NCBI GenBank assembly: GCA_021286645.1
Contig: JAJTBZ010000045.1
Coordinates: 1-50,836, forward strand
Direction: 5' to 3'
DNA: 50,836 nucleotides
Source: Ignavibacteria bacterium
Lineage (GTDB): Bacteria > Bacteroidota > Ignavibacteria > Ignavibacteriales > Ignavibacteriaceae
Below, piece by piece: positions 1 to 50,836 of the stretch. How positions within the stretch are numbered: position 1 is the first letter of the stretch; each line of letters begins with the position of its first letter. The translations under genes were made by a program, and so were the position numbers. The notes beneath the pieces are model-generated. The model made no database searches and was not told the DNA's origin. It saw only the letters and a list, made by a program, of their open reading frames with translations.

Positions 1-1605
1 ACTACCAGTGCCGAAATTGAATCCTCCCACAACTACATCGCCTTCCCGGGCAATCTGACCAAATTGGGGATCATAGTTTTCCATTACAACCGAGGCTTGC
101 TGTTCAGGAGTAAAATCATCATTATATGTATATTTACCCGGATAAATGCCATCGGTATTCATATTATCCTGATGACAGAATACTATGTGGCCTTCAATCT
201 TCACGGGGAATCCTTCCATTATCGGCACTTCTCTCGCCTCAACAGTAGGTTTTGGAGTTACTGTAATATGTGCTATGGTCAGGGGTTCGCCGGAAATATC
301 TGAAAAGCTAATTTTTCCTTTAACAGCTGAGGATGCTACCACTACCGGAGATGCAAGATATGCTTTCGCTTTTGGTGATCCCATACGTCCCTTAAAGTTG
401 CGGTTTGTCGCAGATATACCCACTTCACCATCTTCAAGAAGCCCCACACCTAATCCAATGCAACTTCCACATCCCGGAGAAAGTGCGATAGCTCCGGCAT
501 CGAGCAAAGTTTGCCATGAGCCATTTTGTTCACATTCCTTCTGCACTAAACTGGAAGCTGCCGCAATATAAAACTGCACACCTGGAGCTACTTTTTTACC
601 TTTGATCATCTCTGCTGCTGCAATAAAATCATCAGTACGGCCATTAACACAGGATAACAAATATGCTTTATTTATCGGCAATTCATTGCTTTCATAGTAT
701 GAAATCGGCTTCATAGTTTTAACATTATCCGGGCCGGCAACAGATGGAACTACTGTGGTTAAATCAAGAGTAATTTCTTTTGCATAATAAGCATTGCTAT
801 CTGCTTTTATTACAGATTTTCTCAATGCTTCAATGCGTGTACGGTTAATTCGTGGATGCTCTTCACCCAATTCATCAACCCGCTTTGTAAGCCAGGCCAA
901 TGTAACATCATCTACAGGAAAGATAGCTGCTAAAGCACCCCACTCAGTCGTCATATTTGCAATGGTTAAACGGTCATTTATTGACAAGGATGTAACACCT
1001 TCACCGGTAAATTCAATTGCGTGATTTAGCACTTCATCTTTGTTAAAAATTCCACAAAGAGAAATAATTACATCCTTACCGTTAATATATTTATTGAGTT
1101 TGCCGTTTAAAGAAATTTTCACAACGGGTGGTACCTGCCACCATGTTCTTCCTGTTGCCCATATAGCCGCTGCGTCAGTCCGTACAATTGGGGTACCCAA
1201 ACAGCCAAGCCCGCCATACATATTCGAGTGGCTGTCGGAAGCAACGGCCATGGTACCGGGAAAAGCGAAACCCTCCTCGCACATTATCTGATGACCTATT
1301 CCCCTGCCGGCAGGGAAAAAATTCGCTCCCATGGTACGGGCAAAGTTCTCAATTTTTGCATATTTAGCAAGGTTCGTTTCACTAACATCCTGAACATTAT
1401 GATCGAGGGCTGTTACAACTTGTGCCGGATTATACAGTTTGGTTGCACCAATAGATTTGAATTTCGGAATAACAGCTCCGGTATTGTCATGAGTCATTAT
1501 ATATGCAGGTTGAATTGAGATATAATCTCCGCTATGAATTTCCTGAGAATGATCATGCCCGAAAGCATGCAATTGTGCAATTTTCTCAACCAGATTTTGA
1601 GCCAT
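1..1605 (-). CDS. Fused homoaconitase (aconitase family), 3' end outside window
   Basis: This should be a [4Fe-4S] hydro-lyase that interconverts homocitrate and homoisocitrate in the alpha-aminoadipate route to lysine. The 535 codons visible cover the whole large domain (about 1-440) and the start of the swivel domain in the same chain. The cluster ligands are C319 (LLSC) and C379/C382 (PGCGSC). The linker carries NTDGIYPGKYTYNDD at about 483-497 and then GGFNFGTGS, a signature I know from fungal Lys4-type homoaconitases. Bacterial and archaeal homoaconitases are usually two separate subunits, so a one-chain form is notable. The start at 1605 has a strong Shine-Dalgarno (AGGAGG, 1611-1616) 5 nt upstream. 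The HD-like gene ends 12 nt before it, so the two are likely co-transcribed. The gene is cut by the window edge; an ordinary aconitase role in the citrate cycle is the main alternative. Confidence 0.8.
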   Translation of the reverse strand, partial: MAQNLVEKIAQLHAFGHDHSQEIHSGDYISIQPAYIMTHDNTGAVIPKFKSIGATKLYNPAQVVTALDHNVQDVSETNLAKYAKIENFARTMGANFFPAGRGIGHQIMCEEGFAFPGTMAVASDSHSNMYGGLGCLGTPIVRTDAAAIWATGRTWWQVPPVVKISLNGKLNKYINGKDVIISLCGIFNKDEVLNHAIEFTGEGVTSLSINDRLTIANMTTEWGALAAIFPVDDVTLAWLTKRVDELGEEHPRINRTRIEALRKSVIKADSNAYYAKEITLDLTTVVPSVAGPDNVKTMKPISYYESNELPINKAYLLSCVNGRTDDFIAAAEMIKGKKVAPGVQFYIAAASSLVQKECEQNGSWQTLLDAGAIALSPGCGSCIGLGVGLLEDGEVGISATNRNFKGRMGSPKAKAYLASPVVVASSAVKGKISFSDISGEPLTIAHITVTPKPTVEAREVPIMEGFPVKIEGHIVFCHQDNMNTDGIYPGKYTYNDDFTPEQQASVVMENYDPQFGQIAREGDVVVGGFNFGTGS

Positions 1606-1617
1606 ATTTACCTCCTC

Positions 1618-2151
1618 TTAAGCCTTGAAAGGATCAAAGCTAACAAAATCAGCATGATGTACAATAATTGATTCAACCGTACGCAAACCCAAATCACCTT
1701 CTTTAGAGTGGGTGCCGATTATATGCTGTACTTCAGCAGGTAACCCAAAACGATCTGCTATTGCCAACCCGCTGAATGGGTGCCGAACAAGCTTACCGGC
1801 GAAACTTGTAGAAAGTTTACCGTCTTTCATTTCATACTCTAACAATTTACCAACGTCAATTAAAATTGCGCCGGCGATTAGGTAATCGAAATTGATATTG
1901 ATGGCCTCCCCAAAATTTTGTTTCATGCGAATAGCTATATCATAAGCTAGTTGGACGCAAGTACGTTTATGATTCATGAATGTGATCGTACAGTCTTTAA
2001 TCAGAAGCGAAAAAGGTATTGTATTCAAGTCCTCAACACTTAATATGCTATTCTCAATAGCATAGACCCAGCAGTCAATTACTTTTGACTTCAATTCTTC
2101 ATCTTTTATCCAGTTGATTTCAGGCCAGATTTCTAATACTTTATTCCTCAT
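1618..2151 (-). CDS. HD-domain-like protein, 177 aa
   Basis: This looks like a small stand-alone HD/HDIG-fold protein. Recognisable pieces are an early His (NHKR, near residue 62), the helix AGAILIDVGK (near 91-100), HPFSG (near 124), IGTHSK (near 145) and HHADF near the C-terminus. In the canonical signature the helix reads HD; here it is ID, so one metal-binding His is missing while the Asp remains. That could mean reduced or altered phosphohydrolase activity, or a binding role. It lies 12 nt upstream of the homoaconitase and probably shares its transcript. An inverted repeat at 2177-2201 separates it from the dehydrogenase upstream. A GAGG-type ribosome site precedes the ATG. I do not know its substrate, and its link to lysine synthesis is inferred only from position. 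Confidence 0.65.
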   Translation of the reverse strand: MRNKVLEIWPEINWIKDEELKSKVIDCWVYAIENSILSVEDLNTIPFSLLIKDCTITFMNHKRTCVQLAYDIAIRMKQNFGEAININFDYLIAGAILIDVGKLLEYEMKDGKLSTSFAGKLVRHPFSGLAIADRFGLPAEVQHIIGTHSKEGDLGLRTVESIIVHHADFVSFDPFKA

Positions 2152-2176
2152 ATGAACCTCAATTGTTTAAAATAGA

Positions 2177-2201
2177 ACAGGTCTGCAAACAGCAGACCTG
2201 T
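2177..2201 (-). terminator. Inverted repeat between dehydrogenase and HD gene
   Basis: Perfect 10-bp arms (2177-2186 and 2192-2201) with a 5-nt loop lie 3' of the dehydrogenase gene. On the minus strand they are followed by a T-rich stretch. This fits a rho-independent terminator or a partial attenuator before the HD-homoaconitase pair. Confidence 0.6.
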
Positions 2202-2285
2202 AAATATAAATACTATCATTGATATTTATGAAAGAACAATGAGACCAGGAAGAAAATTCGGATATCATTGTATCTTCTAATTGTT

Positions 2286-3470
2286 TTACAACTTTGCAAT
2301 AATTGCATCGGTCATTTCCTGTGTAGTACATGCACCCTTATCAAATACATCCGGACCGCCTTTCAGCTTCAGCATGTCATAAGTGCGTACTTTACCTTCA
2401 GCAATAACAGCTGCAGTCGCAGCCCTTATTTTATCAGCCTTTTCAGTTTCACCAATATGATCGAGCATCATACACGCGCTCATAATCATAGCAATCGGAT
2501 TAACAATTGAAGGTGAAAGTTCCTGATATTTTGGGGCAGAACCATGGGTTGGTTCAAAAACGGCGACTTCATCTCCTAAATTTGCACTGCACGCAAAACC
2601 GAGCCCACCTATAAGACCGGCAAATGCGTCACTTATAATATCGCCAAACATGTTTTCAGCAACAATAACACCATAAGTTTCAGGATTCTTTGTCAGCCAC
2701 ATCATTTGCGCATCAATATTCGTATCCCACAAAGAAATACCAGGATATTCCTTTGCTATAATCTTAGCTTCGGCCCACATCATACCTGAGGTTTCGCGAA
2801 GCACATTTGGTTTTTCACAAACGGTTACATTAGAGTAACCAAATTTACGAGCATACTCAAAAGCTGCACGTATTATACGACGACAACCTTCACGAGAAAC
2901 AATTCTTGTCGAAATTGCCATATCCGGACTGAGAACATGTTTGAAGGCTTTCATTTTCGGATGTGTTTCCATTGCGGCCCGAACATCGGCTGGTGGATTG
3001 GTCCACTCAACGCCGGCATATAACCCTTCCGTGTTCTGTCTAAAAATCACCGAATTAACTTTTGGTTCATCAAAACTTTTACCATCCGAGCTTCTACGAA
3101 TAAAATTTAATGGGTTACCTATAAAAGACTGGCAAGGACGAATACAAATATCCAGATTGAAATGCTGACGCAAACCAACTATAGGGCTAAAATAAACTTT
3201 ACCTTTACCCTGAAGCTCAGGTAATAATTCCCGATCAGCGGCTTCTTTGGGTTTACTTGTTATAGCACCAAACAGACCTATTTTGTATTTTTCGAGGAGC
3301 TCAATTGTCCTCTGAGGAAGGGCGTTACCTTCTGAACACCAAAAATCCCAACCAATATCACCGTGAATATAATCGGCTTCAAAACCAGCCGCATTCATTA
3401 CTCGGATTGCTTCCGGCAAAACGGTCTTTCCAATACCGTCTCCAGGCATTGCAACAATAGTACGCTTCAT
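2286..3470 (-). CDS. Homoisocitrate/isocitrate-type dehydrogenase
   Basis: This is a beta-decarboxylating dehydrogenase of the isocitrate/isopropylmalate/homoisocitrate family at the usual length (394 aa). It should oxidise a 2-hydroxy-tricarboxylate and release CO2. Visible motifs are PGDGIG at 9-14, SPIVGLRQ near 95-102, R111, RQNTEGLY at 144-151, the catalytic Lys in CEKPNV (K220), the metal-binding Asp residues D253, D277 and D281, and HGSAPKY near 310. The SPIV-LR stretch is more like fungal homoisocitrate dehydrogenases than the S-x-N of isocitrate dehydrogenases. The K-Y pair after HGSAP is the arrangement known for NADP use. With a fungal-type homoaconitase next door I favour homoisocitrate, but isocitrate is possible. 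A ribosome site AGGAGA lies at 3478-3483. Confidence 0.75.
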   Translation of the reverse strand: MKRTIVAMPGDGIGKTVLPEAIRVMNAAGFEADYIHGDIGWDFWCSEGNALPQRTIELLEKYKIGLFGAITSKPKEAADRELLPELQGKGKVYFSPIVGLRQHFNLDICIRPCQSFIGNPLNFIRRSSDGKSFDEPKVNSVIFRQNTEGLYAGVEWTNPPADVRAAMETHPKMKAFKHVLSPDMAISTRIVSREGCRRIIRAAFEYARKFGYSNVTVCEKPNVLRETSGMMWAEAKIIAKEYPGISLWDTNIDAQMMWLTKNPETYGVIVAENMFGDIISDAFAGLIGGLGFACSANLGDEVAVFEPTHGSAPKYQELSPSIVNPIAMIMSACMMLDHIGETEKADKIRAATAAVIAEGKVRTYDMLKLKGGPDVFDKGACTTQEMTDAIIAKL

Positions 3471-3794
3471 GATTGAATCTCCTGTAAGCTGCGTTTCAGA
3501 ATTAGAAAAATATGTCTAAGAAAATTACAGTAAATAACGCAACTAAACCAAGAAAAAGAGCTACTACAGCGGCTATTTTCAAGGTTTTTTACTATTTTTT
3601 CTCTACAAATATGAATTGACCTTTACAGATCCTGAGAAGTGGATTCTATATATTTTTTGAAATTTCCGGGATGTAATCTAAAATAATTTCGTAGACTCTG
3701 TTTTTACAAAAACTAATTTTCAATCCGATTTAAACGAGCTTAAATTTATAAAATTACATATAAGCTTAACGAAACAGTTCCCTGACCATTATCA
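3471..3794. other. Intergenic region upstream of the dehydrogenase
   Basis: This 324-nt AT-rich gap separates the methyltransferase end from the dehydrogenase start and should hold the promoter of the dehydrogenase. It contains the possible 26-codon ORF at 3502-3582. No convincing terminator hairpin follows the methyltransferase; only a weak AAGCTT-like repeat near 3720-3770 was seen. Confidence 0.5.
3502..3582 (-). CDS. Possible 26-aa hydrophobic peptide
   Basis: A TTG-started ORF of 26 codons would encode a peptide with MKIAAVV at its start and an almost uninterrupted run of Leu, Val, Ala, Phe and Ile, with a single Asp near the end (D23). This is what a single membrane-spanning small protein looks like. 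It ends 31 nt before the dehydrogenase start, so it could be a short upstream gene or leader. Against it: the only start is TTG, an in-frame stop lies 2 codons upstream, and no clear Shine-Dalgarno precedes it. It may be chance in AT-rich DNA. Confidence 0.3.
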   Translation of the reverse strand: MKIAAVVALFLGLVALFTVIFLDIFF

Positions 3795-4535
3795 TTATCC
3801 GAACTTTCTAACCAGAAAATGTGCCCGATCGGACTCGGGTTTAGCGGAGTAGAATGTAAAATTTCGAAAGCATTCCATTACATAAAGACCCGCCTGGTCA
3901 AGTCTTTCAAACATTGTTACGAGTGGATAGATTTTCTGTTTATGAATTTCTTTCCGAACAGATCCATCGGGTAAACGTATTTCGAACGTATTGGTATGGA
4001 TCATCGTGTTTTTATTCAATTTGGATGTCTGAGAATATTGATAATCCATGAATTTTCTTTTCTGAGTCCCCATTTTTTCATGTTTTAGGCTGCCATTGAG
4101 CAGACAACAATCAAAAACAAAAAAGCCGCCCGGTTTTAGAATTTTCTGAACACCCGTAAAATATTGTAACAATTCTTTTTGATTCAGTAAATAGTTCACA
4201 CTGTCGAACAGGCAAACTACTGCATCAAATGTTTCATCGGGGAATGGTAAATCCCGCATATCGCAGGTAACCAACGATGTTTTACCTAATTTTGCTTCCT
4301 GCAACATTGGTAGAGCCAAATCGCTAACAACTAAACGTTTGTAATGTTTTTTGAAATATTTCGCGAATTGCCCTCTCCCGGCCGCTAATTCAAGAATTAA
4401 CGCGCTACCTGATATAAATGGGCCTAGCAGTGCATGAACATACTCAGACCACATTTCATAATCAACATGATCCATTAAATGCGCATAGAGTGGCGCAAGA
4501 GATGTATAAACCGGATCGGGTGAAGTATTTTTCAT
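3795..4535 (-). CDS. Class I SAM-dependent methyltransferase
   Basis: A 246-aa Rossmann-type methyltransferase. Motif I is LILELAAGRGQFAKYF near residue 45, the acidic residue of motif II is in VVSDLA, and CDMRDLPFPDETFDAVVC gives the usual segment before motif IV. KPGGFFVFD near 135 is motif VI. The class is clear but the substrate is not. The family includes small-molecule, lipid and quinone methyltransferases. Its start overlaps the pdxA stop by 4 nt (ATGA), so translation is likely coupled, and it is the last gene of the folC-rho-GWxTD-pdxA operon. No partner in that operon suggests its substrate. Confidence 0.85.
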   Translation of the reverse strand: MKNTSPDPVYTSLAPLYAHLMDHVDYEMWSEYVHALLGPFISGSALILELAAGRGQFAKYFKKHYKRLVVSDLALPMLQEAKLGKTSLVTCDMRDLPFPDETFDAVVCLFDSVNYLLNQKELLQYFTGVQKILKPGGFFVFDCCLLNGSLKHEKMGTQKRKFMDYQYSQTSKLNKNTMIHTNTFEIRLPDGSVRKEIHKQKIYPLVTMFERLDQAGLYVMECFRNFTFYSAKPESDRAHFLVRKFG

Positions 4536-5506
4536 AAACCTCTGTTCTTTCCTATCTTTTCAGCGAGTTTTATAGCTTCAACCATACTTTGTTCATTGGC
4601 TTTATTCTGCCAGGAAATATTATATGCAGTACCATGATCCGGTGACGTTCTAATGAACGGCAGCCCGGCAGTAACATTAACACCTGAATCCATCGATAAA
4701 AGTTTAAATGGAATTAACAATTGATCATGATAGAATGCTACAATACAGTGATAATTCCGAAAAAGTTTTTGACCAAAAAATGCATCAGCAGGAAAGAAAC
4801 CTTCAACCGTACAGCCTTGGAACTTAAGACAATTCTGAAATTTTTTCTCTTCTATTCCGATCAGGCCGTTTTCTCCCGCGTGAGGATTGAGGCCGAGAAA
4901 GGCAATCTTAGGATTACTGATTCCCAGATCATTTATTAAAAATCGGCTAATGACTTTTAAACCCGAATCGATTCTGTTTTCGGTAATAAGAGCGCTCACA
5001 TCTCGAAGAGGAACATGTATAGTAAGTAAAGCTCCTGTCATTTCTGATGAATAGAACATCATCTGGAACTCGGTGAGGCCCGCCCAGTCAGCTATCATTT
5101 CCGTATGACCACCGTATTCACTTCCGGCCAAATGAATCGCTTCTTTTGAGATTGGGGCTGTTACTAAGGCATCTGCAGTGGAACTGAATAGCATGTTACG
5201 GGCAACATTCAAAGCACACAACGATGCTTCGCCGGAGTTTTTTGTTGGCTGTCCGGGAATAATTTCTGCATCAGGTATTAAAATTATTGAAACAAGATAG
5301 GGATCAATTGAAGCTTGATTGTAATCTGTAATACATTCAAAAATAAAATCTGGAGGCGTGTATGAGGCCAGCTTTTTCCAGGCATTACCGGGAATAATCA
5401 GGAAAAATTTCGAACATACTTTGGAACGGAGAATTGTATTAAGCGCTTTAATACATATTTCAGGCCCAATTCCGTTTGTATCCCCACAAGAAAGGACAAT
5501 ATTCAT
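4532..5506 (-). CDS. pdxA: 4-hydroxythreonine-4-phosphate dehydrogenase
   Basis: PdxA oxidises 4-phosphohydroxy-L-threonine in the DXP-dependent pathway to pyridoxal 5'-phosphate. The 324-aa length is normal. The N-terminus reads SCGDTNGIGPE, the family's GDPAGIGPE with two changes. GGHTEMIADW near 140-150 supplies a metal-binding His, YHDQLLIPFK near 256 matches the YHDQGLIPFK motif, and RTSPDHGTAYNI near 285 matches RTSVDHGTAFDI with a further metal His. The gene overlaps both neighbours by 4 nt (GWxTD upstream, methyltransferase downstream). The product, PLP, is needed by two enzymes in this window (Alr and the fold-III decarboxylase), though not in the same operon. Confidence 0.93.
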   Translation of the reverse strand: MNIVLSCGDTNGIGPEICIKALNTILRSKVCSKFFLIIPGNAWKKLASYTPPDFIFECITDYNQASIDPYLVSIILIPDAEIIPGQPTKNSGEASLCALNVARNMLFSSTADALVTAPISKEAIHLAGSEYGGHTEMIADWAGLTEFQMMFYSSEMTGALLTIHVPLRDVSALITENRIDSGLKVISRFLINDLGISNPKIAFLGLNPHAGENGLIGIEEKKFQNCLKFQGCTVEGFFPADAFFGQKLFRNYHCIVAFYHDQLLIPFKLLSMDSGVNVTAGLPFIRTSPDHGTAYNISWQNKANEQSMVEAIKLAEKIGKNRGL

Positions 5507-6783
5507 AAAGCTTTAACCAGCTCATAATTCCCGGTACCGGAAATATCGACAAAATAGTATTCGGTTCCATCCTGGTATGTCCATACTTCTCCCTGCTTAC
5601 CTTCCGCGCTTGTCACACGACGTAATTTCGCCGGTCTGCCAAAACGAACATACATTCGTCCCCTATCCGTATTTAAACCGTCATTTGCACGAATTGTGCT
5701 AAAAAATGAATTCGCAAAATCGGTACGTGCATAAAACTCGGCCATTACTTCATTATACGCAGTTTTCGGCGTAGGATCAAGCTTTTTCCAATAAGCAAAC
5801 AGGTATGAAAGTAACGATTTATTCTTCGGTTTTATATCAATCAGTGAATCAACATTCACGTCTATAATCGTCAGCAATTTCCAGGCAATGGAAGGATCCT
5901 GTAATGATTCGGGAATATTTATCCAGACATCGCCTATTAAACCAGGCATATTAAGAGTATCCTTGCCGGTAGCCAGTTGTATGGAGTAGCTTCCGGGAAT
6001 CAAAGATGTAGCAACATCTTTAACAAAGTAGTAAACTTCCCCTGCTGTATCTGCCAAGAACTTAACTGCCGGAGAATTGTTATACTCCAGTATGGCTATA
6101 TGCCCCTGCAATACAGTATCTGCATGAAATACAAAATTGCTATCAGAAGATTTCAGTATAACATTAGTTTTAGAAGATAGCGTTTTCCCTTTAATGAGCA
6201 ATCCATGAGGTTTATTGTTAAATGGAATGCAACCATCAAAGTTGGTCAAATTAAATACATCTGATTTAGCATTTTCATCAATAACATAAACACCGGTCTG
6301 CCCGATATGGACTTTCTCGCCTTTCAGCCTATTTGGCTTTCCTGGATTCAAACCAAGACGATAGTTAATTTGCCTGATTTCCTTTTGCGTATTAACATCT
6401 ATGAATGTAATCCGCAAAGAAAAAGGATGAATATTTGCAGTAACTTTTAACAAACTGACTACAGCAGAATCACTTTTGGAAAGCGCCAATGAAGAAGCCG
6501 AGACCGAATACTCGCGAATTTCGCGAGCGAATTCCGTTGCTGCGGAATCGCTCGCTTCAATTTGCACTGAAAACCTTGCACGATACGACTCACCGTCTTT
6601 AATAAATATCAGTGCCTTATTTTGCACTCTAAAAACAACGGTAATCTGATTTGAATCGCCATCTGTATAGTACTCGGCGTACGCCGAAAAATTTCTTTGT
6701 CTTTCACGTTTTTGCCCAAACGTAAAACCCGATAAAGAAACTAAACAAATCAACAGAAAAAGCAGCGATCCAAAATATCTCAT
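5503..6783 (-). CDS. GWxTD domain-containing exported protein
   Basis: This 426-aa protein has an N-terminal signal peptide (hydrophobic run near residues 5-22). Its C-terminal third matches the GWxTD domain: a WKKLDPTP segment, FYARTDFAN, and NTDRGRMYVRFGRP, where GLNTD stands in for the name-giving GWxTD. The last residues contain WTYQDGTEYYFVD, also typical. The function of the family is unknown. Members are common in Bacteroidota, Acidobacteriota and related phyla and are predicted to be periplasmic or outer-membrane-associated. The middle has repeated beta-rich segments with no recognised domain. It sits between rho (3-nt gap) and pdxA (4-nt overlap), which looks like co-transcription and not a pathway. 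Confidence 0.85.
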   Translation of the reverse strand: MRYFGSLLFLLICLVSLSGFTFGQKRERQRNFSAYAEYYTDGDSNQITVVFRVQNKALIFIKDGESYRARFSVQIEASDSAATEFAREIREYSVSASSLALSKSDSAVVSLLKVTANIHPFSLRITFIDVNTQKEIRQINYRLGLNPGKPNRLKGEKVHIGQTGVYVIDENAKSDVFNLTNFDGCIPFNNKPHGLLIKGKTLSSKTNVILKSSDSNFVFHADTVLQGHIAILEYNNSPAVKFLADTAGEVYYFVKDVATSLIPGSYSIQLATGKDTLNMPGLIGDVWINIPESLQDPSIAWKLLTIIDVNVDSLIDIKPKNKSLLSYLFAYWKKLDPTPKTAYNEVMAEFYARTDFANSFFSTIRANDGLNTDRGRMYVRFGRPAKLRRVTSAEGKQGEVWTYQDGTEYYFVDISGTGNYELVKAL

Positions 6784-6786
6784 GGT

Positions 6787-8040
6787 TTAACTATTCATAC
6801 TATTGATAAATTCTTTGTTGGTTCTGGTACCACGCATTTTATCTAAAATGAGTTCCATTGCTTCAACAGGAGTTAAATCACTTAAGAACTTACGCAATAT
6901 CCAGATTTTCTGCAATTCATCTTCTTTAAGCAGTAATTCTTCTTTACGTGTACCAGCTTTATTAATATCAATAGCCGGGAATACACGCCGATCACTCAGA
7001 TCACGGTTGAGAACCAATTCCATATTACCCGTTCCTTTGAATTCTTCAAAGATAACGTCATCCATACGACTGCCGGTATCAATAAGCGCAGTAGCTATAA
7101 TTGTTAAGCTGCCGCCATCTTCAGTATTACGGGCAGCGCCGAAAAATCTTTTTGGTTTATGTAAAGCATTTGAGTCAACACCACCAGAGAGGATACGACC
7201 GCTATGAGGAACCACAATATTATGAGCCCGGGCCAAACGGGTGATACTATCGAGCAGAATAACTACATCCTCGCCAGCTTCAACCTGGCGTTTAGCTTTT
7301 TCAATTACCATATCAGCAACCTGTACATGTCGTTCTGCCGGTTCATCGAAAGTTGAACTGATAACTTCTGCCTTAACGCTGCGCTCCATATCGGTTACTT
7401 CCTCAGGACGCTCATCGATCAGAAGAATAATGAGTTTAATTTCAGGATGGTTACGGGTTATTGAATTCGCAATTTTCTGTAAAAGTATGGTTTTACCACT
7501 CTTTGGAGGAGAAACTATAAGACCACGCTGCCCTTTACCTATTGGCGTAAGAAGATCCATTATACGCATTGAGTATTCGCCGGGAGCCGATTCTAAAGTG
7601 ATTCGCTTTGTTGGATATACCGGAATAAGGTTATCGAAAAGAGTCCGTTCACGAATCTGTGCCGGATCATTTCCGTTTACTGCTTCAACACGCAATAAAG
7701 CAAAAAATCTTTCACCGTCTTTTGGAGGACGAACCTGTCCGGAAACGAAATCACCGGTACGAAGGCTAAATTTCTTGATTTGTGATGGTGAAACATAAAT
7801 ATCGTCAGGAGACGGCAGATAGTTGTAATCTGATGAACGTAGGAAACCGTATCCATCAGGCAGCACTTCAAGTACACCCTTAGAAAAACTTAAACCATCT
7901 TTCGCAGTTTGAGCTTCAAGTATCCTGAAGATGAGTTCTTGTTTTCTTAAATCGCTATAGCCCGAAATTGCCAGATCTTTGGCTATCGCATTTAATTCAA
8001 CAATCTTTTTGGATTTCAGTTCGGAAATATCCATTGGCAT
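6787..8040 (-). CDS. rho: Transcription termination factor Rho
   Basis: Rho is the hexameric RNA-dependent ATPase that ends transcription of untranslated RNA. At 417 aa it is the compact form without the large N-terminal insertion seen in many Bacteroidota. In order: the Rho N-domain helices ([18 protein letters not shown], 6-23), the cold-shock-type RNA-binding domain ([14 protein letters not shown], 55-68, then [16 protein letters not shown]), Walker A SPPKSGKT (177-184), Walker [14 protein letters not shown] (around 204-216), the Q-loop, and the secondary RNA-binding region with [20 protein letters not shown]. Start: MPMDIS at 8040; the second Met (8034) is equally possible. It is second in the folC operon. 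Confidence 0.97.
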
Positions 8041-8065
8041 AAAAACACCTGTTCTATTAAGTTAT

Positions 8066-9343
8066 TCAATTATTTTCTAATTTCTGTTTAATCGCACCCA
8101 GCAGATACATACTGCCGGTTACTACAAGGCAGTCATCAGCTGAAGCGGTACTCATAAATTCTTTTATTTTTGCTACCGGATCGGTGGTAATTTGGCAAGG
8201 AACGTTGTGCATTTTAAATACATCTGCAAGTTCATCCAACGGATATGCCCTGTCAAGTTCAATAGTTGTGACGTATATTTCTGTAAAATGGTTCCTTAAT
8301 AATTCCACCATCGCGGTAATATTTTTATCTCTCAGAGCAGTAAAGATCAATATCCTGTTAACATATTTCTTTCCCGACTCATTAAACTCATCGAGAAAAT
8401 TCGTTAAACCTTCTTCATTGTGCGCTGAATCAAAGATTATTGCCGGAGCAGTATGATACAGCTCAAAACGACCCTGAATGCGAGTATTCCGCACTACATT
8501 TTTAATCCCCCGTTCGAAAATTGACTGGTCGGGTTCATCGAGTACTTCATATGAAGTTAATACTGCAAGTGCAGCATTGCGTCTCTGATATTTCCCCCGC
8601 AATGGAGAATCTAATCTCTCGATATCCAGTTCTTCGGTATATAATTCAATGTGATTTTCTCGTTCAATAATGTAATCATCAACTTCAAATAATTCTGCAT
8701 TAACCGATTCACAATGTTTTCTGACTACCTGCATCGCTGTCTCCGGCAATCTGCCAATGAAAGCTTTTGAGCCTGGTTTAATAATCGCGGCCTTTTCTGC
8801 TGCAATTAGCTCAAGTGTTGCACCAAGATGTTCTGTATGCTCAAGTGAAATTGATGTAATAACAGAAGCAACAGGTTTAAGAACATTGGTGGCATCGAGT
8901 CGGCCGCCCAGGCCTGTTTCAATAACTGCATATTCTACATGTTTACTGCTAAAATATGCCAGGGCCATTGCAGTGGTTGCCTCAAAAAATGTCAGCCTTT
9001 TTTCGTGAATGAAATCACGATATTTTTGTACAAAACGAACAACGTAGTCATCATCAATATATTCACCAAGTGCCTGTATCCGTTCGTTAAAGCGGACGAA
9101 ATGGGGTGAAGTATAAAGCCCGACCGAAAATCCAGCTTCCATCAAAATACTTGCAGTAAATGACGAAGTACTACCTTTTCCGTTTGAGCCCGCGATATGA
9201 ATTGACTTGAAGTTTTTTTGCGGGTTTCCGAGGAGTTCCAGGAAGGACTGAATATTTTCTAAGCCCAGCTTAATACCAAATTTTTGAAGCGAATATAATT
9301 CTTCTATTTCAGGAATTATATTACCATACATTGTTTTTTCCAA
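8066..9343 (-). CDS. folC: Bifunctional folylpolyglutamate/dihydrofolate synthase
   Basis: FolC adds glutamate to dihydropteroate and to folates in an ATP-dependent, Mur-ligase-type reaction in the cytoplasm. The 425-aa length is right. The P-loop is HIAGSNGKGSTSS near 49-61, followed by SPHFVRFNERI near 80-90. TTAMALAYF and ETGLGGRLDATN near 130-150 are family motifs, and TSISLEHTEHLG contains the Mg-binding His. DSAHNEEG near 310 is the equivalent of the C-domain DGAHN. It is the first gene of a five-gene run (folC, rho, GWxTD, pdxA, methyltransferase), with 25 nt to rho. A start at the second Met (9331) is possible. Confidence 0.94.
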   Translation of the reverse strand: MEKTMYGNIIPEIEELYSLQKFGIKLGLENIQSFLELLGNPQKNFKSIHIAGSNGKGSTSSFTASILMEAGFSVGLYTSPHFVRFNERIQALGEYIDDDYVVRFVQKYRDFIHEKRLTFFEATTAMALAYFSSKHVEYAVIETGLGGRLDATNVLKPVASVITSISLEHTEHLGATLELIAAEKAAIIKPGSKAFIGRLPETAMQVVRKHCESVNAELFEVDDYIIERENHIELYTEELDIERLDSPLRGKYQRRNAALAVLTSYEVLDEPDQSIFERGIKNVVRNTRIQGRFELYHTAPAIIFDSAHNEEGLTNFLDEFNESGKKYVNRILIFTALRDKNITAMVELLRNHFTEIYVTTIELDRAYPLDELADVFKMHNVPCQITTDPVAKIKEFMSTASADDCLVVTGSMYLLGAIKQKLENN

Positions 9344-9772
9344 TTTAAATTCTGGAATATTCGTAAGAATAGTAATTTTGGCAATTTTAACCTGCCACTA
9401 CGCAACGACACAATTTGTAAGATTTCCGTAGACTACTGAACCAGTTTATAATCTGATTTAGATTGTAACCTCAAACGACTTTTTCCGGTAACACAATCAG
9501 CAGAGTTCATAACTTGGGGAATTCACCTGAAGTCGGTATATAAATTATCAAAGTTTCAATAAATAAAAAAATCCTGCGGCTAAAAAAAACAATTACGCCC
9601 GGGTTAATTCTATCAGCAAGCCAAACGGATAAGCCCCCACATGTTTCTGCTCTCCCCTAATTAAATCTATCCTCCCAAATCAGGAAAGGAGTAGGATAAT
9701 ATTACAATAATTTTATGAAAAAATGAAATACTCCACTTTGTTTTTTATAACAAAGTGGAGTAATAAATAGTT
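9344..9772. other. Intergenic region upstream of folC
   Basis: This 429-nt AT-rich gap presumably holds the folC operon promoter in the half next to 9343. Its other end holds the terminator of the amidase gene (9729-9762). No ORF of gene-like character, repeat array or RNA gene was seen. Confidence 0.5.
9729..9762 (-). terminator. Terminator of the alr-amidase operon
   Basis: Perfect 12-bp arms (9729-9740 and 9751-9762) with a 10-nt loop start 10 nt beyond the amidase stop. On the minus strand the stem is followed by a T-rich run (TTTCATTTTTTCAT). This is the clearest rho-independent terminator in the left half. Confidence 0.88.
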
Positions 9773-12316
9773 CTATTTTAGAAAGTTCATCTTACGAGTG
9801 ATAATTCCGGAAGGAGTCTGCAATTTGTAAAAATAGATACCGCTTGCAACATTTTTACCCATACGGGTAAAATCCAATTCTGTTCTATACGAACCTGCCT
9901 GCACAAACTGATTCACTAATACAGCAACTTCATTACCAAGTATATCATACACTCTTAATGAAACATTGCCGGCTGTGGGTACCGAGTATGCAATAATGGT
10001 TGAAGGATTAAATGGATTTGGATAATTCTGTTCAAGAACTAAATTCGTGGGTTTACCTGCCTGTGGGGCATTCTGAACACCATTTACATCACGCCACTGC
10101 AAATCATCAATGTAAATAGTTGTATTCACGGCACCAATGGAAGTTCGCCGAATTACAATGCTATGTAATATAATATCGCCGGTTGCAGTTATCTTTGAAA
10201 GAGGAACTTCAACTAACTTCCACCCTGTCCAGTTTATCGTATCGGCAGTAACCATGGCATTGGTAGAAGAATTGTAATAGAACCAATATTCAATAATGTT
10301 ATTACTACAATCGCCATGAATCCAGAAACCAACTTTGCGGTTAGAATTTGCAGGGAGGTTACCAACCACTGGTTTAGTGGCATTAAATTCACGACAAATT
10401 CCGTCGTTTCTTGTAAATATAACGGCTAATTTACCAGCCATTGAGCCATCAAACACTTCCTCATTTACAATAGAGAAACTTGAAGTAGAATCAACCCCGA
10501 CAGTACTTCCACTGTACGAAGGCTGTTTCCAATTTCCAATGGCCTCCATATTATCTACTACAGTACCGATTGTCTGAGCCTGATATGTTGCTCTAAACGG
10601 AATGATTTGATCTATTCCTAAAGTAGCACCAACTATACTCTTCAAACCTGCCTTCAGTAAAAACTTATACGACTTGCCTAAAGTAAGTTTATTTTTAGGA
10701 ACACAGATAATTGTACCTTTTCCGTTATTTTCAACATAAAACATATCCGTCAGCGATTGAACATTCCCTACAGAATCTGTTAAATAAACATTCCCGCTAA
10801 AACTGGATTCCATTAGAGGAGCATTGAAAGTTGCCATTAATTTAACTGAAGGACTAATATTCTGTGCACCGGCTGCCGGGTACGAACTAACAAAGCTGTA
10901 TGGACTACTGGTTCGGGTGACAAATGAAAATGTCTTTGCCGCGCGTAATGATATTCCATTATAATTTTTCGCTGATTGCGCAACACTTACCTGGTAAGTG
11001 GTACCAAGCGATAAGATTGACTTCGGTGTTAATGCTAAAGTACGATAATTATCCAACCATGTATAATTAAACTGCACCGAAGGAGTAATACTAATTGCAG
11101 GGATAGTTTCTGAGGGCTTCATGCGCTGGTTAAAAGTAATTTTAATTGTGCTGTTAGCCCAAACGGAATCTGACGGATTAGCCGGATCCCACGAAACAAT
11201 CGAGGGCGCGGCTGTATCTCCAGATACCAACTGCATATAAAAATCCCAGTCCCAGTTTGGACCCGGATCAGTATGGGAATTACAGGTAGCATCAATATTT
11301 GAATAATTTGATACCATGTAGTTTTTCCAGGCCGTATTAGTCCATTGATCGTGACCAATGATATGGTTACGATCTACCGGAATATTAAATTTCTGTACAA
11401 AGTGCTTGAATAATGCGGCTGAGGAAAGATACATTGCTTCAGTAAAGTATGCCGGATTATCTACATATCCCTCATGCTCTACACCGAGCATATACGGATT
11501 CCAGCAACGCACGTGCCATGCACGATCGCTTTCTTTAACTAATTGTGCTATATACCCATCAGAGCTACGAATTATGTAATGGGCACTAGCCTGCGCCGAA
11601 GGATTTTGAAGCCAAGAAAGAGAACCGGCAAAACCACCTTCGGTATCATGCACAACAGCAAATAATTGGTTAATACTTCCCGAGGTAAAATTTGGTGTTG
11701 AGCTCCATACCGCTGAAGGATAATCATCGGATTCAATATTTTTCAGCACGTTCGAAGGTCTTACCTTTTCGCTAAATGCATTCATATTAATTTCAGGATG
11801 AGCCATAATTTCGGCTCCATCCATACTCACACCTTTTTCGAGAACTGCAAAACAGTCAAAGGAGTAAAATTCTTTTATATCGGCCTGTGGAATGCCTGAG
11901 TATTCTTCAAGAACGGCTTTCCAAGCATTAAGGTCAGAGGTTTTAATACCTTTTTTCGAAGCAAGCGAGGATAAATAGGCAGCACCTGCAGCAATGTTAT
12001 CCTGATAATTATTAATTACGTCGAATACTGATTTTCCAATCAGATCAGCACCTGTTTTTAATGAATAACCAAACCAGTCATCATTACGCAAACCCATAAC
12101 GCCATAGCTATTAGGTTTTCCGTTATGACCGGTGGTTTCAGTAGGAACGTGGTGATAGAAGTGGCTTTCGGCCCATGCCACAGATTTTAGGATATCAACG
12201 GGGATATTGTAAATACGGGCACAGCGTTCTAATTCATTATTAACTTGAGCAAATTTCTGAGCGAAGGAAAAATTTGCAGCAAGAAGGAGCACGAGAACAA
12301 ATATGTATTTTTTCAT
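9773..12316 (-). CDS. T9SS-exported N-acetylmuramoyl-L-alanine amidase with lysozyme-like N-domain
   Basis: This 847-aa modular secreted protein probably cuts peptidoglycan. In order: a signal peptide (1-19), a lytic-transglycosylase-like region (about 30-130; IPVDILKSVAWAESHF places a candidate catalytic Glu at E50), an Amidase_2/PGRP-type Zn amidase (about 215-345; H223, H268 and H322), two bacterial Ig-like (Big_5) domains (about 370-575), a carbohydrate-binding-like jelly-roll segment (about 590-745), and the T9SS sorting module (NYPNPFNPST to the C-terminal KMNFLK). It is the last gene of the alr-manC-RpiB operon, 17 nt after the RpiB-like gene, with a strong terminator just beyond. A secreted protein with two wall-cutting domains could serve wall turnover or attack on other cells; the sequence does not decide. 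Confidence 0.87.
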   Translation of the reverse strand: MKKYIFVLVLLLAANFSFAQKFAQVNNELERCARIYNIPVDILKSVAWAESHFYHHVPTETTGHNGKPNSYGVMGLRNDDWFGYSLKTGADLIGKSVFDVINNYQDNIAAGAAYLSSLASKKGIKTSDLNAWKAVLEEYSGIPQADIKEFYSFDCFAVLEKGVSMDGAEIMAHPEINMNAFSEKVRPSNVLKNIESDDYPSAVWSSTPNFTSGSINQLFAVVHDTEGGFAGSLSWLQNPSAQASAHYIIRSSDGYIAQLVKESDRAWHVRCWNPYMLGVEHEGYVDNPAYFTEAMYLSSAALFKHFVQKFNIPVDRNHIIGHDQWTNTAWKNYMVSNYSNIDATCNSHTDPGPNWDWDFYMQLVSGDTAAPSIVSWDPANPSDSVWANSTIKITFNQRMKPSETIPAISITPSVQFNYTWLDNYRTLALTPKSILSLGTTYQVSVAQSAKNYNGISLRAAKTFSFVTRTSSPYSFVSSYPAAGAQNISPSVKLMATFNAPLMESSFSGNVYLTDSVGNVQSLTDMFYVENNGKGTIICVPKNKLTLGKSYKFLLKAGLKSIVGATLGIDQIIPFRATYQAQTIGTVVDNMEAIGNWKQPSYSGSTVGVDSTSSFSIVNEEVFDGSMAGKLAVIFTRNDGICREFNATKPVVGNLPANSNRKVGFWIHGDCSNNIIEYWFYYNSSTNAMVTADTINWTGWKLVEVPLSKITATGDIILHSIVIRRTSIGAVNTTIYIDDLQWRDVNGVQNAPQAGKPTNLVLEQNYPNPFNPSTIIAYSVPTAGNVSLRVYDILGNEVAVLVNQFVQAGSYRTELDFTRMGKNVASGIYFYKLQTPSGIITRKMNFLK

Positions 12317-12333
12317 AGTACTTAGAGAGCTAT

Positions 12334-12960
12334 TTATTTTTCTAATAAGTGGATTTTGTCTAGCCTCTTTTGATGTCTCCCCCCTTCAAAAGCAGTTGTT
12401 AGAAACGTATGCAGAATACTCTTTATCGTTTCTATTCCAAGCGTTTTTGCGCCTAACACAGCTACATTTGCATTATTATGTGAACGGGCACTTTTTGCCG
12501 AAAACTCGTTGTATAGAGTTACGGCGCGAATACCCTTAAGTTTATTAGCCGTAATGGCTGAAGGAATACCTGTTGCATCGAATAATAGTGCAAGCTCAAT
12601 TTCCTTTTTCTGCACTTTTTGTGCTGCCGCTATGGCAAAATCCGGATAATCACAGGATTCTTCCGAATAACAGCCAATATCAGTAACAATAAAACCTTCC
12701 TTTTGCAGATAACCGATGATCTCTTTTTTTACGGAAAAACCTGTATGGTCAGATCCCACAACGATTGACTTAAATTGATAGTCGTTAACCGAAGAAACAG
12801 GTCGTGTAGTCTGTGTCGTGCCATCGGATATCATTATTCCCGCAATTTTAATCCTGTCTAAAGCCAAAGGTGTTAAAACCATATCCTTTTCTTTAACGAA
12901 TATAGTTGATCCTGATTTTAACAGGTTAAGTATGTCTTGTTCGGTAATTAGTTTTTTCAT
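12334..12960 (-). CDS. RpiB/LacAB-fold protein with N-terminal extension and altered active site
   Basis: Residues 64-208 align well with ribose-5-phosphate isomerase B: VGSDHTGFSVK (68-78), EESCDYPDFA (100-109), ITANKLKGIRAV (136-147), SHNNANVAVLG and FEGGRHQKRLDKI. The catalytic segment differs. Where E. coli RpiB has CGTGVGIS, this protein has DATGIPSA, so the catalytic Cys66 becomes D128 and the phosphate-binding loop is changed. The first 63 residues are an extra domain (ITEQDILNLLKSG, then TPLALDRIK) that reminds me of short N-terminal motifs on microcompartment-associated enzymes, though no microcompartment genes are here. It lies between manC (13-nt gap) and the amidase (17-nt gap). 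It may be a different sugar-phosphate isomerase or a non-catalytic relative. Confidence 0.8.
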   Translation of the reverse strand: MKKLITEQDILNLLKSGSTIFVKEKDMVLTPLALDRIKIAGIMISDGTTQTTRPVSSVNDYQFKSIVVGSDHTGFSVKKEIIGYLQKEGFIVTDIGCYSEESCDYPDFAIAAAQKVQKKEIELALLFDATGIPSAITANKLKGIRAVTLYNEFSAKSARSHNNANVAVLGAKTLGIETIKSILHTFLTTAFEGGRHQKRLDKIHLLEK

Positions 12961-12973
12961 AAAGCAGCACGTA

Positions 12974-14041
12974 TTATAATAATTCAGGTTTATGAATAGT
13001 TTTTATATGATCAACAATTTTTTTCACGTTCTGTGACAGATCACGCCTGCAAACCAACAAGGCATCCCCTGTATCGATAACTATTACATTATCTACACCT
13101 ATAAGAGCGGTGAATTTTCCGGGTGCATACACATAACTATCACGAGACATATCAGCAAAGGTATCACTGGTAAACGCATTACCGCTTTCATCCTTCTGCG
13201 CCAATTGATAAACCTCTTCCCAACTACCAACATCGCTCCAACGGAATTGAGATTTCACGAGAAAAACACGTTTACTTTTTTCCATAACTCCATAATCTAT
13301 GGAGATACTTTTTATTTGCTCGTAAATTAACGAGAGTGTTGAAGGATATTCCGGTGTATTAACAGAAGCGTCAATTTGTTGAAGGGAGAAATTCAATTCC
13401 GGCATGTGCATGGCAAATTCTTCAAAAATCGTATCAACACGCCAAATGAACATTCCGGAATTCCACATAAAATCACCGCTGTCTAAAAACCGCATTGCCG
13501 TAGCGTAATTAGGTTTTTCGGCAAAACTTGCAACCTGAAACACATTTTCGTTTACTTCTTTATCCACGATTTGAATATAACCGTATCCTGTCTCAGGACG
13601 AGTTGGAGGAATGCCAATAGTAACCAATTTTTTCTTTTCATAAGCAAATTCAATTGCTTGTTGTAAATTCTTATGAAAAAGATCTTCGTCATAAATCAGG
13701 TGGTCCGCTGGTAGAACAATAGTAACAGCCTGAGGATCAACCTTCCTGATAAATAAAGATGCAAGTCCAATACACGCAGCCGTATTACGGCCAAAAGGCT
13801 CTTCGAGAAAATTTCCCGAAGGTATATCGGGAAGTTGCTTCATCATTTCATCCTTCTGGATGACGTTGGTAACTATATAAATATTTTGTAATGGAACTGT
13901 TTTTTGAATACGTTTTATTGTAGCCTGAATTATCGTGTCTTCACCGAAGATATTAAGCAACTGTTTAGGGGATTTTTCTCTGCTTCTCGGCCAAAACCTC
14001 GATCCAATGCCACCTGCCATAATTATAGCAAAAACGTTCAT
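12974..14041 (-). CDS. manC: Mannose-1-phosphate guanylyltransferase
   Basis: The enzyme makes GDP-mannose from GTP and mannose-1-phosphate, supplying mannose- or fucose-type sugars to cell-surface glycans. The 355-aa length fits the single-domain form without a C-terminal isomerase. The nucleotidyltransferase signature is IMAGGIGSRFWPRSR (7-21) with SPKQLL. EPFGRNTAACIG (about 81-92), LPADHLI (about 113-119), AEKPN and MWNSGMFIW (about 193-201) are all family motifs, as is RWSDVGSWEEV near 268. It overlaps the unknown 289-aa gene by 4 nt (ATGA). GDP-mannose synthesis beside alanine racemase and an amidase suggests an envelope-building operon. Confidence 0.93.
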   Translation of the reverse strand: MNVFAIIMAGGIGSRFWPRSREKSPKQLLNIFGEDTIIQATIKRIQKTVPLQNIYIVTNVIQKDEMMKQLPDIPSGNFLEEPFGRNTAACIGLASLFIRKVDPQAVTIVLPADHLIYDEDLFHKNLQQAIEFAYEKKKLVTIGIPPTRPETGYGYIQIVDKEVNENVFQVASFAEKPNYATAMRFLDSGDFMWNSGMFIWRVDTIFEEFAMHMPELNFSLQQIDASVNTPEYPSTLSLIYEQIKSISIDYGVMEKSKRVFLVKSQFRWSDVGSWEEVYQLAQKDESGNAFTSDTFADMSRDSYVYAPGKFTALIGVDNVIVIDTGDALLVCRRDLSQNVKKIVDHIKTIHKPELL

Positions 14042-14907
14042 GCAATTTCCTTTACTTTAAACGATTTTATCTTATTATTAAATTCTTCAGCTCTGTTGAG
14101 GTAGAGCGATATATCAACTTCTTTTCCTTTTACCAACGCAACAATAACTATTAAACATGAGCGCAAAGCTTCTACTATTTCCTTACCGGGCATTATCTCA
14201 CGATTCTTGAGTAAGATTAATCCCTTAGCCACTATCCTGTGCATATTCGCTATTATCTCTGTGCCAAACTTCGCTGAAAGCTCAGCGTTACCTTTCATTA
14301 CTTTTGCGAATTGAATAAATTCATCGGGATGTACTTCGCCTTTTTGAGCTTTCTTGAAGAGATTGTCGAGGGGTTTGATGGGACGCATGATAGCTGCTTC
14401 ATAGTTCTGGAACAACATATCATCGGGCGCGGCTTCATCTTCGAATATGTATTTCTCTTTCGATTTTTCGCTTTCTGTTAACTGATCTTCGGCCTGGGCA
14501 GGTTCCTCTGGTTTAGCGGGTGTTGAGGCGGCTTCCTGTAAAGCTTGCGCTGCTGCACGGATTTCATCCAGTTTGTGCATCGCATTCTTTACATCCTGCA
14601 TGTTGACGCTTTCAATAAACTGCCCGATATCTTTAATGAGCAAAGAACAATGTTCTTTGAATTTTTCTGAGAAGCCCAGAAAATCGATTTTATCCTGATA
14701 CAAATATTGTAAAATTTCAGAAAAACGAATAGCAAGCCTGGAAAACTCCGTAACTTTTTTCATATACTTCACTTCATCTTCAATAGACGAAGTATGAAGG
14801 ATCAATTCACGAAGCATCCCAACAATCTCAATTTTCTCCGAACTGAGTCGGAGATTATTGCTGGACATGCTGACGACCTGAGCAAGGTATTGTTTAACGA
14901 GATCCAT
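14038..14907 (-). CDS. Unknown 289-aa helical protein
   Basis: I do not recognise this protein. There is no signal peptide or membrane segment, so it is probably cytoplasmic. Residues 1-120 and 170-289 look all-helical, separated by a low-complexity linker (about 125-165) rich in Pro, Ala and Glu (TPAKPEEPAQAEDQLTE). The two helical halves might be independent modules. It is coupled to manC by a 4-nt overlap and follows alr by 6 nt, so it is made with wall and sugar-nucleotide enzymes. Helical proteins with acidic linkers often act as adaptors or regulators; that is only a guess. Confidence 0.7.
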   Translation of the reverse strand: MDLVKQYLAQVVSMSSNNLRLSSEKIEIVGMLRELILHTSSIEDEVKYMKKVTEFSRLAIRFSEILQYLYQDKIDFLGFSEKFKEHCSLLIKDIGQFIESVNMQDVKNAMHKLDEIRAAAQALQEAASTPAKPEEPAQAEDQLTESEKSKEKYIFEDEAAPDDMLFQNYEAAIMRPIKPLDNLFKKAQKGEVHPDEFIQFAKVMKGNAELSAKFGTEIIANMHRIVAKGLILLKNREIMPGKEIVEALRSCLIVIVALVKGKEVDISLYLNRAEEFNNKIKSFKVKEIA

Positions 14908-14913
14908 GCGTGT

Positions 14914-16032
14914 TTATTGTATAAATGCCTTTGGCAAACGTTTATTATTATTGAGTAAACAAGTTATTTCATATGGTATTGTGTCAACCAACCGGGACCA
15001 ATCCCATGCATCGATGCACATATTGCCATTATTCCCAATTAGAGTAACTGTATCACCTACCTGTACATCGTCATTACCAATATCAATCAGAATCCGATCC
15101 ATGGTAACCCGGCCCACCTGCTTGTATGCTTTTCCATTTATAAGCACATGCATTTTATTGGAAAGAGCTCGAGGGACTCCATCGGCATATCCAATCGGTA
15201 CCGAGGCAATTCGTGTAGCAGCTTTTGTATAATAGGTTCTGGAATAACTAATTGGAGAATTCTGCTCAATTTCTTTAATCGATTCAACAACCGAAATTAG
15301 CTCCAAAGCCGGTTTTATTTTCTGCTCCTGCAGCAATTGATACGCCGGATAGTACCCATATAAAGATATACCGGCACGAACAGCGTCGAAGTATGCATCT
15401 TTGAATAACCAGATTCCACCGGAATTTGCCGCGTGTTTTATCCCGGTATCAATGCCTGCTGAATCCAATTCTGAAAAGACTTTTTCCAACCGCTCACGCT
15501 GAAACCGGGTATACTCTCCATCCGGATTATCCGAATCAGAAAAATGAGTATAAATTCCACCCAAGTGAATTTTTTTGTTTTCTGATAACGATTTTATAAA
15601 CCCGACTGCCTGTTCGGCTTGTATTCCCAAGCGGTTCATACCGGAATCTATCTTTACGTGAACATTCACGTGTTCAGAACCGGAAACGGCATTTGAAATG
15701 CATTCGATATGCCAGGGAGTACTAACACTGGCAATTAATCCATAATCGACTATTTCTTTCACGTTATCTTTATGCACAGGTTCAAAAACCAATACCCGGG
15801 CATGAGGAAAACTGCGTTTTAGCTCAACTGCTTCTTCACAGAAGGCAACCGCATAAAGCAAGGGCTTTTCGCCTGCACATTGTTCAAGAGCTGCAACCGT
15901 CTGAAGCATACCATGCCCATAGGCATCTGCTTTTACAACCGGTATCACCCGTGCAGGACTTACCTGTTCCCTGATCGTATTATAATTATGTACTATATTA
16001 GCTAAGTTTATCTGTGTACGACTTAATCGCAT
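14914..16032 (-). CDS. alr: Alanine racemase
   Basis: Alr is the PLP enzyme that makes D-alanine for peptidoglycan. The PLP-binding Lys is in PVVKADAYGHG near residue 35. THFSDSDNPDGEYT, HAANSGG and DAVRAGISLYGYYP follow in the expected order. SYSRTYYTKAATRIASVPIG contains the second catalytic Tyr region, followed by YADGVPR. VTMDRILIDIG is the conserved MD-x motif of the C-terminal domain. I start it at the ATG at 16032 (MRLSRTQI), which gives 372 aa. A longer reading from a TTG at 16083 would add 17 residues with no family match. It is the first gene of the operon leading to manC and the amidase. Confidence 0.94.
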   Translation of the reverse strand: MRLSRTQINLANIVHNYNTIREQVSPARVIPVVKADAYGHGMLQTVAALEQCAGEKPLLYAVAFCEEAVELKRSFPHARVLVFEPVHKDNVKEIVDYGLIASVSTPWHIECISNAVSGSEHVNVHVKIDSGMNRLGIQAEQAVGFIKSLSENKKIHLGGIYTHFSDSDNPDGEYTRFQRERLEKVFSELDSAGIDTGIKHAANSGGIWLFKDAYFDAVRAGISLYGYYPAYQLLQEQKIKPALELISVVESIKEIEQNSPISYSRTYYTKAATRIASVPIGYADGVPRALSNKMHVLINGKAYKQVGRVTMDRILIDIGNDDVQVGDTVTLIGNNGNMCIDAWDWSRLVDTIPYEITCLLNNNKRLPKAFIQ

Positions 16033-16133
16033 CGAATCAATATTGTTATTTCTCTTGTGAAAGATAAGAATTTCTCTACACAATTATGCTAAATTTCATG
16101 CAACTTTATTAAACTAAATACTTTACAAGCAAA

Positions 16134-16158
16134 AAGGGAGCATTTTTTGTGCTCCCTT
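16134..16158 (-). terminator. Terminator of the C1 peptidase gene
   Basis: Nine-bp arms (16134-16142 and 16150-16158) with a 7-nt loop lie 27 nt past the peptidase stop. The stem has a GC-rich core, and a T run follows on the minus strand. Confidence 0.82.
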
Positions 16159-16185
16159 CCTACGAAAAATGAATATCAGTTTCTA

Positions 16186-17400
16186 TTATTTCATGTATTT
16201 GGCAAGAATATCTTTATGAACCGTGAATCCGAGCATTTTAAGCTTAACATAGTCCTCGTGATAAAAAATATAGCCCTTATCTCCGGTATTATATGCTCCG
16301 GATCCTGAATCTTTAATCAGAAACCATTCTTTCCCGTCTTTTGCCGTGTTTTTTCCATAACCGACTACATGGATACCGTGATCGTCATCAGTTGATTTAT
16401 TGTTAAAACGCATTTGACGGGCGGATTCATCGATATATTCCGAAGGGATATCGAAACTGGGTATCATAGCAACTTTAAATGCTGAATTCAATCCCGGTTC
16501 AGAGACATCTCCCCCCAGGGCCATCGTATAGCCTTTATGAATTGATTCCTTAAAGACTTTCATAAATACGTCCAAAGGTAAATTATAGTATTCTTTACTA
16601 TGCCACCAGTTGTCGGGAACTTCATATTCTATCATTGAATAGTATGGACGGTACATAAGGGATGTTACTTCATAATAGTCATCCATATTTAAGTCTACGA
16701 CCTTATTGAAAAATTCAATGGGCGTATATTCCGCACCATCGTAAGTAAATTTTTCAGGGGGTGCGGGCATATAATGGTTTAATATCGCCTTAATAGTGGA
16801 GGCAACTTTTTCCGGATTCCAATCATTCGTCTGCTTAATGAACTGCAAATAGTTGTTCATTTCTTCAAATAATTGTGTATGATCGTGCACTTTTCTGCCG
16901 GGTTGCAGGCCCGAATAAGCAGATTCAGGAACGACACCATATTTCTTCCAAACTCGTTTAAGAGCATTAGCTTCCGAACCCTGGCCAAATACAGATTTAC
17001 CTCGTGATTCTACAAATCCCATTGCTTTTTCAACATATTCCCAATATGCTGTAAACATCGGCGAGAGTTTTACCTGTCGTTTGTGTACCCGATAAATCTC
17101 TGATTCGTAAAAAGAAGTTGTGGAAAATGACCAGCAAGTTCCGGTGTTGCCCTGATTTACCGGAGTTGTATGCCATTGATAATTAAATTCCTGAATGGAG
17201 CCGGGTAATTTATAACCGGACAAATCCATTTTGAACACGTTCGAGTCTTTTGTCTCGGAAGGTTTATTGGCATCAATTTCTTTCTGAATTACCTGATCCC
17301 AGTATTCACTATGTTTGCTTACATAGGCCCCTTTATCACGAACCTGCGCGTATGCAACACCCATCAAAAGCAGCAAAAAAACGAGTTTTGAAAATTTCAT
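16186..17400 (-). CDS. Secreted C1-family cysteine peptidase (bleomycin-hydrolase/PepC-like)
   Basis: A papain-fold aminopeptidase-type enzyme exported by a signal peptide (1-19, ending AYA). The active-site block is PVNQGNTGTCWSFS (80-93), giving the oxyanion Gln Q83 and nucleophile C89. DHGIHVVGYG carries the catalytic His (H344). The third residue, normally Asn in a K-N-S-W context, is Asp here (IKDSGSG, D364). The C-terminal segment YVKLKMLGFTVHKDIL is typical of the PepC/bleomycin hydrolase group. At 404 aa it is slightly short for the group. It is a single-gene unit with its own terminator. The Asn-to-Asp change may lower activity or be normal for this subgroup. Confidence 0.87.
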   Translation of the reverse strand: MKFSKLVFLLLLMGVAYAQVRDKGAYVSKHSEYWDQVIQKEIDANKPSETKDSNVFKMDLSGYKLPGSIQEFNYQWHTTPVNQGNTGTCWSFSTTSFYESEIYRVHKRQVKLSPMFTAYWEYVEKAMGFVESRGKSVFGQGSEANALKRVWKKYGVVPESAYSGLQPGRKVHDHTQLFEEMNNYLQFIKQTNDWNPEKVASTIKAILNHYMPAPPEKFTYDGAEYTPIEFFNKVVDLNMDDYYEVTSLMYRPYYSMIEYEVPDNWWHSKEYYNLPLDVFMKVFKESIHKGYTMALGGDVSEPGLNSAFKVAMIPSFDIPSEYIDESARQMRFNNKSTDDDHGIHVVGYGKNTAKDGKEWFLIKDSGSGAYNTGDKGYIFYHEDYVKLKMLGFTVHKDILAKYMK

Positions 17401-17508
17401 TTCGGGTCTCCAAAAAGTTAGCGGATATATAACATATCTAAATTACAATTTTCCGGAATGAAAATAAAAAGGAACCTTTCTCTGCGTCTCTAATGACAAT
17501 ATATTTTG

Positions 17509-19047
17509 TTAATAGTAAAACTTATCCCTTGCAAATAATGTATCAAGCGGTAATTTGGGTAATGCACATTTTAATACGATTAAGTTATTTTCGTGTGAAG
17601 AGACATATGGAGATATGAATTTTTTCCCATAAACCTCTACTGAATTGAAACCATTACTATAATCTTGAACGGAATGGTCGTCGTCTAAAACTAAAACTGA
17701 AGTGTCCTGCAAATGATCTTTCCCCCAGAGGAAATAATTGTTATGAGAACAAATAACTAATGCGACCCCGAATTTTTCTCCGAACAATTCCAAAGCACCT
17801 GCTTTACCGTAATTATCCGTTGAAATTAAAATTTTCTTTCGCTCATCAATTGGAAGCGAGTTATAAACTTCAAAGAACATATCAGCTTTTTCCTGCCAGC
17901 CAATCCGATCTGCAAGAAGCTGAGGCAAAGGTGGCTTTTTCCCTTTTTCAATTTCAGTATTGATATGCATCCTCTTAACATATGCTGCCACTGTATCATA
18001 AGAAAAATATGGCAGCACCAACGGTAACGCAATTAGCAAACCGGTTAATAATAGTACTGGCAGAGTCCAATTAAGAATCAAATTCAATCTTTTCCAGGGA
18101 ATAAATTCAATTGCAACAGCTCCGAGAGAAAAAACAACCGGGTATGCAAGCAGAGTTCTATCTGCCCTACTGCTGCCCGAGAGTAAAACAAAACCAAAAA
18201 TGAGAATAAAAAACAAAGAGAATAACCGAAACCGGGAAAGCCTTTTACTAATAAATGGGGCTATAGCACCGGCAAGCCAGATTGGCAATGTTGAGGGAGA
18301 CATGTTTACGATCTGTCCCTTGATAAATTCCAGAGGGGGTGTATAAATATTTTTTGAAGATGTAATATTTCGATAGAATTCCAGGGATGGATAGTTATTA
18401 ACTACTTGCCAAATAATATTCGGCAGGCAAATAATTGAAGTTATCACCAAAGCACCGATAAACCGGAAGGATAAAATAAGTTTATAGTTACCGCTTAAGA
18501 TAACCGCGGCGAGAAAGGCAGCGATGGCTAGTAAAAAAGTATGCTTATTCATTAGACCAAGCCCCCATATAACACCGAGATATATCCATTGGCGCATATC
18601 CTGCTGTTGAACCATTTTTATAGCAACCAGCAACATACTGATAGCAAGCAGTGGTTCAAATACGTTCATTGAATAGAACCCGCTAAATGCCAAACTTACC
18701 GGTGTACAAACAATCGCCAGGGCAGCTAATACCTGTCCTTTGGATGAAGCACCGAACTTTTCGGCCATTTTACCCGTTAAGAATACACTAATTGAAGAAA
18801 TAAAAGCCGGAATGATTCGAATGACTGCAAGAGATTTACCAAAAATCGCAATAAAAAAGCTCAATACTGCTATTGATAAAGGTGGATGATCGACATACCC
18901 CCAGGCAAGTCGTTTAGCACAGGCGAGATAGTAAAACTCATCAATAAAATAGCCATACGCATTATTAAAAGTCGCGAGGTAAACGAGCAGGAAATTCAGG
19001 AGCGCGATTGATAAGAGGAATCGATATTTATAAATAAAATTTCTCAT
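17509..19047 (-). CDS. GT39/ArnT-like membrane glycosyltransferase
   Basis: A polytopic inner-membrane protein of about 512 aa with around ten hydrophobic segments in the first 370 residues and a soluble C-terminal part. The first periplasmic loop has GYFIDEFYYLACAKRL and then VDHPPLS, the acidic signature of the PMT_2/dolichyl-phosphate-mannose-type transferases. These take a polyprenyl-phosphate-linked sugar and move it to lipid or protein on the periplasmic side. The acceptor and sugar cannot be told. I use the ATG at 19047; a GTG at 19056 would add three residues. It stands alone between the C1 peptidase and the response regulator. Confidence 0.87.
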   Translation of the reverse strand: MRNFIYKYRFLLSIALLNFLLVYLATFNNAYGYFIDEFYYLACAKRLAWGYVDHPPLSIAVLSFFIAIFGKSLAVIRIIPAFISSISVFLTGKMAEKFGASSKGQVLAALAIVCTPVSLAFSGFYSMNVFEPLLAISMLLVAIKMVQQQDMRQWIYLGVIWGLGLMNKHTFLLAIAAFLAAVILSGNYKLILSFRFIGALVITSIICLPNIIWQVVNNYPSLEFYRNITSSKNIYTPPLEFIKGQIVNMSPSTLPIWLAGAIAPFISKRLSRFRLFSLFFILIFGFVLLSGSSRADRTLLAYPVVFSLGAVAIEFIPWKRLNLILNWTLPVLLLTGLLIALPLVLPYFSYDTVAAYVKRMHINTEIEKGKKPPLPQLLADRIGWQEKADMFFEVYNSLPIDERKKILISTDNYGKAGALELFGEKFGVALVICSHNNYFLWGKDHLQDTSVLVLDDDHSVQDYSNGFNSVEVYGKKFISPYVSSHENNLIVLKCALPKLPLDTLFARDKFYY

Positions 19048-19166
19048 GTAAACCACAATTTTTACTTACAAAAAATAAGCAGAAGCAGATCTTATGCAGA
19101 AAATAATCTGATGGACGGTATCGCAGCATGTTTAACGGTACTTTCGGTTGTAGCTAATATTAAAGC

Positions 19167-19535
19167 CTAAGCAACAGCCTCCCGGATTCCTGCTTCGATT
19201 TCTTTCATTTGATATGGTTTACTGTAGTATCTTTTGACAAGCCCGGCCTGAATTGCCTGAGCTATTTGTGGTGTAATATCATAGCCGGTAAGTATGAAGA
19301 ATGGTAGCTCCGGTCTTTTATGTGAAGCAGCTGTAATAAATTCGAGTCCGTTCATTCCCGGCATTTTCATATCACTTAATACAATAGAGATATCTTTTTC
19401 TCTCTCCAATATTTCTAGTCCCCGGGCACCTGATTCTGCAAGGAAAAGATTAAACCTCCTACGCATATAAAACTCAAAAATTTCCAGATTAACCGGTTCA
19501 TCGTCAACATACAAAACAGTAATATTTTTTTCCAT
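19167..19535 (-). CDS. Single-domain CheY-like response regulator
   Basis: A 122-aa receiver domain with nothing after it. VDDEP (10-14) gives the acidic pocket, D55 (SDMKMPG) is the phosphoacceptor, T81/G82 (ILTG) is the Thr switch, and SKP carries the conserved Lys. With no output domain it must act by protein contact or as a phosphate relay. It is 3 nt downstream of the histidine kinase gene and is very likely its partner. Confidence 0.92.
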   Translation of the reverse strand: MEKNITVLYVDDEPVNLEIFEFYMRRRFNLFLAESGARGLEILEREKDISIVLSDMKMPGMNGLEFITAASHKRPELPFFILTGYDITPQIAQAIQAGLVKRYYSKPYQMKEIEAGIREAVA

Positions 19536-19538
19536 GAA

Positions 19539-21821
19539 TTATTCCTTAATGAGGGGTAGTAAAATCATAACCCGTGTTCCGATTGCTGTTTCAGAAGAAA
19601 CGAAAATTTTACCGCAATGCTCTTTTATAATATTATATGTGATTGATAGTCCCAGACCCGTTCCGTGGCCGGGTTCCTTGGTTGTAAAAAAAGGATCAAA
19701 AATTTTATCCAGAATGGCAGAGGAGATCCCTTCGCCTGTATCAATAATTTCAATACGTACATTGTCTCCATCGGGCAAAGTGTGGATAATTATTGTCCCC
19801 TCGTCATCAATCGCCTGATTAGCGTTTGTCAGAATATTCAAAATTGCCTGGTGTAATTTACCCTCATTTCCTTTAACAAAAAACCGGACATCAGAATAAT
19901 CCCGGGTAATTTTCACACGGTGTTTCAGGGTATTTTCGAGCATTATAAGGCAATTATCAATCACACTGTGAACGTCACAATTTTCATCCAACGCGTCGGT
20001 ACTTCTACTAAAATGGTTAAGGCTGGTTACAATTTTGGATGCCCGTTCCACGCCCATTTTTATTCCGGAAATGAGTGGAGCAAGTTCTTCCATTTGACCA
20101 GGCATAGATTCCTGAATATAATCCTCAATACCCGCTACTCCCCCCAGAATAAAATTCAATGGATTATTAATTTCGTGCGCGATACCGGCAGCAAGAATAC
20201 CAACTGATGCCATTTTTTCAGCTTCTATTAACTGATTTTGAGCCAAGTGTAATTCAGCGAGGGCATTTTGCAGTTCCTCCCGCTGAGCTAATAACTCATT
20301 ATTGATTGAAAGTAGTTCTTCATTCGCTTCAGACAACTCTTCCGTACGTTGTTTAACCAATTGCTCCAGATTTTCCCGATACCGTTCAAGCACCTGTTCG
20401 GCTTTTTTCTTTTCGGTCATATTAACCAAAGAACTAAGTACTACAGGTTCTCCATTCATGGTAACTAACCGACTGGAAAAATAGATTGGAATTTCTGTTC
20501 CATTTTTATCAAACTTGGTAGTTTCATAATGTTCAATCTTTCCCGATTCACTTAATCCGGTGTAAATGGCTTGCATTTGTGCTTCTGTTGGCCACATTCC
20601 GAGCTCAATCGGTGTTTTACCAATTACTTCCTCCTGAGAGAAGCCGAACTCCAAACTATATTCTGTATTAATCAAGAGGTATTTTCCTGTAATATCAGTG
20701 ACAGAAATAGCAAAGGGTGAAGATTCGATAAGCAACCGAAAACGTTCTTCACTCGCTCTGATAGAATCCTCAATCTTTTTTCGTTCAGTAATATCGGTTA
20801 GCGTAGCAATTGAACCTGAAAAAATCTCGTCACCATCCTTAATTGGAGCGCCACTAACAAGAAATGGAATTTGTTCACCATCCCGGTTAATCAAAGTTAA
20901 CTCATATTGACTGCTAATCCCGAATTTTCTAAGCGAATTTGCTTCATGAACTAACTCCTTCTGTTCTTCAGGCACGAACGTATCAAAAGTTGTTCTACCA
21001 ATAATATCATCAAGCTTATACCCCAGTTTTTCAGTAAACTTCTTATTGACAAATTGAATAACCTCATCCTTATCAATGAGTACCGTAGCTTCATTCAAAT
21101 TTTCAATCAGTACGCGGTATTTATGCTCGCTAATGCGCAGAGCTGACTCGGCCGCTTCCCTTTCTTTAATATCGGCTTCTGCTTTTTCAATTGACCGTGA
21201 ATTGATACTAAAATTGTTATACACTACTACACCAATGAAGACCAATGCAATGATTGAATCAGTAAGATATTCTACGCAAACCACATAGGATAAATTAGCG
21301 GTTACTGATTTATACATAACAAGCAGAAATAGAATTCCGATATTCGCCAAAATATATCCGATAATTGCCTGAACCTTCTTTGTTACAACAATTGGCAGCA
21401 TACTTAATACACCGCATATAAGGATTACTGTATCCAGCTGCATAATTGGTTCACTCCTGTCGATGAACATCACTCCCCAGATAGTCGTGAGTGTGGCAAT
21501 AGTTAGCAGGTGAGCCGCAATATGAAATCTTCCTTTTCTAAGAAAATACAGGCAAATAAGTAAAACCCCGAACAAGGTAACCTGAGCTGCGATTATTCCA
21601 ATAAAATTTATACGTGCAGAGGAGGAAGTATGAAGGTATAAATCCATGCAAAGCGTACTTAGTACGCCAATCAGCAATGAAATTAGCAAATAGAATAGAA
21701 AACGAACCTTAAGTCGAATCGAATACTCAGAGTGCTCATACGCTGTAAAACTAACCCGGGGGATAAAACTCCCCGGTTTCCACTCCCCCGGCCGCGAAAC
21801 GCTCTTTTTGTTTTCAGCCAT
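19539..21821 (-). CDS. Membrane PAS-PAS sensor histidine kinase
   Basis: This 760-aa kinase has six to seven hydrophobic segments between about 30 and 215. Two PAS domains follow: about 235-355 (RVLIENLNEATVLIDKDEVI, then FVPEEQKEL) and 365-475 (FRLLIESSPFAISVTD, then EVIGKTPIEL). A coiled-coil linker is at about 475-530, the HisKA phosphoacceptor is H549 (GIAHEINNPLN), and HATPase_c has N-box NILTNANQA and G-boxes DTGEGIS and GTGLGLS. The kinase core resembles the NtrB/HWE-free HAMP-less class often paired with CheY-type regulators. The stimulus is unknown. The single-domain regulator starts 3 nt downstream. Confidence 0.93.
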   Translation of the reverse strand: MAENKKSVSRPGEWKPGSFIPRVSFTAYEHSEYSIRLKVRFLFYLLISLLIGVLSTLCMDLYLHTSSSARINFIGIIAAQVTLFGVLLICLYFLRKGRFHIAAHLLTIATLTTIWGVMFIDRSEPIMQLDTVILICGVLSMLPIVVTKKVQAIIGYILANIGILFLLVMYKSVTANLSYVVCVEYLTDSIIALVFIGVVVYNNFSINSRSIEKAEADIKEREAAESALRISEHKYRVLIENLNEATVLIDKDEVIQFVNKKFTEKLGYKLDDIIGRTTFDTFVPEEQKELVHEANSLRKFGISSQYELTLINRDGEQIPFLVSGAPIKDGDEIFSGSIATLTDITERKKIEDSIRASEERFRLLIESSPFAISVTDITGKYLLINTEYSLEFGFSQEEVIGKTPIELGMWPTEAQMQAIYTGLSESGKIEHYETTKFDKNGTEIPIYFSSRLVTMNGEPVVLSSLVNMTEKKKAEQVLERYRENLEQLVKQRTEELSEANEELLSINNELLAQREELQNALAELHLAQNQLIEAEKMASVGILAAGIAHEINNPLNFILGGVAGIEDYIQESMPGQMEELAPLISGIKMGVERASKIVTSLNHFSRSTDALDENCDVHSVIDNCLIMLENTLKHRVKITRDYSDVRFFVKGNEGKLHQAILNILTNANQAIDDEGTIIIHTLPDGDNVRIEIIDTGEGISSAILDKIFDPFFTTKEPGHGTGLGLSITYNIIKEHCGKIFVSSETAIGTRVMILLPLIKE

Positions 21822-22167
21822 AGGAATTCTTTATTTATAATATCTTTCCTGAAATATATCCGAATCATTAGAATTTACAAATAAAAATATTCCTACAGGT
21901 GTATATTGGTGATTAAACGGTGGCTTGGCTCACTAATTCAGCAAATGTATTCGGCTTATATCCCGCTTATCAACCCGATGGTGCAGTATCATATAAATAG
22001 CCCGGTAACTCGCCCTCCCCTTGTTTAACATAAAAACAGTTGAATTGGTATAAAAAGTCAGTCGGTAAATACGCCGGTAATCTTAATTCAAATTCGATTC
22101 CTAATGAAATCGATTATAGCTCTTAGCCCTACTACATTGATGTAGCCATATCAAATGCCGATCTCAA
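21822..22167. other. Intergenic region between two two-component systems
   Basis: A 346-nt AT-rich gap holds the promoter of the kinase gene near 21822-21950 and the 3' region of the LuxR-type regulator. A 14-bp inverted repeat with 6-bp arms (22132-22145, CTACAT-TG-ATGTAG) lies 23 nt past the regulator stop. It is short and has no T-run that I would call a terminator with confidence. No gene or RNA was seen. Confidence 0.45.
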
Positions 22168-22809
22168 TTATTTAATTATTCCTTTTCTAAACGCAATTGC
22201 TACAGCTCCGGACTGTGTATGAACATGTAATTTCTGATAAATGTTTTTGATGTGCTGCCTGACTGTTTCAATACTTATAAACAACTGGTCAGCTACCTCC
22301 TGATAACTTTTACCATCGGCCAGGCAACTAATTACCTGCTTTTCCCTTTCCGATAATCCATGATCTTCCGAGTTCTTAACTGAATTTGGGAAGTGAAAAG
22401 AATCAACAACTTTTCTCGCTATTTGCGAACTCATCGGAGAGCCTCCGTTATAAGTCTCGGTTATTGCTTGTAGCAATTGGGCAGGCGGAGTTCTTTTTAA
22501 CAGATATCCGGTTGCACCAGCACAGAGGGCATCATATATTTTTTGATTATCTTCATATATAGTAAGAATTAGAATATCAATCCCCGGGAACTCAGATTTA
22601 ATTTTTCGTACCCCCTCGATCCCGCTCATGCCAGGCAATTCTATATCCATAAGTATAATATCTACTTTTTGAAGAATTTCTTTCTGTGCAAATAAATATT
22701 CACAACTCTCATAAACTGCCAAACAATTTATTCCTTCAGTACCGTTTAATAAAATTGCAAGACTCTCACGAATGATTGGTTTATCTTCGACAATTATCAC
22801 TGTTATCAT
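22168..22809 (-). CDS. NarL/FixJ-type response regulator
   Basis: A 213-aa two-domain regulator. The receiver has ED (8-9), phosphoacceptor D55 (LMDIELPG), and KRT near the C-terminal end. The LuxR/GerE helix-turn-helix spans about 145-205 (LSEREKQVI, ADGKSYQEVADQLF, ETVRQHIKNIYQKL). It binds DNA as a dimer. It overlaps the kinase stop by 4 nt (22806-22809), so it is the partner of the propeller-type kinase upstream. Target genes are unknown. Confidence 0.95.
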   Translation of the reverse strand: MITVIIVEDKPIIRESLAILLNGTEGINCLAVYESCEYLFAQKEILQKVDIILMDIELPGMSGIEGVRKIKSEFPGIDILILTIYEDNQKIYDALCAGATGYLLKRTPPAQLLQAITETYNGGSPMSSQIARKVVDSFHFPNSVKNSEDHGLSEREKQVISCLADGKSYQEVADQLFISIETVRQHIKNIYQKLHVHTQSGAVAIAFRKGIIK

Positions 22810-25800
22810 TTGGACACATCCTTTAAAGATAGCATTATAGCTGTTCCTTTTCCATTCCTTTGTGAATAATTTATTGTCCCTCCCAAGTCTTTGACTCTGC
22901 CGACTATCGATTTCAAACCGTTCCCCGTGGTAACCGCTGCCGCATCAAAACCTTTACCATCATCAATTATTGCAATATTCCATTCATCTCCGTAACAGGA
23001 TACAGATACGGAGATGTTTCCGGCTCCGGAGTGTTTCACGGCATTATTTACCGATTCTTTTACTATTAGATATATATGCTGTCGTTTTGAAAATGATAAA
23101 TTTGTAGAATTATCCGGAAAATCTATATCTAACCTAAATGAAATATTTACTGCTGCACACAAGGGTTGATACACTGACTGCAGCCTGAGAAATAGTTCTT
23201 TTAACGTTACAGGTCTTGGGTTAACCAGCCAAACAATATCACTCATTTCAGATACTAATTCCCGGGCTCGCTCACTAATTGTTCTAATTCTTACAACATT
23301 TTCGGAAGCCAAATTTCCTGACATCTTAATTACTTCACTAAGCAATGATATTTCCGTTAAGCCAGATCCTATAATATCGTGCAAGTCAGCAGAAAGTTTT
23401 GCCCTGACTCTTTCAATTTCTGTCTTCCGTTTTCTTTTATAGTAATAAAGGAAGATTCCAAAACCCAAAAGACAGAAGCCGCACAGGAAAATAAACCAGG
23501 CACGTTGCCAAAGCGGAGCCATAATTCGAACTGGTATTTCTATTACCATGTCACTCCAGTCACCATCAACACTACAGCCTCGTATTTTCAAGATATAGGT
23601 TCCTGTAGGAAGGTTTTTATATGAAATGGTTCTGGTTTCCCAAGAAGGATAATTCCAACCGGTCTCATAACCTTCCATAAAATATGACAATCGATAGCCT
23701 CCCGGATATCTGAAGTCAGTAAACGCGAGTTCCACAGCGAAGTCGTTCGTACCGGTCGGCAATATTATTTGCAAATTTTCTAAGTTTAATTTTTGTCCAT
23801 TCGCTATACACTGAATAATTACCGGAGTAATATTCACTTTTGTTGTATTTACACCATCCGGAAGTATTTGAATGAGGCTATTGTTCGCGGGTATTACAAC
23901 ACCTTTATCATCTAGGACTCCTGATTCAGAGCTAAAGATCAGCTTATTTACTTCATCAGATTTAAATAGAAGGCTGCTCTTTCCCGTAAGAATATGAAAA
24001 TCCCAAATTTCATTATCTGTTACCATTGCTGCTTCAGTTGCTGAAATTCGGGTAAGATTAAGAATATTTCGATACAGGCTATTCTTACTTTCAAATAAAT
24101 GCAGTGTAAAAGATTCATCTATGGTACATAATCCAAAATCCTGCTTTGTAAGCCAAAGTTGTTTACCATCATCATAGAAATTCAATATTTCAGTTTTTTT
24201 TACATCCTGTGTGATAGTTCTAAAGCCGTTAATATCATGGGCGTATACAGCAACATCGCCATTCTTACAGGCAACCCAAATCCTTCCTCTGGAATCGGTG
24301 TATAAAAGGTTAATCGCATCCTCCGGAATCGATTCTGATTGCTGATAATTATGTCTGTAATGTTTCAATTGCTTATTGACACTATTCTTAACTAAAAGGT
24401 AGATTCCGTCATCTCCGGTACCAATATAAATAAGTGAATCTGAAACACAACACATTGTAGTGACAGCCGCATTTATGGGGAATCCTAAAATACGAAGCTC
24501 CTGTGTACTATTGGTAAAGACATTTGTGTGTGTATCGAAACTCCAGATTTCATTTTGCGTATTAACAAACCATATCCGGTTTCCACTACGAGCAATATGA
24601 ATGATACCATTCTCTTGTAAAGAAATTGGTATCCTGATTCCATTTATATCCTCTTCGAAGAGACTACCATTAATTTTTCCGCGTAACAGCCCGCCGTTTC
24701 GGTTGCCTAACCATAAAAAACCATGGTCATCGCGAATAATAGAAGTAAATGAATAACTTGCCCGTTGTTTCTTATAATTTTTTCTGGATATCGCCACTAA
24801 TCTGGTTTTTATTATTTGGTCACATTTATACAGGCCGTAGCCAAATCCTGATGCTGCCCACAAAACTCCTGTTCGATCACACATGAGCGAGACAATATCT
24901 TTTTCAATATATTCCTGATCGAGAGGAATTGCCCGGCCGGCTTTTACATCATAAATGCCTGTTCCCCGAGTCGAAATCAACAAACCATCAGAATTCGTTT
25001 TTGAGATGGCTATTATTTCATTTGTACTCTTTAACTTTACACTGGTAATGGTACTTTGCGTAAATGAGGAATCTGACTTTATACAAAATAACTCCCCGGT
25101 ATTAGTGCCCCAAAACACAGCCAAAGAATCTGATATTAAAGATGTAATTGTACTTTTTTCCGGTAACCTTAGAAGTGATTTTACTATTTTCCCCTGCCTT
25201 GTACCTTTTTTGGCCTGCCATTCTAACTGAATAAGAATATTCGGATAAATCGCCGCACAAACACCTCTGTTAGCTAAGGGAACAACGGCAATAATGTTAT
25301 TACCCGGAATATCCAACTCTTCTGCACCGGAAAAGAAATGAAAATCATTTTCGCCTTCCCGTGGCGATATACAGAATAGTCCTAAACCAGCAGTAGCAAT
25401 CCATAAGTACCCTTTACAATCAGCAACAATCTGAGTTATGGATTCCGGAATAAAGTTATTGAAGCGGCGGAGTGAAAAAATTCCACCTCCATTCCGAATA
25501 ATAGATAAAGAATCATTACTAATCTGGACTCGTTTACAAATGTGAGTATTTTTCTGATAAAGAAAGACACTCCCATTTCTTGTTCCAATCCATATGTCAT
25601 TTTCCTTATCTACAAAAAGAGCGGTAACGTAGTAGTCAAACTCCTGGATAGGCTCTGAGAGGTCCTCGTCTAATGCAGTAAATTTATTCCCATCATAACG
25701 AAACACACCGGCATTAGTCGCGAGCCAGAGAAAACCGGTTCTATCCTGCACCACCTGATGAATACAATTAGCCTGCCCCGAACGGGACAAGGTTAGATTT

Positions 25801-25901
25801 ATAGAATGCCATTGTTCATTACTTTGGGCAATAATACAATTAGAGCTGAAGAGTATTACAGCGACCGTAAAGCGAAATAAAATTTGAAGTATTCTCATCA
25901 A
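22806..25901 (-). CDS. Hybrid-type sensor with Reg_prop propeller and HisKA_3 kinase
   Basis: A 1031-aa membrane sensor. After a signal peptide (about 1-25), repeats of the Reg_prop/WD-like propeller type run to about 690 (for example GFLWLATNAGVF, DIWIGTRNGSV, GFLWLGNRNGG and GRIWVACKNGDV), then a Y_Y_Y domain (about 705-785), a transmembrane helix (about 795-815), and a HisKA_3 dimerisation/phosphoacceptor helix with H841 (ADLHDIIGSGL). The HATPase_c domain follows (KESVNNAVKHS, DDGKGF, GNGLKSIVGR). This is the outer layout of Bacteroidota carbohydrate-sensing kinases but without a built-in receiver. The regulator is the overlapping downstream gene. The ligand cannot be inferred from context. 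Confidence 0.92.
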   Translation of the reverse strand: MMRILQILFRFTVAVILFSSNCIIAQSNEQWHSINLTLSRSGQANCIHQVVQDRTGFLWLATNAGVFRYDGNKFTALDEDLSEPIQEFDYYVTALFVDKENDIWIGTRNGSVFLYQKNTHICKRVQISNDSLSIIRNGGGIFSLRRFNNFIPESITQIVADCKGYLWIATAGLGLFCISPREGENDFHFFSGAEELDIPGNNIIAVVPLANRGVCAAIYPNILIQLEWQAKKGTRQGKIVKSLLRLPEKSTITSLISDSLAVFWGTNTGELFCIKSDSSFTQSTITSVKLKSTNEIIAISKTNSDGLLISTRGTGIYDVKAGRAIPLDQEYIEKDIVSLMCDRTGVLWAASGFGYGLYKCDQIIKTRLVAISRKNYKKQRASYSFTSIIRDDHGFLWLGNRNGGLLRGKINGSLFEEDINGIRIPISLQENGIIHIARSGNRIWFVNTQNEIWSFDTHTNVFTNSTQELRILGFPINAAVTTMCCVSDSLIYIGTGDDGIYLLVKNSVNKQLKHYRHNYQQSESIPEDAINLLYTDSRGRIWVACKNGDVAVYAHDINGFRTITQDVKKTEILNFYDDGKQLWLTKQDFGLCTIDESFTLHLFESKNSLYRNILNLTRISATEAAMVTDNEIWDFHILTGKSSLLFKSDEVNKLIFSSESGVLDDKGVVIPANNSLIQILPDGVNTTKVNITPVIIQCIANGQKLNLENLQIILPTGTNDFAVELAFTDFRYPGGYRLSYFMEGYETGWNYPSWETRTISYKNLPTGTYILKIRGCSVDGDWSDMVIEIPVRIMAPLWQRAWFIFLCGFCLLGFGIFLYYYKRKRKTEIERVRAKLSADLHDIIGSGLTEISLLSEVIKMSGNLASENVVRIRTISERARELVSEMSDIVWLVNPRPVTLKELFLRLQSVYQPLCAAVNISFRLDIDFPDNSTNLSFSKRQHIYLIVKESVNNAVKHSGAGNISVSVSCYGDEWNIAIIDDGKGFDAAAVTTGNGLKSIVGRVKDLGGTINYSQRNGKGTAIMLSLKDVSK

Positions 25902-25958
25902 GCCGGATTTCTACTATTAATTACTGCAAATTACAAAATTATTAATGTGAAATAAAAA

Positions 25959-25976
25959 CGGGCGGAAAACCGCCCG
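25959..25976 (-). terminator. Terminator of the TonB-family gene
   Basis: Seven-bp GC-rich arms (CGGGCGG / CCGCCCG, 25959-25965 and 25970-25976) close around an AAAA loop. A T run follows on the minus strand, about 20 nt past the TonB-family stop. Confidence 0.88.
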
Positions 25977-25995
25977 CCCTTCTCAACGAGGATTA

Positions 25996-26832
25996 TTATA
26001 ATGACTTTAGTTTAAAACTGATTGGTATAGAAACCTGAACCGAAACCGGCCTCCCGCTCTGACGGCCAGGTGACCAATTATCCATCAATTGTAATACACG
26101 TAAAGCCTCCTCCTCACATCCACCACCCAAACCTTTTAAGACCCTAAAATTTCTCGGTTTCCCATTTTTATCAATCACAAAGGCGATAAATACTGTACCC
26201 TCAATTTGTGCCCGTTTTGCAATTTCCGGATATTGCATATGAGTAGCAAGGAATTCCATAAGAGCAGCTTCACCACCTCTATAGACAGGAGGTTCTTCGG
26301 CGATAAGAATGTAATCGTTTGCTTTATCCGATTCCGATTTCTCTTCGACGGGAGATACATCCGCCGTCACAAAATCAGGCATAAGATTTTGATCGACACC
26401 ACTCAATCCATCTCGGGTAACGGTTGATATTATTGCTCCTTCCAGGTCGGTAATTGAAGGTATCTCATTATGTACCGCATCATCCGGCTGAATGGTTGGA
26501 ACGGTGAAAGCTATCATCTTGGCGAGGCTCCGTCGTTCAATTACTATATCCTGTGGGGATATTTTTTCCTGCTCATTTTGGGAGGGCAAGTCTACATTTG
26601 ATATACTTATTCGCCCCGAAGAACCATTCTGGTTCTTAATTTCTGTTTTTTCCATTAATAATGGCCATGCTAACGCAAACAAAAAGAAAATTGAGGCTAC
26701 AATAGTAGAAAGAGTTGTATCGCGATCGTTTTGGGTTCTCAGCTTGAAAGCACCATACGCGGTATTTTTACCGGAAAATAACATTTCTTCATAAGGAAGT
26801 GCAATTGAATTCTTCATGTCGTTGGGTAGCAT
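25996..26832 (-). CDS. TonB-family energy transducer
   Basis: A 278-aa protein with one membrane anchor near 42-60 (IVASIFFLFALAWPLL). A charged, Pro-containing periplasmic linker follows. The C-terminal TonB_C domain runs from about 190 (YPEIAKRAQIEGTVFIAFVIDKNG, given here in part; then SVQVSIPISFKL). It should carry proton-motive energy from ExbB/D to outer-membrane receptors. Neither ExbB/D nor a TonB-dependent receptor is in the window. The ATG at 26832 gives MLPNDM; the Met six residues later (26817) may be the true start. It is closed by a clean terminator. Confidence 0.85.
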   Translation of the reverse strand: MLPNDMKNSIALPYEEMLFSGKNTAYGAFKLRTQNDRDTTLSTIVASIFFLFALAWPLLMEKTEIKNQNGSSGRISISNVDLPSQNEQEKISPQDIVIERRSLAKMIAFTVPTIQPDDAVHNEIPSITDLEGAIISTVTRDGLSGVDQNLMPDFVTADVSPVEEKSESDKANDYILIAEEPPVYRGGEAALMEFLATHMQYPEIAKRAQIEGTVFIAFVIDKNGKPRNFRVLKGLGGGCEEEALRVLQLMDNWSPGRQSGRPVSVQVSIPISFKLKSL

Positions 26833-26862
26833 TTCTGACTCCTGTTAATTATGTAAAATCTT

Positions 26863-26916
26863 CAGTATATAAATACTGGATTTACACGCTGTGTACTATG
26901 CCATGATAATGGCATA
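26863..26916. promoter_or_regulatory. Two palindromes upstream of the TonB-family gene
   Basis: Two perfect inverted repeats lie between terC and the TonB-family gene. One has 6-bp arms (26863-26878, CAGTAT/ATACTG). The other has 8-bp arms (26897-26916, TATGCCAT/ATGGCATA). They sit 31 and 65 nt upstream of the start codon. They could be operator sites; the larger might instead contribute to terC termination. No known consensus is matched. Confidence 0.35.
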
Positions 26917-26972
26917 AGGGGTCAGATTTTTATTGGGACTCCCCTATTTATGGGAGATGGAGAAGAGAGTAA

Positions 26973-27725
26973 TTATTTCTTCTTCATTGACTTATTTTTC
27001 GATGCTATTTTCTTTCCCTTAATTACTTCGGGCAGTATTCTTCCTGCTCGAAGATTAAGCATTTCTACAAAAAAAGAAAACGCCATGCCAAAATAGATAT
27101 AACCTTTTGGGACATGCTGGCCACAGCCTTCCATAATAAGAGTAAAGCCAATAAGCATTAAAAAACTAAGTGCCAGCATCTTAATTGTTGGCCTGTTGTT
27201 TACAAAATCGCTGATTTTACCCGAGAAGAAAAGCATAAAAATTACTGCGATTATAACAGCTAATACCATCACCCACAATTCATTTGCCATACCAACTGCA
27301 GTAATTACAGAATCGAGAGAAAAAATGACATCAAGAGCAAGTATTTGGATAATAATTTTCGCGAATGAGTCCCGTATTTTTACATTTGTCTCATGCTCTT
27401 CCCCCTGAATGCGTTCATGAATTTCCCTTGTACTTTTTGTTAAGAGGAAAAGACCACCCCCAATTAGAATAATATCTTTTCCGGTAATATCCCTGCCCAA
27501 AATACTAAATAATGAATTCGTCAACTTCATTATAAGGGTTATAGAGAATAATAGCGCGACTCGCGTAAACATTGCCAGAGTTAATCCTGTCAATCGAGCC
27601 TTGTTTTGCTGGTTATGGGGTAGTTTGCCGGTAATTATTGAGATGAAAATAATATTATCTATTCCCAATACTATCTCAAGAGCAACCAGCGTAAGAAGAG
27701 CAATTAAAATTTCTACAGAAAACAT
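26973..27725 (-). CDS. TerC/Alx-family membrane protein
   Basis: A 250-aa integral membrane protein with about seven hydrophobic segments. The family signature ALEIVLGIDNIIFISI (15-30) contains the conserved acidic residues in the first helix, and LDVIFSLDSVITAVGM near 130-145 is its internal repeat. Members carry or adjust metal ions (manganese export in Alx/TerC relatives) and have been linked to tellurite resistance. The last 15 residues are strongly basic (KGKKIASKNKSMKKK). The gene appears to be its own transcription unit, divergent from the Ntn hydrolase gene. Confidence 0.9.
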   Translation of the reverse strand: MFSVEILIALLTLVALEIVLGIDNIIFISIITGKLPHNQQNKARLTGLTLAMFTRVALLFSITLIMKLTNSLFSILGRDITGKDIILIGGGLFLLTKSTREIHERIQGEEHETNVKIRDSFAKIIIQILALDVIFSLDSVITAVGMANELWVMVLAVIIAVIFMLFFSGKISDFVNNRPTIKMLALSFLMLIGFTLIMEGCGQHVPKGYIYFGMAFSFFVEMLNLRAGRILPEVIKGKKIASKNKSMKKK

Positions 27726-27888
27726 TGAAACCCTTAATGAAAATACTTATATAAAGATACAGGATATTAACAATTCATAAAACTATATTGAATTCAATGC
27801 ATTACTTTTTCGTAGTAATCTATTATGACAATGCTGTAAATCACGTGATTTTAGTACATTGGTGGTATTATTCAAAAAAATAATTCTC

Positions 27889-28734
27889 ATGAAAAACAGT
27901 TTTAAGATCTGTATAGTTTTTACTATAGTTTTAACAGCCTTAGGTTGTACATTGTGGTCGAGCGCAGGCACCAGTGTTACCGGCGGTGGAACATTAATTG
28001 CCAAGAATAGAGACAAAAAAGAATTCGGTTTCAACTCACTTCGGATTTATCATCCGAAACACGGTTTACGCTACCTTGCTATGTTTGCACAAGGCGAAAA
28101 AGGAGGTGTTAAAGGTGGGATAAATGAAAAACATTTCGCGGTATTTACTGCTTCAGCCGGTTCCGTGAGTGCAGACGATTCAGAAAGCGAGCTCCCGGGT
28201 AGTTTACGAAAAATGCTGTCTACTGCTTCGTCGGTTGCCGATATCTATAACGCCCCCGAAAAATACCTCAATGTAAAACCACAGTTTTTTATGCTGGCCG
28301 ATGCATTTGAAATAGCCTGGATTGAAATAGGGCCGGATGGACAATTCAGAATAGAAAAAAAATCAAACGGATCACTTTGGCATACGAATCACTATGTCGC
28401 AGATGATTTTCGCTTCTACAATAATAAAATTTCCCGCAGCAGTGAAACCCGATATAATAGAATTGCAGAGTTGCTTGGTTCACATGAAGTTCTTTCGCTG
28501 CAAGACTATATTGCTTTTAGTGATGACAGAATTGCAGGACCTGACGATAGTATTTGTCGTACCGGAAGTAAACCTCAAAAAGCCAGAACATTAATGACAG
28601 TTTGCATACATATTACAGCAACATCTGCACCGGAACTTTATGTAAAAACACGGAATATCGACTACCCTGCTGTTTCCAAAACTATGGTTCTTGATTCATC
28701 ATTTTGGCAGCTTTCCGGTGATATCTTGATATAA
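27889..28734 (+). CDS. C45/choloylglycine-type Ntn hydrolase with N-terminal export signal
   Basis: An N-terminal-nucleophile hydrolase resembling the acyl-CoA:penicillin acyltransferase (C45)/bile-salt hydrolase group. After the hydrophobic stretch (7-19) comes LTALGC at 15-20. C20 would be both the lipoprotein-style Cys and the catalytic N-terminal Cys (CTLWSSAGT). The rest of the pattern fits: IAKNRD near 35-40, TNHY near 163-166, and SICRTG near 220 with the second Arg. The usual reaction is hydrolysis of an amide of a small amine or amino acid. I start at ATG 27889, which gives 281 aa; a longer TTG start adds ten residues without a signal. It is divergent from terC and convergent with recQ. 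Confidence 0.68.
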   Translation: MKNSFKICIVFTIVLTALGCTLWSSAGTSVTGGGTLIAKNRDKKEFGFNSLRIYHPKHGLRYLAMFAQGEKGGVKGGINEKHFAVFTASAGSVSADDSESELPGSLRKMLSTASSVADIYNAPEKYLNVKPQFFMLADAFEIAWIEIGPDGQFRIEKKSNGSLWHTNHYVADDFRFYNNKISRSSETRYNRIAELLGSHEVLSLQDYIAFSDDRIAGPDDSICRTGSKPQKARTLMTVCIHITATSAPELYVKTRNIDYPAVSKTMVLDSSFWQLSGDILI

Positions 28735-28741
28735 CAGCTGT

Positions 28742-30910
28742 TTACCCTAAGGATTTTTTCTCGTTAAGGGTATTCAGATATAGCAATTTAAGCAGACGCA
28801 AATCAGCGTAAGAAACTTTTTCATTATATTTAGAAAAATACGGAGCAAGCTTTTCCGGGAACTCCTTACTAAAGTCCCGCAATATTGTCTTTTGTTGTTC
28901 AGCAGGAAGAGTAATTGCACTAATAATCTCTTCAGCAGGTATACTATGACCATCCTGAACGTAATTCAGGAGATTGCTGATAACTGTAGTTAAATGAATC
29001 GAATATCTGCTTTGAATCTGCCCCAGGGATTCTCCTGCTGCAAAAGCCTCGCCGATTTCCACTTTACGCGGTTTTTTCGGCTCCTTTTTATTCCTATCCC
29101 CATCAAAGCTGCTTTCAATTTTATTTTCAAGACAATACTTCCGAATGATATCCAGAAACTCTCTGCCATATCGATTCGCTTTCGCCTGGCCAACTCCTGA
29201 TATTTCAAGTAACGATTCTCTTGAGACAGGATATTTCATTGCCATCTCGGAAAGCGTTTTATCAGAAAAAATGACGAACGGAGGCAAATCAAGCGATTCG
29301 GCAATTTGTTTTCGCTTTACCCGCAACAGTTCAAAGAGATTATTTCTATAGGGAATTTCGATAGACTTGCCTTTCCGGGGCGCTGGCTGCTCTTCTTGAA
29401 TTAGGCCATATACCTTTTCTTTTCGGAAGAGTATTCCTTCACCTTTCTCTGTTACAACCAAGCTACCGAATTCATTATTTCTGCTGATATATCCTTTATT
29501 GATAAACTGGAAACCCAATTTTTCCCATTGTTTTTTGGAGTATTCAGTCCCAATACCGTAAACAGTAAGTGAATTGTGGTTGTTCTTCAAAATTTTTTCT
29601 GTTTTCGCCCCTAGTAGCACCTCGACAATATGGGTAAGACCAAAAACTTCACCGGTACGTTTGATTGCAGAAAACATTTTTTGGGCGGGAATAGTTATAT
29701 CTATTGACTCATCAGGCGAGGCAGTGCAGTTATCACACATCCCACAATCCGTTGATGTATACTGTTCTCCAAAATACTTAATCAATGGAACGCGCCTGCA
29801 AATGCCTGCTTCTGCATAACGAATCATGGCAGACAAGTGTTCTCTGGCTGCTTGTTTTTCTATCGGGTCAATTTTTTGATCGATGAAATATCCAATCTTG
29901 GCAATATCAGCATAACTATATAAAAGCAGGCAATCCGCCCTCATACCGTCACGCCCTGCCCTGCCTATTTCCTGATAGTATGATTCAATATTTTTCGGAA
30001 GATCATAGTGTAATACAAAACGGACATTGGATTTATTGATCCCCATTCCAAAAGCCACGGTAGCAACCATAACCTGCACTTTATCTTTTAAGAACGATTC
30101 CTGGTTTTTTGCCCGGGTTATATCATTTAGCCCGGCATGGTATGGCAGACTGGAAATTCCGGCAGATCTGAGCTCTTCGGTCAGATCATCTACCTGTTTA
30201 CGAGAAAAGCAATAGATAATTCCCGGCTGGCCCTCATGCTCTTTAATGAATTCCATAGCCTGTTGTCGTGGGTTTTTACGTGGAATTACCTGTAAAAAGA
30301 GATTATCCCGATTAAAACTGGCGACAAAACGAGCCGGATTAACCAATTTCATACTGTTAACAATATCATCTTGTACTCTGGGGGTTGCGGTAGCCGTGAG
30401 CCCGATGAAGACAGCTTCAGGAAATTTTTCCCGCAATAAACCAATCTGTCTGTATTCAGGTCTGAAATCATGACCCCATTCGGAAATACAATGAGCCTCG
30501 TCAACAGTTACACAATCAACATGCATGTTATCCAATAGATTTTGAATATCATCTTTGCCCAATGACTCGGGAGCAAGATACAGTAATTTAGCTGTTCCCC
30601 GGGCAATTGCGGCAATATTGCGACCATATTCAGCGGCTGTGAGAGAACTATTAAGCACAACGGCCTCAATACCAAGTTGTTGCAGGTGCTCCACCTGATC
30701 TTTCATTAACGATATTAATGGAGAAAGAACAACTGTAAGGCCCTCAAAAATTACAGCAGGTATCTGATAGCATAGGGATTTTCCTCCTCCTGTGGGCATT
30801 ACAACAAGTGAATCACGTTTATTTAATACCGTTTCAATAATTTCATGTTGTAAACTGCGAAAAGAATTATAACCAAATATCTCTTTAAGAACTTTATGTG
30901 CTTCTTCCAT
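28742..30910 (-). CDS. recQ: ATP-dependent DNA helicase RecQ
   Basis: A 3'-5' helicase acting in recombination and repair. The order is as in RecQ: Walker A MPTGGGKS (about 37-44), DEAHCISEWGHDFRPEY, FIGLTATATPRV, GRAGRDG, the Zn-binding cysteines CxxVPLIKYF...CGMCDNC (near 372-400), an RQC winged helix, and an HRDC domain around 520-595. A further C-terminal tail (to 722) ends in a SHH-type helical segment. I use the ATG at 30910 (MEEAHKVL); the reading from a TTG at 30934 adds eight residues with no support. It is divergent from the TetR gene, so the operator at 31008-31023 lies in its 5' region too. Confidence 0.94.
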   Translation of the reverse strand: MEEAHKVLKEIFGYNSFRSLQHEIIETVLNKRDSLVVMPTGGGKSLCYQIPAVIFEGLTVVLSPLISLMKDQVEHLQQLGIEAVVLNSSLTAAEYGRNIAAIARGTAKLLYLAPESLGKDDIQNLLDNMHVDCVTVDEAHCISEWGHDFRPEYRQIGLLREKFPEAVFIGLTATATPRVQDDIVNSMKLVNPARFVASFNRDNLFLQVIPRKNPRQQAMEFIKEHEGQPGIIYCFSRKQVDDLTEELRSAGISSLPYHAGLNDITRAKNQESFLKDKVQVMVATVAFGMGINKSNVRFVLHYDLPKNIESYYQEIGRAGRDGMRADCLLLYSYADIAKIGYFIDQKIDPIEKQAAREHLSAMIRYAEAGICRRVPLIKYFGEQYTSTDCGMCDNCTASPDESIDITIPAQKMFSAIKRTGEVFGLTHIVEVLLGAKTEKILKNNHNSLTVYGIGTEYSKKQWEKLGFQFINKGYISRNNEFGSLVVTEKGEGILFRKEKVYGLIQEEQPAPRKGKSIEIPYRNNLFELLRVKRKQIAESLDLPPFVIFSDKTLSEMAMKYPVSRESLLEISGVGQAKANRYGREFLDIIRKYCLENKIESSFDGDRNKKEPKKPRKVEIGEAFAAGESLGQIQSRYSIHLTTVISNLLNYVQDGHSIPAEEIISAITLPAEQQKTILRDFSKEFPEKLAPYFSKYNEKVSYADLRLLKLLYLNTLNEKKSLG

Positions 30911-31007
30911 GTAACCCGAATTATTCAAATACAATGTGCAAAAATAGTCAATTCAGGCTTATTAATAGTTTAGCTTCTTCTGAAATTAAATATCATTTTG
31001 TTTTATC

Positions 31008-31023
31008 TATACCGTTCGGTATA
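31008..31023. promoter_or_regulatory. TetR-type operator, site 1
   Basis: A 16-bp inverted repeat (TATACCG-TT-CGGTATA, 7-bp arms) lies 23 nt upstream of the TetR start and 97 nt upstream of the recQ start. An identical copy precedes the glycosidase gene. Such a pair beside a TetR gene is the classic autoregulation plus target layout. Confidence 0.82.
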
Positions 31024-31046
31024 TTACGGGAAATAATTTGTAATTT

Positions 31047-31613
31047 ATGGATAACAAAACACACATACTCAACTGTGCGCTTACGCTTTTTGCCAATAAA
31101 GGCTATGATGCTGTTGGCGTGCAGGAAATCGTTGATACCGCCGGAATAACTAAACCGACACTGTATCATTATTTCGGGAGTAAACGCGGACTTCTGGATG
31201 CACTTGTCGCTCGTGAAAGTACTTCTCTATTTACCGCCATTGGGTCTTCTGCTGTTTACAATGGCAACATTCTCATGTGCCTGAGGGGGGTTGCTTCAGG
31301 ATATTTTAAGTTCGCCCTGAATAACAAAGAATATTACCGTTTACAGCTTGCTATGTGGTTTTCCGGAAAAAATAGTGAGACTCTGGAGGCAATTTTCCCA
31401 TCATTGGAGCAACAACATCGCATGCTTGAAGAAATATTTATTAAGGCAAGCATAGATCACGGCAACATGAAAGGAAGGCATAAACTATATTCAGCAACTT
31501 TTTTAGGAACAATAAATACCTATATTGGTTTGGCCCTGAATAGTGATTTGGTATTGGATGATCAACTTATTTATAAAGCCGTTCATCAGTTTATGCATGG
31601 TATATTTTCATAG
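31047..31613 (+). CDS. TetR/AcrR-family regulator
   Basis: A 188-aa one-component repressor. The N-terminal helix-turn-helix is at 8-50: ILNCALTLFANKGYDAVGV, then TAGITKPTLYHYFGSKRGLL. The remaining 130 residues form the usual helical ligand and dimer domain, with no recognisable ligand pocket. An operator lies 23 nt upstream of the start and the same site lies between this gene and the GH13 gene. The regulator therefore probably represses itself and the glycosidase. The ligand may be a sugar or a product of the glycosidase; this is inferred only. Confidence 0.93.
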   Translation: MDNKTHILNCALTLFANKGYDAVGVQEIVDTAGITKPTLYHYFGSKRGLLDALVARESTSLFTAIGSSAVYNGNILMCLRGVASGYFKFALNNKEYYRLQLAMWFSGKNSETLEAIFPSLEQQHRMLEEIFIKASIDHGNMKGRHKLYSATFLGTINTYIGLALNSDLVLDDQLIYKAVHQFMHGIFS

Positions 31614-31632
31614 GCATTTTTTTTACCCATCT

Positions 31633-31650
31633 CTATACCGTTCGGTATAG
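31633..31650. promoter_or_regulatory. TetR-type operator, site 2
   Basis: The same inverted repeat as at 31008-31023, extended to 18 bp with one extra C/G pair (8-bp arms, TT centre). It lies between the TetR stop and the glycosidase start (31672) and overlaps where a glycosidase promoter would be. Confidence 0.83.
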
Positions 31651-31671
31651 GTGACTAATTTAAGGAAACAT

Positions 31672-33030
31672 ATGGATATTCAACATTGGTCAAGCAAATC
31701 TATTTTCTATCACATCTATCCTCTTGGTAATTGCGGTGCACCGCAACGGAACGATTTTTCATCGGCACCGGTTCCCAGAATAGAGCATATTTCTCATTGG
31801 ATACAACACTTCTTATATCTTGGCATAAATACTCTTTACCTTGGCCCTGTTTTTGAATCGAGCGCTCACGGTTACGATACCGCCGATTACTTTCGAATAG
31901 ACAGACGCCTGGGAACGAATGATGATTTTTCCCGATTGATAAAAGAATTGCATTCGAATGGAATACGAGTAATTCTCGATGGTGTATTCCATCATGTAGG
32001 AAGAGATTTCTGGGCATTCAGGGATGTACAATTAAACAAACAAAACTCCCGATATTGTGAATGGTTTAGCAATATTAATTTTACCAATAACTCACCATTT
32101 AATGACTGTTTTAGTTATGATGGCTGGAATGGGCATTATGATTTAGTAAAATTGAACCTAAAATGCCCCGAAGTACGCGAACATTTACTCCATGCAGTTG
32201 AATATTGGATACAAAACTTTGAAATTGACGGTCTTCGATTAGATGTTGCAAATCAGGTTGATCCGGATTTTCTTAAAGAACTCTCCACTTTTACCAAAGC
32301 AATTCATCCTGATTTCTGGTTGCTTGGCGAGGTAATACATGGTAATTATCGTCAGTGGGTAAATTCCGAATCATTAGATTCAGTAACTAATTATGAATGC
32401 TATAAAGGACTATATTCAAGTTTCGTTGATAAGAATTTTTTCGAGATCGCGTGGTCGTTGAATCGGCAATTTGGCAGGCACGGGTTATACAATGATCTGC
32501 AGTTGTATAATTTTGTTGATAACCATGATGTAAGCAGAATCGCCAGTTTGCTCCCGTCAAATGTACATCTTTTTACAATATATAGTCTTCTGTTTACTAT
32601 GCCAGGAATTCCTTCAGTCTATTGCGGCAGTGAATTTGGACTTCCAGGTAAAATTGAAAATGGAAAGGATGCTGTGGTAAGACAGTTTTTCAATTTACAT
32701 GATCTCATTAACGATTCACCGGTAAACTCATTACCCGTTTGGATTGCAAAACTCGCAAAAATTCGGGCAAATTCAGATGCTTTAACCCGGGGTGATTACG
32801 TCCAGCTATTGGTAAATTCAGAATGGCTGGCTTTTAGCAGGGAATCGGTGAGTGAATATTGTATTGTAATAATTAATGCTACAGATAGTACACAAACATT
32901 CTCGCTAGATAGCAGGTTTCAGGGTAGTTATTTAGACTTGGTAACAGAAAACCATTATTCAACCGAGGGACGGTGCCTGAATGTAAATTTAGCAGCGAAT
33001 TCTACGGGCATCTATATGTATATGAAATAA
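31672..33030 (+). CDS. GH13 alpha-glycosidase/amylase
   Basis: A 452-aa cytoplasmic enzyme (no signal peptide) with the GH13 (beta/alpha)8 barrel. Conserved region I is ILDGVFHHVG (101-110), region II is GLRLDVAN with nucleophile D191, region III is LLGEVIHG with acid/base E220, and region IV is FVDNHDVSR with D286. The C-terminal beta domain (about 375-452) ends normally. It probably acts on alpha-1,4 (malto-) oligosaccharides; the exact activity is open. Preferred start is ATG 31672, preceded by AAGGAA. A GTG at 31651 would sit inside the operator-adjacent DNA. It is convergent with the RDD gene. Confidence 0.92.
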   Translation: MDIQHWSSKSIFYHIYPLGNCGAPQRNDFSSAPVPRIEHISHWIQHFLYLGINTLYLGPVFESSAHGYDTADYFRIDRRLGTNDDFSRLIKELHSNGIRVILDGVFHHVGRDFWAFRDVQLNKQNSRYCEWFSNINFTNNSPFNDCFSYDGWNGHYDLVKLNLKCPEVREHLLHAVEYWIQNFEIDGLRLDVANQVDPDFLKELSTFTKAIHPDFWLLGEVIHGNYRQWVNSESLDSVTNYECYKGLYSSFVDKNFFEIAWSLNRQFGRHGLYNDLQLYNFVDNHDVSRIASLLPSNVHLFTIYSLLFTMPGIPSVYCGSEFGLPGKIENGKDAVVRQFFNLHDLINDSPVNSLPVWIAKLAKIRANSDALTRGDYVQLLVNSEWLAFSRESVSEYCIVIINATDSTQTFSLDSRFQGSYLDLVTENHYSTEGRCLNVNLAANSTGIYMYMK

Positions 33031-33038
33031 TAGTATAA

Positions 33039-33058
33039 AGGGGAGTGGCTGCTCCCCT
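33039..33058. terminator. Possible bidirectional terminator
   Basis: Seven-bp arms (33039-33045 AGGGGAG and 33052-33058 CTCCCCT) with a 6-nt loop lie in the 34-nt gap between the convergent GH13 and RDD genes. The flanks are AT-rich on both sides but lack a long pure T run. Confidence 0.65.
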
Positions 33059-33064
33059 ATCTTA

Positions 33065-33793
33065 TTAAACTGCCTGGGTATGAATATATGTATAGTCTTT
33101 TATAATCTTTCGTAATTTATCAGGCGGACTCATATACGATTCCAGTTTACCGGTTTTCTTTTCAATTTTAGCCAGTAATTTATACATTACTTCGAGGCGT
33201 GTTTGATCTGCTAAGGAATCCAATGAATCCAAAACATCCTGAATTAATCGAATATCCTCTTCCGTTAAATATTCTGCTTGTGGAAACGTAATGGTATAAG
33301 AATTCGGAAAGCTCTCAATAGCTTCACTTTCTATAACCTTCGGGGGGTCAAGGCTCACAACAGTTGTTTTGGCCACAATATCACCAAGACGTTGTCCTTT
33401 CCCTGACATTGATATGATAATAACAGCAAAAGCACCAACACTGCTTGAAATATCAACAATTCTAAATAGCCAGCGTATGAAGAGCCGTAAGAAATCCGGT
33501 TTACTGCCATCAAGCGAAACCACCCGAATTTTCATAAGATATTTCCCTAAAGTCTGGCCATTAAATAAGAATTCACAGTATAGGTCATAAGTAAGAATTA
33601 AAACAATCATTATTATTTGGGGAATAGAGAACAATTCACTTCTATTTATTCCAAAAATTCCAAAAAAAACAACGAGCCCGATGATAACAAGAAAAATCAT
33701 GTCCAATATGTACGCAAACATGCGCGAACTTACTGAGGCCGGCTCAACTTCTATTGTAATATTTTGTGCAGTATCAATTGATATTTTTGCCAT
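33065..33793 (-). CDS. RDD-family membrane protein
   Basis: A 242-aa protein. It has two N-terminal helices (about 25-45 and 57-75), then YLMKIRVVSLDGSKPDFLRL, a typical RDD segment, and a further helix near 118. The last 80 residues are soluble and helical. RDD proteins have been linked to ion or solute movement and often sit with MoxR operons, as here. It starts 11 nt after the DUF58 stop and is the last gene of the set. Confidence 0.87.
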   Translation of the reverse strand: MAKISIDTAQNITIEVEPASVSSRMFAYILDMIFLVIIGLVVFFGIFGINRSELFSIPQIIMIVLILTYDLYCEFLFNGQTLGKYLMKIRVVSLDGSKPDFLRLFIRWLFRIVDISSSVGAFAVIIISMSGKGQRLGDIVAKTTVVSLDPPKVIESEAIESFPNSYTITFPQAEYLTEEDIRLIQDVLDSLDSLADQTRLEVMYKLLAKIEKKTGKLESYMSPPDKLRKIIKDYTYIHTQAV

Positions 33794-33804
33794 GAATCAA
33801 CTCC

Positions 33805-35136
33805 TTAAATAATTTGCCGGGTTTTAATTTCCAAATATTTGTTGATGATATCAACAGTTAATTCCGAAGGTTTACAATAAATACAATGAATTTTATGTCT
33901 CCATAACTCAGCGATAATAGCTTTTTTATCAGCAATCATTTTTTCAGCGATGATTTTCTCATATATTTCGTACGAAGTTGAGGAATTCGAATTTAGCATT
34001 GCAGCGAGTTCAGTATTTTCGAATATTATTACCACCAGAATATGCCTCTGTGCAATTTTGGTAAGCAACTTCACCTGTCGCATTAATGACTCTTTTGTTT
34101 CAAAATTTGTGTAAAGAAAAATAAGAGACCGATGATTAATTTTGGAATAAATAAAAGCGCATAATCTTTCATAATCTGCTTCAGGAAATCGGGTTTCAAT
34201 ATTATAAAGCGATTCTAATATTTTCTGCAATTGTTTTTTACCCGATTCGGCAGGCAAAGCGGAATGGATTTTATCTGCAAACGTAATGAGTCCGGCTTTA
34301 TCCTGCTTTTGTAGAGAAATATTTGAAAGAACAAGGGCAGAGTTCACAGAATAATCGAGCAGGCTAAGTTTATCAAAGGGCATTTTCATAATTCTGCCGG
34401 TATTGATAATGCTATAAACGTTCTGAGATTTTTCCTCATCGAATTTATTCACCATCAATTTAGTCTGTCGCGCGGTTGCCTTCCAATTAATCGAGCGGAT
34501 ATCATCGCCCTGAACATAATCGGAAATCTGTTCAAATTCGAATGACTGCCCTATTCGGCGCGTCTTCTTAATTCCCAATTCATTCCACCTGCTGGCGAAT
34601 GCAATTAGCTCAAATTTTTTCATTTGAATGTATGAGGGATAGACAGGTATACGTACAGGAGCACTGCATTGAAATTTCCGAATAATCAATTTCAAGGGAG
34701 TCTTTACATAGATGTTTAAATATCCGAATCCATATTCTCCCCGCTCGGTAGGATGTAAAATATATGAAATATTTTTTGATCCCATCGCGTGTAAGCTTAA
34801 GGCATAGGAAGTCTCCCGAACCTGAAATTGCGCTGGAACTTCATCAATAACCTCTATTTCAGTCGGAATCGAGGATAGATTTGATATAGTAATATTCACC
34901 TGATTATCATCACCATTTGATAATCGCGGCGCTATAATTCGTGTCCCGATAATCTGGCATCTCTTAAAGAGCAGCCAAACATCAAATACAATCAATAAAC
35001 ACAATGTACATAATGCAAGATCTGCAATAAAATTAAAAACGGGAAAAAAGAATCCAATTACATAACTTGTTGCAATACTCCACAAAAGTGAAAACACCAA
35101 TGAAGAAAGAAATACTTCTTTAAAGAATTTACTCAC
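33805..35136 (-). CDS. DUF58 protein (MoxR operon)
   Basis: A 443-aa protein with two N-terminal membrane helices (about 10-30 and 36-55), a beta-rich middle, and the DUF58 signature at about 228-243 (GDDIRSINWKATARQTK). A von Willebrand A-like segment follows (INTGRIM, with LLDYSVNSALVL). These proteins are the usual partners of MoxR ATPases and probably act as metal-binding vWA scaffolds. It shares its first base with the MoxR stop region. Confidence 0.93.
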   Translation of the reverse strand: MSKFFKEVFLSSLVFSLLWSIATSYVIGFFFPVFNFIADLALCTLCLLIVFDVWLLFKRCQIIGTRIIAPRLSNGDDNQVNITISNLSSIPTEIEVIDEVPAQFQVRETSYALSLHAMGSKNISYILHPTERGEYGFGYLNIYVKTPLKLIIRKFQCSAPVRIPVYPSYIQMKKFELIAFASRWNELGIKKTRRIGQSFEFEQISDYVQGDDIRSINWKATARQTKLMVNKFDEEKSQNVYSIINTGRIMKMPFDKLSLLDYSVNSALVLSNISLQKQDKAGLITFADKIHSALPAESGKKQLQKILESLYNIETRFPEADYERLCAFIYSKINHRSLIFLYTNFETKESLMRQVKLLTKIAQRHILVVIIFENTELAAMLNSNSSTSYEIYEKIIAEKMIADKKAIIAELWRHKIHCIYCKPSELTVDIINKYLEIKTRQII

Positions 35137-36110
35137 TACCGCGGCACTTCTATTTTTTCAAGAATTGATTTAAGCACAGATGAAGCAGTGGCCCCTTCCA
35201 TTTCCTTCTCAGCAGAAAGTAAAATTCGATGATTCAGAACTGGCACAGCTACAGTTTTAATATCATCGGGAGTTACAAATTCACGACCGTGCATAGCAGC
35301 AAAAGTTTTCGCCGCAGAAACAAGAGCCAACGAAGCGCGTGGCGATGCGCCTAAAGTTACATCCTTACTAAGGCGTGTTGCAGAAATAATATCGACTATA
35401 TATCCTGCAGTTTGTCTTTCAATATGTATCTCTCTAACCATTTCCCTGTATTCATGAAGTGCACTTACCGTGAGCAATTCACGAACTGTTCCCAAATCAA
35501 CTGTATTATCACGCGTATGCCGCTGAAGCACCATTTCGATTTCCTGCTCAGTTGTTGGATATTTCATTTCAAGCTTGAATAGGAATCTATCTAATTCTGC
35601 TTCAGGTAACCTGTAAGTCCCCTCATGCTCAATTGGATTTTGGGTAGCGAATACCAAAAATGGCTCTGACATTTTGTAACTTTTTCCATCAGCAGTTATC
35701 TGTCTTTCTTCCATAACTTCAAACAATGCAGCTTGTGTTTTGGCTGGTGAGCGGTTAATCTCATCAATCAGAACGATATTTGAGAATATAGGACCTTTAT
35801 TAAACTCGAATTCCGAATTTTTAAGATTAAAAACCGATGTGCCTAAAATATCAGACGGCATAAGGTCCGGGGTGAACTGAATACGGGCAAAATCAGCTGA
35901 AATAGTTTTGGCAAGTATTTTTGCCAAAAGAGTTTTAGCCACACCAGGAACACCCTCGATAAGCACATGCCCATTGGCGATTACTGAAGCGATCAAGAAG
36001 TCGATAACTTCATCCTGACCAATAATAATTTTACCAATTTCGTTTTTGATTTCTGCTACAATGTCTTGTAATCCACGCAGATTACGCTTTGGAATTAATA
36101 TTTCATCCAT
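35136..36110 (-). CDS. MoxR-family AAA+ ATPase
   Basis: A 324-aa AAA+ protein. Walker A is EGVPGVAKT (54-62), Walker B and sensor region are LIDEINRSPAKTQAALFEVMEE (about 110-131, given in part), and the AAA lid helices contain ASPRASLALV with the sensor-2 Arg. MoxR proteins act as chaperones that load metals or mature vWA partners; the DUF58 protein is the presumed client. It overlaps the DUF58 gene by 1 nt and follows DUF4350 by 2 nt. Confidence 0.96.
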   Translation of the reverse strand: MDEILIPKRNLRGLQDIVAEIKNEIGKIIIGQDEVIDFLIASVIANGHVLIEGVPGVAKTLLAKILAKTISADFARIQFTPDLMPSDILGTSVFNLKNSEFEFNKGPIFSNIVLIDEINRSPAKTQAALFEVMEERQITADGKSYKMSEPFLVFATQNPIEHEGTYRLPEAELDRFLFKLEMKYPTTEQEIEMVLQRHTRDNTVDLGTVRELLTVSALHEYREMVREIHIERQTAGYIVDIISATRLSKDVTLGASPRASLALVSAAKTFAAMHGREFVTPDDIKTVAVPVLNHRILLSAEKEMEGATASSVLKSILEKIEVPR

Positions 36111-36112
36111 TT

Positions 36113-37276
36113 TTAACTCTTTTTATAAAAGTTTTCAATTTGTTTGTTTATCTCTGTAAGATCGCTTAATTCAATATACGTTTTGTTTCTGTAGTAGTTT
36201 AAACAGAATAATAATTCCCTGATTTCCGAAAGTTCCACTCCTGTTCTTAATGCAAATTTTTCAGCTTCCATAACCCAAAATTCTTCCGGACGGATGTAGT
36301 ATTTCGACCAAACTGCTTCGAGAAAATACTGAATTTTCATCTTGGCCATTTTCGTGTGCTGTTGTTGGTTATAATACAGACCGGTTAAAGTTTGAGCAAA
36401 TTCCAGTGAATTATTCTTGACCGGCAGGATAGTTGGAATTACCCGTTGCTTGCGCTTGCTATAAAATATTAGCAACAATACAACGGAGGCAAGCATAAGG
36501 TAATATGCTTTTTTCAATGCCCCATTCGATAATACAAATTGCAAAGGCGAACCTTGATAAATTGATTGGGGTTTATGTATTTCATCCCAGAATAAAGTGG
36601 TTGAAGGTGGTAATTCCTTCAACACCCTCCAAATATAATCCCTGTTTTCAGATTGCAGTATTGTATAATTGGTAAAAGCATCGGGGACAAGACATATATA
36701 GAATTCCCCCTCTCCATAATGAGCACGAATAAAATTAACACTATCCTTGTATTGCCTGCCTAATGCATCACACGAATCAGGTGAAAAATGTGCAAACGAA
36801 GTAGAGTAACTACCTATGCTTCTCAGAGTGTATTGCGATTTTACTCCAATAGAATCTGCACGAAGTGTTACATACATCAGTGGAGGAGCGTAAGAAGAGT
36901 CGATTTTCAAATTTAATTGTTTCTGCAACCCTCCCAATTTCCGGGCAGCTATAAATGCTGTATTACCCTTACGGACAAAACTTAGCAGACTATCTAAAAA
37001 CGATTGAGATGGATCATACTCATCAGTAATTGCTAAATAGCACTGCTTTTCCTCATCAATACGACTGAACAATTTCATTTCATTAGTTAGCAGGATTACC
37101 TGCCCCTGATATGTAGCTTGTAACGCGTCAAAGATTATCTTTGAGCCATAAGGTATTTTACTCTCTGCTGTATAATTCTCAGACCAATCTAACTTAGTTT
37201 TGGTTTTTATTGAAAAGCCGAGTAAAAGAAGCAGGATAATTCCGGCTATAATGTATAATTTAGTCCCTTTCATCAC
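36113..37276 (-). CDS. DUF4350 membrane protein
   Basis: A 387-aa protein with an N-terminal helix (about 6-22), a soluble DUF4350-type domain (residues 40-250, with YGSKIIFDALQ and a ThuA-like Rossmann fold pattern), a second helix near 260-275, and a cytoplasmic tail. DUF4350 proteins are regular members of MoxR/DUF58 operons. The start lies 17 nt inside the DUF4129 gene; the second Met (37273) is equally good. Function unknown. Confidence 0.86.
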   Translation of the reverse strand: MMKGTKLYIIAGIILLLLLGFSIKTKTKLDWSENYTAESKIPYGSKIIFDALQATYQGQVILLTNEMKLFSRIDEEKQCYLAITDEYDPSQSFLDSLLSFVRKGNTAFIAARKLGGLQKQLNLKIDSSYAPPLMYVTLRADSIGVKSQYTLRSIGSYSTSFAHFSPDSCDALGRQYKDSVNFIRAHYGEGEFYICLVPDAFTNYTILQSENRDYIWRVLKELPPSTTLFWDEIHKPQSIYQGSPLQFVLSNGALKKAYYLMLASVVLLLIFYSKRKQRVIPTILPVKNNSLEFAQTLTGLYYNQQQHTKMAKMKIQYFLEAVWSKYYIRPEEFWVMEAEKFALRTGVELSEIRELLFCLNYYRNKTYIELSDLTEINKQIENFYKKS

Positions 37277-38000
37277 CGCTGCCCTTCAGAGAACGGTTAA
37301 AAGCCTGGAACTCCCCAAACACAACCTGTAAATGAGAGGTATCTGTATTTACACTTCCATACCATATAACTTCAAATAATTGTGTAAGCTGTGCGAAGAT
37401 AGTTCGAACATTATAATCTTTCAATTCCCGTAGATATTGGTAGTTGGTTTTATCCTGTCCCAATTCAATCAAATGTAATTCATGCAGTATTCTCAATGAC
37501 TTTACATACGAAAAGCGAATTGCTAATCGGAAGTCTTCATTTGATATAGCCTCTTCTATCATTTTATCAAAATCACTCGAACATAAATCCGACTCACGAT
37601 AAGCCATCGAAAGTGAATCTGAACGAGTGGCGGTTGGAGCATACCATTTTATCTTCTTCCGATATACAATATAACCTGCCAACGCTATTGCAATTAGTAA
37701 TACTAAATAGAAAAAATTAGCAATTAGAAAATTTCCAATCTTCGTCTGTAAAAATTTACCCAACGCATGACCAATCCATTCCAACACTATCTCTTGCCAG
37801 GTACGTTTCGCTACAGGATGATAGTTATAATCGGCATTCGCACGATATTGTTCATACCAGGATGAGTCAGGACTGCTTATTTTAGCCGAAACCACATCAG
37901 AATTCGGTTGTTCCTGTGCATAGGAAAAATTACAACCAAAAAAATAAATGATGAAGAGTACAACTATCAATCTGGACAAATTTTTATTCCATACTTTCAA
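37260..38000 (-). CDS. DUF4129 membrane protein
   Basis: A 246-aa protein. It has a signal-like N-terminus (10-28), a membrane helix near 95-112 (FFYLVLLIAIALAGYIVY), and then the DUF4129 domain. That domain contains NEDFRLAIRFSYVKSLRIL near 153-171 and YLRELKD with VIWYGSV. DUF4129 in other bacteria sits next to DUF4350 and MoxR genes. It overlaps the next gene by 17 nt on each side, so translation is coupled. Confidence 0.86.
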   Translation of the reverse strand: MKVWNKNLSRLIVVLFIIYFFGCNFSYAQEQPNSDVVSAKISSPDSSWYEQYRANADYNYHPVAKRTWQEIVLEWIGHALGKFLQTKIGNFLIANFFYLVLLIAIALAGYIVYRKKIKWYAPTATRSDSLSMAYRESDLCSSDFDKMIEEAISNEDFRLAIRFSYVKSLRILHELHLIELGQDKTNYQYLRELKDYNVRTIFAQLTQLFEVIWYGSVNTDTSHLQVVFGEFQAFNRSLKGSGDERD

Positions 38001-38805
38001 TTCGGGTTAACAGGTCCTTCCCTTCTTTCTTTTCAATCAGGCTTCCATAAAAATACCATGTTGATATTATTGCAATTGGCGTGAGAAATAAGGCCATAAA
38101 TTGACTTAAATACACTACAAACTGAAAAACGGAATTATTCGCCGCTAAATCCTTAGTCCCCATTTTTGCAAAAACAGTAATACTAAATATTATTGTGGGA
38201 ATGCTAAGAATAGCCATGGAGATAATGCCGATAACTATTGAGACAATTATTAGCAATCCAAATGCTGCCCACCAATCTCCTTTGATGAGTTTTCGAGTGC
38301 TCTTTAGGGATTCAGTAAGGCTTTCATTTTTATGCCAGCATAATAGCAGAAAATAGGGCGATAAAATTGAAAAATATATCATGGGTACAACCAGCAAAAC
38401 TACCGATACGCAAACAATCAAATAAATAAACAAATAGCTGCGAATAAACCGGGGAGCCATTTGCTTCATCTTTTCAAAAACCAACGTTGTTGAAATCTCT
38501 CCTTCATAGTCTGAATGATATATATCTAATATAGAATAAACAATTATTGAAGATATAAATGCAGGTAGCAAATGAAGAACATAGGAAAGAAAAGATGCTA
38601 AAAAAAAGCCAATTTCATTCGCTTGCTGGAGTTCATTTAATTGAATTGATAGATATGCAGAAACTGCAAAGAACGGCAAAGCGTATATAAAAATGGCCTT
38701 ATATAACGGTTTGTAAATTGCCTTTAATGCTTCAACGGTAATGTTGGTCACTTCAGAGACTGATCTAACTTTATAAAAAACGATTGTTTTTTGCATTTCA
38801 TCCAT
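37984..38805 (-). CDS. Polytopic membrane protein of the MoxR operon
   Basis: A 273-aa protein with about six hydrophobic segments (near 37-55, 65-85, 90-110, 130-160, 175-205 and 225-250). I recognise no domain signature. It lies between SpoIIM (overlap 8 nt) and DUF4129 (overlap 17 nt). Membrane proteins without a name are common in this operon type. It may be a distant relative of the glycerophosphodiester-phosphodiesterase-associated membrane domains, but I could not show this. Confidence 0.78.
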   Translation of the reverse strand: MDEMQKTIVFYKVRSVSEVTNITVEALKAIYKPLYKAIFIYALPFFAVSAYLSIQLNELQQANEIGFFLASFLSYVLHLLPAFISSIIVYSILDIYHSDYEGEISTTLVFEKMKQMAPRFIRSYLFIYLIVCVSVVLLVVPMIYFSILSPYFLLLCWHKNESLTESLKSTRKLIKGDWWAAFGLLIIVSIVIGIISMAILSIPTIIFSITVFAKMGTKDLAANNSVFQFVVYLSQFMALFLTPIAIISTWYFYGSLIEKKEGKDLLTRIESME

Positions 38806-39763
38806 GGTTTTTCTTCTCGGTTATTTTTATTGGATAAATAATTACGTACCAAATTACTATAAATGACATAGAGATAATTAAAAAGATATTCAGCACCAGG
38901 TTCATATTCGTATATCGCGTTATGAATGATTCAATGAATCCTGCAACAATGAAAAGTGGCACAAGACCGATTACAATTTTCACGCCTTCGTTTGCTCCTA
39001 CAATAAAAGAATGCCTGCGACTGTAGGTCCCCGGGATTATAAAGCTTTTACCAAGTAAAAGCCCGGCAGCCCCTGCAATTACAATGGCAGAAAGCTCGAA
39101 CACGCCGTGCAATAATATCGATAACGACGAGCGTAGCAGTAGATTATGGGTGAAGAAAAAATATTGAAAGGCACCAACCATTACACCATTTTGGAAAATA
39201 ATATAAGCCGATCCAAATGAAAAAAAGATACCAAATACGAATGCAATGAACGAAACTTTTATATTATTCAAGGTTATGCCAAGAAACATTGGGAGTTGCT
39301 GTGCATTTTTATACACTGCCATGGGGTCGCCACGTTCAATATTGCTCTGAGTCATCTGGACATATCTCTCGCCTAATATAACTTTTACGAACGTATTGTC
39401 ATACTTACTCGATATCACGCCAATGAAAATGGAAATAGCAAAAATCAGGAAGGACAGTATTATTAATTGACGATGCTTATAGAACAGGCCCGGTAATTCA
39501 AATTTCCAGAAATCTAAAACGGATTGTTTTTGGGGTATATTCTGTTTCTTATAAATAAAGGAATGTGCTTTAACCGATAACGAATTGAGATAATCAATTA
39601 TTTTGCTTCCGGGATAGAAAGTGCGCGCAAATGAAAGATCTTCTGTTATCTGAATAAAAATAGCAGTAAGAATATCAGCATCAACCTCTTCCCTACTGGT
39701 TAAAATACCTTCGTATTCTTTCCATTTATTGGAATTTCGCTTTATGAATACTACTTCCCGCAT
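38798..39763 (-). CDS. SpoIIM-like stage II sporulation protein M homologue
   Basis: A 321-aa membrane protein. The soluble N-terminal region (1-95) is followed by about five helices (105-120, 170-195, 210-240, 260-285, 292-312). The segment GVFELSAIVIAGAAGLLLG near 215-233 is the family's conserved helix. Non-sporulating bacteria carry it in MoxR/RDD operons, and its role there is unknown. It is the first gene of the operon. The 173-nt space to the next operon contains that operon's terminator. Confidence 0.9.
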   Translation of the reverse strand: MREVVFIKRNSNKWKEYEGILTSREEVDADILTAIFIQITEDLSFARTFYPGSKIIDYLNSLSVKAHSFIYKKQNIPQKQSVLDFWKFELPGLFYKHRQLIILSFLIFAISIFIGVISSKYDNTFVKVILGERYVQMTQSNIERGDPMAVYKNAQQLPMFLGITLNNIKVSFIAFVFGIFFSFGSAYIIFQNGVMVGAFQYFFFTHNLLLRSSLSILLHGVFELSAIVIAGAAGLLLGKSFIIPGTYSRRHSFIVGANEGVKIVIGLVPLFIVAGFIESFITRYTNMNLVLNIFLIISMSFIVIWYVIIYPIKITEKKNHG

Positions 39764-39904
39764 TCGAGCCCTGTTCTCCCGGCAAAATACAATTTCTTGG
39801 TGTTCTCATTCAACAGTCACAGATTTCCGTATAATGATACAGAAAAATCAATACTATAAGATACAAAATACCGTATACTTGTCAAGAGATTGGGGTATAT
39901 AAAA

Positions 39905-39938
39905 AGAACAATTGTAAGATAATCCTTACAATTGTTCT
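39905..39938 (-). terminator. Terminator of the PqqD/ATP-grasp operon
   Basis: Perfect 14-bp arms (39905-39918 and 39925-39938) with a 6-nt loop. The right arm overlaps the last two bases of the barrel gene's stop codon (39937-39938). A CTTTTTATA tail follows on the minus strand. It marks the end of the six-gene run. Confidence 0.9.
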
Positions 39939-40803
39939 AAAATTGTAAGTTAGCCTTAACACCAGCAGTGTAATAATTAATATCATAAATTGTAAAGCTG
40001 CTATGCTGGAATCCAAGTTGAAAGATGTACTGCCCAAATAAATAAACTTCCGAGGTTACTCCCCAGTGCCATTTTTGCGTAGCATTTTGGTTGGAAACTG
40101 TCAAAAGCTCCTGGTCAAAATAGTATGCCCTCTCCCCTACAGCAGCAACAATATGAACTACTATTGGTAAATAAATATCCTCAGTTACTTGTACATATCG
40201 CAGGTAGTGAAATTTCAGCTCTGTAGAGAGTAATTTCCTGCCATCTTCAAGTGTCACGAATGATGGATATAATGCTACCGAACTAAAAGGACTGAAAACA
40301 TACAATAGTTTTGCAGTTATTTGGTCGGCAGTCTGATGATCACGCAGACTTATATCTGCTATACCATTAAAATTTGTACGGGTATAGCCCAGTCCAATAT
40401 ACTCCGGATACAGATCCAATCCAATGAAGCCACCAGCTATATTCGTATTATCTGAGTAAGTGAATGGAAACGGGATAGCATCATATTTACCGGTGATATG
40501 CATAAAATAGCCATTCATAAACCATTGATTCTTACTAAATGAAAGTCCCGCTACATAACCTTTCTGGAGGTAGGTATAGTTGGTATCAAAAATAGTTAAG
40601 CGATCATAACCGCAGGTAAGAAATAAACCTTTCGTAACACCTAAAGATAAATAGGCTGAGCCTTCATTAGTGTAATTACCATTACTATACGCTCCTCTTG
40701 TATAATAAATTGAAGGATTAACAAATAAGGAATCACCATAAACCGCAATGCCGGTAAAACAAATGAACATTATAAAAAAGAGTTTCTTCACTAATACACT
40801 CAT
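39937..40803 (-). CDS. Outer-membrane-type beta-barrel protein
   Basis: A 288-aa exported protein. It has a signal peptide (about 1-23) and then alternating aromatic/hydrophobic beta strands throughout. The last residue is Phe (LQF), as in outer-membrane barrels. I could not name the family. Its ATG overlaps the TPR stop by 4 nt (ATGA). It is the last gene of the operon and may form the outer-membrane part of the system. Confidence 0.75.
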   Translation of the reverse strand: MSVLVKKLFFIMFICFTGIAVYGDSLFVNPSIYYTRGAYSNGNYTNEGSAYLSLGVTKGLFLTCGYDRLTIFDTNYTYLQKGYVAGLSFSKNQWFMNGYFMHITGKYDAIPFPFTYSDNTNIAGGFIGLDLYPEYIGLGYTRTNFNGIADISLRDHQTADQITAKLLYVFSPFSSVALYPSFVTLEDGRKLLSTELKFHYLRYVQVTEDIYLPIVVHIVAAVGERAYYFDQELLTVSNQNATQKWHWGVTSEVYLFGQYIFQLGFQHSSFTIYDINYYTAGVKANLQF

Positions 40804-41435
40804 TTAATCAATTTCAAACCAGCTAAAGCAGTTGAATCGTTTGCCGAGACCATAAGGGCATTAGTTAAAAGTTCCTGTGCCTTTTTACCATTTCCCAAAT
40901 AATAGTATGTGTAACCAAGGCTCAGGTTGGGTTCGTAATACCCCGGGTAAGCATTCCATGCTTTTTCAAGATGTTTTTTTGCATTTAAGAAATCAGATGA
41001 ATTTAAATAAATCTGGCCAAGACGAAGATTTGCTAAATATTCATTTGGACTGAGTTTCAGGATCTCAATATAGGTTTTTTGTATTTCGCCCCATTCACCC
41101 TGAGCAGCCATTGGATATGTTGAACCATAAAGAGCCTCAAGGCTTGTTTTATTTATACTGATAGCCGTACTGTAATATTTTCGGGAGTTTTTATAATCCT
41201 TAACAGAATAATACAACCACCCAAGGCGCAAATTATATAAGTATGATCCTTTATTCTCCTCATAAGCTGACTGCAATTCGCTTATTGCCTTTTGATAGTC
41301 ACCTTTTTTCTCAAATTCCAATGAAACATTAAAATGAGCTACTTTAGGTTCAGCTTTGTATGTAAGCAACCGGGCTGAAAATATTCCGAGTACAGAGAAA
41401 ATGATAATAAATCCGGTTATATAAAAACTTTTCAT
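40800..41435 (-). CDS. TPR protein, membrane-anchored
   Basis: A 211-aa protein with one N-terminal hydrophobic anchor (about 5-24) and four to five tetratricopeptide repeats from residue 33 onward. Typical lines are FEKKGDYQKAISELQSAYEE, YNLRLGWLYY, EYLANLRLGQIYLNSSDFLN and LGYTYYYLGNGKKAQELL. It probably holds proteins together in the periplasm. It begins 1 nt after the transporter-peptidase gene and ends in an ATGA overlap with the barrel gene. Confidence 0.9.
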   Translation of the reverse strand: MKSFYITGFIIIFSVLGIFSARLLTYKAEPKVAHFNVSLEFEKKGDYQKAISELQSAYEENKGSYLYNLRLGWLYYSVKDYKNSRKYYSTAISINKTSLEALYGSTYPMAAQGEWGEIQKTYIEILKLSPNEYLANLRLGQIYLNSSDFLNAKKHLEKAWNAYPGYYEPNLSLGYTYYYLGNGKKAQELLTNALMVSANDSTALAGLKLIK

Positions 41436-41436
41436 G

Positions 41437-43578
41437 TTATTTCCTGCCTGTTAAATTTTTAATCGTTATTTTTTTCTTTTTTTCATCTTCAAATTCTATT
41501 GTCTCAATATTCCCGTTTTTATTTATAACCAGAAATCCATTTGACAAGTTTTGTACAAATCCAAAAATACCATTCCCTTTTACGGCAATCGAGGCATTTA
41601 CCCGATATCTTAAACTGCTTTCATCTTGCTCAGAAAAGCTAAATTCCCCCTGAGCGGATATATAGCTTTTAGCAAACAGAAAAAACTGCGATAGAATTTT
41701 ACTAAATGAATACGGGAACATATTGAGAGAATAATCATCTGTCCAATGCAGATTATCAAGAAAACAAAGTGGAATTCTCGGTGCAATTAAAGCGAAATAA
41801 TACAGAGCCGAATTTTTGTTCCCCGAAAAACTTTGTATATAAAAAACATTGGCAGAAGTAAAGATATACGCTATTGAATTCTGATTGGATTTAATAAATA
41901 AATTATTCGTTATATCGACATCTATTTCCCATTCTTCTTCAACTTTCTCGCCATTTGCATTTATAAATTCAAACTGAAGTTTATCTGCATACTTAAAATC
42001 GAACGCTTTCTTAATATTCTTATGGGGTTCAATATTTTTTACTGTCTCCCCTTCCTGTGGATAGCTAAAGGAAGCCAGAGTAAATTTATCATCGTGCTTA
42101 ACAAGATAGTTGGCAAACGGGAATTTGTGAGTTTTCTCACCCAACCTGTCAGTTACCTGGAATTGAAAATGCAGATGCGGTACCGGAGATCTGCCGGAAC
42201 TGCCACAAGCCGCGATGATATCACCTTTTTCTATAGAATCTCCTTCATGTACTTTTATTGTACCATCTGCTAAATGCGAATACGAACTATACAAACCCTG
42301 TTCATGCTCGAGAATAATTGTATTTCCCCAATTCTTTTCAATATTTACGTTACCTACTGAATTATCCGGTATGCCGTCAACCACTCGTACTACTTTCCCA
42401 TCAAGAACAGCTGCGACCGGTATTTTATAGCAATAATAATCTTCAACATCCGATCCTTTTCTTTGATATTCGCATTTATCATCATCTTTTATAATAAAAT
42501 CAAAGGCATGTTTCCAATCACCCTTATGCGTATACTGCCCGTCAAAGCCCTGAGAGACAAACCATTCACCAAAGAATGGCAATTCCGGAAACATAAATTT
42601 AAATTTGCTAAAACGAGCTGTTCTCGATTGATGATAATAGTAATTTTCTTCAGGTGACCCCGGTGAAAAGTATAGTAATACCAATTCCGACTGATCCTGT
42701 CTGAACTTCAGGCTGTATAAAGTGGCTAACACAATAAAATTGAATGGCAAAACAAGAACAGGCAATCCGGTGTACAATAATGCCCTATGGAAAAATCCGG
42801 TAAAAATAATTACGAAAACAGTTGAGATAGTAACCAAGACAATACTTTTGCGACATGGAAGAACCAGGCTTCCTCCTAAAGCAAAGGCAGTAAGGATGGC
42901 GTTAAAGGCTACTGTTAGCGCCAATTGATTGTTGTTTTCCGGCAGTATCCATCCCAATAGTACTTGCGAAAGAATAAATGCGATAATGCTAATAGAAAAC
43001 AACACCCGGGAAAAGAATAATATTGTCAGAGCAAGTAAAATACCCGTAATAATTCCCGGTTGAAATAGTATTAATGCTAATGATTTAAAATACAACTTTA
43101 CCAATGGGGGCAGCCATAAAAACCATTTTTCATCTATGGAATGAATTGATGCTGATTTCATCGTTGAATAATTTGAGAGAAAAATGACAAAAATGAATGC
43201 AGCAATAACAAATGGCAAGCTGAGCCCCGGAAGATTAAAAGCAACGGCCATGTAGTTTTCCAACATGGCGGATAATAAGAATGAAATAAATATGAATACG
43301 AGAATTAACATAAGGAGCAGCATAGAAAGCTGATAATAATACCCGGCAGCTGCCCCTATCAATATTCCATTAAAACCATAAAAACCACTTTCGATTTTAG
43401 ATTTATCAAATTTCAGATACATTGCAACCATATTTGAAATTGTTACTCCCAACAAAGAGAGTAATCCTATTTCCGGACAGACAAAAGTGCCAATTAATGC
43501 CAGAGCACCAACCCATCTTCTGTTGCTGAAAAATATTTGCGCGTAACTAAAAAAGATCGAATCGAAAAGCAGTTTCAT
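41437..43578 (-). CDS. Urea-transporter-fold domain fused to M23 metallopeptidase
   Basis: A 713-aa two-part protein. Residues 1-295 carry the two pseudo-repeats of urea transporters (GFYGFNG at 65-71, NLPGLSLPF at 115-123, with repeat 2 at VAFNAILTAFALGG and GLPVLVLPF, 271-279). The M23 (LytM) part is at about 345-480: H357 and D360 in HAFD, YSHL with H435, and HLHF with H468 and H470. The latter pattern predicts a Zn2+ endopeptidase, usually of peptidoglycan, in the periplasm. Residues 480-713 are of unknown fold. A channel for a small neutral molecule joined to a peptidase is unusual. The gene follows the decarboxylase by 1 nt. Confidence 0.87.
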   Translation of the reverse strand: MKLLFDSIFFSYAQIFFSNRRWVGALALIGTFVCPEIGLLSLLGVTISNMVAMYLKFDKSKIESGFYGFNGILIGAAAGYYYQLSMLLLMLILVFIFISFLLSAMLENYMAVAFNLPGLSLPFVIAAFIFVIFLSNYSTMKSASIHSIDEKWFLWLPPLVKLYFKSLALILFQPGIITGILLALTILFFSRVLFSISIIAFILSQVLLGWILPENNNQLALTVAFNAILTAFALGGSLVLPCRKSIVLVTISTVFVIIFTGFFHRALLYTGLPVLVLPFNFIVLATLYSLKFRQDQSELVLLYFSPGSPEENYYYHQSRTARFSKFKFMFPELPFFGEWFVSQGFDGQYTHKGDWKHAFDFIIKDDDKCEYQRKGSDVEDYYCYKIPVAAVLDGKVVRVVDGIPDNSVGNVNIEKNWGNTIILEHEQGLYSSYSHLADGTIKVHEGDSIEKGDIIAACGSSGRSPVPHLHFQFQVTDRLGEKTHKFPFANYLVKHDDKFTLASFSYPQEGETVKNIEPHKNIKKAFDFKYADKLQFEFINANGEKVEEEWEIDVDITNNLFIKSNQNSIAYIFTSANVFYIQSFSGNKNSALYYFALIAPRIPLCFLDNLHWTDDYSLNMFPYSFSKILSQFFLFAKSYISAQGEFSFSEQDESSLRYRVNASIAVKGNGIFGFVQNLSNGFLVINKNGNIETIEFEDEKKKKITIKNLTGRK

Positions 43579-43579
43579 T

Positions 43580-44935
43580 CTATTTCTTCTGAAATTTTTC
43601 AGGGATTAATTCTTGTTGCATAATATAGTCAAGCGATTCAGCTTTGCGAATCAATTCAACCGAGCCATCGCTCATAATCATAACAATGTTTGGACGAAGC
43701 GTAATGAATTGCATCCACTGCGTAACATCGTAGGCACCCGCGTATTCAATAACAAGTTGGTCACCCCGGTTCAAGGTTGGGAGAATAATACTTTCTCTGA
43801 TACAGTCAATGTTCATACATAGTGGGCCGTAAATTGTAGCTTCCTCGGTATGATAACCTGAATCCTGAGCAACCGAAATTTTATGTTTATACCAAAATCC
43901 GGTAAACAGAATATTAACCCCGGCATCAATAATTATTGCCCGCCTTCCATCCGAAAGACGTTTATTGGCGATAACCGAGGAGATAAGGTAACCGGTGTTA
44001 TCCACAAGTGCTCTGCCTGTCTCTAATATGAGCATCGGCATCTCATCAGGTCTCATCTGAACATCATAAATTCCCGAAGTAATTGCATCGGCATACTGTT
44101 CGATAGAAGGGACCAATTCTTCCGCGGGCAGGTATTGCCCTATAAGAGTATTATGCGAAGCAAACCCACCACCGAGATCAATATATTCCAGTTGTATGTC
44201 GTACTCTTTTTTAATATCCATGAAAAGAGAAGCCAATTTTTTGGCAGCAATCCTATAGGCATCGGCTGTCATCATATATGTACCTATATGGGTATGCAGA
44301 CCGACGAGATTCAAGTTCTTTTGTGCTACGATACGTTTAATCGCGTTCCAGGCCTCACCGTTTTCAAAATTAAACCCGAATCGATCCCATTTCGGATAGA
44401 CTCCGGTATCCATATTTACCCGTATTGCAACATCTGCCGAAATATCTAATTCATTGGTAATATCAATTATATCAAACAGTTCATCAAAATGATCTATATG
44501 AATTTTTGAATTTTCACTGATTGCTTTTTTTAAGGATTGCCTGTTTTTATCCGGGCCATTGAAGATAATTTGATTTCCTTTAATACCGAGTTTACGCGCC
44601 CGATCGTATTCAAATTCAGAAACTACTTCTGCCCAAGACCCTTCACTATGGAACACCGAGCAGACAGCACTTAGGTAATTAGTCTTGTATGACCATGCAA
44701 ATTGTACTTTCGGGTAACGAGTTTTAAAAATCCGTAAAAAGTTTTTTTGATTCTGCCTGATACCAGCTTCAGACATAACAAACAGGGGCGAACCATATTG
44801 TTCGACCAGCCGCTTAACCGGAACGCTGCAAATCTCAGTTTTGGGAGGCGTAAGGGTAGCCGATCCCATTTTATTCATAAGACCGGAATAATTTTTCGTA
44901 ATTACCGGGCGTTCATATTTTTTTTTCAAATCCAT
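43580..44935 (-). CDS. Fold-III PLP-dependent decarboxylase (DAP/ornithine-decarboxylase-like)
   Basis: A 451-aa enzyme with the alanine-racemase-fold barrel and C-terminal beta domain. The PLP Lys is K84 (WSYKTNY). THIGTYM and IDLGGGFAS are the phosphate and glycine-rich motifs. The catalytic Cys region is GPLCMNIDC (C373, D377), whereas the usual form is CExxD, so the Glu is replaced by Met. The N-terminal 30 residues are extra. It resembles diaminopimelate decarboxylase, but the lysine route here seems to be the aminoadipate one and the neighbours are not lysine genes. The substrate is probably a basic or branched amino acid. TAATG overlap links it to the ATP-grasp gene. Confidence 0.87.
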   Translation of the reverse strand: MDLKKKYERPVITKNYSGLMNKMGSATLTPPKTEICSVPVKRLVEQYGSPLFVMSEAGIRQNQKNFLRIFKTRYPKVQFAWSYKTNYLSAVCSVFHSEGSWAEVVSEFEYDRARKLGIKGNQIIFNGPDKNRQSLKKAISENSKIHIDHFDELFDIIDITNELDISADVAIRVNMDTGVYPKWDRFGFNFENGEAWNAIKRIVAQKNLNLVGLHTHIGTYMMTADAYRIAAKKLASLFMDIKKEYDIQLEYIDLGGGFASHNTLIGQYLPAEELVPSIEQYADAITSGIYDVQMRPDEMPMLILETGRALVDNTGYLISSVIANKRLSDGRRAIIIDAGVNILFTGFWYKHKISVAQDSGYHTEEATIYGPLCMNIDCIRESIILPTLNRGDQLVIEYAGAYDVTQWMQFITLRPNIVMIMSDGSVELIRKAESLDYIMQQELIPEKFQKK

Positions 44936-45969
44936 TAAATTTCTCCCATTGTCGTAATTTTTTCGAATACAGACATATCTGTAATAAAATCCCAGGAACC
45001 ACGAATGAAAATCGTACCTATTTTATATGAAGTAAAGGGATCAATATTCTCACTTAAAGCTAAGCGAATGAGGGCTTCCGGCAAATTCTGCCCCGCAGCA
45101 GTTGCCAGATGCACCCACGCCGGGAACCGTGGATTTATTTCCAATAAATAATATTCATTTGTTTCATTCGATTTCATAAACTCTAACTCAAGTCCGCTCT
45201 GCCATTCAGTTTTCTGCATAATTTTATGCGTCAATTCTAACAGAGTACTATCGTTAATTGTTACACCAGCCCAGCCTTTTCCCTTATCGGTAATATAGAG
45301 TTTTTTCATCGGCACCGCTCCGATTGTATTACCTTTTCCATCACCCAGGGCAACAACATTATATTCTGAACCAGCAATATACTCCTGAATAATGATAGGG
45401 AATCCCCATTTCACACGGAGTTTATTGAATCCGGTGATTACCTCCTCGAAATTATTTGCTATATAGGCCTCGTAAAATATTCCCTTCACTACAACCGGGT
45501 AAGTGAAATGTTTCGGAATCGAATACAGATCATTTTGCGAAGTAATGAGAATATTCTTGGGTACTTTTATATCATGTTGAGTGCAAAAGTCGAAAAGCTT
45601 GTCTTTCCCGCGAATCATCAACTGCTCGAATGTAGGTAAAAATGTTTTTATACCTAATTCATTCAACCGGTTTTTCAATTTAACAAAACCAAACAATTCC
45701 GAGTCCAAATTTGGGATGATGAAATCCAGGTGTTCTTTATCATGAATATACTTAATCCTTTCAAACATATTCTCCAAACCACTAGAAGGATATGGGATCA
45801 GATAGTTCTTTTGTGCCAGATTATCCATGTAAATGCCTGGTTCCAGGCTGTCATAAATCAGACCTATCAACTCAGTTTTTATATGTGTCGCTTCCTGAAG
45901 ACTGCGAATAACCGGAACACCCGGCCCCGGATTATCCGTAGCATTGAGTCCTGTCACGCCAATTTTCAT
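44935..45969 (-). CDS. ATP-grasp carboxylate-amine ligase
   Basis: A 344-aa protein. The pre-ATP-grasp Rossmann part is residues 1-110 (IGVTGLNATDNPGPGVPVIRS). The ATP-grasp part has VVVKGIFYEA (lid), PIIIQEYIAGSEYNVVALGD near 190-210, and the metal site LLEINPRFPAW near 275-285. This group activates a carboxylate as acyl phosphate and joins it to an amine. The order PqqD-ligase-decarboxylase suggests ligation of an amine (or amino acid) made by the decarboxylase. The start overlaps the PqqD stop by 4 nt. The substrate is unknown. Confidence 0.9.
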   Translation of the reverse strand: MKIGVTGLNATDNPGPGVPVIRSLQEATHIKTELIGLIYDSLEPGIYMDNLAQKNYLIPYPSSGLENMFERIKYIHDKEHLDFIIPNLDSELFGFVKLKNRLNELGIKTFLPTFEQLMIRGKDKLFDFCTQHDIKVPKNILITSQNDLYSIPKHFTYPVVVKGIFYEAYIANNFEEVITGFNKLRVKWGFPIIIQEYIAGSEYNVVALGDGKGNTIGAVPMKKLYITDKGKGWAGVTINDSTLLELTHKIMQKTEWQSGLELEFMKSNETNEYYLLEINPRFPAWVHLATAAGQNLPEALIRLALSENIDPFTSYKIGTIFIRGSWDFITDMSVFEKITTMGEI

Positions 45970-46217
45970 TGTTCTTCCACCAGTTTATGGAGCTGTAATT
46001 GTGTAATAAAATCATGCAGATCTTTTTGAAGTGTTATTTCATCCACATCATAAGTTTCTATAAGCTTTGTACTTATAGAATCGAGAGATAGCCCCTCCTG
46101 CATTAAACGAATGATCTCCTTACCAATTTGATTCAGGGTAAAAGTCTCGCCAGTACGGGCGAAAAACAGAAATCCCGAATCGCTGATAGCAAGGCTCTCA
46201 GGGATATGATATTTCAT
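45966..46217 (-). CDS. PqqD-like peptide-binding (RRE-type) protein
   Basis: An 83-aa winged-helix protein of the PqqD fold: a short beta hairpin (IPESLAISDSGFLFF), GETFTLNQIGKEIIRLMQEG, and a recognition-helix region ending in LQLHKLVEEQ. The family presents leader peptides to modifying enzymes in ribosomal peptide synthesis. No PqqA, PqqE or any radical-SAM gene is nearby, so this is not a PQQ cluster. It opens the six-gene run and overlaps the ATP-grasp gene (ATGA). No precursor peptide was found. Confidence 0.8.
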   Translation of the reverse strand: MKYHIPESLAISDSGFLFFARTGETFTLNQIGKEIIRLMQEGLSLDSISTKLIETYDVDEITLQKDLHDFITQLQLHKLVEEQ

Positions 46218-46268
46218 TGTAGATATACTTTAATTATACAAAAGGTAATTACTTAATGCCAAACCAGA

Positions 46269-47108
46269 TCATTTAAGAAGTATCATCTTGCGGGTCTCGG
46301 TAAATGAGTCGCCTCGCAATTCATAAAAATAAACACCGGAAGTTTGTTTTATACCATACTCATCCGCACCATCCCACTCAATATTTGTAGTGCCGACAGG
46401 AGCAGATTTATGCAAAAGTGTTTTAATCAGTTTGCCCTGAATATTATATATCCTTAATTGGACATCCTCTACCCGGGATAATGAAAACGAGATTGTTGTG
46501 GAAGGATTAAATGGATTTGGATAGTTTTGCATCAGCTTAAAAGAAGCTGGAATGTTTTTATCTGCAACACCCGATACACCCGTTGAATATACTTCGATAG
46601 TATATGTTGAAAGAGCGGGATAAGGATATTTTGTTACCAGGCACTCAAGCAAACCATCGCCATTAACATCGGCAAGAACTGGATATGCATAAGAATAATT
46701 TGCATCATTTTTTTCAAATAGAACATTTCCAGTTACCAAATCAATTATTTTGAATGATTGCCGATAACTGGTACTGGTACCATAGTAACCAAGTATATAG
46801 AATTCCGTTCTTCCATCATTATTAAGATCAACACTCAATGAATACACACTACCACCGGCCATTTTTTCAGCGGCGTTAAAATTGTATGTATACTGGGGAG
46901 TAAAATTATAGCCTGATGCCATAATTTGTACTTTATTTGAGTCAATATAATACAGCCGTTTTTTCCAGGTTGACCCACTTTTTTCAAAGTCAAGCCACCC
47001 GCTAACCGAATAATAATTTACGGAAGGTGTTGTATAGGTATTTGTCCATTGTGCAAAGGAAACCTTAGCCATGCCCAAAATTATGCTTAAGCATAAAAAC
47101 AATCTCAT
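46269..47108 (-). CDS. T9SS cargo protein with FG-GAP/VCBS-like repeats
   Basis: A 279-aa protein: signal peptide (1-19), beta-rich region with Ca2+-binding-like DxNxDG repeats (DLNNDGRTEF near 112, DVNGDGLLE near 157), and the T9SS sorting module from NYPNPFNPSTTI (about 195) to the basic C-terminus. Such repeats form propellers or adhesin-like domains. It lies 51 nt upstream of the PqqD-like gene on the same strand with no terminator between, so it may be the first gene of the operon or just a neighbour. Confidence 0.87.
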   Translation of the reverse strand: MRLFLCLSIILGMAKVSFAQWTNTYTTPSVNYYSVSGWLDFEKSGSTWKKRLYYIDSNKVQIMASGYNFTPQYTYNFNAAEKMAGGSVYSLSVDLNNDGRTEFYILGYYGTSTSYRQSFKIIDLVTGNVLFEKNDANYSYAYPVLADVNGDGLLECLVTKYPYPALSTYTIEVYSTGVSGVADKNIPASFKLMQNYPNPFNPSTTISFSLSRVEDVQLRIYNIQGKLIKTLLHKSAPVGTTNIEWDGADEYGIKQTSGVYFYELRGDSFTETRKMILLK

Positions 47109-47202
47109 TTGATCCTCTCGATTAAAAAGTGTTTTTTCCCTCTCGCATCGTGTAATCTCCGGCTTGTAAATTAAAGAAAACGTTTGAATTAGCAGTAAAA
47201 AA

Positions 47203-47242
47203 AATGCACAATCAATTATTAAATCTTCATTGATTGTGCATT
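47203..47242 (-). terminator. Terminator of the DUF5916 gene
   Basis: Perfect 14-bp arms (47203-47216 and 47229-47242) with a 12-nt loop, about 60 nt after the DUF5916 stop. The minus-strand tail is TTTTTTACTG. It also isolates the downstream cargo gene. Confidence 0.85.
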
Positions 47243-47304
47243 GGTATTAAGAATTTGTTTTGAATCAAATTCAAATCATAATTATGTCATTGGTGCAGGT
47301 ACTG

Positions 47305-49965
47305 TTAGGAACCAAACCAATACGTAAATTTCACCATGAAAATATTATCCGGCTTTTCCCTGAAAAGATCCTGGCCGAATCGTCCGAATACTGAATCATT
47401 ATTCGGGCTGCTGCTTTCCCGGCTTTGAGTCCAAACCAAATACAGTGCAGATCCAGGCCTGTATTCCCAACGGATTACTGCGTTCCCCCGGAAAGAGATA
47501 TAGTCGCCATCAGGGTTATCGATTTGTTTCTCTTTTGCCGGGCCTTTTCCATCAGCATCCAAAATAAAATAGCTTGTTCCATCAGAGTACTTTCCGGTTT
47601 GTAGTACAGATTGCCCGGTGCCATATTCCATAAACTCATACGTTTTTGGCGCTACCAAAGCTTTATAATGTGAATATCTTCCGGAGGTAATAAATGGTTG
47701 GAAATATGCCTGAACACTTAATTCAGGGCTAACAATCCAGTCAAGACGAATATCCGTTGAGAGCGTTTTTTGCATCAGTTGTGCAAATACATATCGCGAA
47801 TTATAGGTTTCCGTTGCAGTTTGGTCCGAATACCGTGTAACCCATTGTGCATTTAAATCATTAATTTGATAATCCGGAGCAACATTTAATGTTAATGTAG
47901 GTGTAAGCTTAAATTCAATTCCGAGTGAATAATCCTGATACTTGCCATCTTTCCCAAACCGCAGGTAAAAACTTGGATTGATTACATACCAGGTTCGGTT
48001 GTTCGTATAATAATAGGCACCAAAACCCTGGCTCGCTGGATTAATGGTCAGGGGGCCTCCACGGGTTTTCCGGGCATTATAGGTCTCATCAGTTATGTTT
48101 ACATTATAACCCATACCGGATAAATCATGTAAATTCATCCAGCCACCTGTGTAAATACCTTCAATGGTTTTATTTCCACCGAAATCCATTCCGGTAAACG
48201 CGGCGATTGAAACACCACAGTTCTGATAAAAATCAGTTGGCTGCGCCCATTTATACCCCGTTGAAATGTGCATATTTATGTAGTCACTATAGGAGTTATA
48301 ACCTAAATCATTATTTTCAAAACCCGGACTGATCGCGCCGATAGCCGCATTAAGCGACCATTCACCCCGGTTTTTATTCAGCACAATTCTACCGGCATAA
48401 CCACTTAAAGATGTGGCCTGGCTGTCAACGCTTAGATGCGATGCATCCGGGCGTTGAAAGTAATGCAAACTGCTTCGTTGAACAGCCAGGATTTGTTCTT
48501 TAGATCCGCTTATGCGGGACCCGGCCGCCCACCCGGTAACCACATAGGTACCGTCATTATCAAGATTCGTCCACCCGTCAACTCCTGCAACGACAGCATT
48601 CTTATTAAGTTCATCGTTTAATGAAGCATCCTTAAAGAACCGATTCGTATAGGTACCCAGAAAACCCAATCCCTTTTTCCCTTCATCAAATTGTTTCTGT
48701 GCCCGTACTACACCATAATATGTTGCCGGCTCAATTTCCAGAGTTGATTTTTCATCGTTCGTAGAAAAATCGCCGTATTCCCTTTTTGTTAGCGCGTGCA
48801 CCATGCCAATTTTCCAACCATCGAGAATTTCGCCAACTATTTTTCCCGCTCCAAGTATATGGGTTCCTTTCGGAACATCGGCATAATCGGCACTTACCGA
48901 TCTTTGTGGTGAACGGCCTATTCTGCGGGTATAAAAAATACTAGGGTTATTCCAATTATAGTTTTCCCAATTATTGATTCCGCCTCTTCCAAACCTGAAA
49001 ATTGTCAGGCCCTCGGTAAAGAACGGTCGTTTCTCTTGAAATGTATATTCAACATCAGTAAGATTCAAAACAGCAGGATCGACTTCAACCTGCCCAAAAT
49101 CGGGATTAATTGTGGCGTTTAATTTTAATCTGTTACCCACAGGAGTTTTCAGGTCCAGCCCGAGGCCCGGCGTAAAAGTCTGTGATTTAAATGGGTCACC
49201 TGCACTCTTGTTCAATATTTCCGCTTTACCTGTAACATATGGCAATAACTCAATCCCCGTGCCTGATTTAATACCTTGAATACCTGTTAGCGTAGGGAAC
49301 CGGGATGCGAAACCACTTTCATTTCGTGGTGTATAGGCTACCATATCCGTTTCGGCATTTCTGCTAAAATATCGCTCAATATCAAATCCCCATTCCTGGT
49401 AATCCGACGCCTGAAATCGCAGTTGTGAAAGAGGGATCTTCATTTCGACATAATAACCATCCTCATGTATTTGTACTTTACCTTCCCATACGCCATCCCA
49501 AGTCAAATCAGTTTCTTTATTATCATTATCAAAGGTTCCATCAGCAAGCGTGCCGGCTGAAGATACGTAAAACAAATATCCGCCTCTTCTGTCATGATAC
49601 GTGTCTAAATATAACAACAATCCATCTGATGGATCGCCAAACACAAAATCCCTGCGAACCAGACGAGCCAGAATTGAATCAGGGTGGGTATCGTAGCACT
49701 TCGCGGCAAAATATATATTCTCATCATCATACGCGAACCATACCTCGGTATGTTGGCTGGGCTTTTCACCCTGTCTGGGTTCCTGCTGATATAAATCCGA
49801 GTAGGAAGGTCCCTTCCAGACTCCTTCGTTTAAATTACCGTCTATAGTAATTTTCTCATGTACACGAACACACTGAAATGATTTGGCGGCGGTATTCCCC
49901 TGATCCGCTGCAATGGTCTTCACTATCAGGAATGTCAAAATGAAAAGTAAAAGATTTAATCTCAC
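47305..49965 (-). CDS. DUF5916 outer-membrane-type protein with CBM9-like N-domain
   Basis: An 886-aa exported protein with a signal peptide (1-19). Residues 35-210 form a CBM9-like beta-sandwich (TEVWFAYDDENIYFAAKCYD). The DUF5916 part follows, from about 240 to the end, with long amphipathic strands that look like a large outer-membrane barrel, ending in Ser after an aromatic (YWFGS). The family occurs in Bacteroidota and relatives and has no firm function; a sugar-binding or transport role has been suggested by the CBM9-like part. It has its own terminator and stands alone. Confidence 0.9.
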   Translation of the reverse strand: MRLNLLLFILTFLIVKTIAADQGNTAAKSFQCVRVHEKITIDGNLNEGVWKGPSYSDLYQQEPRQGEKPSQHTEVWFAYDDENIYFAAKCYDTHPDSILARLVRRDFVFGDPSDGLLLYLDTYHDRRGGYLFYVSSAGTLADGTFDNDNKETDLTWDGVWEGKVQIHEDGYYVEMKIPLSQLRFQASDYQEWGFDIERYFSRNAETDMVAYTPRNESGFASRFPTLTGIQGIKSGTGIELLPYVTGKAEILNKSAGDPFKSQTFTPGLGLDLKTPVGNRLKLNATINPDFGQVEVDPAVLNLTDVEYTFQEKRPFFTEGLTIFRFGRGGINNWENYNWNNPSIFYTRRIGRSPQRSVSADYADVPKGTHILGAGKIVGEILDGWKIGMVHALTKREYGDFSTNDEKSTLEIEPATYYGVVRAQKQFDEGKKGLGFLGTYTNRFFKDASLNDELNKNAVVAGVDGWTNLDNDGTYVVTGWAAGSRISGSKEQILAVQRSSLHYFQRPDASHLSVDSQATSLSGYAGRIVLNKNRGEWSLNAAIGAISPGFENNDLGYNSYSDYINMHISTGYKWAQPTDFYQNCGVSIAAFTGMDFGGNKTIEGIYTGGWMNLHDLSGMGYNVNITDETYNARKTRGGPLTINPASQGFGAYYYTNNRTWYVINPSFYLRFGKDGKYQDYSLGIEFKLTPTLTLNVAPDYQINDLNAQWVTRYSDQTATETYNSRYVFAQLMQKTLSTDIRLDWIVSPELSVQAYFQPFITSGRYSHYKALVAPKTYEFMEYGTGQSVLQTGKYSDGTSYFILDADGKGPAKEKQIDNPDGDYISFRGNAVIRWEYRPGSALYLVWTQSRESSSPNNDSVFGRFGQDLFREKPDNIFMVKFTYWFGS

Positions 49966-50194
49966 TGTTGCCTCTCTGTTTACACGTGGATGTGGATTTT
50001 TTTACCTTGCATTTTCGCTATTATTTCACGCAGATCCGAGATCATTCTGACCAGCGGTGATCATTCTCGGTAAAAGGTAATACATAATGATAAGCAGCAA
50101 TTCTGATTTGTAATATTGACACAGAATTGCTAAACAATGCAGTATATCTATGAATGCAGTAAATTAAAACGATTAGTTCAGCCTCAAAAAAAAA

Positions 50195-50226
50195 GCTCTA
50201 TAACAACGGATGCATTGCTATAGAGC
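50195..50226 (-). terminator. Terminator of the right-edge T9SS gene
   Basis: Eight-bp arms (50195-50202 and 50219-50226) with a 16-nt loop, 22 nt past the stop codon at 50249. On the minus strand a run of nine T follows. Confidence 0.85.
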
Positions 50227-50248
50227 CTTTCAACAAAGAGATAGTTAT

Positions 50249-50836
50249 TTATTTCAGCAAAATAATCTTGCGGAAGACAGTTAGCCCGGAATTAGAAAGC
50301 CTGCAATAATAAACTCCGGAAGGCATTCCTATAGCATTCCAGGTAACCGAGAATACTCCGGGTTGGAACTCACCATGACATAATTCTACTACTAATTTTC
50401 CTATTGAGTTGTAAATACTAATACTTGCCTCACTTTTCACAGGCACTCCAAATTCAATCGTGGTTACCGGATTGAACGGATTCGGATAATTTTGCCACAA
50501 GGTAGGCTTCTGTGGTATCTCTCTATTATTTTGGGCTGTAAGTTCTACTTTGGTTCCTACCTTTATTGAAGATGTTGCCATTGCTCTTACAGGAATTGCC
50601 AAAAGTTCATCACCATTCGATTGAAAGCTTACATTTCCTTCTAATATCGATTCAATTACCGGAGAACATTTAATATATATCGAGTACTCCTGTACAGATT
50701 CACCGGATTTAGGGAGTATCAATTGAGATACGTATCCTTCACTTTCAGAAAGCGAAAGAGTAAAACCTTCCGGTGCACTAACCGAAACATTATCTGCAAT
50801 ATTTTTAGCAAGCACCTGAACATTTTTTATTGAGCA
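50249..50836 (-). CDS. T9SS cargo protein, 5' end outside window
   Basis: The last 196 codons of a secreted protein. The reading frame is open to the window edge (the GTG at 50815 is internal, since upstream codons continue as CSIKNVQ). Residues preceding the module form a beta-sandwich-like region. The last 75 residues are the type A T9SS sorting module (NYPNPFNPVTTIEFGVP to the C-terminal ILLK). Nothing can be said about the cut-off N-terminal part. Confidence 0.87.
   Translation of the reverse strand, partial: CSIKNVQVLAKNIADNVSVSAPEGFTLSLSESEGYVSQLILPKSGESVQEYSIYIKCSPVIESILEGNVSFQSNGDELLAIPVRAMATSSIKVGTKVELTAQNNREIPQKPTLWQNYPNPFNPVTTIEFGVPVKSEASISIYNSIGKLVVELCHGEFQPGVFSVTWNAIGMPSGVYYCRLSNSGLTVFRKIILLK

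Follow-up and report, generated by a model that had tools for sequence, protein, structure and literature searches.

A conserved six-gene operon in which a PqqD-type RRE may bind the leader-like tail of its own decarboxylase

Introduction

What does a PqqD-type RRE bind when no precursor peptide is visible beside it? The question is raised by a six-gene set on the minus strand (46217-39937) of a window of 50,836 nucleotides, by which we mean the whole stretch of Ignavibacteria DNA that was analysed (assembly GCA_021286645.1, contig JAJTBZ010000045.1). The initial annotation took the first three proteins for a small kit making an amide, placed the last three at the inner membrane, the periplasm and the outer membrane, and supposed that an amine is coupled to a separate carrier or peptide. 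The features are as follows.

45966..46217, minus: PqqD-type RRE protein, 83 aa; PF05402 6e-13 (Pfam)
44935..45969, minus: ATP-grasp ligase, 344 aa; ATPgrasp_Ter 3e-12 (Pfam)
43580..44935, minus: PLP fold-III decarboxylase, 451 aa; Orn_Arg_deC_N 9e-31 (Pfam)
44846..44935, minus: residues 1-30 of the decarboxylase, its leader-like N-terminal tail; YERPVI motif at 44900-44917, invariant Lys22 at 44870-44872
41437..43578, minus: UT-M23 protein, 713 aa; UT 5e-46 and Peptidase_M23 2e-16 (Pfam)
42706-43578, minus: UT channel of UT-M23, residues 1-291
42064-42606, minus: M23 domain of UT-M23, residues 325-505
Residues 506-713 of UT-M23, minus: C-terminal beta-rich domain
40800..41435, minus: TPR protein, 211 aa; TPR match in Pfam, N-terminal hydrophobic segment at residues 1-27
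39937..40803, minus: beta-barrel protein, 288 aa; signal-like N terminus at residues 1-23, no Pfam match
46269..47108, minus: upstream-associated FG-GAP protein with a T9SS C-terminal signal, 279 aa
39905..39938, minus: terminator-like hairpin, 15-bp stem, then TTTTATATAC
46233..46262, minus: promoter-like site TTGGCA-18-TATAAT, a consensus match only

Results

A conserved accessory operon

All six ORFs were confirmed, and the genes are as tightly packed as had been claimed: from PqqD to the barrel, the junctions are a 4-nt overlap, a 1-nt overlap, two 1-nt gaps and a 4-nt overlap. At the strong terminator reported for the end of the operon lies the 15-bp stem followed by TTTTATATAC. Terminator-like sites in the hairpin scan numbered 8, where 5.9 were expected, and the count alone is therefore not significant. 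Promoter-like sites numbered 28, against 34.9 expected in shuffles.

The gene-neighbourhood comparison proposed in the initial annotation shows that the set is conserved. All six genes occur in 63 of the 65 loci with enough flank, counted after removal of six duplicates or near copies; hence, the arrangement is beyond chance. Among loci found through UT-M23, the PqqD, ATP-grasp and decarboxylase genes are present in 54/56 with upstream room, and the TPR and barrel genes in 58/58 with downstream room. Pairwise distances in four gene trees correlate at 0.80-0.91 (74 rows). The departures are few: locus L034 has no TPR or barrel gene nearby, L045 has no TPR gene, and the genomes of L090 and L117 (MAGs, which may be incomplete) contain UT-M23 but no relative of the ATP-grasp protein at E 1e-20. 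Genes inserted at single loci showed no common theme among those compared. The operon is an accessory set, its ATP-grasp and UT parts being found together in 22 of the 247 sampled genomes of the phylum. As to occurrence beyond the phylum, the count for the phylum of genome G251 was 16/149.

In the lineage of the window, the unit often takes in a T9SS-type gene on its upstream side. A homologue of the FG-GAP gene lies directly upstream in 17 of the 68 loci with upstream room, in the region of the tree to which the window belongs. More generally, 46/68 loci have a same-strand gene close upstream, and T9SS C-terminal signals were found in 18 of these 46, versus 4 of 60 controls. We rejected a general link to type IX secretion. 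SprA is present in 22/22 operon genomes, yet it is common anyway (190/247 genomes overall), and since the FG-GAP gene of one lineage accounts, through its homologues, for 17 of the upstream genes, we read the association as lineage-specific. A known anti-phage defence function was also considered and rejected, as PADLOC models gave 0 families for the six proteins at E 0.001.

The partner of the PqqD-type protein

The sole Pfam family matched by the PqqD protein above the gathering score is PF05402. Its best NCBIfam match, lasso_PqqD_Strm (3.4e-10), is under the cut-off, as are the matches to other lasso-specific models. PQQ biosynthesis was discarded, the PqqD equivalog scoring 22.3 bits against a cut-off of 46. 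No separate peptide came to light: 1179 short ORFs from 89 loci yielded one two-locus cluster only, and a search of the loci with the tail pattern found no free precursor, in agreement with the earlier impression that none is visible.

A leader motif of the sort recognised by lasso-peptide RREs, [YF]xxPx[ILVM], is instead carried by the decarboxylase itself, in 85/85 of those of at least 440 aa. Among other mechanical ORFs (823 with 250 aa or more), 17 contain it, none of them with E/D at position 2, and it is absent from the LysA of the same genome. The tail also holds a Lys (Lys22 here) in 102/102 sequences at near-constant spacing, and the segment after the motif ends in K-[FYI]-G, again at near-constant spacing (G in 93, K in 100 and G in 99 of 100 rows). 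Among 16,187 ORFs, the full tail pattern was found in decarboxylases only.

The binder appears to vary with the motif. PqqD residue 66 is D/N in all 71 Tyr-type loci and Y/S/H/F in all 30 Phe-type loci (Asp/Asn in 0/30; 101 loci in total), and its pairing with the decarboxylase Tyr/Phe ranks first among 30,030 column pairs. The Tyr/Phe state switched only about 3 times on the best tree, with 2 switches supported, so a sign test on this covariation cannot reach 0.05. Residues N29 (101/101 loci) and F70 (98/101), with D66, match N33, D70 and F74 of LppB by spacing. In LppB, D70 hydrogen-bonds the leader Tyr, and N33 and F74 also lie in the site (PMC13381572). Taken together, motif and covariation strongly indicate that the PqqD-type RRE binds the decarboxylase tail. 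Its partner is thus most likely this leader-like tail and not the separate carrier or peptide of the initial annotation, and the precursor peptide that seemed to be missing is probably this N-terminal stretch of the decarboxylase.

The same observations could be read as an unusual RiPP, with the decarboxylase tail serving as leader plus core: the ATP-grasp enzyme would modify tail residues, and M23 would cut to free a short modified peptide. The conserved segment behind the motif, the absence of another precursor among the short ORFs and tail-pattern hits of the loci, and the fact that a single operon encodes an RRE, an ATP-grasp protein and a domain of protease type all suit this reading. RiPP cores are variable, however, whereas the pattern of the segment is fixed across loci, and one enzyme would be spent per product. 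Furthermore, the ATP-grasp protein is nearest to carbamoyl-phosphate-synthase-like families and reaches only 12.8 bits with the grasp-with-spasm maturase model, against a cut-off of 230. We therefore regard a RiPP as improbable, although it is the alternative that survives best.

The ligase and the decarboxylase

The amide kit fared well, in that a ligase of an amide-forming family is paired with a decarboxylase. Residues K122, K162, E202, N204, E263, E277, N279 and R281 of the ATP-grasp protein are kept in 16/16 aligned sequences, as are K84, C373, M374, I376 and Q406 of the decarboxylase. The latter is nearest to FigC and the DAP decarboxylases, with N-citrylornithine decarboxylase as the closest characterised enzyme, and, like FigC, has a Met adjacent to its catalytic Cys. 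A role as diaminopimelate decarboxylase LysA was rejected: it scores 235 with the equivalog against a cut-off of 297.9, and a different gene in the genome scores 482 bits.

A butirosin-like carrier logic would use these enzymes differently. The ligase would use the side-chain carboxylate of an amino acid to load it onto a carrier amine, perhaps Lys22, for decarboxylation while tethered and release by M23. The gene order in butirosin is small protein, ATP-grasp, decarboxylase, as here; Lys22 is invariant, and BtrK is a PDB relative of the decarboxylase at 1.1e-41. On the other hand, the small protein is PqqD by Pfam, an RRE and no acyl carrier protein, and the role of Lys22 may be binding alone. 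BtrK belongs to FigC's clade and acts on glutamyl-BtrI (PMC7857480). We judge such a carrier scheme unlikely, slightly more so than a RiPP.

The channel, the peptidase and the envelope proteins

The UT domain matches PF03253 at 4.8e-46, and its fold aligns with known channels at Z about 36 (rmsd 2.2-2.6, 303-310 residues aligned). The filter, with dvUT residue names from PMC4357013, has changed: among 37 sequences, the T130 position is S35/T2, the T294 position S22/V13/A2, and the E187 position is A (22), L (10), S (2), V, Y or F, never acidic or amide. Known UT pores narrow to about 2-3 angstrom (PMC10541013), and a pore of that width would not admit a large amide. The M23 domain (fold Z about 14) keeps the presumed zinc-ligand residues H351, D360, H435, H468 and H470 in 37/37, H351 being the likely first ligand. 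Because the topology follows the positive-inside pattern and L034 has a split, signal-less M23, this domain probably lies on the cytosolic side. A cytosolic M23 enzyme is unusual. M23 relatives with hydrophobic N-terminal segments also occur in haloarchaea, which are without murein.

The TPR and barrel proteins have signal-like N termini. Bacteroidia loci encode a TPR-barrel protein, and the barrel is homologous to the 14-stranded barrel of that protein; hhalign gave a probability of 97.4 and an E of 1.5e-11. The strands were read from an AF2 model of the Bacteroidia relative. A Slam-like barrel, considered in view of the TPR and the 14 strands, was rejected, since the best structure rows were instead TodX/FadL/CymA/OmpG; Bacteroidota BAM/T9SS barrel chains came at Z 17-19. 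The proposed placement of the last three proteins is thus supported for the inner-membrane channel and the two proteins with signal-like N termini, but probably does not apply to M23.

These features could also serve uptake or salvage, both channels admitting a small amide or peptide fragment that a cytosolic M23 cleaves and that the decarboxylase and ligase reprocess. Both channels do look passive (a UT channel fold and a TodX/FadL/CymA/OmpG-like barrel), and the predicted side of M23 fits. Yet a dedicated ligase and decarboxylase pair better fits synthesis, and among the 30 neighbour clusters listed, none resembled amide catabolism when judged by eye. Hence, we find uptake a little less plausible again than a carrier scheme. 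Ordinary urea uptake with passenger genes can draw on the PF03253 match but is very improbable, given the conserved gene set and the loss of the acidic residue at E187. The UT channel is not linked to urease, whose alpha subunit occurs in 1/22 operon genomes versus 4/6 genomes with a stand-alone UT. Weakest of all, a rhizoferrin-type siderophore pathway is suggested by the kinship to N-citrylornithine decarboxylase and is very improbable: the model score is 249.5 bits where the cut-off lies at 500, with the citrate contacts H357 and R387 of FigC replaced by Ile and Gln in 16/16 and no NIS synthetase or TonB receptor family matched by the six operon proteins. Model scores, residues and families therefore agree with the earlier view that the set is not a PQQ, siderophore or recognised RiPP cluster.

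Discussion

Our preferred reading, to which we give about even chances, is a conserved unit for the synthesis and handling of an amide-amine, composed of a decarboxylase and a ligase brought together by the RRE, the UT-M23 protein, the TPR protein and an outer-membrane channel. The PqqD-type RRE would bind the [YF]ExPx[IL] leader-like tail, and this binding would dock the decarboxylase, presumably on the ATP-grasp ligase. Judging from families and active-site residues, the ligase could form an amide, after which the decarboxylase would strip the alpha-carboxylate of an amino acid with a neutral group on its side chain, leaving an amine-bearing amide. This product would meet UT-M23, where the predicted cytosolic M23 may trim or release it at the mouth of the urea-type channel. 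The TPR protein and the 14-stranded outer-membrane channel would finish the envelope route, its direction and solute being our suggestion.

A bolder version makes the RRE an enzyme adaptor reading a fused leader and Lys22 a self-carrier: loaded by ATP-grasp, the tethered amino acid would be decarboxylated in cis and released by a cytosolic M23 amidase into the urea-type pore, in an amine-export pathway present in many bacteria of the phylum. We hold this version to be unlikely, on a par with the butirosin-like carrier scheme.

If the preferred reading is true, RREs are not confined to RiPPs, and metabolic enzymes can be tethered to one another by a leader and its reader, in a system where evolution has already made the Tyr/Phe-Asp/Tyr swap. 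Orphan PqqD proteins would then need re-reading in genome mining. UT-M23 fusions would gain a concrete role, with M23 domains suggested to face the cytosol, and many bacteria, uncultured for the most part, would make a metabolite yet to be discovered.

Comparison with known systems

We found no named pathway matching the six-gene set, and no description of an RRE gripping a built-in enzyme tag, in the open-access literature. Each part has known relatives. The E-64 and dapdiamide amide pathways share a free-standing ATP-grasp ligase, and in E-64 the amine derives from a decarboxylated amino acid; there, a separate second ligase is used, and the available part of the source mentions no RRE or channel proteins (PMC12568646). 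M23/LytM metallopeptidases share the fold, the conserved H, D, H and the HxH, in a domain here predicted to be cytosolic. The urea transporters (dvUT, SLC14) share the whole channel fold, and the filter Gln and first hydroxyl are mostly kept, whereas here the outer-site Glu is lost, the second filter Thr has become Ser/Val/Ala, M23 is fused and there is no urease link.

In the butirosin series BtrI-BtrJ-BtrK, where BtrJ is the ATP-grasp ligase, a small protein, an ATP-grasp ligase and an AR-fold decarboxylase likewise follow one another; here, a PqqD-type RRE replaces the acyl carrier protein, and membrane and envelope genes are added. FigC/FslC of rhizoferrin share the Met by the catalytic Cys and the specificity-helix T and Y (Y in 15/16), but here Ile and Gln stand for the citrate-binding His and Arg, ATP-grasp for the NIS synthetase, and the decarboxylase has a leader-like tail. 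The closest parallel for the putative docking pair is given by the discrete lasso-peptide RRE (B1) with its YxxP leader and by LppB/LppA, which share the PqqD-fold binder, the [Y/F]xxPx[I/L/V] target and the N/D/F spacing. Family matches show no lasso cyclase or leader peptidase among the six proteins, and no short precursor was found at the loci; in this operon, the target motif lies on the N terminus of an enzyme.

Conservation of the six-gene operon

The six genes lie on the minus strand, and neighbours overlap or are spaced by 1-4 nt, bearing out the tight packing described in the initial annotation; the last gene, the barrel, is followed by a 15-bp hairpin and its T-rich tail. Family matches identify PqqD, ATP-grasp, a fold-III PLP decarboxylase, UT fused to M23, and TPR; the barrel protein gave no match in a Pfam search. 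The operon and its surroundings are:

47305-49965, DUF5916 protein with a CBM9-like N-terminus
46269-47108, FG-GAP protein with a T9SS C-terminal signal, directly upstream of PqqD
46217-39937, minus strand, the six-gene operon
36113-39763, downstream, DUF4350, DUF4129-like, GPDPase-membrane-like, and SpoIIM genes in a row (the two "-like" matches both below gathering score)

Homologues of the FG-GAP gene stand immediately upstream in 17 loci of the window's lineage. Genes upstream of the operon include AraC-type regulators (7/46) and response regulators (4/46), which suggests regulated expression.

ATP-grasp relatives (E 1e-20) occur in 22 of 247 sampled genomes of the phylum, and the UT family (PF03253) in 28, namely the same 22 and six with a stand-alone UT. 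The decarboxylase is present in 32 of 394 genomes of a later sample overlapping the 247. We gathered 22 loci from 21 of the ATP-grasp-positive genomes and 80 named loci via UT-M23; the latter are the best 80 of 557, hence biased to near relatives. By title they are mostly MAGs, assigned to Ignavibacteria, Bacteroidetes, Chlorobiota, and, once, Marinimicrobia. The counts exclude six duplicates or near copies. The gene-neighbourhood search suggested in the initial annotation found the set conserved: all six genes occur in 63 of the 65 loci with enough flank (drawn in part from these best 80 of 557), the exceptions being L034, without TPR and barrel nearby, and L045, without TPR. Order varies in some loci, with barrel or TPR relocated and the set kept (L026, L056, L096, L108, L119). 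Among loci found via UT-M23, again from the best 80 of 557, the biosynthetic trio is present in 54/56 with upstream room (the exceptions are L088, which runs into a contig edge, and L090, which lacks it), and TPR and barrel in 58/58 with downstream room. When four genomes were queried for an ATP-grasp relative, it was present in the control (L085), on another contig in that of L114, and not found in those of L090 and L117. Gene-tree distances of PqqD, ATP-grasp, decarboxylase, and UT-M23 correlate at 0.80-0.91 (74 rows), to which shared species history contributes in part.

Three loci carry an IF-2B-family gene (PF01008) between decarboxylase and UT-M23 (L072:9006-9923, L086:8989-9897, L075:9129-9962), which might be an additional pathway enzyme. 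The operon also matches at both ends of a 3.74 Mb contig, G124:C1 (L043, L046), with a UT-M23 frame that is intact in one copy and interrupted in the other; the contig is probably an unclosed circle whose ends overlap.

Bacteroidia loci have, in the position of the barrel, a protein of ~380-520 aa whose C-terminal half is a homologue of the window barrel (probability 97.4, E 1.5e-11). TPR_1 matches 22 of the 29 members of this group, and a model of one (pLDDT 91.7) has TPR-like helices at the N-terminus and 14 strands. The two lineages thus share a part list. The structures closest to the barrel are TodX, FadL, CymA, and OmpG (Z 18-21).

PqqD and the decarboxylase tail

PqqD proteins are RREs, and the best NCBIfam matches here are lasso-peptide RRE models, below cut-off. 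No shared short precursor ORF was found: a set of 1179 short ORFs taken from 89 loci yielded a single cluster, of two loci only, in line with the earlier remark that no precursor peptide is visible. The ~30 N-terminal residues of the decarboxylase, unaligned to FigC and DAP decarboxylase structures, form a tail that carries [YF]xxPx[LIVM] in 85/85 decarboxylases of at least 440 aa. This closely resembles the motif recognised by discrete lasso RREs, [Y/W]xxPx[L/V/I/F/A] (PMC13381572), also given as YxxP (PMC12710340). Among 823 other mechanical ORFs (at least 250 aa), 17 have the motif within the first 30 residues, position 2 is E/D in none of them, and LysA of the same genome lacks the motif. 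A Lys follows the motif in 102/102 tails, 15 residues past its first residue in all but one. A stricter tail pattern retrieved 82 of 16,187 ORFs, all decarboxylases (77 marked as such by script; the remaining five, classed as other, are recognisable as decarboxylases from position and sequence).

In the lasso-peptide RRE LppB, D70 hydrogen-bonds the leader Tyr, N33 holds the kink in place, and F74 packs against the Pro (PMC13381572); N29, D66, and F70 of PqqD are spaced identically, a match of spacing rather than of alignment. Across 101 loci, residue 66 varies with the first motif residue: the 71 Tyr-type loci have Asp (69) or Asn (2), and the 30 Phe-type loci have Tyr (26), Ser (2), His (1), or Phe (1). 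Outside this count stand eight repeats or near copies, loci with one of the three proteins unfound, and L188, dropped by the pattern, which has a Phe-type tail and Tyr at residue 66. The pair ranks first of 30,030 column pairs by two measures (102 rows), and by one of them the second-ranked pair involves the tail residue adjoining the Lys. On the ATP-grasp tree there are three motif-state and three residue-66 changes; both supported independent pairs are concordant, and because there are only two, a sign test cannot be significant. Judging from these sequence patterns, it is very likely that PqqD binds the decarboxylase tail. A divergent operon set (L189-L196, from the phylum sample of genome G251) has the tail Y-x-K-P-[TI]-I, Tyr-type with Asp66.

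Enzyme chemistry

The checked ATP-grasp and PLP residues are invariant (16/16 aligned). The decarboxylase scores 249.5 bits against FslC and 235.5 against LysA, both below cut-off, and its nearest structure is FigC, an N-citrylornithine decarboxylase whose clade includes enzymes acting on modified amino acids (PMC7857480). Where ODC, ADC, and DAPDC have an acidic residue next to the catalytic Cys, FigC has Met (PMC7857480), and so does the present enzyme, as invariant Met374. FigC T327, Y331 (15/16), and Y383 are also kept, whereas T330 is replaced by Trp and citrate-binding H357 and R387 by Ile and Gln. With Met374 kept and the citrate-binding residues replaced, the substrate is probably free at its alpha-amino acid end and neutral in its side-chain extension, for which the ligase would supply the amide.

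The UT-M23 protein

The UT-M23 model (pLDDT 90.6) matches UT channels (Z ~36) and M23 domains (Z ~14). At the filter positions, named after PMC4357013, the 37 proteins have Gln at Q24 in 35, Ser (35) or Thr (2) at T130, Ser (22), Val (13), or Ala (2) at T294, and Glu or Gln at E187 in none. Urease alpha occurs in 9/247 genomes, in 1/22 with the operon versus 4/6 with a stand-alone UT. Urea uptake is thus unlikely.

In UT-A1, an intracellular loop connects the two UT domains (PMC12171576), so both ends of the UT domains appear to be inside. Over 37 proteins, K+R and D+E average 6.0 and 1.3 in the predicted inner loops and 2.4 and 6.6 in the outer loops, with loop limits hand-set from the structure model and this topology. 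In L034, the sole split case seen, the M23 part is encoded separately and has neither a signal peptide nor a TM segment; the one other genome in its family sample gave no match. The M23 domain is likely cytosolic. It may also be active, since H351, D360, H435, H468, and H470 are kept in 37/37.

Of six plasmid relatives inspected from 74 matched records, four (Thermus, Thermomicrobium, two haloarchaea) share the special M23, with basic residues after its hydrophobic N-terminal segments; those of Tardiphaga and Acaryochloris lack this arrangement. This membrane-anchored family (L141-L144) has its first His shifted (SHSW...QRYA[YL]D), and its gene adjoins an MFS gene in Thermomicrobium and lies near nitrile hydratase in Haladaptatus.

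Proposed mechanism and relation to known systems

Gene co-occurrence, motifs, and predicted folds are direct observations, and it is strongly indicated that PqqD holds the decarboxylase tail. The ligase would join this complex, which could produce an amide with a free amine. The M23 domain may then work at the channel's inner mouth, with TPR and barrel parts continuing the path outward; the direction could be reversed.

In the open-access literature searched, we found neither this operon nor an enzyme tail as the binding partner of an RRE. Iyer and colleagues reportedly surveyed amidoligases in 2009. The operon partly resembles lasso RREs in recognition, FigC in decarboxylation, and butirosin BtrJ/BtrK in pairing a ligase with a decarboxylase, and it differs from each of these families in the defining feature tested.
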